Below, one piece after another: positions 1 through 33,180 of a DNA stretch of 33,180 nucleotides. Position numbers and translations under genes: made by a program. Every line of letters begins with the position of its first letter. Position 1 is the first letter of the stretch. Origin of the DNA: a virus; IMG/VR virus record IMGVR_UViG_3300044987_001824, positions 1 through 33,180 of that record; one strand, given 5' to 3'. Below the pieces are notes generated by a model that saw only the letters and a list, made by a program, of their open reading frames with translations, had not been told where the DNA came from and made no database searches.

Positions 1-188
1 GGTTTAGCAAGATCAAATTTATATACGTGAGACCTAACTAAGGCAATATCATCCATTACCCACCATCTTTGTTCATCAGTTAGAGTTGACCATGTTTCAA
101 TCTCCTTCTTATATCGTAGGCAACCAATACATATGCCAGAAATTGAATCAATTTTACAAATTTTATTACATGGACTTATCATTATCAT
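1..188 (-). CDS. DUF1289-like small Cys-rich protein (partial)
   Basis: The reading frame starts at an ATG complementary to 186-188 and runs off the left edge, so only about 62 residues are visible. It contains SPCNKICKID followed by SGICIGCLR, EI, TWSTLTDEQR. This matches the DUF1289 pattern SPC...C.ID...G.C.GC.R...EI..W...(S/T)..E.R, whose four cysteines probably bind a metal. A second in-frame ATG lies at 180-182. The start overlaps the end of the upstream gene by 23 bases, as expected in a tightly packed operon. The biochemical role of DUF1289 proteins is not established. The family call rests on the cysteine spacing only. Confidence 0.6.
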   Translation of the reverse strand, partial: MIMISPCNKICKIDSISGICIGCLRYKKEIETWSTLTDEQRWWVMDDIALVRSHVYKFDLAK

Positions 189-747
189 TCCACATTAGGA
201 ATAAAGCATTACACATTAAGTGTGCTAGATGCGATTTGCCCGATTCGGGGTCTATCTTTTCTCCAGTAGCATAAGAGATAAGATGCCGCATTGCAGCCTT
301 TTCATACCTTGCAGGTTCAATATGCTTCCAGTTATCTCTAGAATATTTCTTGGCACCGAACTCTAGAACTTCTAGAACCTGCTCTAATTCCTTCCACGGC
401 ATCAAAGTCCAGTCAACTTTATCACTATCAAACTTTTTGCCTTTAGTCCCTATACTAGCTTCTGCTTTAAGTAGTTTGTCAAGAATCTCTTTTCTTTTCT
501 CTTCATCAGATACTTCTTTATAGAAGGTAGTACCTTCCTTAGGAGTTGATTCAGTGTTCCTGACGTAAAATTCATTAGCAATTGGATTTATACCCTCAGT
601 AAGGTCGGTTAGTATTCTACTGGGGTTAACTAGTGGCTTGGTAGTTAACATAGGTGGAATATACTCTACAAATAAAGAATAATTTGTGCATCCAGCACAT
701 ATGCTAGACTTCGCGAAATTATCACAATCAGCACAAGTTAAATTCAT
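166..747 (-). CDS. dATP/dGTP diphosphohydrolase-like protein (DUF5664 family)
   Basis: The C-terminal two thirds carries the phage DUF5664 pattern: KFDSDKVDW.LMPW..LE.V..VLEFGAKKYSRDNW, then RYEKAAMRHL, then SHLAHLMCNALFLMW. Pfam names this family dATP/dGTP diphosphohydrolase N-terminal. It is an all-alpha fold related to MazG-type hydrolases that removes pyrophosphate from dNTPs. The N-terminus has two CxxC pairs (CADC and CAGC), which look like an added zinc knuckle. I chose the ATG at 747 rather than 780, because GAGGAAAG sits just upstream and the start then overlaps the stop of the phosphoesterase gene by only 20 bases. Likely role: nucleotide pool control. Activity is inferred from the family. 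Confidence 0.72.
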   Translation of the reverse strand: MNLTCADCDNFAKSSICAGCTNYSLFVEYIPPMLTTKPLVNPSRILTDLTEGINPIANEFYVRNTESTPKEGTTFYKEVSDEEKRKEILDKLLKAEASIGTKGKKFDSDKVDWTLMPWKELEQVLEVLEFGAKKYSRDNWKHIEPARYEKAAMRHLISYATGEKIDPESGKSHLAHLMCNALFLMWNDNDKSM

Positions 748-1468
748 ATAAGCTTTCCTCTCTAAAATCATAGTTTTCATAGCTGTAGCCTCTAGGATTA
801 CAGATAAACTTAGTATTCGCTAGGGTTTCATCGTAGTTATCGTGAGTATGGCCAAATATCCATACTTTAGGTAACTTGCTAATTTGACCTATAGTATTCG
901 AGTTAAACATGCACGATTCAATCATTCCACGATAACGAGGATGACAGAAATGAGCACTAGGTACATAGTGTGTGATAAGAATGTCTACTTCGACAGTTTT
1001 AATCCACTCAACTGTATCTTTATACTCCTGCATCCACAATTGTGGGGTCATTTGTGGCATATGCATAAAATCATTTGTATAGCGCTTGCAATCTAAAACT
1101 GCTAGTGGGTTATACCCATCAATATCTGTCCATAAGGTAGCACCACCGATTTTTACACCATCAAGCTCAATAACTTCTTTTTCTAGTAAGAAAACGTTAT
1201 CTGGTAGAAATCCATCAAATGCTTTTGGAATACCTCTCCAATCTGCATTACCATTTCTATTAGTCCAGTAATCATGATTTCCTAGTACAAATACTACATA
1301 CTTAAACTTCGCAGCTAACTCATGTAACCAGTTCATTGTATCTACTAGCCTAGTGCCCGTCCATAGATCGCCGGCTAGAATTAGTGTAGTTTCATCATCA
1401 TAAGCCATTGGCTTAGGATACCACATGCTATGGTCTAAGTGAATATCACTAAAAACTCTATGCTTCAT
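728..1468 (-). CDS. calcineurin-like metallophosphoesterase
   Basis: This 246-residue protein has all the hallmark motifs of the two-metal phosphoesterase fold: D8-x-H10 in FSDIHLDH, G33-D34 in AGDLW, G63-N64-H65-D66, a histidine in ITHYVP near residue 165, and GHTHDN near 206. Family members hydrolyse phosphomono- or phosphodiesters, including 2',3'-cyclic nucleotides, cyclic dinucleotides and DNA or RNA ends; the substrate cannot be read from sequence. GGAGAA lies 5 bases before the ATG, and the start shares an A with the upstream stop (TAATG). Possible partners are the RNA-repair enzymes encoded elsewhere in the window, but that is inference. Confidence 0.9.
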   Translation of the reverse strand: MKHRVFSDIHLDHSMWYPKPMAYDDETTLILAGDLWTGTRLVDTMNWLHELAAKFKYVVFVLGNHDYWTNRNGNADWRGIPKAFDGFLPDNVFLLEKEVIELDGVKIGGATLWTDIDGYNPLAVLDCKRYTNDFMHMPQMTPQLWMQEYKDTVEWIKTVEVDILITHYVPSAHFCHPRYRGMIESCMFNSNTIGQISKLPKVWIFGHTHDNYDETLANTKFICNPRGYSYENYDFREESLYEFNLC

Positions 1469-1680
1469 TACATTTCTCCATTACCCATTGGTTGTTTCAT
1501 AGGAGTACACAAATACTTTAAATTCTCCCCCATTAGTTTACCCCTAAATCTATCCTCCCGCATAACTTCAATATAGTCAGAATACATTTTAGCACATGGC
1601 TCATATAACATATCTAACGATTTGGGGTCGACTGCCGGTTCACTAAGAAGTGCTGCTAGTAGTGCTAATTTAATTATCAT
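1468..1680 (-). CDS. small hypothetical protein, first gene of the leftward operon
   Basis: A 70-residue protein with a hydrophobic N-terminus (MIIKLALLAALLSEP) followed by a charged, Met-rich body with two cysteines. The N-terminus could be a weak signal or membrane-anchor segment, but it is short. The ATG at 1680 was chosen because GGAG sits 6 bases upstream; an in-frame TTG further out overlaps that site. It is the first gene behind the promoter at 1705-1733 and is joined to the phosphoesterase by a TAATG overlap. I do not recognise a family. Confidence 0.6.
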   Translation of the reverse strand: MIIKLALLAALLSEPAVDPKSLDMLYEPCAKMYSDYIEVMREDRFRGKLMGENLKYLCTPMKQPMGNGEM

Positions 1681-1704
1681 AAGATTCTCCAAATTTGAAT
1701 AACA

Positions 1705-1733
1705 ATTATACGCCCATGTAACTTTAAAAACAA
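1705..1733 (-). promoter_or_regulatory. sigma70-type promoter of the leftward operon
   Basis: Read on the minus strand, TTGTTT (1728-1733) and a perfect TATAAT (1705-1710) are separated by 17 bases, 25 bases ahead of the first start codon. It is back to back with the rightward promoter at 1792-1820. Confidence 0.72.
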
Positions 1734-1791
1734 GCCGAGATTTGTGGGTGTTGGCGCAAGGTAAAGTATAATTTAGTTAATAAATTTAAGA

Positions 1792-1820
1792 TTGATTTTT
1801 CTTCTCCCACAGAGTATAAT
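1792..1820 (+). promoter_or_regulatory. sigma70-type promoter for the RNA ligase operon
   Basis: TTGATT (1792-1797), 17 bases, TATAAT (1815-1820), with the start codon 28 bases downstream. Another TATAAT at 1767-1772 has no good -35 box at the right distance. Confidence 0.7.
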
Positions 1821-1847
1821 ATTTCTTTCACTGGAGATTTAATTAAA

Positions 1848-2807
1848 ATGTTTACAAAATTCCCTAAAATTGGGCAGTTTCGTGATGTTATTAACCATGT
1901 TAAACAAAAGACTCGTTTTGTTGGGTTAGATGACGCCGGGGAGGCTTTGTTTGATGCCACTATTCCTCTGCCTAAAATGGTCTTTAAAGGTACTGTGAAG
2001 CTTCACGGCACTAACGCTGCTATTTCACGTAATTCTGATGGTTCTATTCACTTTCAGTCCCGCGAACGGATTATTACACCTACTAGTGATAATGCTGGGT
2101 TTGCTACTTGGGCCTCTACTATTGACTGGAGACAGTTTTTAGCACATTTTGCTGAATTTGATCAAGTGGTGATCTTTGGTGAATGGTGTGGTGGAAATAT
2201 TCAGCAAGGGGTAGCTATTAATCAGCTACCTAAAATGTTTGTTATTTTTAAAGCTCTAGCAGATGGGATTTGGTTCACCCCGCCTAATCTCTGCTTACCA
2301 GAGAAACAAATTTTTAATATTAGGCACTTTCCTACTTTTGAGGTAGAAATTGATTTTGAACATCCTGAGCATGTTCAAAATCATCTTATCAAAATTACTG
2401 AAGCTGTTGAGGCTGAGTGTCCAGTTGGTAAAGCCTTTGGAGTTTCTGGTGTGGGGGAGGGTGTGGTTTGGACAGCTGTGACCGATAGGTCACTGATTTT
2501 CAAAGTTAAGGGTGAAAAGCATTCTTCTAGTAAAGTTAAGAAACTTGCTTCTGTAGATATGGATTTAGTTGCTAGTATTGAAGAATTTATCGATAATACT
2601 GTAACTGAGAATCGCCTTAATCAAGCTCTAGAGCATGTTACTCTAGATGTAAAGTTTACTGGTGACTTTATTCGTTGGGTTTTTAACGATATTCTTACCG
2701 AAGAAGCAGATATTATCGTAGCTTCTGGCCTAGAACCTAAGAATATTGGTAAGTACGTTTCTGTAAAAGCTAAGAAGTTCTTTTTTGAAAGGATTAAAAA
2801 TGCTTGA
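1848..2807 (+). CDS. RNA ligase, T4 Rnl2 type
   Basis: This 319-residue protein has the nucleotidyltransferase motifs of Rnl2-family ATP-dependent RNA ligases. Motif I is K51-LHGTN with the adenylated lysine, then SRER, FGEWCGG (motif III), EGVVW (motif IV) and FKVKG (motif V). Length is close to T4 Rnl2 (about 334 residues), and the C-terminal helical part (residues ~235-319) fits the family's second domain. Rnl2 enzymes seal 3'-OH/5'-phosphate nicks in duplex RNA. GGAG lies 11 bases before the ATG, slightly long spacing. It leads the rightward operon and overlaps the next gene by 8 bases. A second ligase of Rnl1 type lies at 14053, as in T4, which encodes both. Confidence 0.92.
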   Translation: MFTKFPKIGQFRDVINHVKQKTRFVGLDDAGEALFDATIPLPKMVFKGTVKLHGTNAAISRNSDGSIHFQSRERIITPTSDNAGFATWASTIDWRQFLAHFAEFDQVVIFGEWCGGNIQQGVAINQLPKMFVIFKALADGIWFTPPNLCLPEKQIFNIRHFPTFEVEIDFEHPEHVQNHLIKITEAVEAECPVGKAFGVSGVGEGVVWTAVTDRSLIFKVKGEKHSSSKVKKLASVDMDLVASIEEFIDNTVTENRLNQALEHVTLDVKFTGDFIRWVFNDILTEEADIIVASGLEPKNIGKYVSVKAKKFFFERIKNA

Positions 2808-3108
2808 GCTGTGGGATAACCCTCTTATTCCTATTGAGGAACGGCTGGAAATTGCTGCTGGTAGTGTTAAATTCTGGAGAGAATGCTATCGGAATCAATT
2901 TAAACAGAAAGAAGAACTACAGGCTAAGCTAGCTATGGCCGAAGAACATATAAGTATGGCCTTCCACCCCGATTTGGGGTGGGCTATAAAGCCGGAAGAT
3001 TATAGTAATCTTGTAGATCATTATACACAATTACAATTATACTGGTCTACTAAAAAGTGCCTGTTGGACGATAGGCGTGAATGGGCAGAGGATGATGGAA
3101 ATGTATGA
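2800..3108 (+). CDS. hypothetical protein with predicted coiled-coil
   Basis: A 102-residue protein with several tryptophans, starting at the ATG at 2800 behind GAAAGGA. It has a helical Lys/Glu-rich middle (NQFKQKEELQAKLAMAEE) that could form a short coiled coil. The start overlaps the RNA ligase gene by 8 bases and the end overlaps the next gene. No family recognised; translational coupling suggests it is made together with the ligase. Confidence 0.6.
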   Translation: MLELWDNPLIPIEERLEIAAGSVKFWRECYRNQFKQKEELQAKLAMAEEHISMAFHPDLGWAIKPEDYSNLVDHYTQLQLYWSTKKCLLDDRREWAEDDGNV

Positions 3109-3334
3109 CCCTGATAACACACCACTATCTACTGGTGGTATAGAAGACTTACTACACCTAGTAACTGAGTTACAATTAGCTTTAAAAAAGTTGGATGCCT
3201 TATATGAGAAAGAGCATGTTAAGTGCCTAATGCATGAAGTTGAAATATACACTCTTAGAGAGCGTGTTAAAAAGCTAGAACACCAAATGTACCTAGATGG
3301 ATGGGTTAAAAGTCCTGATGGTATGGGTAGGTAA
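3101..3334 (+). CDS. small coiled-coil hypothetical protein
   Basis: A roughly 77-residue protein with heptad-like helices (LVTELQLALKKLDALYEKEH, then LRERVKKLEHQM). Three in-frame ATGs at 3092, 3095 and 3101 are possible; AGAGG at 3087-3091 best suits 3101 at 9-base spacing. It overlaps the preceding gene by 8 bases. No function is recognisable. Confidence 0.55.
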   Translation: MYDPDNTPLSTGGIEDLLHLVTELQLALKKLDALYEKEHVKCLMHEVEIYTLRERVKKLEHQMYLDGWVKSPDGMGR

Positions 3335-3346
3335 GAAATTTTCGGC

Positions 3347-3375
3347 TTGTTCTTCCTTGGTTAATTCTGTATAAT
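3347..3375 (+). promoter_or_regulatory. sigma70-type promoter before the SprT-like gene
   Basis: TTGTTC (3347-3352), 17 bases, TATAAT (3370-3375), 31 bases ahead of the start codon of the SprT-like gene. Confidence 0.72.
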
Positions 3376-3405
3376 TATTTGTATTGATTGATTAAGGAAG
3401 AACAG

Positions 3406-3912
3406 ATGACCCGCGATGACATTATCTCTGAAGTTGCTATCCTGTGGGAAGATATGTGCAAGGTGTACAATATCAAGAACAAGGCTATGCCATCAGTAGA
3501 GTTTTTCTCTAAGTCTAGTGTAGCTGGTAAGGCTTTTTACCAATTGCATAAACTGCAATTTAATGAAATTCTTGCTCTAGAGAATGGTCGTGAGTTCATG
3601 ACTACTGTGGCTCATGAAGTGGCCCACTTGATCACGCATCAAGCCTATCCGTTTGCTAAGCAAGCTCATGGCCCTGAGTTTCGTTCTGTTATGCAAACTG
3701 CAGGTTATGACGGCCGTACTTATCATACTTATAATGTAGATTCTGTTTCTACTAAGCGCGTTAAGACTCGCTATGAGTATATATGTCGTGTTTGTGCTAA
3801 GACTTACGAAGTGGCTAAGCCTACTCACGCTAAGATTCAGGCTGGCTCTAGTCACCACTGTACTTGCAAGGGCCCTATCTTTTTCACTGGTAAAGAAAGG
3901 AAATTTGTATGA
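3406..3912 (+). CDS. SprT-like zinc metalloprotease-family protein
   Basis: A 168-residue protein with a zincin motif H70-E71-VA-H74 and a third probable ligand in HGPEF (H88), the pattern of SprT/Spartan-like domains. A C-terminal treble-clef-like zinc ribbon has CRVC and CTC cysteines with nearby histidines, as in many SprT proteins. Eukaryotic Spartan cleaves DNA-protein crosslinks; the substrate of phage members is not known. The ATG at 3406 is preceded by AAGGAAGA, and the gene has its own promoter. A shorter relative without the zinc ribbon lies at 21498-21854. Confidence 0.82.
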   Translation: MTRDDIISEVAILWEDMCKVYNIKNKAMPSVEFFSKSSVAGKAFYQLHKLQFNEILALENGREFMTTVAHEVAHLITHQAYPFAKQAHGPEFRSVMQTAGYDGRTYHTYNVDSVSTKRVKTRYEYICRVCAKTYEVAKPTHAKIQAGSSHHCTCKGPIFFTGKERKFV

Positions 3913-4043
3913 AGACATTTGCAAAATTTAATAAGTTTTTAGGCAATTTTACCCTAATTAAGAAAGATGGTTTGGTCTACGTAGTTCCTGCTTCAGCACC
4001 TAATATTATTCAAAGTTGGCTACAACAAAGGATTAGTAAATGA
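3909..4043 (+). CDS. 44-residue hypothetical protein
   Basis: The ATG overlaps the SprT stop as ATGA, with AGGAAA upstream. The protein is basic and aromatic (starts MKTFAKFNKFLGNFTLIKKD) and ends just inside the next start codon, again as ATGA. Coding is supported by the coupled overlaps at both ends; no homologue is recognised. Confidence 0.5.
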   Translation: MKTFAKFNKFLGNFTLIKKDGLVYVVPASAPNIIQSWLQQRISK

Positions 4044-4150
4044 AAACAATGACAGTAACAAAGGTTTTACAAAAGGGTATTTATTTAGTAAAATTGAATC
4101 ACTGTCTTATTAAGGCTTCTAATGATAACTCGTATGTGCTTAAAAAATAA
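4040..4150 (+). CDS. 36-residue hypothetical protein
   Basis: A short frame starting at the ATGA overlap and ending at 4150. It overlaps the following frame by 29 bases, so one of the two could have a different real start. No family recognised. Confidence 0.35.
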   Translation: MKTMTVTKVLQKGIYLVKLNHCLIKASNDNSYVLKK

Positions 4151-4361
4151 AATAAAATGTTTATGGTCTATGATATTCAATAGACCCTTAGTAGTTCTAG
4201 TAGACCATGATGGTGAGAAGTCTGTTAGGTTGGGTGAATACACCGAGAATGGCTTTTTTGCCTATAGATTCTCCTTTACTAGGATTAGATTAATGCCTAA
4301 GGGAGAAACTCAGGGTGCATCTTATGTACTAAGATGGTACTATGGTGAAAATATATGCTAA
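4122..4361 (+). CDS. hypothetical protein, start uncertain
   Basis: A 79-residue basic protein with a hydrophobic stretch (FNRPLVVLVD) and a body rich in Arg, Gly and aromatic residues. Possible starts are ATGs at 4122, 4134 and 4170. AAGG upstream weakly supports 4122, but this overlaps the 36-residue frame, so a later start is possible. It overlaps the next gene by 7 bases. No function recognised. Confidence 0.45.
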   Translation: MITRMCLKNKIKCLWSMIFNRPLVVLVDHDGEKSVRLGEYTENGFFAYRFSFTRIRLMPKGETQGASYVLRWYYGENIC

Positions 4362-4684
4362 CAAGTGAGACGAAATCTCTAATTAAAGAGTTCTTCAAAG
4401 AAGACCCCACGCAAGATAATATACAGTTTCTTAGTCAGAAATTTGATACTTCTACTAGGAGTATCATAGCTATTCTTACTGCGGCTGGTCTATATAAGAA
4501 GCCCGGGTATCTTACAAAAACTGGTGAGAAACCCATTCCTAAGCAGGAAATTGTAGATTTAATAGCTAAAGCTATGAAAGTTCCACCAGATACTTTAGAA
4601 GGTCTAGAGAAGACTAATAAATCAGTGCTTAGGCTTTTGCTAAAGGCTCTGGATAAAAGTTCTGATGAATACTTCCGACCATAA
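4355..4684 (+). CDS. HTH-like phage protein, copy 1 of a two-member family
   Basis: A 109-residue protein whose N-terminal half reads like a helix-turn-helix (FLSQKFDTSTRSIIAILTAA) followed by LYKKPGYLTKTGEKP. The leftward gene at 19331-19735 carries the same arrangement (FAAKFNKSVASIRAKLVKEG, VYKKAEYVSKAGETP), then a matching helical segment (QEIVDLIAKAM versus ENLVDQIALFI) and a Leu/Lys-rich tail. These are clearly paralogues. A DNA-binding or regulatory role is inferred from the HTH-like pattern only. It is the last gene of its operon, directly before the promoter of the structured RNA. Confidence 0.65.
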   Translation: MLTSETKSLIKEFFKEDPTQDNIQFLSQKFDTSTRSIIAILTAAGLYKKPGYLTKTGEKPIPKQEIVDLIAKAMKVPPDTLEGLEKTNKSVLRLLLKALDKSSDEYFRP

Positions 4685-4692
4685 AAATTAAC

Positions 4693-4721
4693 TTGACTTT
4701 TTTAGTCGAGTATACTATAAT
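4693..4721 (+). promoter_or_regulatory. strong promoter of the 4.7-5.1 kb RNA
   Basis: TTGACT (4693-4698), exactly 17 bases, TATAAT (4716-4721), the best core promoter in the left half. No start codon with a ribosome site follows; it reads into the structured RNA. Confidence 0.8.
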
Positions 4722-4727
4722 ATGTTT

Positions 4728-5090
4728 TCAAGAGTTGGATAACGTGAGTAATACTACAAGCAGGCGGTAAAATGATAAACCGCTAAGTCTGCTATTCCTT
4801 CTCAGACCTTTCAACTTCTTGACTTTAGGGTTTCCCTGGCCTCCCCACTAATATAAAGGCTAGAGGTAGAAGACCTACCCTTGTTGGGTTGCTATCTAGG
4901 CATAGAGACCAACTCATTCGGTAGTTACATGCTTCTACTAGGTGATCTTGAGTGTCGTAATACCTCTAAGATAACGCACGCCAGCTCCGCAAGAGCATAA
5001 AGAAAAATTACTGGGTTGTTTTCAAGCTTTTCTCTCATATCAAAGAAAAGCTCACAGATTCAAATAAAAGCCAGCTAGTCTGGCTTTTTT
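4728..5090 (+). ncRNA. structured non-coding RNA of about 360 nt, unknown class
   Basis: A complete transcription unit without an open frame: promoter at 4693-4721, intrinsic terminator at 5066-5090. Pairings seen by eye: TCAAGAGTTG near 4728-4738 with CAACTTCTTGA near 4812-4822; within it GCGGT/ACCGC with a 10-nt loop, flanked by GCAG/CTGC; AGGG/CCCT; GGTAG/CTACC; CCC/GGG; ATCTT/AAGAT near 4945-4972; GCTC/GAGC near 4984-4996; AGCTTTTCT/AGAAAAGCT near 5026-5050. It lacks the tRNA-like ends of tmRNA and the conserved core of RNase P RNA. Phages are known to carry large ornate RNAs, and this may be one, but I cannot assign a class. Confidence 0.65.
5066..5090 (+). terminator. intrinsic terminator of the structured RNA
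   Basis: AAAAGCCAG (5066-5074), loop CTAGT, CTGGCTTTT (5080-5088), continuing in a T tract to 5090. Confidence 0.85.
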
Positions 5091-5125
5091 CTTATCTACA
5101 GTGTGTCACCAGGAATCCATAATAT

Positions 5126-5800
5126 ATGGCAAAACCTCAAAGAGTTCGTAAGCAAGCAGATAATCTATACATTAGAGGTATTAAACCCCTAACCTATGCA
5201 CAAAAACAAATGTTTGAAGCATGGGAAGATGGTTATAATATTATAGCTTCAGGCTCCGCCGGAACAGGCAAAACATTTCTAGCTACTTATTTAGCTTTAA
5301 AATCCCTTTTTGCACAAGAAACCAGAGAAATCATCTTTGTTAGGTCAACAGTCTCAACCAGAGATATGGGTTTTCTGCCTGGTACGGCGGAGGAAAAAGC
5401 TGCTCCTTACTTTGAACTATATAAAGATCATGTAAATCATATTTGTGATTCTGGAACAGCATGGGACTCTTTGTTACACCGTGGCTCTATCAGAACTGAA
5501 CCAACATCCTTTGTACGCGGAAGTACTTGGGAAGATGCTACCGTGGTAATTGATGAGTCACAAAACCTTACACGTCATGAATTATACTCCGTATTGACTA
5601 GACTAGGCAATAATTCAAGAGTTCTAGTATTAGGTGATGCAAAGCAATCCGACCTTCCCAAAGGTTCTAGCTCAGAGTACCTAAAGCACCTAGCCAATAA
5701 GATGGTTGATGATTTCGAACTGGTGAACTTTACACACCAAGATATCGTGCGCTCAGCTTTCTGTAAAGCACTTATTATCGCAGATTCAGAGATATTATAA
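5126..5800 (+). CDS. phoH: PhoH-like P-loop ATPase
   Basis: A 224-residue PhoH-family protein: N-terminal (I/L)TYAQK.. motif, Walker A GSAGTGKT (43-50), IIFVRSTV, the MGFLPGT signature, Walker B VVIDESQN, and GDAKQSDLP sensor region. These are the standard landmarks of phage PhoH, a RecA-like ATPase common in marine and freshwater phages; its biochemical role in infection is unresolved. AGGAA precedes the ATG by 10 bases. No promoter is evident between the RNA terminator (5090) and this gene, so expression may rely on read-through. A strong terminator follows directly. Confidence 0.93.
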   Translation: MAKPQRVRKQADNLYIRGIKPLTYAQKQMFEAWEDGYNIIASGSAGTGKTFLATYLALKSLFAQETREIIFVRSTVSTRDMGFLPGTAEEKAAPYFELYKDHVNHICDSGTAWDSLLHRGSIRTEPTSFVRGSTWEDATVVIDESQNLTRHELYSVLTRLGNNSRVLVLGDAKQSDLPKGSSSEYLKHLANKMVDDFELVNFTHQDIVRSAFCKALIIADSEIL

Positions 5801-5803
5801 ATT

Positions 5804-5833
5804 AACGCTCAAGATTTCGGTCTTGAGCGTTTT
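5804..5833 (+). terminator. intrinsic terminator after phoH, overlapping the next promoter
   Basis: AACGCTCAAGA (5804-5814), loop TTTCGG, TCTTGAGCGTT (5821-5831) and a short T run: an 11-bp perfect stem. Its 3' arm contains the -35 box of the following promoter. Confidence 0.88.
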
Positions 5834-5851
5834 CGTTTAGTAATCTATAAT
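5823..5851 (+). promoter_or_regulatory. promoter with -35 box inside the terminator stem
   Basis: TTGAGC (5823-5828), 17 bases, TATAAT (5846-5851), 27 bases before the next start codon. Same architecture as at 11530 and 12993. Confidence 0.78.
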
Positions 5852-5877
5852 ATATTCTTACTTAATCAGGAAATCAC

Positions 5878-6063
5878 ATGAAACAGAAACGATTTTCACC
5901 CTATGATCGCGCTATGCAATACCTTGTAAATGAGTTCCAAACTCTGTACGAGGAAGGCTATAATACTCAAGAAGAATACTTGCAGGCCGTAGATGGTTTG
6001 TCAGAAATGTCTGCTGCTGAAGTTATGCACATGTACAAAGAATGGAAGGAACTCGAAGAATGA
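5878..6063 (+). CDS. 61-residue acidic hypothetical protein
   Basis: Starts at an ATG behind AGGAAA, directly downstream of a promoter. The protein is helical and rich in Glu, Gln and Tyr (FQTLYEEGYNTQEEYLQAVD). It overlaps the next start as ATGA. First gene of the operon that carries the NAD-metabolism cluster; no family recognised. Confidence 0.6.
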   Translation: MKQKRFSPYDRAMQYLVNEFQTLYEEGYNTQEEYLQAVDGLSEMSAAEVMHMYKEWKELEE

Positions 6064-6257
6064 GCTACACTAATCGTACACCAGAACTGTGCCAATTTCT
6101 TAATCAGATGCAAGCTCTGGCTGAAGAGGCCGATTCTAGGGCTAAAAATTTGTTACTTAGTGACAAAGCTAGAATGAGGGCAGAAGCTACTTGTAATGCT
6201 TATTTTACTGCAATATCTATTGCAGATACTATTTTGGGAGGGGAGTGGAATGATTGA
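6060..6257 (+). CDS. small helical hypothetical protein
   Basis: A 65-residue Ala/Glu-rich protein. The start at 6060 makes an ATGA overlap with the preceding gene and has GAAGGAACTCGAAG upstream. It overlaps the PRPP-synthetase-like gene by 8 bases. No function recognised. Confidence 0.6.
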   Translation: MSYTNRTPELCQFLNQMQALAEEADSRAKNLLLSDKARMRAEATCNAYFTAISIADTILGGEWND

Positions 6258-7050
6258 AATCTATAACGGAATCGAGAAAGTTGGGTATAAACAGTTTATC
6301 TTCCCTGGTGGTGAGGTGTCTATTCGTATTGACCGAGCCCCTAAGTATCCGCATCCAATCAATACAATTGAAGCCAACTTACAAAGCCCGACTGAAATTA
6401 TAGAGCTTCTTATGGTTACAGACGCCGTTAAGCGTATGTTTCCTAGAAGTCGGCTTAATCTATCTATGCCATATGTACCCTATGCTAGGCAAGACCGTGT
6501 ATCCGTACCGGGTGAGGCTCTTAGTATTAAAGTCTTTGCTAACCTGATTAATTCGCAGAATTATGCGGACGTAGAAATTTGGGATCCCCACTCTGATGTT
6601 ACTACTGCTCTAATCAATAACCTTACAGTTGTTGAACAGCATGAAATCGCAAAAAATATCGTAAGTATACCCGATACTATCCTAGTAGCTCCTGATGCTG
6701 GTGCTGCTAAGAAAATTGTTAAACTAGCGGCAATCACTAATAGTGAATTTATTACGGCCTATAAAGTTCGAGACCCAGTTACAGGTAATATTACTGGTAC
6801 ACGTGTTGATGCTAACCCTGTAGCTCTTATGAACTCTAGTAAGCGATTTCTTATTGTAGATGATATTTGTGATGGTGGGCGTACCTTTGTTGAGCTTGCT
6901 AAAGTTCTACAGGCTAATACAAATCTACCTATTGATCTGTATGTTACACACGGTATCTTTTCTAAAGGTCTGAATGTTTTTAACGGTCTTATTGATAAGA
7001 TTTACTGTGCTAATCCATGGTTTGAAGATAAAAGGATTATTGTAGTATGA
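6250..7050 (+). CDS. PRPP-synthetase-like pyrophosphokinase (possible ADP-ribose pyrophosphate synthetase)
   Basis: A 266-residue member of the ribose-phosphate pyrophosphokinase family, shorter than the roughly 315 residues of bacterial Prs. Visible motifs: PYVPYARQDR (74-83), DPHSD (112-116), VAPDAGAAKK (146-155) and the PRPP-binding loop VDDICDGGRTF (203-213). Classical Prs transfers pyrophosphate from ATP to ribose-5-phosphate. In the phage NARP1 pathway a Prs relative instead acts on ADP-ribose to give ADP-ribose pyrophosphate, which a NAMPT relative joins to nicotinamide to make NAD+. The NAMPT-like gene lies 700 bases downstream and no NMN adenylyltransferase is visible, so either role is possible. 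The ATG at 6250 has GGGAG just upstream. Confidence 0.88.
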   Translation: MIEIYNGIEKVGYKQFIFPGGEVSIRIDRAPKYPHPINTIEANLQSPTEIIELLMVTDAVKRMFPRSRLNLSMPYVPYARQDRVSVPGEALSIKVFANLINSQNYADVEIWDPHSDVTTALINNLTVVEQHEIAKNIVSIPDTILVAPDAGAAKKIVKLAAITNSEFITAYKVRDPVTGNITGTRVDANPVALMNSSKRFLIVDDICDGGRTFVELAKVLQANTNLPIDLYVTHGIFSKGLNVFNGLIDKIYCANPWFEDKRIIVV

Positions 7051-7271
7051 GAGTTTCAGTTATTAGCCACTTAACAAAGAATAGGAAGCCAGGTATTACT
7101 GTTAGAGAAGCCTTAATATTCGCTAGATCAGGTTCTAAGTTACCGAATAAAGTATTCTGTAAACTACACTCTTATGGATTATTAAATGATGATGGCACTC
7201 TTACATCTATATCTAATAGACTATTAGATGGCTTTATAGCTGAAGAAGATATTGAGGATATGCGAAAATGA
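7047..7271 (+). CDS. 74-residue hypothetical protein in the NAD cluster
   Basis: Basic N-terminus and acidic C-terminus. Residues from about 18 to 60 (VREALIFARSGSKLPNKVF.KLHSYGLL) resemble a winged-helix-like pattern, but too weakly to name. Coupled by ATGA to the PRPP-synthetase-like gene upstream and to the macro-domain gene downstream, so its product is probably made with them. Confidence 0.55.
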   Translation: MRVSVISHLTKNRKPGITVREALIFARSGSKLPNKVFCKLHSYGLLNDDGTLTSISNRLLDGFIAEEDIEDMRK

Positions 7272-7705
7272 TTAAATACGAAAAAGGTAATGTATTCGAC
7301 CACTTAAGGGGGCCGTGTATCTTTGTACATGGTTGTAATGCACAACGTACTATGGGTTCTGGAGTAGCTAAGATAGTTAGGTCTGACTTCCCGGAACTAT
7401 ATATAACTTACCTAGAAATGGAACAGAAACTAGGTGAAGTATCTTGTGTTAATTTTAACGGTACTATTATGTGTAATCTTATCTCTCAACGTAACTACGG
7501 TTATGAAGGTAAAATATACGTTAATTATGACGCTCTGCACATGGGATTAGTACAAATAGGCACTATGGCTAAGATTTTGAACCTACCTATTAAGATGCCG
7601 TTTATAGGGGCTGGACTTGGTGGTGGTGCTAAACAAGATTTGAAGGAAGTATTTGAATCTGCGCTATTCGGTCTTGACGTTACTGTTTTTTCACTTGAAA
7701 ATTAG
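7268..7705 (+). CDS. macro-domain protein (ADP-ribose binding or hydrolysing)
   Basis: A 145-residue single-domain protein close to Poa1p-like macro domains: KGNVFDHL at the N-terminus, the ligand loop HGCNAQRTMGSGVA (21-34), and a second glycine loop PFIGAGLGGG (about 111-120). Macro domains bind ADP-ribose; this subgroup often removes the phosphate from ADP-ribose 1''-phosphate or hydrolyses ADP-ribose links. The gene lies between the PRPP-synthetase-like and NAMPT-like genes, so a role in ADP-ribose handling during NAD+ rebuilding is plausible. Other options are reversing host ADP-ribosylation or clearing ADP-ribose phosphate from tRNA repair. Function is inferred. Confidence 0.88.
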   Translation: MIKYEKGNVFDHLRGPCIFVHGCNAQRTMGSGVAKIVRSDFPELYITYLEMEQKLGEVSCVNFNGTIMCNLISQRNYGYEGKIYVNYDALHMGLVQIGTMAKILNLPIKMPFIGAGLGGGAKQDLKEVFESALFGLDVTVFSLEN

Positions 7706-7723
7706 AGCTTAACAAAGTATAAT
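7695..7723 (+). promoter_or_regulatory. promoter for the NAMPT-like gene
   Basis: TTGAAA (7695-7700) inside the end of the macro-domain gene, 17 bases, TATAAT (7718-7723), start codon 27 bases further. Confidence 0.75.
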
Positions 7724-7750
7724 TATTAATCTGAAAAAAGGAAATTAAAT

Positions 7751-9244
7751 ATGACTAATACAACTATGACTGCTACCGACTTCTACAAAGTCGGACACAT
7801 CTTTCAATACCCACAAGGTACTGAGTACGTTTACTCTAACTGGACAGCACGTTCAGCCGATAAATTTAAAGGTTTTGATGACTTTGATAATAAAGTCGTA
7901 TTCTTTGGGCTTCAAGCGTTCATTAAGCGTTTCCTAGTTAAAGAATGGAATGATAATTTCTTTAGTAAGCCAAAGGATGAAGTTGTTGGTAAATACCAGC
8001 GTCGTATGACGAATTCTATCGGCCCTATCGATGTTTCTCACTTTGAGGCTCTTCACGATCTAGGCTACCTGCCTCTTAATATTAAAGCACTACCAGAAGG
8101 TTCTCGTGTTAATATTCGTGTACCAATGTTTACCATTGTTAATACACATCCTGATTTCTTCTGGCTTACTAACTACTTTGAAACAGCTATCTCAGCAGAA
8201 GTATGGCAAACCTGTACTTCGGCCACAATCGCCTACGAATTCCGCCGGCTAATGAACAAATTCGCCAAACTTACTGGAACTCCTAGTGATTTTGTGCAAT
8301 GGCAAGGTCACGATTTCTCAATGCGTGGTATGTCCAGTCTTGATTCAGCTGCTAAATCTGGAGCTGCACACCTTCTTAGTTTTACTGGTACTGACACTAT
8401 CTCTGGCATTGATTTTCTAGAGGAATGGTATAATGCGAACTCTGATAAGGAACTTATTGGTGGTAGCGTTCCTGCTACTGAACACTCTGTCATGTCGGCA
8501 GGCGGCGAGGTTGACGAATTTAATACCTTTAAGCGCCTCATCACAGAAGTCTACCCTAGTGGTGTAGTTAGTATCGTTTCTGATACTTGGGATTTCTGGA
8601 ATGTTCTTACTAACATTGCACCTTCACTTAAGAATGAAATCCTAGCTCGTAAACCAAATGCTTTTGGTCTTGCTAAAGTTGTATTCCGCCCTGATTCTGG
8701 TGATCCTGTAAAGATTATTGTTGGTGATTGTGAGGCTGAGCCAGGTACTCCTGAATACAAAGGAGCTGTCCAAGTTCTTTGGGAACAGTTTGGTGGAACG
8801 CACACCTCTGAAGGCTTTAAGCAAGTACACGAGCGAGTTGGTCTGATTTATGGCGACAGCATCACACCTGACCGGGCTGCTCGGATTCTTAAAGGATTGG
8901 CTGATAAGGGTTTTGCTAGTGGTAACATTGTATTCGGTATTGGTTCTTACACTTACCAGTTCAATACTCGCGATACTTTTGGTTTTGCAATGAAAGCTAC
9001 ATGGGCAGTTGTAAACGGTATTGCGCGTGAGCTTTCAAAAGATCCAAAAACTGATAATGGTAACAAAAAGTCTGCTAAAGGACTACTACGGGTTGAAATT
9101 GAGATGGTAAGTAAAGACTTCTTCCTATATGACCAACAGTCTGAGTTTGAAGAAAAGGACGGACAGCTAGTGACAGTATTCTGTGATGGAAAACTGATTG
9201 GTAAGCAATCACTGGCGGATATTAGAGGAAATCTATGGGGTTGA
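7751..9244 (+). CDS. nadV: nicotinamide phosphoribosyltransferase-like enzyme (NAMPT/NadV family; possible NARP1 transferase)
   Basis: A 497-residue full-length NAMPT-family protein. Landmarks: TDFYKVGHIFQYPQGTEYVY at the N-terminus, HDFSMRGMSS, GTDTISG, the catalytic-type histidine in ATEHSVM (H245), SIVSDTWDFW, RPDSGDP, YGDSIT, FGIGSYTYQ, and a basic C-terminal substrate region. NAMPT makes NMN from nicotinamide and PRPP; the NARP1 relative uses ADP-ribose pyrophosphate to make NAD+ directly. It has a promoter of its own (7695-7723) and AAAGGAAAT before the ATG. It ends in an overlap with small genes of unknown function. The symbol follows the family name; the true acceptor is unproven. Confidence 0.92.
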   Translation: MTNTTMTATDFYKVGHIFQYPQGTEYVYSNWTARSADKFKGFDDFDNKVVFFGLQAFIKRFLVKEWNDNFFSKPKDEVVGKYQRRMTNSIGPIDVSHFEALHDLGYLPLNIKALPEGSRVNIRVPMFTIVNTHPDFFWLTNYFETAISAEVWQTCTSATIAYEFRRLMNKFAKLTGTPSDFVQWQGHDFSMRGMSSLDSAAKSGAAHLLSFTGTDTISGIDFLEEWYNANSDKELIGGSVPATEHSVMSAGGEVDEFNTFKRLITEVYPSGVVSIVSDTWDFWNVLTNIAPSLKNEILARKPNAFGLAKVVFRPDSGDPVKIIVGDCEAEPGTPEYKGAVQVLWEQFGGTHTSEGFKQVHERVGLIYGDSITPDRAARILKGLADKGFASGNIVFGIGSYTYQFNTRDTFGFAMKATWAVVNGIARELSKDPKTDNGNKKSAKGLLRVEIEMVSKDFFLYDQQSEFEEKDGQLVTVFCDGKLIGKQSLADIRGNLWG

Positions 9245-9426
9245 AGAGTAAATGCCCTCCAGTACTACTAGACTACCAGGAAACTGTCTACATAACTGGT
9301 AGGTGGTTTGCTGGTAAACATGACTTATATATAGAAGTAGTAAAATATAAATTACTATTTATTCCAATCTATGAGTTTGTTGATTACAATAGACTGAAAG
9401 AAATTCAAGGAGAACGCTCTTGTTAA
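9235..9426 (+). CDS. small hypothetical protein, tandem copy 1
   Basis: A 63-residue protein starting at an ATG inside the end of the NAMPT-like gene, with AGAGGAAA upstream. It shares ITGRW...LYIEVV...KEIQGE with the next gene (LTGRW...LRLEVV...KEIQGE), so the two are a diverged tandem duplication. Beta-rich and aromatic; no known family. Confidence 0.6.
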   Translation: MGLKSKCPPVLLDYQETVYITGRWFAGKHDLYIEVVKYKLLFIPIYEFVDYNRLKEIQGERSC

Positions 9427-9626
9427 GACCTAGTAAACTTGTTGAAGTATATATAGTACCAGAAGAAGCACCAGACTTTTATGGTTATCTTACAGGCCGC
9501 TGGTACATTAGTACCAGTGGTTCTCTAAGACTAGAGGTTGTGACTCTTTCCATATTAGGAACTTACATTAGGAGAGGCTTCTTCCCAGAAGGAGCTATTA
9601 AAGAAATTCAAGGAGAACACGGTTGA
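9420..9626 (+). CDS. small hypothetical protein, tandem copy 2, TTG start
   Basis: A 68-residue paralogue of the preceding protein. The start is TTG at 9420, supported by AAGGAGAA 6 bases upstream and the absence of a usable ATG. The copy of that ribosome site belongs to the repeated KEIQGE coding end (ATTCAAGGAGAA), so each copy's tail supplies the ribosome site for the next gene. Confidence 0.6.
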   Translation: MLRPSKLVEVYIVPEEAPDFYGYLTGRWYISTSGSLRLEVVTLSILGTYIRRGFFPEGAIKEIQGEHG

Positions 9627-9853
9627 AAACATTTGATACATTCGAAGATAATATTGGTCTAAAAGAATGTGTAAAGAGGCCAATTATTGTTCATGCGCTG
9701 CAAATTAACTACCCTTTCCGAGTTAAGTCACTAGAAGGTGATTATGCTCAGGGTAAGGAGGGGGATTACTTAATGCGCGGTATTAAAGGTGAACACTATA
9801 TCTGTGACAAAGAAATTTTTGAAGCTTCCTACGACTTTTTAGAGGATGTATGA
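9623..9853 (+). CDS. conserved small phage protein with GDYLMRG motif, TTG start
   Basis: A 76-residue protein with the pattern common in many phages: V.ALQ at the front, then GDYLMRG, GEHYICDKEIF and a C-terminal (A)SYDFL. The family has no established function. TTG at 9623 follows GGAGAACACGG; no ATG fits. Coupled to the next gene by ATGA. Confidence 0.65.
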   Translation: MKTFDTFEDNIGLKECVKRPIIVHALQINYPFRVKSLEGDYAQGKEGDYLMRGIKGEHYICDKEIFEASYDFLEDV

Positions 9854-10158
9854 TGAAAAAAGAATTGTGCGAACGCTATATCAGAGTAATTAATGATTCT
9901 AGAGCTAAGGAAGAAGCTTTAGGTGAGGCACTTCAAGCTCTTAATGCGGATAACTTTATTATTGGCTTAGTACCTGATGAGTTTACTGACCTTTTTAATG
10001 ATATGTTTATTACCCTTGTTGGAGAATCAGCATACGATTGGGTTACTTGGTGGTTATATGAAACTGACCAAGAATCAAGCAAAATCTGGATTAATGGTGA
10101 AGAAATTGATATTAACTCTTTTGATGACTTATGGGAGGCAGCGATAAAAGATGCGTGA
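9850..10158 (+). CDS. acidic hypothetical phage protein
   Basis: A 102-residue, strongly acidic, aromatic protein (YDWVTWWLYETDQESSKIW). Begins ATGATG at an ATGA overlap, so 9850 or 9853 may be used. It ends 8 bases into thyX. Acidic small proteins of this size can be inhibitors or DNA mimics, but nothing here proves that. No family recognised. Confidence 0.6.
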   Translation: MMKKELCERYIRVINDSRAKEEALGEALQALNADNFIIGLVPDEFTDLFNDMFITLVGESAYDWVTWWLYETDQESSKIWINGEEIDINSFDDLWEAAIKDA

Positions 10159-10954
10159 TAAGATTAATGTACTAGATAAAGGCTTTGTGCGTCTAGTAGA
10201 TGTTATGGGTAGTGACTCTGCAATTGTGCAAGCTGCTAGGGTATCTTATGGTGAAGGTACTAAGACTGTGAATGAGGATCGTGGATTAATTCGTTATCTT
10301 CTGCGTCATAAACACACATCGCCTCTAGAAATGGTTGAATTTAAGTTCCATCTTAAAATGCCTATTTATATTGCTAGGCAGCATATTCGCCATCGTACAG
10401 CAAATGTGAACGAAATGTCAGCACGTTATTCTGTTATGCCTGATGAGTTTTATCTGCCCTCTGCGATTAGGGGTCAATCAGATAAGAATAAGCAATGTTC
10501 AGAAGGTGTTCTAGATAATAGTCATTTTGCAGCAATTCTAGCAGAATCTTCATATGAGGCGTATAATGATTATGAAGAAGCCATTGAAAATGGTGTTTCT
10601 AGGGAAATGGCTAGGATGATTCTTCCTATTAATCTTTATACAGAGATGTACTGGAAGATTGATCTTCATAATCTACTACACTATATTCGTCTACGCAACC
10701 ATTCACATGCTCAGGCAGAGATTCAAGAATATGCTAAGGCTATGCTTGATTTGATTACTCCTCATGTTCCTCTAACTGTTGAAGCTTTCAACGATTACGT
10801 TGTTAATGCTAGAACATTCTCCGCTAAGGAAATGGAGCTTCTGTGGGATGTACTTAAAACTAATGTGTCTATTGAGTCATTAGATGAAATAGCAAGAGTA
10901 TGTCTTTCAAAAACAGAGGCAAGAGAATTTATGGAGAAATTTAATAATGGTTAA
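10151..10954 (+). CDS. thyX: FAD-dependent thymidylate synthase ThyX
   Basis: A 267-residue protein with the ThyX signature RHR(80-82)TANVNEMSARY(93), plus RQHIRHRT, MILPINLYTEMYW and the C-terminal LRNHSHAQAEIQEYA active-site helix. ThyX methylates dUMP to dTMP using methylenetetrahydrofolate and FAD, supplying dTTP for phage DNA synthesis. Length is typical (about 220-260). The ATG overlaps the previous gene by 8 bases; GGAGG lies 13 bases upstream, so translational coupling probably helps. It partners functionally with the dNTP hydrolase-like gene at 166-747. Confidence 0.95.
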   Translation: MRDKINVLDKGFVRLVDVMGSDSAIVQAARVSYGEGTKTVNEDRGLIRYLLRHKHTSPLEMVEFKFHLKMPIYIARQHIRHRTANVNEMSARYSVMPDEFYLPSAIRGQSDKNKQCSEGVLDNSHFAAILAESSYEAYNDYEEAIENGVSREMARMILPINLYTEMYWKIDLHNLLHYIRLRNHSHAQAEIQEYAKAMLDLITPHVPLTVEAFNDYVVNARTFSAKEMELLWDVLKTNVSIESLDEIARVCLSKTEAREFMEKFNNG

Positions 10955-11303
10955 GAATTACACTATTAGTGTGCTAAATTCTAAACTTGCGGAAGCAAGT
11001 ATAGACTTCTGGTTAAGTAACCCACAGAAGATTGATAATGTTATTGATTTCATCAATGAACTTAATAAAGCACCAGTAAAGTTATCCGCAGCCGAACAAG
11101 CTAAGAAAGAAGCTAAAGATGCAGAGCTTACTAGAATTAGAGCTCTTATCTCTAAACAAGTTAGTGAAGGTGGTAGCTCGATTAGATTAATGAGTAGACC
11201 AATTTGGGAGGATACTATTGAGCAACTTAGAGCTGATGGGTTTAAATTAATAATTGGTAATATCTCTTATTATGGTGATTCTTATATTGTTTCATGGGAT
11301 TAA
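10947..11303 (+). CDS. hypothetical protein
   Basis: A 118-residue protein with a helical, Lys/Ala-rich centre (SAAEQAKKEAKDAELTRIRA) and a beta-rich C-terminus ending ISYYGDSYIVSWD. It overlaps thyX by 8 bases. The C-terminal half resembles small phage proteins with a (I/L)..GG.S..L pattern, but I cannot name a family. Confidence 0.6.
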   Translation: MVKNYTISVLNSKLAEASIDFWLSNPQKIDNVIDFINELNKAPVKLSAAEQAKKEAKDAELTRIRALISKQVSEGGSSIRLMSRPIWEDTIEQLRADGFKLIIGNISYYGDSYIVSWD

Positions 11304-11306
11304 ATT

Positions 11307-11501
11307 ATGTATAGTTTTGTATTAATTATGTCCCTAGTATTGTCTAACGGCAGTACTTATCAAACCCCAACGCTATTCTATCATAATTTTACAGACTGTA
11401 TGAATGTAGCTATGGCAGTTACAGATACTTATCGTAAAACAGACCTAAAATCGTATAAGGTTATGTGTCATAAGGTTACTCCTCCAGTAAACGAGGAGTA
11501 A
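11307..11501 (+). CDS. small secreted or membrane-anchored hypothetical protein
   Basis: A 64-residue protein with a hydrophobic N-terminus (MYSFVLIMSLVLSNG) like a short signal peptide, and two cysteines (C31 and C54) that could pair after export. Last gene before the terminator at 11507. No family recognised. Confidence 0.55.
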   Translation: MYSFVLIMSLVLSNGSTYQTPTLFYHNFTDCMNVAMAVTDTYRKTDLKSYKVMCHKVTPPVNEE

Positions 11502-11506
11502 TGAGC

Positions 11507-11541
11507 GCCTCAAGCGAAGAATTTCTAGCTTGAGGCTTTTT
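11507..11541 (+). terminator. terminator overlapping the next promoter
   Basis: GCCTCAAGC (11507-11515), 12-base loop, GCTTGAGGC (11528-11536), TTTTTG. The 3' arm carries the -35 box of the promoter below. Confidence 0.85.
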
Positions 11542-11558
11542 GCTTTATGCCTTATAAT
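11530..11558 (+). promoter_or_regulatory. promoter with -35 box inside the terminator stem
   Basis: TTGAGG (11530-11535), 17 bases, TATAAT (11553-11558), start codon at 11587 behind AAAGGA. Confidence 0.78.
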
Positions 11559-11586
11559 ATTATTTCTGATTTGGAAAGGAACAATA

Positions 11587-11766
11587 ATGTATAAATTATA
11601 TGTAAATGGCTACTTCAATGACTCTTTCATTTCGCTAGAGATTGCATTGCAAGCAGCTAAGAAATATCTAAAGAATGGTGAAGATATTGAGATTCGTATC
11701 AAGCAACCTTCTTTTGCTACTCACCTATATGAGGAAATTCCTTCTTATGCTCATCCCAATAATTAA
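11587..11766 (+). CDS. 59-residue hypothetical protein
   Basis: Start chosen at 11587, where AAAGGA lies 7 bases upstream and 28 bases after the promoter -10 box; the longer frame to 11530 would begin upstream of the transcript. Sequence begins MYKLYVNGYFNDSFISLE. Overlaps the lipoprotein gene by 20 bases. No known family. Confidence 0.6.
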   Translation: MYKLYVNGYFNDSFISLEIALQAAKKYLKNGEDIEIRIKQPSFATHLYEEIPSYAHPNN

Positions 11767-11995
11767 AGCAATAGTACTTTCTGCATTCCTAGTAGGTTGT
11801 GCTCCTGTGACTAATGGTGTTGATCAATGTATGAGAAGTGAATTATTCATTCAATGTCTAAAGTCTATACCAAAAGGGCCCGATAGTACTAAGTATAATG
11901 ATTGGGATGAGGTAATAAAGGAGTGTCAGAATGCTTCTTATTACCATAGTCTGAGGGATTTTAAGTATATTAAACTAGAATGTAGGAGTAATTAA
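11747..11995 (+). CDS. small lipoprotein
   Basis: An 82-residue protein with a type II signal peptide: MLIPIIKAIVLSAFLVGC followed by APVTNG, so LVGC is the lipobox and the cysteine would be lipidated. The ATG at 11747 follows GAGGAA at about 10 bases; an upstream ATG at 11729 lacks such a site. Phage lipoproteins of this size act as outer-membrane spanins or as superinfection-exclusion proteins. No separate holin or endolysin is next to it, so exclusion or host-surface modification is as likely as lysis. The mature part has three further cysteines. Confidence 0.65.
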   Translation: MLIPIIKAIVLSAFLVGCAPVTNGVDQCMRSELFIQCLKSIPKGPDSTKYNDWDEVIKECQNASYYHSLRDFKYIKLECRSN

Positions 11996-12369
11996 TGTTA
12001 TACCTAATTAGAGGTTGGCCCGGTTCTGGTAAAACTACTCTAGCTAAAGAACTACTAAAGCAAGGTAAAGCTGATGTGCATTACGAAGCTGATATGTTTT
12101 TCGAAGGTAAAGTCTTAGGTTACGTATTTGACCCCACCGCTCTACCTGTAGCACACGCTTGGTGTCTTCGCCGAACTAAGGAAGCCCTACAACAGGGTCT
12201 AAACGTAGCAGTCTCTAATACTTTCATCAAATTATGGGAATTACAGAAATATATCGATTTGGGCCATCCTTACGAGATTATTGAGTGTCGTGGCCTATTT
12301 AAAAATGTGCACGGTGTGCCACCTGAGAAGGTTCTGGCTATGCGGGCTAGATTTGAGGAAATTAAATGA
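11995..12369 (+). CDS. P-loop kinase (polynucleotide kinase / AAA_33-like)
   Basis: A 124-residue protein with Walker A GWPGSGKT (7-14), a D/M pair in EADMFFEG typical of the kinase lid-side acid, and the C-terminal RGLFKNVHGVPPEKVLAMRARFE resembling the N(V/I)H.VP motif of NEDD4-binding-protein-2-like and T4 Pnkp-like kinases. The fold suits phosphorylation of a polynucleotide 5' end. It lacks a phosphatase domain. With the Rnl1-type ligase 1.7 kb downstream and the HAD phosphatase at 18785, it could provide the kinase step of RNA repair (inference). TAATG overlap with the lipoprotein gene. Confidence 0.82.
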   Translation: MLYLIRGWPGSGKTTLAKELLKQGKADVHYEADMFFEGKVLGYVFDPTALPVAHAWCLRRTKEALQQGLNVAVSNTFIKLWELQKYIDLGHPYEIIECRGLFKNVHGVPPEKVLAMRARFEEIK

Positions 12370-12560
12370 AAGCATATGTACTTATGTCCGGTGATAATTA
12401 TGAAGTAGATTCCCTTAGTGCTATTACTGAAGGTATCTATCTTAGTGAATCAAAAGCAGGTACTGAAATATACTTGCGGAATGAAAGCTTTCCAGATAGG
12501 TACTTCTGGTATGAGTGTACAGAGATTAAGGATTTCCATGAAACTAGGGTAGTTGCATGA
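12366..12560 (+). CDS. 64-residue hypothetical protein
   Basis: ATGA-coupled to the kinase gene with GAGGAAATT upstream. Mixed beta-type sequence with aromatic residues (RYFWYECTEI). Coupled by ATGA to the next gene. Unknown family. Confidence 0.6.
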   Translation: MKAYVLMSGDNYEVDSLSAITEGIYLSESKAGTEIYLRNESFPDRYFWYECTEIKDFHETRVVA

Positions 12561-12727
12561 ACTCCCTAATGTTAGTGATAACCTTTACCTCATTTGTAAT
12601 AAATTTAATTTTTGGTGAATATTCTGCTGCTATCGCGTGGTTTGTAGCTTTCGGAATGTCACTAGCGTTAGCTTTTGGTGATCAATGTACTTGCTCTAGG
12701 AAACAAAATGAAAGAACTTTTAGGTGA
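12557..12727 (+). CDS. small two-helix membrane protein
   Basis: A 56-residue protein with two hydrophobic segments (residues ~4-19 and ~22-41) separated by a short GEYS turn, then a Cys-containing basic tail (DQCTCSRKQNER). This arrangement is compatible with a small inner-membrane or holin-like protein; there is no further support for lysis. Starts at an ATGA overlap and overlaps the next gene by 20 bases. Confidence 0.55.
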   Translation: MNSLMLVITFTSFVINLIFGEYSAAIAWFVAFGMSLALAFGDQCTCSRKQNERTFR

Positions 12728-12947
12728 AATTATAGATTCTGGTTACTTTGATATTGCATACCGAATTCATGCAATTTGGGGTACCCCAGAGTGCCCGGTA
12801 TATCTGAATAAGCTCTTACTACAAGATCGTATTGACAGGCAAGGCTTTCCAGAAAGAGTAATTGTTGCTCTAATGGAGCTTCAGCAACTTATTCCAGAAG
12901 AAACTGTGGATATTTGGGGGCCCCCACGAAGTAGACTACTTAAATGA
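12708..12947 (+). CDS. 79-residue hypothetical protein
   Basis: Starts at 12708 behind TAGGAAAC. Helical, with a WGTPECP segment and QQLIPEETVDIWGPP. Last gene of its operon before the terminator at 12969. No family recognised. Confidence 0.58.
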   Translation: MKELLGEIIDSGYFDIAYRIHAIWGTPECPVYLNKLLLQDRIDRQGFPERVIVALMELQQLIPEETVDIWGPPRSRLLK

Positions 12948-12968
12948 AATTTTTTATATACCCCCGGT

Positions 12969-13004
12969 AGGCTCAGGTTAAGATTTCTTAGCTTGAGCCT
13001 ATTT
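12969..13004 (+). terminator. terminator-like hairpin overlapping the next promoter
   Basis: AGGCTCAGGTTAAG (12969-12982), loop ATTT, CTTAGCTTGAGCCT (12987-13000): 14 pairs, two of them G-U. The T run is poor (ATTTGCGTTTT). Confidence 0.7.
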
Positions 13005-13021
13005 GCGTTTTGCCGTATAAT
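12993..13021 (+). promoter_or_regulatory. promoter with -35 box inside the hairpin stem
   Basis: TTGAGC (12993-12998), 17 bases, TATAAT (13016-13021), start codon at 13054 behind AAAGGTGA. Confidence 0.78.
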
Positions 13022-13053
13022 ATAATTTCTGAATTGCGCTAAAGGTGAAAGAA

Positions 13054-13254
13054 ATGGGCAAATATTTCTGGGATAACCCCAAGAAACCTCTAGGACTCAA
13101 TGCTGATATTGAACGTCATCGTAAAGAAGAAGCTAAGCTTTTAAAAGCAATTGAAGATAGTACGGATGCTAGATTTGAGATTACTTATCGTACTCTTTAC
13201 TGTCACTTGATTGAATCAAAAGCTGCTTTACTAGAAAAATTTGGAAGGAAGTAA
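13054..13254 (+). CDS. 66-residue helical hypothetical protein
   Basis: ATG at 13054 lies 6 bases after AAGGTGA; an in-frame GTG at 13045 is inside that site. Charged helical protein (ERHRKEEAKLLKAIEDSTDA). Ends 1 base before the next gene. Unknown family. Confidence 0.6.
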   Translation: MGKYFWDNPKKPLGLNADIERHRKEEAKLLKAIEDSTDARFEITYRTLYCHLIESKAALLEKFGRK

Positions 13255-13255
13255 A

Positions 13256-13468
13256 ATGAAAGCAGTTTATGAAGTCTTTGAGAAGTCATATTGGGGTGAT
13301 AAGTACACTGAAGCAGAAGTAACAATTTGGGATAATGGTAGCTACGTAGATAGTTTTGATGCTCCAACCGATATAACTTCTATTGATGAACTGATAGATT
13401 TTGTGTCTGATCGCTATGAGTTTACTTTAGATAAATTCAAAGACATTACTGAATGGGAAATCAAATGA
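13256..13468 (+). CDS. hypothetical protein, tandem copy A
   Basis: A 70-residue acidic protein (MKAVYEVFEK...EAEVTIWDNGSYVDSFDAP...) with GGAAGGAAG upstream. The next gene encodes a clear paralogue. Tandem duplication; unknown role. Confidence 0.62.
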   Translation: MKAVYEVFEKSYWGDKYTEAEVTIWDNGSYVDSFDAPTDITSIDELIDFVSDRYEFTLDKFKDITEWEIK

Positions 13469-13695
13469 AAGCAGTTTATACTCAATATGAATATCCGTCG
13501 GCTGATGGTGAGTTCTTCACTCAAGCATATGTAACAATTTGGGGTGAGGATGGTAGGAGAGCTGATTCATTTGATGCCCCGTGGTGGGGCATTGAAACTA
13601 AAGAAGAGCTTCAAGCTTTTCTAGTAGATTATTACGAATATCAACTTATTCAACTTGATAAGTTTATCACTGAATGGGAGTTTACACAAGAATGA
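13465..13695 (+). CDS. hypothetical protein, tandem copy B
   Basis: A 76-residue paralogue of the preceding gene: MKAVYTQYE...QAYVTIWGEDGRRADSFDAP..., including the same ending pattern (DKF.(D/)ITEWE). Starts at an ATGA overlap. The shared core VTIW.....DSFDAP may be a small beta-rich domain. Function unknown. Confidence 0.62.
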   Translation: MKAVYTQYEYPSADGEFFTQAYVTIWGEDGRRADSFDAPWWGIETKEELQAFLVDYYEYQLIQLDKFITEWEFTQE

Positions 13696-13850
13696 AAACA
13701 GTAACTGAGCAAATAGATGATCTAAAGCAAGAAATGCTAGTGCATCAAGAACTAGTAAAAATGCTAGTAGATGATGTAGGGTTAGATTATGCAGTCGCTA
13801 TTGAGGTTGCATATCACATTGAGCTAAAATTTGGGGTAACTAAGAAATGA
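13692..13850 (+). CDS. 52-residue helical hypothetical protein
   Basis: Starts at an ATGA overlap and ends in another. Two amphipathic helices (TEQIDDLKQEMLVHQELVKM, then YAVAIEVAYHIELKFG). The stretch encoding KFGVTK contains one copy of the ATTTGGGGT motif (13829-13837). Confidence 0.5.
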   Translation: MKTVTEQIDDLKQEMLVHQELVKMLVDDVGLDYAVAIEVAYHIELKFGVTKK

Positions 13851-14056
13851 AACTATGGAGTTCAATTAAGCATAAAGTTTATAAAGATCAGTTTAATGAT
13901 ATGTGGGTTTTAGACGAGTTGTGTAGACCAGCTATAGACCTACGTAATAAGTGTTATACTAATTCTTATCGTCTAATTAAACGCAAATTCTTCTTTTTCT
14001 ATGTACTAGAAAATGAATGGATTTCAACTTACTCTTTATTGAGACCAAACTTATGA
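13847..14056 (+). CDS. 69-residue basic hypothetical protein
   Basis: Basic, aromatic protein (MKLWSSIKHKVYKDQF..., later LIKRKFFFFYVLENEW). Coupled by ATGA at both ends, directly before the Rnl1-type ligase. Unknown family. Confidence 0.55.
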   Translation: MKLWSSIKHKVYKDQFNDMWVLDELCRPAIDLRNKCYTNSYRLIKRKFFFFYVLENEWISTYSLLRPNL

Positions 14057-14826
14057 AATTTAAAGTAGAGCAGCCAGAACTTGTAACAGTTAAGCATAAA
14101 GATAATCTAAGAATCATTAAGTATAAGCGTAAGGTATTCTATGATAACCTCTGGACCCCAAATCTCCAAGAGTGTAGAGGTATTGTAGTTGATGAGGAAG
14201 ATAATATCGTTTCCCGACCTTTCACTAAGATTTTTAATTATCAGGAAAACAATACGACAATTCCTTTAACAGAAAAGATTCTGTGGGTTAAGAAGTATAA
14301 TGGATTCATGGCGGCACAAACTAAAGATCTAGTAACTACGACAGGTTCTTTCGATTCTGACTTTACCAAAATGGCTAGAGAGTTTCTGCATCCTACAAAG
14401 ATGACTGGAACGCTTTTATTTGAGATTTGTCATCCTAACGATCCTCATATTATTGTAGAAAAGCCAGGTGCTTATTTGATTGGTATTCGAGATTTACATA
14501 CCAACAAGCCTTACAATACAAGCCTAGAGAAAGAAGATTTCCTTAACGATTTAGCAGAGTTCCACGGTTGGCTGCGTCCGGAGTACGGTTCAGCCGTTTT
14601 TGGCGATTTGCTAGATTCACTCAAAACAGTAAAGCACGAAGGCTTTTGTGTTTATGGTTCAACTAATCTAAAAGTTAAGTCACCTTACTACTTACAGTCT
14701 AAGGCTATTGCTAGATCTAACAAGCAATTATCTCTAGATGAAGAATTCACTCCTTTATTAGCACAAATGCCTAAAAACCTAACAGAACAAGAGCGACTAG
14801 CTTTCATAAGGAGTTATTTTTGTTAA
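14053..14826 (+). CDS. RNA ligase, T4 Rnl1 type
   Basis: A 257-residue ligase with the Rnl1-family order: ECRGIVVDEEDNIVSRPFTK upstream of motif I, K81-YNG84 as the adenylated lysine motif, LLFEICHP (motif III), EGFCVYG (motif IV) and LKVKSPYYL (motif V). T4 Rnl1 is about 374 residues, so the tRNA-specific C-terminal domain is short or absent. Rnl1 seals broken single-stranded RNA such as cleaved anticodon loops, usually with a kinase-phosphatase partner; a P-loop kinase lies at 11995. The ATG at 14053 gives an ATGA overlap; a longer start at 14017 is less likely. Confidence 0.88.
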   Translation: MKFKVEQPELVTVKHKDNLRIIKYKRKVFYDNLWTPNLQECRGIVVDEEDNIVSRPFTKIFNYQENNTTIPLTEKILWVKKYNGFMAAQTKDLVTTTGSFDSDFTKMAREFLHPTKMTGTLLFEICHPNDPHIIVEKPGAYLIGIRDLHTNKPYNTSLEKEDFLNDLAEFHGWLRPEYGSAVFGDLLDSLKTVKHEGFCVYGSTNLKVKSPYYLQSKAIARSNKQLSLDEEFTPLLAQMPKNLTEQERLAFIRSYFC

Positions 14827-14930
14827 CAATTTTATCAACAATTATCGGAATCACTCTATTGTTCCATCAGCAATACGTTGGAGCACTAGGGTGGTTTATT
14901 ATAGCAGCGTATGAGGAGCTTAAAAAATGA
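14820..14930 (+). CDS. 36-residue membrane peptide, TTG start
   Basis: TTG at 14820 lies 6 bases after AAGGAG; the frame overlaps the ligase stop. Contains a hydrophobic helix (LTILSTIIGITLLF) and a second short one (ALGWFIIAAY), ending EELKK. It couples by ATGA to the next gene. Too short for family assignment. Confidence 0.5.
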   Translation: MLTILSTIIGITLLFHQQYVGALGWFIIAAYEELKK

Positions 14931-15193
14931 AAATCACGGTTGAGTTTGAAGAAAAAGATATTAGGGATAAAATCCCTCTAGTAGATCAGTGGGGTACTAG
15001 ACACAGGATTATGAGTTTTTGCAATAAGAATTATCTAAGTAGATTACTTAACTTAGGGAATGATAATTATTTATATAATTTACTTAATCTAGGGAATAAT
15101 AATCTAGTATTTGAATGCGCGATTAGTGCAGATGAGCTAGTAAATTACCTTAGTATGCATAAATTCCTCCCAGAAAATCAGACTCCTCTCTAG
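14927..15193 (+). CDS. 88-residue hypothetical protein with internal repeat
   Basis: Contains a duplicated segment (RLLNLGNDNYLY then NLLNLGNNNLVF), visible also at DNA level around 15040-15105. ATGA overlap with the preceding gene. Acidic N-terminus MKITVEFEEKDI. No known family; last gene before the 15.2-15.6 kb leader. Confidence 0.58.
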   Translation: MKITVEFEEKDIRDKIPLVDQWGTRHRIMSFCNKNYLSRLLNLGNDNYLYNLLNLGNNNLVFECAISADELVNYLSMHKFLPENQTPL

Positions 15194-15257
15194 GAAATAA
15201 AAATACTCCCCGGGTCTATCAGAGAAAAATAGAGTGGTAAATATTTTTTATTTCCGG

Positions 15258-15263
15258 TATAAT
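15258..15263 (+). promoter_or_regulatory. possible -10 box of the 15.3 kb leader
   Basis: TATAAT preceded by GG; no good -35 hexamer 16-18 bases upstream. Transcription would start near 15270. Confidence 0.4.
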
Positions 15264-15289
15264 AATTGTATATTATGTAGCGAATTTAA

Positions 15290-15376
15290 AAGTTTAGCCG
15301 TAAGGTTAGTTAATAAGATTCCTACCCCGCTTGGGGACAGGGATCTTAGATACAATTTAACCTTACGGGCAAACTT
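15290..15376 (+). ncRNA. long stable hairpin RNA element in the leader
   Basis: Nested pairing: AAGTTT/AAACTT (15290-15295 with 15371-15376), a 2x2 internal loop, a perfect 11-bp stem CCGTAAGGTTA/TAACCTTACGG (15298-15308 with 15358-15368), then AAGAT/ATCTT (15315-15319 with 15343-15347), CCT/AGG, and a CCCC/GGGG tip with a GCTT loop (15325-15336). No class recognised; could be a cis-regulatory leader for the gene at 15617 or a processed small RNA. Confidence 0.6.
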
Positions 15377-15616
15377 GAACAGTCCAAGAGGAGAATTACG
15401 TCTTTAAAAATGTAAAAAATAAAAGAAAATTTTACGTGCATTTTGTGGATTGGAAACTCTGATTTTAATGTGAATTAAACGAACAAGCCCGCAGGATAGT
15501 CGCCGCTTTTCTAGTGGAATTTTTTCAATTTGGGGTCAAGAACTTACTAGGATTTCGGTTATATTTCTAGTGGAGTTAAATTTATAATAACTAGGTTTCA
15601 AATTCAGGAGAATAAC

Positions 15617-16471
15617 TTGAAATCACTATCATTGTCTTTTTTACAACGCGCCAACGAGGATCCCGCGTTAATTAGGACAGAAGACCCACACTGGCTAAGT
15701 CATATTAGACCAGTAATTGCTATGTTAAAACCAAAGACTTTCAGTCTTGATAAGTTGTATGAAGAATTGCTAGAACCATTAACTCTAGGAGAACATAATG
15801 GTGAGATTATCACTACAAAACATCTTCAGTTAATCTACACTATTCTAGCGAAATATAGTCGTTCTGATCTTTTACCTAAGAAGATGACTCAGACTTTATA
15901 TCCACAGTATTCTGCTGCTGTACCTATAGTATTACTTGCCTATAAAGAACAATTTGGGGTAGAGTACAAAAATTGGAAGTTAAATCACGACTTCATGACT
16001 AGTGCTATTATGGGTAACCAGTTAAAAGATATTACTAGAGTAACTAACTACCTCAAAGGATTAATTAATCCTAGAAAACCAGACTTACCTAATTCAGACT
16101 CTGAGGTGGGAGACCAAGAATACGCCGACTCTATGGGGTATGAGTTACCAAAAGTTTATGACCCTATAGATGTATTTGATTTTGATACTCAGTTAGAGTT
16201 TAGAGAGTATGCAACGCAAGAGGGCAATATCAGTTCAACTGCTTATACAGGTATTAAACGTCACGGAGGTACTCATCCTTTAGGTAATAGTCTGCTTACT
16301 AAATTTTATTGGTGTATGCTTACTCAAACCTGGATTTTTGACCCCAAAATTAGGCATCCAAATATGATCACAAATCTACTAGATTGGGATAAACCTGCCA
16401 AGCCCCTAGAAGAGCTAACTAGCGTTCAAGGGTTTCCAATAAGGGATATGGGTATAGGCTTCGGACTATGA
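15617..16471 (+). CDS. hypothetical protein behind a long structured leader, TTG start
   Basis: A 284-residue protein starting at TTG (15617), supported by CAGGAGAATAAC. No ATG fits that site. The sequence is helical with no motif I can assign (for example RTEDPHWLSHIRPVIAML; YWCMLTQTWIFDP; SVQGFPIRDMGIGFG). Unlike its neighbours it has a long structured leader and stands almost alone in its operon, so it may be separately regulated. One ATTTGGGGT copy encodes QFGV. Unknown function. Confidence 0.7.
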   Translation: MKSLSLSFLQRANEDPALIRTEDPHWLSHIRPVIAMLKPKTFSLDKLYEELLEPLTLGEHNGEIITTKHLQLIYTILAKYSRSDLLPKKMTQTLYPQYSAAVPIVLLAYKEQFGVEYKNWKLNHDFMTSAIMGNQLKDITRVTNYLKGLINPRKPDLPNSDSEVGDQEYADSMGYELPKVYDPIDVFDFDTQLEFREYATQEGNISSTAYTGIKRHGGTHPLGNSLLTKFYWCMLTQTWIFDPKIRHPNMITNLLDWDKPAKPLEELTSVQGFPIRDMGIGFGL

Positions 16472-16626
16472 TTAATCCATCTTTAGACCCTGAATGGGAT
16501 GCCTTTAAGGAGTTATTTCCTTACTTAAACTATAATGCTTATAAGAAATTGAAGGATTTTTTCAAATATGGCTATCAGTATATAAAGTCAGAAAAGTATA
16601 GTTGTGATGTAGAAGCTCCTTTTTAA
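16468..16626 (+). CDS. 52-residue hypothetical protein
   Basis: ATGA overlap with the preceding gene; sequence begins MINPSLDPEWDAFKELFPYL and is rich in Tyr, Phe and Lys. Followed 5 bases after the stop by a terminator. No family recognised. Confidence 0.55.
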   Translation: MINPSLDPEWDAFKELFPYLNYNAYKKLKDFFKYGYQYIKSEKYSCDVEAPF

Positions 16627-16631
16627 CAAAT

Positions 16632-16654
16632 AGCCCCTTAAATGGGGCTTTTTT
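16632..16654 (+). terminator. intrinsic terminator closing the left rightward block
   Basis: AGCCCC (16632-16637), loop TTAAAT, GGGGCT (16644-16649) and six T. Confidence 0.88.
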
Positions 16655-16689
16655 ACGTCTAATGAAATCAATTCATTACGAATGCCACA

Positions 16690-17305
16690 ATTTGGGGTAG
16701 CACCTCAGATTTTCAAGTGTAAAATTTTCTTACCCCAAATCTCAAAAGTCGCTAAAATTGCCAATAATTGCCTGAAACATACGACCCCAAATCGCAAAAA
16801 GTGCTATAATAGTCGAAATTGACCCCAAATCGCTGAAATTGTCTATTATTCTCGGTTTTGCTCGGAATTTGTCATAATTTCATCAATTTGGGGTAAGAAG
16901 AATAAATTTGATCTTGACAATGCCTCGGGTTCTTTAGTATAATGGGCGCAGACCACACAAATTTTGAACTTGAATCGGTTTTTCACTGGCGGGCGCAGAA
17001 TTCTCAACTTGAATCGCTTTTCGACTTAGCACTCGGCGCAAAACGTTTCGAATTTCGACTTTGCACTAAGGCGCAGGTCGCGACCTCGCTTGATAATGAT
17101 TCTCATTCTCATTCTCATTCCGGCGGACCGAAATGGGAATCATTCGCGTTTGACCCCAAATCGGACAAAAAGGTCTTAATATCCCAAATTGGCCTAAAAG
17201 GACAAAAAGGTCTTAATATATTTAATACCTAAAGATCCGAATGTCGGGTATAAATTTGGCTTATGGGGTCATAAAAAAATTTGCCCTTGCTTTGCGATTT
17301 GGGGT
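16690..17305. repeat. cluster of six ATTTGGGGT / ACCCCAAAT motifs
   Basis: Exact copies at 16690-16698 (+), 16732-16740 (-), 16784-16792 (-), 16822-16830 (-), 16886-16894 (+), 17153-17161 (-) and 17297-17305 (+); the first six lie within about 470 bases and the seventh at the right edge. Ten further copies are dispersed over the window (see findings). Confidence 0.85.
16914..16943 (+). promoter_or_regulatory. rightward island-type promoter 1
   Basis: TTGACA (16914-16919), 18 bases, TATAAT (16938-16943), followed directly by GGGCGCAGACC. Same layout (18-base spacer, GGCGC just after the -10 box) as at 20058, 21286 and 22531. Confidence 0.72.
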
Positions 17306-17325
17306 CGGGTACCCTACGGGGCGCC

Positions 17326-17484
17326 AAGTCCTTGATTTTAAAGACTTTTTTTCCGCCGTAAGTCATTGATTCTAAAGGCTTTTTTGTGACCGCGGGCGGG
17401 TATGTTCTGTAAGTGTATGATTTCAAAGGCTTTTCTCTAGCCTTTCGGTACGTTCGCTAAGTCTATGATTATAAACGAATTTCC
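17326..17484 (+). repeat. TAAGTC...TGATT repeat family, four left copies
   Basis: Units starting near 17326, 17359, 17410 and 17458 share TAAGTC-NTTGATTNTAAA-NG-CTTTTTT (about 27 bases). The copies at 17326 and 17458, like the one at 20175, are preceded by GGTAC and a GC-rich GGCGC/TTCGC stretch. Two more copies lie at 20175-20235, so the family flanks the leftward genes 17595-19735. Several units can form a hairpin ending in T, so some may act as terminators. Confidence 0.65.
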
Positions 17485-17501
17485 TAGTAGACCCAGCGAC
17501 G

Positions 17502-17517
17502 TGTTCCACGTGGAACG
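17502..17517. other. parS-like ParB binding site
   Basis: TGTTCCACGTGGAACG: the inner 14 bases GTTCCACGTGGAAC (17503-17516) are a perfect palindrome. It matches 15 of 16 positions of TGTTCCACGTGGAACA, a form of the bacterial chromosomal parS site bound by ParB. It is the only copy I see. No parA or parB gene is in the window. Confidence 0.6.
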
Positions 17518-17556
17518 CTAAAAGGACAAAAAGGTCTTTTTATCGATTGAGTAGGC

Positions 17557-17588
17557 AAAATAAAAGCGGATATAAATATCCGCTTTAA
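17557..17588 (-). terminator. terminator of the leftmost island operon
   Basis: On the minus strand AAAGCGGATAT/ATATCCGCTTT (17563-17573 with 17576-17586), 11 bp, followed by TATTTT. It lies just after the stop of the leftward gene ending at 17595. Confidence 0.8.
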
Positions 17589-17594
17589 ATATAA

Positions 17595-17843
17595 TTAACA
17601 ATTAACCTTTAGAAACTCTAAAAGATTTTCTTTTAAAGTCGCTGGAATACCCCAAACACTTTCTTTAGCAGGTAATACAATAGAATAACCTAATTCCATT
17701 CTACGATGTGCAATATGTTTTCCAATTTTCTTATTAAATTCGTCATTATCAGAACAATGAGCAACAGAAACTTTAAAATGCGTTTTCATTTTAGAAGTCC
17801 ATTGACCACAAACAACAGATTTACCATTATGAGCGAATTTCAT
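17595..17843 (-). CDS. 82-residue hypothetical protein
   Basis: ATG at 17843 follows AAAGGATTTAAA, the typical island ribosome site. The protein is basic with scattered Cys and His (C12, C30, C82; H5, H22, H29, H43, H46), which might bind metal, though no standard spacing is evident. Last gene before the terminator at 17557. Unknown family. Confidence 0.62.
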   Translation of the reverse strand: MKFAHNGKSVVCGQWTSKMKTHFKVSVAHCSDNDEFNKKIGKHIAHRRMELGYSIVLPAKESVWGIPATLKENLLEFLKVNC

Positions 17844-17844
17844 T

Positions 17845-18036
17845 TTAAATCCTTTCAGGAATATTAATAATTAAATCAGAGCATTCAATATTAATGTGTT
17901 CTATCTCCGTGTCGTTAATATAATCCTCCATTTCCTCCAATTCACTATCGGACATAATAGGTGGGCAATACATTCCTTCCATTATACAGGCAATTACAAT
18001 TTCTTTTAAATCACTAGCACTAATTACAACTCGCAT
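17845..18036 (-). CDS. 63-residue acidic hypothetical protein
   Basis: Start at 18036, preceded by AAAGGATTTAAA, exactly as in the next gene. Acidic C-terminal half (MSDSELEEMEDYINDTEIEH). No known family. Confidence 0.62.
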   Translation of the reverse strand: MRVVISASDLKEIVIACIMEGMYCPPIMSDSELEEMEDYINDTEIEHINIECSDLIINIPERI

Positions 18037-18058
18037 TTTAAATCCTTTTTCTAGAATA

Positions 18059-18074
18059 CCCGGCAAAAGCCGGG
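18059..18074 (-). terminator. hairpin between island genes
   Basis: CCCGGC/GCCGGG with a 4-base loop directly after the exonuclease gene on the minus strand. The trailing sequence TATTCTAGAAAAAGG is a poor U tract, so it may only attenuate. Confidence 0.55.
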
Positions 18075-18081
18075 ATTTGAA

Positions 18082-18783
18082 TTAAACGGTGAAATTATCT
18101 TTTACCTGACAATCTCGCCAATTATACGATTTGATTTTATCGCGCCATTTACTCTTTTTTACAATGGCTTTTAAAATCGGCAATTCATAAAACTTAGCAT
18201 CTTCTAATGCCGTATGCGGTTCAGGCGGGAGCATTTCATTATTTAGAAAACTCGCCATAACTTCCGCATTAGTTTTATAAGTCATATTACCTTGTTTAGT
18301 TGGAGAATTAAACAAGTGATTGTTTAAAATAAAACGCTTGTATTCTTTAGTATGGGCATAATGCCCATATGATGCATTCCAAAGACAAAAACGATTAGTG
18401 AATTTAGTTAAATCAATTCCAGTATTCTGGCATTTATCCAAATCAAAAGCGAGATTAAACGCCGTTAAAGTAGGATTATATTGATAAAATGCCTGGTCTA
18501 GCCAACGATTAACAGCATTAACGCTTGCAATCATTCGTTGTCCGTTATTCAGCATATTAACATAATTTGCTTGCCGTTTTTCCAGTCCGGCTTTAGTCCA
18601 GATTTCATCTTTAGAATGAACATCAAAGAAAAGGCTTTTTGCATCAAATTCGCCTTTAATTAAAACGCCCATTTCCTTGACAATATTGCCTTGTTTATCA
18701 GCAATTACAATTCCAATATCAGCAACGGTATTCTCAATTGTAGTTTCAGAATCGAGAATAAGAAAGTATTGTTTTTTAGCCAT
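18082..18783 (-). CDS. DnaQ-like 3'-5' exonuclease (DEDD family)
   Basis: A 233-residue protein with the three exonuclease motifs: Exo I ILDSETT (D11, E13) followed by ADIGIVIAD; Exo II in LTAFNLAFDLDKC; Exo III in PHTALEDAKFYELPIL, where the histidine marks the DEDDh subtype. Such proteins trim DNA or RNA 3' ends. Phage versions occur as stand-alone nucleases. ATG at 18783 is preceded by AAGGACATTAAA; a longer frame lacks a ribosome site. It follows the HAD phosphatase gene by 1 base, so both are probably co-expressed. Confidence 0.85.
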   Translation of the reverse strand: MAKKQYFLILDSETTIENTVADIGIVIADKQGNIVKEMGVLIKGEFDAKSLFFDVHSKDEIWTKAGLEKRQANYVNMLNNGQRMIASVNAVNRWLDQAFYQYNPTLTAFNLAFDLDKCQNTGIDLTKFTNRFCLWNASYGHYAHTKEYKRFILNNHLFNSPTKQGNMTYKTNAEVMASFLNNEMLPPEPHTALEDAKFYELPILKAIVKKSKWRDKIKSYNWRDCQVKDNFTV

Positions 18784-18784
18784 T

Positions 18785-19261
18785 TTAATGTCCTTGTTTA
18801 CTAGGAATATAAACGCCGTTACATTCCAGATTGTCACAGATATATTTCAGATAAGTCATATTATCTTCATATACCGTGATTTTATTCACATTCGCAAATT
18901 GCCGGAGATTCATCAATTTACGAATACCAGAAACTTTCAATTTACCGCCGCTAACGCTTGAACCATTAGGACGACTAATAATAAAATCAGGCTTAGGCAT
19001 ATGATAAGACAAAAACATCTTATCAGGATTATTTAAAACTCTAGCAGTTGCTACAATAACCAAACACTCAGGATTATCAATTGCAGGCAAATACTCAGAA
19101 TAGAAAGCTGGAAGAAACGAATCACGACAAGCGAATTTTTCATTTTCACGCCAATAATCAAGGTCAATTTTTTCAATTCCATTTTCTGCAATAGTCCGAT
19201 ACCTATGCAGCGAATCAATAATGCAACCATCAAGATCAAAGATTTTCAATTCAGTAATCAT
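18785..19261 (-). CDS. HAD-superfamily phosphatase
   Basis: A 158-residue HAD protein: motif I FDLDGCIIDS (D9 nucleophile, D11 acid-base), motif II in VIVATAR, a lysine in SGGKLKVSGIRK, and acidic motif IV in TVYEDNMTYLK. No large cap domain is apparent. This fits a small-molecule or nucleic-acid-end phosphatase; the phosphatase half of T4 Pnkp has the same fold. Together with the kinase at 11995 and the ligase at 14053 it could complete RNA end-healing (inference). AAAAGGAAAATGAA precedes the ATG at 19261. Confidence 0.82.
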   Translation of the reverse strand: MITELKIFDLDGCIIDSLHRYRTIAENGIEKIDLDYWRENEKFACRDSFLPAFYSEYLPAIDNPECLVIVATARVLNNPDKMFLSYHMPKPDFIISRPNGSSVSGGKLKVSGIRKLMNLRQFANVNKITVYEDNMTYLKYICDNLECNGVYIPSKQGH

Positions 19262-19296
19262 TTCATTTTCCTTTTAAGTTAATTCAAATAATCTTT

Positions 19297-19319
19297 ATAA
19301 AACCGCCTATTGCTAGGCG
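19297..19319 (-). terminator. terminator after the HTH-like gene
   Basis: Minus strand CGCCTA, loop GCAA, TAGGCG (19304-19319), followed by GTTTTAT. Separates the 19331 gene from the HAD/exonuclease genes. Confidence 0.75.
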
Positions 19320-19330
19320 ATTTGAAAAGA

Positions 19331-19735
19331 TCATTCAGTTTCCAGATTTTCAGCCGACTGCTCGAAAGTTTCCATTGCTTTTTCTTTAAAAGCCGACAAT
19401 TCAGAAACAGTCTTCAAAATCGCTTTCAAGACTTTCTTATTGGCCTTCGCCAAGCTGGAAAGATTAGCTTCATCGGAAACTTCGGGGATAAACAAGGCAA
19501 TCTGATCGACCAGATTTTCTTTATCTACCGGAGTTTCACCAGCTTTGGAAACATATTCCGCTTTCTTATACACGCCTTCTTTTACCAATTTAGCGCGAAT
19601 CGAAGCAACTGATTTATTAAACTTCGCAGCAAACAATTCAACAGTTTCTTTTGTCGGATTAGCGACATAAGCAGAAACCATTTCCACGGTTTGTTCAGCG
19701 GAATAATTCACAACAGCGGTTTTCGTGGTAGCCAT
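19331..19735 (-). CDS. HTH-like phage protein, copy 2 of a two-member family
   Basis: A 134-residue paralogue of the protein at 4355-4684, with HTH-like FAAKFNKSVASIRAKLVKEG, then VYKKAEYVSKAGETP and a helical tail ending in acidic residues. ATG at 19735 lies behind AAGGAG. The leader upstream carries two copies of GCGCAGCAAG and a promoter at 19844-19871. A longer frame to 19795 would start inside that leader and lacks a ribosome site. A regulatory role is possible. Confidence 0.68.
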   Translation of the reverse strand: MATTKTAVVNYSAEQTVEMVSAYVANPTKETVELFAAKFNKSVASIRAKLVKEGVYKKAEYVSKAGETPVDKENLVDQIALFIPEVSDEANLSSLAKANKKVLKAILKTVSELSAFKEKAMETFEQSAENLETE

Positions 19736-19843
19736 TTTTACAACTCCTTGACGCGCATTAGGGAAAGCAGGCGGAATCGCGGTCAAAACTCGCATCCTGC
19801 TAGGCTTGCTGCGCTTCTTGCTGCGCCTCAGTCCATGTAAAGA

Positions 19844-19871
19844 ATTATACGCTTCCCGCAGAAGAAAACAA
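19844..19871 (-). promoter_or_regulatory. leftward promoter of the HTH-like gene
   Basis: Minus strand TTGTTT (19866-19871), 16 bases, TATAAT (19844-19849). Confidence 0.68.
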
Positions 19872-20057
19872 CACTTTTTTCAAAAAAGATGAAAAATAGT
19901 TGCATATAAATCGCTTGACAGTTTCCCGCTTTTGTGAGCCAGAAAAACTGTATAAACTGTTTATACGGTTTCCCTAAATCGCTAACAAGGTATTAAGACC
20001 TTTTTGTCTTTTTAGCGTTAGCTAAAAAGAAGTTCTGTCAATAGTACAAAAAAACTA

Positions 20058-20087
20058 TTGACAACGCCCGCCGGGGCGTGGTAAAAT
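20058..20087 (+). promoter_or_regulatory. rightward island-type promoter 2
   Basis: TTGACA (20058-20063), 18 bases, TAAAAT (20082-20087), followed by CGGCGCCCACC. The transcript would begin with a hairpin ATTTTTATG/CATAAAAAT (20108-20129) and meet a terminator-like repeat at 20176. Confidence 0.72.
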
Positions 20088-20174
20088 CGGCGCCCACCCC
20101 ATTAAAGATTTTTATGTGCCCATAAAAATATTTTGCTACCATTTCGCGCTGCGCGCGGGTACGCTTTGCGGCGC

Positions 20175-20235
20175 TAAGTCCTTGATTCTAAAGGACTTTT
20201 TTCTTTTCTAAGTCCTTGATTATAAACGCTTTTTT
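20175..20235 (+). repeat. TAAGTC...TGATT repeats, two right copies (first is a terminator)
   Basis: Copies at 20175-20202 and 20209-20235. The first folds as AAGTCCTT (20176-20183), 7-base loop, AAGGACTT (20191-20198) and a T run, a good intrinsic terminator for the promoter at 20058. Confidence 0.72.
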
Positions 20236-20270
20236 CTGGCACGATCCTTGGTAGCCAAGAACTGTGCCAG
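20236..20270 (+). other. two-tier hairpin
   Basis: CTGGCAC/GTGCCAG (20236-20242 with 20264-20270) enclosing CTTGG/CCAAG (20247-20251 with 20255-20259). No protein-coding context; structural RNA or protein binding site. Confidence 0.55.
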
Positions 20271-20302
20271 ATATTAAGATCTCTTTATCTTTTTAGCGAA
20301 CT

Positions 20303-20328
20303 ATAAAAAACCGCTTTGTCAAGCGGTT
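20303..20328 (-). terminator. terminator of the 21.2-20.3 kb operon
   Basis: Minus strand AACCGCTT, loop GACA, AAGCGGTT (20309-20328), then TTTTTTATAG. Confidence 0.85.
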
Positions 20329-20337
20329 ATTAATTAC

Positions 20338-20526
20338 TTAATAAACAGTCGGAATTAAATCATCCCCCAATTCATATATAAATGATTTATCTCTTTCAAA
20401 GTCAATTAAACAAATTTTATCTCCGGGTTTAGTAAAAAACCCATGATATTTTGCAGTTTCTAATGCAAGCTTTTCATTAAGGCAATAATAAGTTTCAGCT
20501 TCATTTTGAGATACTAATAAAAGCAT
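20338..20526 (-). CDS. 62-residue acidic hypothetical protein
   Basis: ATG at 20526 behind CGGAGTTTTAAA. Sequence MLLLVSQNEAETYYCLNEK..., ending YELGDDLIPTVY. Last gene of its operon before the terminator. A hairpin ATTGTATT/AATACAAT (about 20571-20596) lies between it and the gene upstream. Unknown family. Confidence 0.6.
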   Translation of the reverse strand: MLLLVSQNEAETYYCLNEKLALETAKYHGFFTKPGDKICLIDFERDKSFIYELGDDLIPTVY

Positions 20527-20597
20527 TTTAAAACTCCGTTAATTCAGAGGATGAACCACCCCAATATTGGTAATTGTATTCGCTTGCGCCAATACAA

Positions 20598-20747
20598 TCA
20601 AAAGGCTCTAATTCTTTTTTCTTCCAATCCAGCTTCCTCTAGTGAGAGAAAAAGAGTATTATCTTCCCAATTAGCTTCATCAGCTAAATCTAATTCATCG
20701 GGGAAAATATCCGGAAGAAAAGCATCAAGTTCTTTTTGTTCGTGCAT
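20598..20747 (-). CDS. 49-residue acidic hypothetical protein
   Basis: ATG at 20747 behind AAAGGGAATTAAA, 1 base after the stop of the upstream gene. Very acidic (PDIFPDELDLADEANWEDN). Small acidic proteins are sometimes DNA mimics or inhibitors, but there is no direct evidence. The plus-strand frame over the same bases is a shadow. Confidence 0.5.
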   Translation of the reverse strand: MHEQKELDAFLPDIFPDELDLADEANWEDNTLFLSLEEAGLEEKRIRAF

Positions 20748-20748
20748 T

Positions 20749-20889
20749 TTAATTCCCTTTCTTAATAAGCTTGCGAAGTTTTAAAACAATCTCGTGGTAA
20801 CGAGCTTGATTCCAGAATTCAAACTCTTTTCCATCTGAAGTTATCCAAGTTTCATAAACTGGATAAGCTGAAGGATGACGTAGTTTCAT
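20749..20889 (-). CDS. 46-residue basic hypothetical protein
   Basis: ATG at 20889 behind AAGGAAAATAAA. Sequence begins MKLRHPSAYPVYETWITSDG and ends in a Lys/Arg-rich helix. Ends 1 base before the next gene. Unknown family. Confidence 0.52.
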   Translation of the reverse strand: MKLRHPSAYPVYETWITSDGKEFEFWNQARYHEIVLKLRKLIKKGN

Positions 20890-20924
20890 TTTATTTTCCT
20901 TAGTAAGTTTAAATTTAATTCGTT

Positions 20925-21182
20925 TCATTTCAAGAAGAATGTATAAAGACCATTAATATTTGCAAGAAGGAAAACAGCTTGCAAAAGCATCAGGTTTTTA
21001 TTCGATTGTTTAAATGCCGTATAAAGCAGAAGCAATGCCGACAATGTAAACAACGGATAACCAAAAGTAAATAAACCATTAGCAACTAAGAAACTGCCAA
21101 TAATACCAGATAATACACCGATAAACTCTATCGGCATTTTGAAACCGGATTTCACGTTTTTATAATCAGTAAACTTATTCAT
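20925..21182 (-). CDS. small multi-pass membrane protein
   Basis: An 85-residue protein with three hydrophobic helices (about residues 17-36, 38-57 and 63-83). The pattern of Gly and Phe in IGVLSGIIGSFLVANGLFTFGYPLF is like small transporter half-units such as SemiSWEET/PQ-loop proteins, but this is only a resemblance. First gene behind the promoter at 21215-21242, with AAGGAAATGA before the ATG. Confidence 0.65.
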   Translation of the reverse strand: MNKFTDYKNVKSGFKMPIEFIGVLSGIIGSFLVANGLFTFGYPLFTLSALLLLYTAFKQSNKNLMLLQAVFLLANINGLYTFFLK

Positions 21183-21214
21183 TTCATTTCCTTAGTGAGT
21201 TATTCGATGAGTTC

Positions 21215-21242
21215 ATTCTACAGGAACGGCTGACGAATGCAA
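21215..21242 (-). promoter_or_regulatory. leftward island promoter, type TTGCAT-16-TAGAAT
   Basis: Minus strand TTGCAT (21237-21242), 16 bases, TAGAAT (21215-21220), then GAACTCATCG and AAGGAAATGA. Nearly identical units lie at 22460 and 22878. Confidence 0.78.
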
Positions 21243-21285
21243 GCGTATTTTTCACCGCGTCCAAAAATAGTTGCATATAAATCGC

Positions 21286-21315
21286 TTGACAGCCCAGCGG
21301 ATTGTGTGGTAAAAT
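21286..21315 (+). promoter_or_regulatory. rightward island-type promoter 3
   Basis: TTGACA (21286-21291), 18 bases, TAAAAT (21310-21315), then TGGCGCAGCC and a hairpin. Confidence 0.75.
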
Positions 21316-21497
21316 TGGCGCAGCCAAATGAGAATATTTCTCATTTGGTTATTTCAATTTCTCGGCATAATCAAATATGCGTGATATTGAAAATCAATTA
21401 TCCGGTATTCAATCCCGGATAAATCACAATATTCCCCCGGATAATACCCAATTTCACACGCCAAAACAAACGGGTCAATACACAATCCTAGCCACAT

Positions 21498-21854
21498 TTA
21501 AAACATCCAATCATTATTAATTTCATAAGCCGCGCAAATTTTTTCTTTATAAAACCGAAAAAACTTGCCACCGTGATTCAAATTTCCTTCTTCGCTCACA
21601 CAATTGCATTGCAATTGATAAACATGAATTAATTCATGTGCAAGAGTATGAAAAATCTCAAACTCATTTTTGTGTTTCTTAGCAATTAAAACAATCTTAA
21701 AAGCTACCGGATAAAACCACGCCCTAGCTTGAGGATTTTCTTTATCTCTAGCTTTATTGATAATCCTCAATTCATCCAGATTAATCGAGTTTCCAAAAAT
21801 CTCCCGATTAATCTGCTTGACCCAAGCCCACAATTGTTTTTTATTTGTTTTCAT
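21498..21854 (-). CDS. SprT-like zinc metalloprotease-family protein, short copy
   Basis: A 118-residue SprT-like domain: HTLAHELIHVYQ (H73, E74, H77) and a third ligand in GNLNHGGKFF. It lacks the C-terminal zinc ribbon of the protein at 3406-3912 and differs strongly from it, so it was probably acquired separately rather than duplicated recently. Its start lies 14 bases inside the end of the upstream gene; the ribosome site is weak, so translation is probably coupled. Target unknown. Confidence 0.78.
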   Translation of the reverse strand: MKTNKKQLWAWVKQINREIFGNSINLDELRIINKARDKENPQARAWFYPVAFKIVLIAKKHKNEFEIFHTLAHELIHVYQLQCNCVSEEGNLNHGGKFFRFYKEKICAAYEINNDWMF

Positions 21855-22011
21855 CTATTGATTCCACATAAAAGGAAAAAGCTTGATCTACCGTATAATC
21901 ATCTTCATAAAGAGACAACAGGTGAATGTCACTATTCAATAATGTAGGCAATCCAGCGTTATCGGCTAGGCTATTAAATTTAGAAACCCAGTTCAAGTAA
22001 TGTTTATTCAT
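21841..22011 (-). CDS. 56-residue acidic hypothetical protein
   Basis: ATG at 22011 behind AAGGATTTAAAA, an island-type ribosome site. Sequence begins MNKHYLNWVSKFNSLADNAG and contains an acidic stretch (LYEDDYTVDQAF). Overlaps the SprT-like gene by 14 bases. Unknown family. Confidence 0.55.
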   Translation of the reverse strand: MNKHYLNWVSKFNSLADNAGLPTLLNSDIHLLSLYEDDYTVDQAFSFYVESIDENK

Positions 22012-22024
22012 TTTTAAATCCTTA

Positions 22025-22231
22025 TTAATAAGTAAACATATTCAGAATGCGAATACGATCATGCTCGGGATTGGTAAGGTTATCAACCAGAGCATCTTTA
22101 CATGCTTTATATTCATTATAAGCAATTACATTGCTTGCAAAGGATTTATTAATCTCTTTCACGAGTTTCTTTGCAGCGACAATTTCAAAACCGCCAACTG
22201 CACCACGAATCATTTTTTCGAGCTTAGACAT
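22025..22231 (-). CDS. 68-residue basic hypothetical protein
   Basis: ATG at 22231 behind AAGGAAAATAAA, 1 base after the upstream gene's stop. Helical and basic (MSKLEKMIRGAVGGFEIVAA). Unknown family. Confidence 0.6.
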   Translation of the reverse strand: MSKLEKMIRGAVGGFEIVAAKKLVKEINKSFASNVIAYNEYKACKDALVDNLTNPEHDRIRILNMFTY

Positions 22232-22232
22232 T

Positions 22233-22427
22233 TTATTTTCCTTGAAAGATTGATTTCAGAACAGCAATTGTAACATCAAACAGCGAAACATTGCAAGGCC
22301 GAATTTTATTAAACTTAGCTAATTCTTGACGTTTACGAATTGGCAAACTAAAAGCGCTATTATCAGTAGTCCAGACGAAATTGGGTTTATTAGCCAAAGC
22401 CAAATTTGCATCATATTCGTTTTTCAT
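22233..22427 (-). CDS. 64-residue hypothetical protein
   Basis: First gene behind the promoter at 22460-22487, ATG at 22427 behind AAGGAAATGAA. Contains SLPIRKRQELAKFNKIRPCN, a basic stretch. Unknown family. Confidence 0.6.
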   Translation of the reverse strand: MKNEYDANLALANKPNFVWTTDNSAFSLPIRKRQELAKFNKIRPCNVSLFDVTIAVLKSIFQGK

Positions 22428-22459
22428 TTCATTTCCTTATTGCGTTATCCGATGAGTTC

Positions 22460-22487
22460 ATTCTACAGGAACAGCAGAACAATGCAA
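22460..22487 (-). promoter_or_regulatory. leftward island promoter, second copy
   Basis: Minus strand TTGCAT (22482-22487), 16 bases, TAGAAT (22460-22465), then GAACTCATCGGATAACGC. Confidence 0.78.
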
Positions 22488-22530
22488 GCGTATTTTTCGC
22501 GCGGTCACAAAATATTTGCAAATAAATCGC

Positions 22531-22560
22531 TTGACAGTCTATAGGCTGCTATGGTAAAAT
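22531..22560 (+). promoter_or_regulatory. rightward island-type promoter 4
   Basis: TTGACA (22531-22536), 18 bases, TAAAAT (22555-22560), then CGGCGCCACA. Confidence 0.75.
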
Positions 22561-22566
22561 CGGCGC

Positions 22567-22638
22567 CACATTTAAGATAAAAGGATACGAATATCCTTTT
22601 ATGCTACTGTTAAAAGCCAGCTTTCGCTGGCTTCATTT
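22567..22638 (+). ncRNA. candidate short RNA of about 70 nt
   Basis: The rightward promoter at 22531 reads into a hairpin AAAAGGATA/TATCCTTTT (22579-22600) and then a terminator-type hairpin AAGCCAGC/GCTGGCTT (22614-22633), before the oppositely oriented gene. There is no reading frame with a ribosome site. The transcript's end overlaps the 3' side of the leftward gene 22637-22846. Confidence 0.45.
22614..22633. terminator. bidirectional terminator hairpin
   Basis: AAGCCAGC, loop TTTC, GCTGGCTT. Leftward it ends the 22637-22846 gene with TTTTAAC after the stem; rightward it is followed by CATTTAC, a weaker tail. Confidence 0.7.
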
Positions 22639-22846
22639 ACTGCTGCACGATCATGTTGCCATTGTGATCAAAGAAGCCGTTATCTTGTGCCAAGTGCAGA
22701 AGCTTGATAGTGGAGCTAAGATCCTCACCAGTCAATTGACGTAGGAGGATGCAAGCTTGAAGCTTAGAGATCTTACCTTGAACATACAGATTAAGTGCCA
22801 TTGCCTCAGCATGGTTAGAACAGTAAACAGTTTGAACGATTTGCAT
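22637..22846 (-). CDS. 69-residue hypothetical protein
   Basis: Single-gene operon: promoter at 22878-22905, AAGGAAATGAA before the ATG at 22846, terminator right after the stop. Sequence begins MQIVQTVYCSNHAEAMALNL; the middle (KISKLQACILLRQLTGEDLS) could be helical. Unknown family. Confidence 0.62.
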   Translation of the reverse strand: MQIVQTVYCSNHAEAMALNLYVQGKISKLQACILLRQLTGEDLSSTIKLLHLAQDNGFFDHNGNMIVQQ

Positions 22847-22877
22847 TTCATTTCCTTAGTAAGTTGTCGATGTAGTT

Positions 22878-22905
22878 ATTCTACATGAATAGTAAAAGAA
22901 TGCAA
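22878..22905 (-). promoter_or_regulatory. leftward island promoter, third copy
   Basis: Minus strand TTGCAT (22900-22905), 16 bases, TAGAAT (22878-22883). Confidence 0.75.
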
Positions 22906-23023
22906 GCTTGTTTTAATCTGATCGAAAATATATTTGACCATGCAAGAAGCATACCAGGTACGGGGGCGGTTATTAGACATTGACTTTCCAAACGCTCACA
23001 GGCCCACCCCCGCGCGCAACTTT

Positions 23024-23123
23024 AAGGTTTCTAGAGTAAGCTCAATTAAGTGCTAGAATTGCCCCAAATTGTAAAGGTTTTCTAGAGTAAGCTCAATTAA
23101 ATGCTATTATGACCCCAAATCGT
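23024..23123 (+). repeat. two 50-bp direct repeats with extended -10 box and ACCCCAAAT
   Basis: Units 23024-23073 and 23074-23123 share AAGGTTT, CTAGAGTAAGCTCAATTAA, then RTGCTA(G/T)(A/T)AT and (G/A)CCCCAAAT. TGC-TAGAAT and TGC-TATTAT look like extended -10 boxes; a third similar element (TGCTATAAT followed by ACCCCAAAT) lies at 16802-16830. Confidence 0.7.
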
Positions 23124-23181
23124 CCAAATTTTCCTAACCCACTCCCCCATACCTCAATCTACCAAATAGCCCAAAATTAAG

Positions 23182-23210
23182 TTGATTTTCTTCTATCCTT
23201 ATGTTAGACT
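23182..23210 (+). promoter_or_regulatory. probable promoter of the packaging genes
   Basis: TTGATT (23182-23187), 17 bases, TAGACT (23205-23210), 34 bases before the start codon. The -10 box is imperfect. Confidence 0.5.
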
Positions 23211-23244
23211 TTACACATTATGAAAATTTATCAAACTTCCCCTT

Positions 23245-23709
23245 ATGTCCAAACCTAATGAGTTGGTCCCTATATCTCCCGAAGCTCTAGAGATATTGAA
23301 TGTATATCTGCAGACGCAGGATATTAATGCTACTGCTAGAGAGCTGGACATACACCCCACGCAAGTCTCACAATACCTTAGAAAATCAGAAGTTAAGAAC
23401 TACCTAGATCACGTCTACCTTAGTGCTGGATACCGTAACCGCGATAAATTAGCTCTTGCATTCGACGACCTCATTGAGAAGAAACTAGAAGAAATGATGG
23501 AAACCGGTTTAGGGTCTACTAAAGATATTTCTGAGCTATTAATGATGCAGCATAAAATTCGTATGGAAGAATTAAAAGCTATGGCTGATATTGAAAAAAT
23601 TAGAGAAGGTAGCATACGTAAACAAACAAACGTACAAATTAATACTGGTGGCTCACCGTATGGAGAAGGCCAGTATGGTGCTTTACTAGGTCAGCTTTTA
23701 TCTCAGTAA
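23245..23709 (+). CDS. terS: terminase small subunit
   Basis: A 154-residue protein with an N-terminal helix-turn-helix (INATARELDIHPTQVSQYLR, residues ~30-50), a long helical middle for oligomerisation, and a Gly-rich tail. Size, HTH and position directly before the large subunit (separated only by an inserted HNH gene) support a DNA-recognising small terminase. No Shine-Dalgarno-like sequence precedes the ATG (CTTCCCCTT), so the start is not certain; the next ATG is at residue 85, too late. Confidence 0.8.
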   Translation: MSKPNELVPISPEALEILNVYLQTQDINATARELDIHPTQVSQYLRKSEVKNYLDHVYLSAGYRNRDKLALAFDDLIEKKLEEMMETGLGSTKDISELLMMQHKIRMEELKAMADIEKIREGSIRKQTNVQINTGGSPYGEGQYGALLGQLLSQ

Positions 23710-23772
23710 CTCGCTAGAGTATATAAAATTATTGGTCCTAGACGTATAAGTCGCTAGAACCTACTTGTTAAT

Positions 23773-23852
23773 GGGTGAACCGAGCCTGCAGCTCTTTCCT
23801 AGTGCCTTTACACTGGGATAGCCCTACCAATAAAAGTCTTAAAGGAGACAAA
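23773..23852 (+). promoter_or_regulatory. structured leader of HNH gene A
   Basis: Three-way-junction fold by eye: GGGT/GCCC (23773-23776 with 23821-23824), GAGC/GCTC (23782-23785 with 23791-23794), CCTAGTG/CACTGGG (23798-23804 with 23811-23817), with ATA joining the last strand to the first stem. Next, GTCT/AGAC encloses the ribosome site AAAGG. The same fold with changed bases precedes the HNH gene at 26469. Confidence 0.6.
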
Positions 23853-24605
23853 ATGGTTGTTGATGAAATTTATGATGTGTTAGTTTCACGGTTTGGGGTT
23901 GGTGAAGTTTTTTCACATAATACAACGTGGAAAGAGTTCATAACATATGTAGTTATAGATAGCTGTTCAATGGATAGTTTAGCAACTAAGTGTGGATACT
24001 CACATTCTAGTGGTCTTAGCAGGTATACTACCAAACAATTTAAACATATTAAAGAAGATAAAAAACTAAAACCATGGAAAACTTATCTTACTTCTTTAGT
24101 AGAAATGAAAAAGTGTCCAAGCTGCAATGAAATAAAACCACTAAGTAACTTTAGTATTAATACTGCTATTTGTAAAAACTGTGATAATAATAAAAGAGCT
24201 ACATATGTAGAAAACAGTAGAGAAAAAGTTCTAAGTAAATCAAAAATCTATTATCAAAACAATAAAGAAAGTAGGTTACTATCAAATAGATGGTATAGGT
24301 TACTTAATAGTGAATCAATAGCAGAACAAAAGAAAGAGTATCATAAAAAGTATTATCAAGAGCATAAATACTTATATAATGCGAAAAATGCTAAACGTAG
24401 AGCTACAAAACTACAAGCCACCCCAAAGTGGGCAAATCTGATAGCTATAAAAGAAATTTATCAAACTTGCCCTCCTGGTTATCACGTAGACCATATAGTT
24501 CCATTACAAGGTAAATTAGTATGTGGATTACATTGCGAATTCAATCTCCAACATCTGTCAGCTAGTGAGAATTTAAGTAAAGGAAATAGGTTTGAAGTAT
24601 GTTAA
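23853..24605 (+). CDS. free-standing HNH homing endonuclease A
   Basis: A 250-residue protein: a variable N-terminal domain (MVVDEIYDVLVSRFGV...), a zinc pair CPSC ... CKNC (~residues 88-110), a Lys/Tyr-rich spacer, and a C-terminal HNH nuclease core YHVDHIVPL ... CGLHCEFNLQHLSASENLSK. The gene sits between the two terminase genes and overlaps the large subunit by 7 bases, typical for intergenic homing genes. Start at 23853 follows AAAGGAGAC; an in-frame ATG at 23775 would begin inside the leader structure. A paralogue lies at 26469. Confidence 0.85.
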   Translation: MVVDEIYDVLVSRFGVGEVFSHNTTWKEFITYVVIDSCSMDSLATKCGYSHSSGLSRYTTKQFKHIKEDKKLKPWKTYLTSLVEMKKCPSCNEIKPLSNFSINTAICKNCDNNKRATYVENSREKVLSKSKIYYQNNKESRLLSNRWYRLLNSESIAEQKKEYHKKYYQEHKYLYNAKNAKRRATKLQATPKWANLIAIKEIYQTCPPGYHVDHIVPLQGKLVCGLHCEFNLQHLSASENLSKGNRFEVC

Positions 24606-25900
24606 AGATTAGTAGGCCTGATATTAGTAGTACGGAAATTACCGAATTTCCTGTAGAGGATAGGTTTATTAAGTTGCCTATTAAAAAGTACGTTGACTTA
24701 CTAGGTATAGAACTTAATGGCCCACAGATTGCGATAGTTAACGCTTTGAATAGTCCAAAGTATCGTTTCGTAGTAGCTGCCGTTAGCCGTCGCGTAGGCA
24801 AAACAACCATAGCGAATATAATAGGACAGCTAGTTACTCTAGTTCCTAATAGTCACGTCCTTATCATGTCCCCTAATTATGCTCTATCATCAATTTCATT
24901 TGAAGAGCAACGTAAACTAATTAATCATTTCAAATTAGAGGTACTCAGGGATAACGCCAAAGATAGAATTATTGAACTAAAGAATGGTTCTACGATTCGG
25001 ATGGGGTCTGTATCTCAGGTTGATTCAGTAGTTGGTCGCAGTTACTCACTTATTATCTTCGATGAGGCCGCGCTTACTAGCGATGGACAAGAAGCATTCG
25101 AGATTGCACTACGTCCAACACTGGACAAGCCAGATGCTAAAGCTATCTTCATTTCAACGCCTAGGGGCCGTAACAATTGGTTTAGTACTTACTGGCACTA
25201 TGGTTTCAACTCAATCCCAGCATTCGCTAGATGGGCTAGTATCCACGCTGACTACCGGGAGAATCCTAGGGCTAGCGAAGATGACATTAATGAAGCTCGT
25301 GCAACTATGCCCGCCAGCAGATTCGCTCAAGAGTTTGAGGCTAGCTTTAGCGTATTCGAAGGACAGATATTTAAGTTTGACCATAAGTGTATTATGCCGG
25401 TAGATAGATGGGAACATCTTGAAAGAATTATGGGACTTGATATCGGTTTCAAAGATCCTACCGCCATGCTCGTTTTGGGGTATGACTACGATTCTCAGGT
25501 CTTCTACGCACTAGACGAATTCCAGCAAGCAAATATGACTACAGATCAGTACGCCGTAGAATGCAAAACTCTAGAAGATAAGTATGATGTACAGATGATC
25601 TTCATCGATTCGGCCGCGCAACAGACTCGCTACGATTGGGCTGTGAACCATGATATTTCTACAATTAATGCAACTAAGTCCGTGTTGGACGGAATTGCAT
25701 ATGTTCAGATGATTGTGGAGCAAGGAAAACTAATTGTAGACCCCAAATGTACACATCTTCTAGTAGCACTTGACCAGTTCCGTTGGGATCCAAAGGAAAC
25801 TCTGATTACTGAGAAGCCAGTACATGACAAGTATTCGCACATGGCTGATGCATTGCGTTATGCTTTATATAGTTATCGTTCTAACGTAGGGAGCTTCTGA
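24599..25900 (+). CDS. terL: terminase large subunit
   Basis: A 433-residue DNA packaging motor. ATPase part: Walker A SRRVGKTT (63-70), Walker B LIIFDEAA (D154, E155), coupling motif ISTPRGRNNWF. Nuclease part: MGLDIGFKDPTA, MIFIDSAAQQ and HMADALRYALYSY supply the acidic metal-binding residues of an RNase H-like fold. It hydrolyses ATP to pump DNA into proheads and cuts the concatemer. It starts inside the end of the HNH gene. Complete in length for the family. Confidence 0.95.
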   Translation: MLKISRPDISSTEITEFPVEDRFIKLPIKKYVDLLGIELNGPQIAIVNALNSPKYRFVVAAVSRRVGKTTIANIIGQLVTLVPNSHVLIMSPNYALSSISFEEQRKLINHFKLEVLRDNAKDRIIELKNGSTIRMGSVSQVDSVVGRSYSLIIFDEAALTSDGQEAFEIALRPTLDKPDAKAIFISTPRGRNNWFSTYWHYGFNSIPAFARWASIHADYRENPRASEDDINEARATMPASRFAQEFEASFSVFEGQIFKFDHKCIMPVDRWEHLERIMGLDIGFKDPTAMLVLGYDYDSQVFYALDEFQQANMTTDQYAVECKTLEDKYDVQMIFIDSAAQQTRYDWAVNHDISTINATKSVLDGIAYVQMIVEQGKLIVDPKCTHLLVALDQFRWDPKETLITEKPVHDKYSHMADALRYALYSYRSNVGSF

Positions 25901-25916
25901 TGGTAGGAAAATTGAA

Positions 25917-25945
25917 TTGAATTTATTTTATACTTATGGGATAAT
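25917..25945 (+). promoter_or_regulatory. promoter after terL
   Basis: TTGAAT (25917-25922), 17 bases, GATAAT (25940-25945), 44 bases before the GTG start of the small HNH gene. Confidence 0.65.
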
Positions 25946-25989
25946 AGCAGTATTCTGAGTAAGTAAAAGTTTTTAGGAGTAGTTTAATA

Positions 25990-26385
25990 GTGGCAGCAAA
26001 TACCGGTAATAAGTCTGATTTAAAGCGTGATGAGGTCAAGTATGTTCGTGACCGAGCCAAAGCTAGGTATCCTAAGGGTAATTGCTGCGCAATTTGTGAT
26101 ACTACTGAAAACTTAGAGTTTCATCACTACTCATCACTTACACTACTATGGGAAAAGTGGAAAGTTACTAGTGGTATTTCAATTGATAATGTAGAAGATG
26201 TAATGTTCCATAGGGATACTTTTATAGCTGAGCACGAGAAGGAGTTATATGAAGATGCTGTTACATTATGTAATGGGCACCATGTAAAGCTACATACTGT
26301 GTATGGTAGCAAACCGGCCCTTTTTACTGCTAAAAAGCAGGCTAACTGGGTTAAAATTCAGCACGATAAACTACACAAAGATTAA
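25990..26385 (+). CDS. small HNH-type nuclease near terminase
   Basis: A 131-residue protein with CAIC, EFHHYSSLTLLW and LCNGHHVKLH, the ligand pattern of small phage HNH nucleases. Packaging-associated HNH proteins in HK97-like phages assist terminase cutting, and the position next to terL fits, though they are usually at the genome end. Start is GTG at 25990 behind TAGGAG, about 10 bases away. It is unrelated in length and N-terminus to the two homing-type HNH genes on each side. Confidence 0.75.
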   Translation: MAANTGNKSDLKRDEVKYVRDRAKARYPKGNCCAICDTTENLEFHHYSSLTLLWEKWKVTSGISIDNVEDVMFHRDTFIAEHEKELYEDAVTLCNGHHVKLHTVYGSKPALFTAKKQANWVKIQHDKLHKD

Positions 26386-26388
26386 AAC

Positions 26389-26468
26389 TGAGCGAAAGGG
26401 CCGGCCAGCCTTTCTAGTGCCTTTTTCACTAGATAGCTCACCAAACACTGTCTAAAAAGGAGACAAAA
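26389..26468 (+). promoter_or_regulatory. structured leader of HNH gene B
   Basis: Same fold as at 23773: TGAGC/GCTCA (26389-26393 with 26436-26440), AAAGG/CCTTT (26395-26399 with 26409-26413), CTAGTG/CACTAG (26414-26419 with 26427-26432), ATA linker (26433-26435), then GTCT/AGAC around the ribosome site. Confidence 0.6.
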
Positions 26469-27248
26469 ATGAATGAAGAAATTGTAGACCAGATCTATAA
26501 CGTATTAGTTGAACGCTTTAATATTGATGAAGTATTTTTACCTAAATTTGGAAAAAGCAGGCTTAAAGAGATAACTTGGAGACAGTTCATTAAAGCTGCT
26601 TTAGAATTAGATGCAGCCGAGCTTTATAAATATTGTGGGTACTCAAACCTTTTCAGTTTTAGTACAGGCCTAAAAAGAAAGCACTTAGGTATTTTTCAAG
26701 ATAAGAATGGCACTCAGTGGTGTAATTATTTACTATTACTTATAAATAGGAAGAGCTGCCCTACGTGTAGTAGTATAAAAGATATTACAACAGGCTTTGG
26801 TAGAAATATAAACCAGTCTGGAGGTATACGTTCAGAATGCAAAGCCTGCGAGAAGGATTATAGAGACCTTAATAGAGAGCATCGATACATGCTAAGAAGT
26901 GACAGATACCAGCAAAATAAAGAACATGAGTTAAAACAGGGTGCTATTTATAGAGCAGCTAATAAAGAGTCCATTTCCCTACGTAGAAATAGGTACTATA
27001 TAGCGCATAAGCCAGAAGCATTTGCTAGGGCAGCAAAGCGTAGAGCAGATAAACTGAGGGCCACCCCAAATTGGGTAGATTTAGAAAAAGTTAAGCAAAT
27101 ATATCGAGATCGTCCTGATGGATATCATGTAGATCATATAGTTCCATTACACCATCCACTGGTATGTGGGTTGCACTGTGAATTTAATCTACAACATCTA
27201 CCTGCTAGTGAAAATCTTAGCAAAAGTAATAAATTTGAAGTAGGATAG
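26469..27248 (+). CDS. free-standing HNH homing endonuclease B
   Basis: A 259-residue paralogue of the protein at 23853: similar N-terminal domain (VDQIYNVLVERFNIDEVF), zinc pairs CPTC and CKAC, Tyr/Arg-rich linker, and the HNH core YHVDHIVPLHHPLVCGLHCE then FNLQHLPASENLSKSNKFEV. It lies between the small HNH gene and the portal gene. AAAAAGGAGAC precedes the ATG. The two genes and their leaders were probably mobilised together as units. Confidence 0.85.
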   Translation: MNEEIVDQIYNVLVERFNIDEVFLPKFGKSRLKEITWRQFIKAALELDAAELYKYCGYSNLFSFSTGLKRKHLGIFQDKNGTQWCNYLLLLINRKSCPTCSSIKDITTGFGRNINQSGGIRSECKACEKDYRDLNREHRYMLRSDRYQQNKEHELKQGAIYRAANKESISLRRNRYYIAHKPEAFARAAKRRADKLRATPNWVDLEKVKQIYRDRPDGYHVDHIVPLHHPLVCGLHCEFNLQHLPASENLSKSNKFEVG

Positions 27249-27250
27249 AT

Positions 27251-28441
27251 ATGAATATTGTAGATAAAGTAAAAGGTTATATCAGTTCAAAATTTAACCC
27301 CGCGCAGGCCGAGATCGCTAGAAATGAAGGAGATATACCTCCTGATAATACTATCTCTTTCGAACAAGCTTATGATAGGCTAACTTCTGTTAGGCGTGCA
27401 GTTGATATGATTGTCAATGGTGCATCTAGTTTTGATGTAGATGTTAAAGACAAAATTAATGGTTTAGTAACACCAACAGTTGGTACTAGAAAATCCAAAG
27501 TAGAAAATCTACTTAACTTCCAACCCAATCCTTACATTGATACTAGTAAATTTCGTAGGCTGATTTATATCGACCTAGTACTTACAGGTAATGCCTTTAT
27601 ATACTATGATGGTATATATTTATATAACTTACCATCTAGTCAAGTAGAAATATTAACAGATCCTTTAATTTATGTAAAGGGTTATAAGTATAACGGTGTA
27701 GTAGACTTCAAAGCAAGCGAAGTGTTACATATCTCAGACAATTCTAGTACTAGTATCTATAGAGGAACTTCTAGAATGAAGTCAACTTCAGATACTCTAA
27801 CAGTACGTAGTGACATGACGGCATTCCAAGGTAACTTCTTCAAGAATGGGGCAGTACCTGGGTTAGTTATTAAATCTCCTAATGTACTTGGTGATAAAAT
27901 CAAAGCTCGTATGATAGAGTCTTGGCAGTCTCAGTATTCCCCAACTAAGGGTGGCAAAAGACCCCTAATTTTAGATGGTGGACTAGATTTAGATAAGATT
28001 ACAGATGTTAACTTCCGAGAGCTAGACTTTAAAGATTCAATAACTTCTAAAGACCTAGAAATTCTAGTAGCTTTAGGGGTTCCAGAAGTTCTAATAAGCT
28101 CTGGTAATAATGCAAATATCACCCCAAATCTCAGACTCTTTTATATGGAAACAGTTCTACCACTTGTTAGAATGGTAAATGCTGGTTTTGAAAGATTCTT
28201 TGGTTATGACCTAGAGCCAGAAGCTTCTAAAGTTTCAGCAATCCAGCCAGATTTAAAAGATGAAGCTATGTATCATAGCACACTTGTAAATGGCGGAGTA
28301 ATTAGTCCAAATGAAGCTAGAGAAACCTTAAGATACGACCCCAAACCGGGGCATGATGACCTACGAGTACCTGCAAATATTGCTGGTAGCGCAGCAGGTG
28401 AGCCGGGTGGAGGAGCCCCTAAAAAAGATGCAGATAAATAA
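27251..28441 (+). CDS. HK97-type portal protein
   Basis: A 396-residue portal-family protein: early RRAVDMIVNGASSF, LIYIDLVLTGNAFIYYDG, VLHISDNSSTSIYRGTS, the FFKNGAVPGLVIKSP segment, GLDLDKI..., LVALGVPEVLI, and an acidic, Gly/Pro-rich C-terminus. It forms the dodecameric ring at the head vertex through which terminase pumps DNA. It begins 2 bases after the HNH stop and overlaps the capsid gene by 14 bases. One ACCCCAAAT copy lies at 28121-28129. Confidence 0.92.
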   Translation: MNIVDKVKGYISSKFNPAQAEIARNEGDIPPDNTISFEQAYDRLTSVRRAVDMIVNGASSFDVDVKDKINGLVTPTVGTRKSKVENLLNFQPNPYIDTSKFRRLIYIDLVLTGNAFIYYDGIYLYNLPSSQVEILTDPLIYVKGYKYNGVVDFKASEVLHISDNSSTSIYRGTSRMKSTSDTLTVRSDMTAFQGNFFKNGAVPGLVIKSPNVLGDKIKARMIESWQSQYSPTKGGKRPLILDGGLDLDKITDVNFRELDFKDSITSKDLEILVALGVPEVLISSGNNANITPNLRLFYMETVLPLVRMVNAGFERFFGYDLEPEASKVSAIQPDLKDEAMYHSTLVNGGVISPNEARETLRYDPKPGHDDLRVPANIAGSAAGEPGGGAPKKDADK

Positions 28442-30266
28442 GAAATTTGAGCTTATCTCTGGTTTCTCAGTTGAGAAGGCTGGAGAGTCAGATGAACTTC
28501 GTATTGTTGGTTATGCCAACACTACTACAAAAGATAGAGTTGGTGATGTTGTAGCAATGGAAGCGTGGACTAAGGGTGGTATTGATAACTACAAACTAAA
28601 TCCAATTATCCTAGCATTTCATAACCACTCTAGACCAATTGGTGTAGCAGAGTCATTATCCATTGACGACAAGGGTCTAAAGATTACTGCTAGAATCAGC
28701 AAAGCCGCTGGAGAAATTTACCAGCTAGTACAAGAAGGAATCCTTAAAGCTTTTAGCATTGGATTCCTAGTTAAGGATGCAGATTACGATAGTGCTACCG
28801 ATATTTTCGTAATTAAAGATCTAGAACTACTTGAAGTTAGTGTAGTTTCTGTTCCGGCAAATCAGGATAGTCTATTCTCAGTCTCTAAAGGCTTTGATAG
28901 TGAAGCTGATTACTTAGAATTTAAAAAATCATTTAACCCACCAGAGGAAAACCTAGAAGAAATTGCTAAAGAGCAAGAGACTCAGGAACTCCCCGAAGTA
29001 GAAACACAAAAGGAAGAAGAAATTATGGATAAAGACGAACTACAAAAGATGATTGCAGAAGCTACCGCAGCCGCTGTAACCAAAGGTATTGAAGTTGGAC
29101 AGTCAGGTGCTGAGAAGCTACTAGCTGATGCAGAAAAACGCATTAAAGATGCAGAAGCTGCTGGTGCAACTAACCTAAAAGCTGTTGAAGACCTACGCGC
29201 TGCCCTAGCAGAGAAGGCAAGCGAAATCGAAGCTCTACAAAAGAGCAAGATGCAATTTGATGAAAAAGCAACTGGTGACAAAATCAGCTATGCTGAAAAA
29301 GAAGCTGCTGTACTTATGGCTAAGGCTACTAATAAAGGTATCACCGAAACCTCCATTTTCCGTGACCTAGTACAAAAGTTCGGTGCTCATATTCCTAGTG
29401 CAACTTGGGAACTTGAAGTTTCTACTAATATGCAAGACGAAATTCGTCGTGCTCTAATTGTTGATCCTATCTTCAATAAGAATATTAGCATGAATAACCC
29501 CGTTATGCGTCTACCAGTCAACCCTGAAGCAGGGTATGCTAACTGGGTACTAGAAGCTGGCTATAAGGCTGCTACATCTAGTGGTACTGCTCAGAACCAC
29601 GTTGTAAAAGAAATCAACCTAACTGCTTATAAACTAGCAACCAAGGAATTCCTAGGTACTGAAGAAGAAGACGATAGCATTATTCCTCTACTACCTATCA
29701 TCCGTGACGCTATTGTTCGCAGAACTGCAAAAGCATGGGATCTAGCTCTACTACGTGGTGCTGGTGCTGGTGCTGACCCCATTAAAGGTATTATCACAAC
29801 CGCTGCTGGTGGTGACATTATCTCTGGTGGTGCTGGTCTAGCTAAAGCCACTATCCAGAAGATGATTGATATGCGTCGTGCCCTAGGTACCCGCGGTCTT
29901 AATCCTTCAGAACTAGTTTTCGTTGTTTCTAATGATGTTTACTACGATCTACTAGACGATACCTCTTTCCAAACTATGGATAAGGTTGGTACTCGTGCTA
30001 CCCTACTAACTGGTCAAGTTGGTTCTATTGCTAATGTTCCAGTTGTACTAAGTGGTGAATTTGAAGCTAAGGCTGCCACCAAGATTGGTGCTGTTCTAGT
30101 TAATCAAAATAACTTCCTAGTTGGTCGTTACAAAGGACTACGTGTTGAGTCTGATTATTCTGTAGAAAATCAACAACGTCTAATCGTTGCTTCACAGCGT
30201 CTAGGATTCCAACAAATCTCTAGCGTTGAAGGTAACGGTGTTTCAGTATTCCGTTGGACAGCCTAA
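28428..30266 (+). CDS. fused prohead protease, scaffold and major capsid protein
   Basis: A 612-residue polyprotein. Residues 1 to about 165 are an HK97-type prohead serine protease: GYANTTTKDRVGDVV, AFHNH (H65/H67), AFSIGF (S110), LELLEVSVVSVPAN. Residues ~170-285 are acidic, Ala/Lys/Glu-rich and probably act as the scaffold (delta) region. The rest is an HK97-fold capsid protein (MQDEIRRALIVDPIF..., NPVMRLPVNPEAGYANWV, RTAKAWDLALLRGAG, NPSELVFVVSNDVYYDLLDD). An in-frame ATG at 29025 (M200) with AAGGAAGAAG upstream may also give capsid protein without protease. Start at 28428 has GGAGGAG about 12 bases upstream. Confidence 0.92.
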   Translation: MQINKKFELISGFSVEKAGESDELRIVGYANTTTKDRVGDVVAMEAWTKGGIDNYKLNPIILAFHNHSRPIGVAESLSIDDKGLKITARISKAAGEIYQLVQEGILKAFSIGFLVKDADYDSATDIFVIKDLELLEVSVVSVPANQDSLFSVSKGFDSEADYLEFKKSFNPPEENLEEIAKEQETQELPEVETQKEEEIMDKDELQKMIAEATAAAVTKGIEVGQSGAEKLLADAEKRIKDAEAAGATNLKAVEDLRAALAEKASEIEALQKSKMQFDEKATGDKISYAEKEAAVLMAKATNKGITETSIFRDLVQKFGAHIPSATWELEVSTNMQDEIRRALIVDPIFNKNISMNNPVMRLPVNPEAGYANWVLEAGYKAATSSGTAQNHVVKEINLTAYKLATKEFLGTEEEDDSIIPLLPIIRDAIVRRTAKAWDLALLRGAGAGADPIKGIITTAAGGDIISGGAGLAKATIQKMIDMRRALGTRGLNPSELVFVVSNDVYYDLLDDTSFQTMDKVGTRATLLTGQVGSIANVPVVLSGEFEAKAATKIGAVLVNQNNFLVGRYKGLRVESDYSVENQQRLIVASQRLGFQQISSVEGNGVSVFRWTA

Positions 30267-30285
30267 TCTTTAGGTAATTATATAG

Positions 30286-30308
30286 ATGGGGGCTTCGGCC
30301 CCCATTTT
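30286..30308 (+). terminator. intrinsic terminator after the capsid gene
   Basis: ATGGGGGC, loop TTCG, GCCCCCAT (30286-30305), then TTTT; a very stable tetraloop hairpin. Confidence 0.9.
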
Positions 30309-30339
30309 GCTATATATTACGCGTAGTATATAGCAAAAT
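30304..30339. other. 36-bp near-perfect palindrome
   Basis: ATTTTGCTATATA (30304-30316) is the exact reverse complement of 30327-30339; the centre TACGCGTA (30318-30325) is also palindromic, and only 30317/30326 (T/G) mismatch. It overlaps the T run of the terminator and precedes the next gene by 21 bases. Likely a dimeric-protein operator, or a second hairpin. Confidence 0.7.
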
Positions 30340-30360
30340 AAACAAGCAATAAGGATACCT

Positions 30361-30801
30361 ATGGTAGATACTGAAGACACCGATTTAAAAAAGGATATGT
30401 TAGATGCTTTAGCTACTATTCAAGATCCTGGGCAACGTATAGTTTTAATGTTACTTATGAGAAGTATGGATAATATATCACATAAATTAGATAAGGTACT
30501 ATCTGATGAAGCTAAAATTAAACATATAGTACTTAATGGGCATTCGGATGCTCATGATGCTCACCATAAGTGGGTAGATGAGCAAATAGCTAAAAAAGTA
30601 GAGCACACAGAATCATTAGATTTTATTAAAGCTAGAAGAAATAATGGTGGACTCTGTGAGTTCGCAAAAAGAAAAGTAGAAGAAGAAAAAGCACTTAATG
30701 CTAGTAAAAGAAAAATAAGTGAAGGTATTGTAGAAAAAATACTAGTAGCTGTTTTAATGTTCGTAGCAGGTGTTTGGGCTTCTATACATTTACCATTATG
30801 A
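30361..30801 (+). CDS. C-terminally membrane-anchored hypothetical protein
   Basis: A 146-residue protein: helical, charged N-terminal two thirds (including HSDAHDAHHKW) and one C-terminal transmembrane helix (ILVAVLMFVAGVWASIHLPL). This tail-anchored design resembles small phage membrane proteins of lysis modules such as XhlA-type proteins, but the sequence does not settle it. AAGGATACC precedes the ATG. It couples by ATGA to the next gene. Confidence 0.65.
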   Translation: MVDTEDTDLKKDMLDALATIQDPGQRIVLMLLMRSMDNISHKLDKVLSDEAKIKHIVLNGHSDAHDAHHKWVDEQIAKKVEHTESLDFIKARRNNGGLCEFAKRKVEEEKALNASKRKISEGIVEKILVAVLMFVAGVWASIHLPL

Positions 30802-31160
30802 AAAAAAGTAATTGCCACCTAACTGCTTGGAGTAAATTCCGCCTAGAGGTAGCTAGTTCTCTATCTGTACAATACTCTAAAAATAGTAAAATACATACTT
30901 TTTTAAAAAAGTACCCTAAAGTTAAATTAATATTAATGCCAATAGTTGTAACAGGTATATTATTACAGTGGGTAGCCTGGACTTTAGTACAACTAGGCGA
31001 AATTTTAAGAACTGGTAGGTGGTACCACGTTACCTGGAGAGAAGGGGATACTCACAAAGAGTTTGTCCCTTTAGATAAGCCAGCAGCTAAATGGTTTCCA
31101 CCACTTTTGTTTGAAGGTAAAGAGCAGGAGGTGCCTAATGAAGATAGTATTAAGACCTAG
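30798..31160 (+). CDS. hypothetical protein with one transmembrane helix
   Basis: A 120-residue basic protein with a hydrophobic segment (LILMPIVVTGILLQWVAWTL, about residues 45-64). The ATG at 30798 gives an ATGA overlap. Together with its neighbours it may belong to a membrane or lysis-associated set. No family recognised. Confidence 0.6.
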   Translation: MKKSNCHLTAWSKFRLEVASSLSVQYSKNSKIHTFLKKYPKVKLILMPIVVTGILLQWVAWTLVQLGEILRTGRWYHVTWREGDTHKEFVPLDKPAAKWFPPLLFEGKEQEVPNEDSIKT

Positions 31161-31383
31161 TATTTTTGTTAGAGGTATTGATGCCATAAGTCAGCTTCTA
31201 AACGTATTTTTATTTAATGGTAACGCCAATGACTCTGTCAGTGGTAGGGCATTTAAAGAATCATGGAAACTGGAAAAAGTTATTAATTTTATATTTTTCT
31301 GGGAACCAGAACATTGTAAACTGGCATATTATACTGATTTGGCACGAGCTAAAACTATGATATATGAGGAAGAAAATAAATGA
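31138..31383 (+). CDS. conserved small phage protein (FNGNA.DS.S.RA...FFW pattern)
   Basis: An 81-residue protein with a pattern I recognise from many phages near structural or lysis genes: a hydrophobic start, LLNVFLFNGNANDSVSGRAF, then a helix and INFIFFWEPEHCKLAY. No function is established for the family as far as I know. AGGAGGTG lies upstream of the ATG at 31138. Overlaps the previous gene by 23 bases. Confidence 0.7.
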   Translation: MKIVLRPSIFVRGIDAISQLLNVFLFNGNANDSVSGRAFKESWKLEKVINFIFFWEPEHCKLAYYTDLARAKTMIYEEENK

Positions 31384-31604
31384 AAGTAGAAATTCTAGAA
31401 ACTAAACTAAGTAGCCACGGATTTTATGCAGAAGCTGGAGATAGACTAACAGTTGCTGACGTAGTAGGAACAGTTTGGTGCCAAAATGGTTGGGCTATTG
31501 ATCTCTCTGGTCAAGTTAACTCAGCAGAAAAAGTTGTAGGTGATACTACGATTAATCCAATTGATATGTCTATAACAGTTCTAGGAGAATCAGCTAATGG
31601 CTAA
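31380..31604 (+). CDS. 74-residue hypothetical, probably structural-module protein
   Basis: Beta-rich protein (MKVEILETKLSSHGFYAEAG, ... VVGTVWCQNGWAID) that starts at an ATGA overlap and overlaps the next gene by 8 bases. Position after the capsid genes suggests a head or connector accessory protein. No family recognised. Confidence 0.6.
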   Translation: MKVEILETKLSSHGFYAEAGDRLTVADVVGTVWCQNGWAIDLSGQVNSAEKVVGDTTINPIDMSITVLGESANG

Positions 31605-31965
31605 ATATCTACACCCAACCGCAGTACTAGACGGACTTCTAGACAAAATCGCTACTGGCACTATTATGACAGTATGTTCCGCTCAACCAACTACTCGCAC
31701 AGAAGCAGTCACAACTTATGCTCTAGCAGACGTAGTAATGGCTGGCGGTGACTTTACTAAAGCTAATGGGGATACTAATGGCCGTAAGGTTACTGTAGCA
31801 CAAAAATCAGCAGTACCTATTGATGCTAGTGGAACGGCTACACACGTAGCAATATGTGATGGTACTAATGTACTGCTAGTCACTACTTGTACTTCTCAGG
31901 CTCTTACTAGTGGTGGAACAGTAACAATTCCTACCTTTAAATGTGAAACTAGTGATCCTACTTAA
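31597..31965 (+). CDS. phage virion-associated protein, decoration-like
   Basis: A 122-residue, Thr/Ala/Gly-rich beta protein: HPTAVLDGLLDKIATGTIMTVCSAQPTTRTEA... followed by TATHVAICDGTNVLLVTTCT and alternating small residues. Many phages carry this type of protein next to capsid or tail-fibre genes. It is the last gene with the AT-rich, CTAG-rich composition. Confidence 0.65.
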   Translation: MAKYLHPTAVLDGLLDKIATGTIMTVCSAQPTTRTEAVTTYALADVVMAGGDFTKANGDTNGRKVTVAQKSAVPIDASGTATHVAICDGTNVLLVTTCTSQALTSGGTVTIPTFKCETSDPT

Positions 31966-31984
31966 TTTATTATAAGGACTTTTT

Positions 31985-32425
31985 ATGACCTACTATTTTG
32001 ATAATTGGGGATGGTTAACCACCGAGGTTCTTCCGGGACGTAGCACTGACGTTGCGCCACCGGAAGGCTTGCCGGAAGGCCAGCAGGCGAACTGGACAGG
32101 TCACGCATGGAAGGTGCTGAACTACTCTGCGCCACCTGTGTACACACCACCAGAACCCGAAGTTGTTGAAGTCAGCAAGGTCGCTTGGCGTCGGCGTTTC
32201 ACCGCGATCGAACAGGATGCGATTGATGCGTTCAATGAGGGTGGTTACTTGACACATCCAGCGCTTGACGAGGCCACTAAAGGTGCAATTCGTCGGGGCT
32301 TGGTGTTGTATTCGGTGACGATCAATATCAACCCGCTCGACCCTGACACGCAAGCCTTACTTGGCATGTATGAAGCGCTCGGTCTGTTGGCTCCCGGTCG
32401 TGCCGCTGAAATCGGGGTGGCGTAA
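31985..32425 (+). CDS. tail-fibre-region protein of foreign composition
   Basis: A 146-residue protein with a proline-rich linker (SAPPVYTPPEPEVVEVSKVA) and a C-terminal helical domain (FTAIEQDAIDAFNEGGYLTH ... LGLLAPGRAAEIGVA). Its N-terminus (YYFDNWGWLTTEVLPGR) and build resemble fibre-associated or chaperone-type phage proteins. Its DNA is clearly GC-richer than that upstream, and CTAG is absent. AAGGAC precedes the ATG. The next gene starts at TAATG. Confidence 0.6.
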   Translation: MTYYFDNWGWLTTEVLPGRSTDVAPPEGLPEGQQANWTGHAWKVLNYSAPPVYTPPEPEVVEVSKVAWRRRFTAIEQDAIDAFNEGGYLTHPALDEATKGAIRRGLVLYSVTININPLDPDTQALLGMYEALGLLAPGRAAEIGVA

Positions 32426-33180
32426 TGCCTTCCTGGCGTTACATTGGCCAGAACCTGTCCACCGCTGTGGCGTCAGGTGATTTGACGCTTGGTTATCCAA
32501 CCAAGGATGACGTTCGGACTAACGCGCTGTACGCAGTCACTTACTCATCTGCTGACGATCTCTTCGTTGCGGTAGGCAACGCAGGAACCGTCATCACTTC
32601 TCCCGATGGAACGACATGGACAACTCGAACAAGCGGTACGGCTAGCGCACTACGCGCAGCCACTTACTCTTCTACTGATGACCTGTTCGTCGCTGTAGGT
32701 GCATCAGGCACTGTTATTACTTCGCCCGACGGTACGACATGGACAACTCGAACAAGCGGTACGACTAACGTGCTACGCGCAATCACTTACTCATCAACTC
32801 TCTTCGTTGCGGTAGGCGACACAGGTACTGTTATTACTTCACCTGATGGTACGACATGGACAACTAGAACAAGCGGTACGGTTAACATGCTGCTCGCAGT
32901 CACTTACTCATCAACAGACGACCTCTTCGTCGCTGTGGGTGACGTAAGTACCATCCTAACCTCGCCCGATGGTACGACATGGACAACTCGAACAAGCGGT
33001 ACGACTGATAATCTGCACGGAGTCACTTACTCTTCAGCTGACGATCTCTTCGCCGCTGTAGGTGCATCAGGCACTGTTATTACTTCGCCCGACGGTACGA
33101 CATGGACAACTCGAACAAGCGGTACGACTAACGTGCTACGCGCAATCACTTACTCATCAACTCTCTTCGTTGCGGTAGGC
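32425..33180 (+). CDS. repeat-containing tail fibre / beta-propeller-like protein (partial)
   Basis: Starts at 32425 (TAATG overlap) and runs off the window. After MPSWRYIGQNLSTAVASGDL a repeat of about 39-42 residues begins: NxLxAVTYSS(xDD)LFVAVGxxGTVIT then SPDGTTWTTRTSGT. Six units have started by the window end. The SPDG.TW signature is typical of BNR / Asp-box-type beta-propeller blades, found in fibre and surface-binding proteins. The domain would probably bind host surface polymers or display a receptor-binding tip. Total length and C-terminus are not visible. Confidence 0.78.
   Translation, partial: MPSWRYIGQNLSTAVASGDLTLGYPTKDDVRTNALYAVTYSSADDLFVAVGNAGTVITSPDGTTWTTRTSGTASALRAATYSSTDDLFVAVGASGTVITSPDGTTWTTRTSGTTNVLRAITYSSTLFVAVGDTGTVITSPDGTTWTTRTSGTVNMLLAVTYSSTDDLFVAVGDVSTILTSPDGTTWTTRTSGTTDNLHGVTYSSADDLFAAVGASGTVITSPDGTTWTTRTSGTTNVLRAITYSSTLFVAVG
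32691..33180 (+). repeat. identical 127-base duplicate within the fibre repeats
   Basis: 32691-32817 and 33054-33180 are identical as far as the window shows (period 363 bases, three repeat units). Other units differ at many third positions, so this copy is recent. Both copies carry the shortened unit STLFVAVG, which lacks the usual DD insert. Confidence 0.85.

Follow-up and report, generated by a model that had tools for sequence, protein, structure and literature searches.

Between a 109-amino-acid ORF (4355 to 4684, plus strand) and phoH (5126 to 5800, plus strand), the viral record analyzed in this study carries 440 bases in which no ORF exceeds 39 amino acids, and the question that this locus raises is whether the stretch specifies an RNA and, if so, what that RNA might do. 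The analyzed DNA, referred to here as the window, is the 33-kb record at its full length (33,180 nucleotides); it encodes a terminase large subunit approximately 50% identical to the homologues from T5-like phages, and the source phage appears to be distantly related to T5. The initial annotation had placed the stretch between an HTH-like gene and phoH. The identification of phoH is secure (PF02562, 1e-46); the label HTH-like is plausible only, because the 109-amino-acid ORF has no match in Pfam or PHROG and its low-confidence structure model gave nothing beyond weak, nonsignificant matches of the winged-HTH type.

A sigma70-type promoter, TTGACT-17-TATAAT (4693 to 4721, plus strand; 11/12), begins 9 bases downstream of the end of the 109-amino-acid ORF, and its spacing places the expected transcription start at about 4728 to 4732. 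The window contains seven sites that score at least 11/12, all on the plus strand, against 1.4 expected from shuffles of both strands; therefore, the promoter class is real in this DNA. The six other strong promoters lie 24 to 30 nt upstream of a start codon, a placement that the promoter at 4693 does not share. Its -35 box is overlain by an imperfect inverted repeat, ACTTGACT-TTTTT-AGTCGAGT (4691 to 4711), which is present in a single copy in the window, where 0.36 such matches would be expected by chance; this repeat may serve as the operator of a phage repressor. At the other end of the stretch is an intrinsic terminator, AAAAGCCAG-CTAGT-CTGGCTTTT plus TT (5066 to 5090, plus strand), in which a perfect 9-bp stem (5066 to 5088) is followed by a T run to 5090 and the hairpin has a z score of -4.0. 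The near-consensus promoter and the strong terminator described in the initial annotation are thus both borne out.

The intervening sequence (4728 to 5090, plus strand) would yield an untranslated transcript of approximately 360 nt. Its longest ORF, 39 amino acids, is at the level of shuffled sequence, and its best coding score is likewise at the shuffle level, lower than the 5% quantile for genuine coding slices, in agreement with the earlier statement that no reading frame is present. A hidden or decayed gene was ruled out by the same score, as no frame was coding-like. The GC content of the stretch is 42%, versus 38% for the window. A promoter, a noncoding stretch, and a hairpin with a T run together give this locus the layout of an RNA transcription unit. 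Like a trans-acting small RNA of a phage, the unit has, by sequence, its own promoter, an intrinsic terminator, and no ORF; that the unit is transcribed, and independently of phoH, we infer.

Other transcription signals occur elsewhere in the window. The promoter cassette TTGACA-18-TAAAAT-[T/C]GGCGC is present in three copies (20058, 21286, and 22531), and a looser relative occurs at 16914; across the window and its relatives, the -10 box reads TAAAAT or TATAAT. The 18-base spacers between the -35 and -10 boxes (20064 to 20081 and 22537 to 22554, and those in L189, L190, L191, L194, and L195) vary in sequence between copies, and by eye an inverted repeat is kept in most copies in a shifting register (CCACA..TGTGG, CTCTAG..CTAGAG, and ACGCCC..GGGCGT). 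In the cassette at 22531 (22531 to 22640, plus strand), the promoter is followed by a 70- to 80-nt unit of two hairpins, GATAAAAGGATACGAATATCCTTTTAT and AAAAGCCAGCTTTCGCTGGCTT, which has relatives at L189:523, L190:517, L191:266, L194:624, and L195:186. The first hairpin is nearly invariant among the window and these five relatives, as is the second, except in L195. This unit is a candidate conserved RNA of about 75 nt; as a small-RNA or regulatory element, it seems to be better conserved than the RNA at 4728 to 5090. The window also has three fused terminator-promoter units (5804 to 5851, 11504 to 11558, and 12966 to 13021), in which the 3' arm of the terminator hairpin holds the -35 box (TTGAGC or TTGAGG) of the next gene's promoter.

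We tentatively favor, with less than even confidence, the reading that positions 4728 to 5090 specify an independent base-pairing small RNA that acts in trans. It can be envisioned that an untranslated RNA of about 360 nt, started at the promoter at 4693 to 4721 and ended at the terminator at 5066 to 5090, would cover codons 4 to 10 of the terS mRNA (23253 to 23273) with its segment 4902 to 4922, and that this pairing would keep terS, a packaging gene, from premature translation. The strongest candidate target within the window lies at the start of terS, the gene for the terminase small subunit (23245 to 23709, plus strand; phrog_3802), to which the RNA segment ATAGAGACCAACTCATTCGGT is complementary at 19/21 positions in a comparison of the window with itself. 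Among 59 assumed translation starts this match ranked first (score 39; next, 29). Only 3 of 400 shuffled RNAs scored as well at translation starts, a restriction that was chosen after the match had been seen. The predicted RNA-terS duplex has an energy of -25.1 kcal/mol and opening costs of 9.8 and 4.5, for a net value of approximately -10.8; a scan of duplex energy across the whole window produced nothing but long, gapped duplexes that were uninformative. Both the complementarity and the statistics on it are read directly from the sequence; pairing in vivo and any regulatory effect we infer.

Nucleotide-level conservation of the proposed target was assessed in nine distinct relatives' sequences. 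Synonymous change was strongly reduced in codons 1 to 20 of terS (23245 to 23304), with 4 changes in 180 cells, compared with 6 to 26 per 84 to 90 cells in the later ten-codon blocks; the first 20 codons are therefore under some nucleotide-level constraint and probably overlap a signal in the DNA or RNA. Between the terminase small- and large-subunit genes lies an Endonuclease VII-like gene (23775 to 24602), which may be a mobile insertion of the homing type, because approximately 23901 to 24390 is unaligned in many sister contigs.

Several observations count against a base-pairing RNA. The pairing segment (4902 to 4922) is mostly paired inside the RNA itself, 41 of 400 shuffled RNAs found an equally good match somewhere in the window, a pair would be lost through the site variants of the relatives L179/L186 and L181, terS is constrained over more than the pairing site, the RNA has no homologues, and phoH has no other promoter, which favors a leader. 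Antisense regulatory RNAs are known from phages and satellites, including P1, P7, N15, and P4 (as cited in PMC7567579). As in those systems, an untranslated RNA here is complementary to a gene start; unlike them, the match is to a distant packaging gene, is imperfect (19/21), and is weakly above chance. We therefore treat the terS complementarity as a lead rather than a result, and terS itself is improbable as the target. No likelier is the full proposal of a new timing RNA, in a phage with a T5-like terminase, that would be driven by sigma70, pair with the start of the terS mRNA, and delay DNA packaging until late infection.

A serious rival to a free RNA, although we consider it somewhat unlikely, is that the unit is a long 5' leader of phoH: the promoter at 4693 would drive phoH, and the terminator-bearing leader of 360 nt would limit or condition read-through by attenuation or partial termination. 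The unit may be such a leader because phoH starts 35 nt past the terminator without a promoter of its own. The gene is flanked by two terminators (5066 to 5088 and 5804 to 5831). From the first of these to the start codon there is no sigma70 promoter that could be used, the sole weak match there (5095 to 5123) stopping 2 nt short of the ATG. The six promoters with typical placement, unlike the one at 4693, also bear on this reading, as do three other terminators (5804, 11504, and 12966) that overlap the next gene's promoter, which the terminator at 5066 does not. The sequence agrees with a free-standing RNA gene in having a promoter and a terminator for it; the independence of that gene from phoH is uncertain.

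Other evidence argues against a leader. When alternative pairings of the two terminator arms were sought, 312/500 and 350/500 shuffles did as well within the whole leader, and 180/500 and 49/500 did as well within the last 55 nt; an attenuator that works by base pairing was rejected, since neither arm has an antiterminator pairing beyond chance (500 shuffles). Because the default fold includes the terminator hairpin and no competing antiterminator was better than chance, most transcripts should stop at 5090. No known riboswitch or leader was matched in Rfam, phoH in the other phages examined lacks a long leader, and phoH could be served by middle or late promoters of another type or by read-through from upstream. 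The locus shares with attenuated 5' leaders of the riboswitch and leader-peptide kinds a promoter, a long untranslated leader, and a terminator just before an otherwise promoterless gene, but it differs from them in having no antiterminator beyond chance, no known riboswitch, and no convincing leader peptide. The two readings are compatible, since one promoter can give both a 360-nt RNA and a read-through phoH mRNA.

Relatives of the proposed small RNA proved to be scarce. A covariance-model search, which the initial annotation had proposed as a check, matched no family at gathering scores among all 4227 Rfam models, and at E values up to 10 it returned subthreshold matches only, around the terminator. 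ARAGORN found no tRNA or tmRNA in the stretch; with the Rfam result, this rules out tRNA, tmRNA, RNase P RNA, and 6S RNA, as had been stated earlier. BLASTN of the RNA against 50,697 phage records and 72,556 plasmids gave no match. Sister loci were sought through the neighboring genes (the upstream ORF, phoH in contigs and genomes, NAMPT, terminase, and SprT), and the RNA was sought in 30 NAMPT-bearing and 30 terminase-bearing records. Seeds of 15 to 17 nt from the RNA gave only random matches in viral contigs and genomes outside one contig with an identical copy, each match being verified by BLAST and nhmmer or by BLAST. A literature search on small RNAs of T5-type phages found nothing.

The sole relative found is that contig, IMGVR_UViG_3300042507_003910, whose early region is 99.9% alike and whose RNA is identical. 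It differs by approximately 2% in terS and by 4% in the amino acid sequence of the terminase large subunit and is therefore a distinct phage; because its RNA is identical, it says nothing about constraint inside the RNA. Terminase matches define 22 contigs of sister phages (86 to 100% identity; one match is partial), and those searched among the others, which are at most about 21 kb long, contained neither the RNA nor phoH. The upstream ORF has homologues in a distant relative, L249 (IMGVR_UViG_3300046009_003988), which also carries homologues of SprT and of a metallophosphoesterase-like gene. In L249, a perfect consensus promoter of the same class as in the window is followed by approximately 680 ORF-free bases (7715 to 8425; z = -1.67), with no Rfam match and no similarity to the window's RNA.

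The fold of the RNA is ordinary overall, at the background of the genome. Folded whole, 4728 to 5092 has a z score of -2.4, to which the terminator contributes part; without the terminator, the value is -1.36 and 35 of 400 shuffles are as good, against a mean of -1.33 (standard deviation, 1.64) for 162 other windows of the same 333-nt size. The only parts that fold beyond chance are the terminator, a 3' hairpin, AGCTTTTCT...AGAAAAGCT (an inverted repeat at 5025 to 5052, plus strand; z = -3.0 for 5015 to 5056), and a 96-nt 5' domain (4728 to 4823, plus strand; z = -3.8), whose closing stem, TCAAGAGTTGGA / TTTCAACTTCTTGA, encloses an inner hairpin and whose stability was reached by 0 of 400 shuffles. 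The central 177 nt (4824 to 5000; z = -0.95) are unremarkable. The helices, at least eight, that the initial annotation noted by eye can be drawn, but they are no sign of an ornate RNA.

These data bear on two further readings. One, which we regard as unlikely, is that the stretch is a relic, either spacer or the remains of a lost gene, that keeps a promoter and a terminator and has no RNA function. Its center folds like random sequence, no relatives were found, and the GTG of an 8-codon frame lies 23 nt past the promoter, at the usual spacing for this genome, as though an earlier gene had been cut short; however, no frame has a coding-like signal, the GC content is raised, the ends are clean at the promoter and the terminator, and the 5' domain folds beyond chance.

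The other reading is the earlier proposal of a new, small class of ornate structured RNA resembling GOLLD, ROOL, or the RNA of ICP1. GOLLD and ROOL are large phage-borne RNAs without coding capacity. The present candidate is also phage borne and noncoding but is about half their size or less, with an ordinary fold, no Rfam match, and no homologues. The lytic phage ICP1 makes an abundant noncoding RNA of approximately 800 nt, of unknown function and without a named family, as shown by RNA-seq (PMC7567579). Both that RNA and ours are long, ORF-free transcripts of a phage with no tRNA genes nearby, whereas the ICP1 RNA was detected by RNA-seq and has about twice the length, and the window's transcript is predicted only. 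Although the 5' domain is well folded, a new class of this kind is quite improbable, given a fold at background with an unremarkable center, no Rfam similarity, no homologue beyond one identical copy, and a size less than half that of the ICP1 RNA.

In conclusion, the stretch between the 109-amino-acid ORF and phoH is a candidate orphan noncoding RNA gene of a phage. Small RNAs of phages are poorly cataloged because many are orphans without homologues, and the role of phoH, which is common in phages, is unclear. Should the unit turn out to be the leader of phoH, it would open a way to study how that gene is controlled; as an RNA unit with a candidate target that can be named, it may provide a handle on whether phages with T5-like terminases time packaging by RNA.
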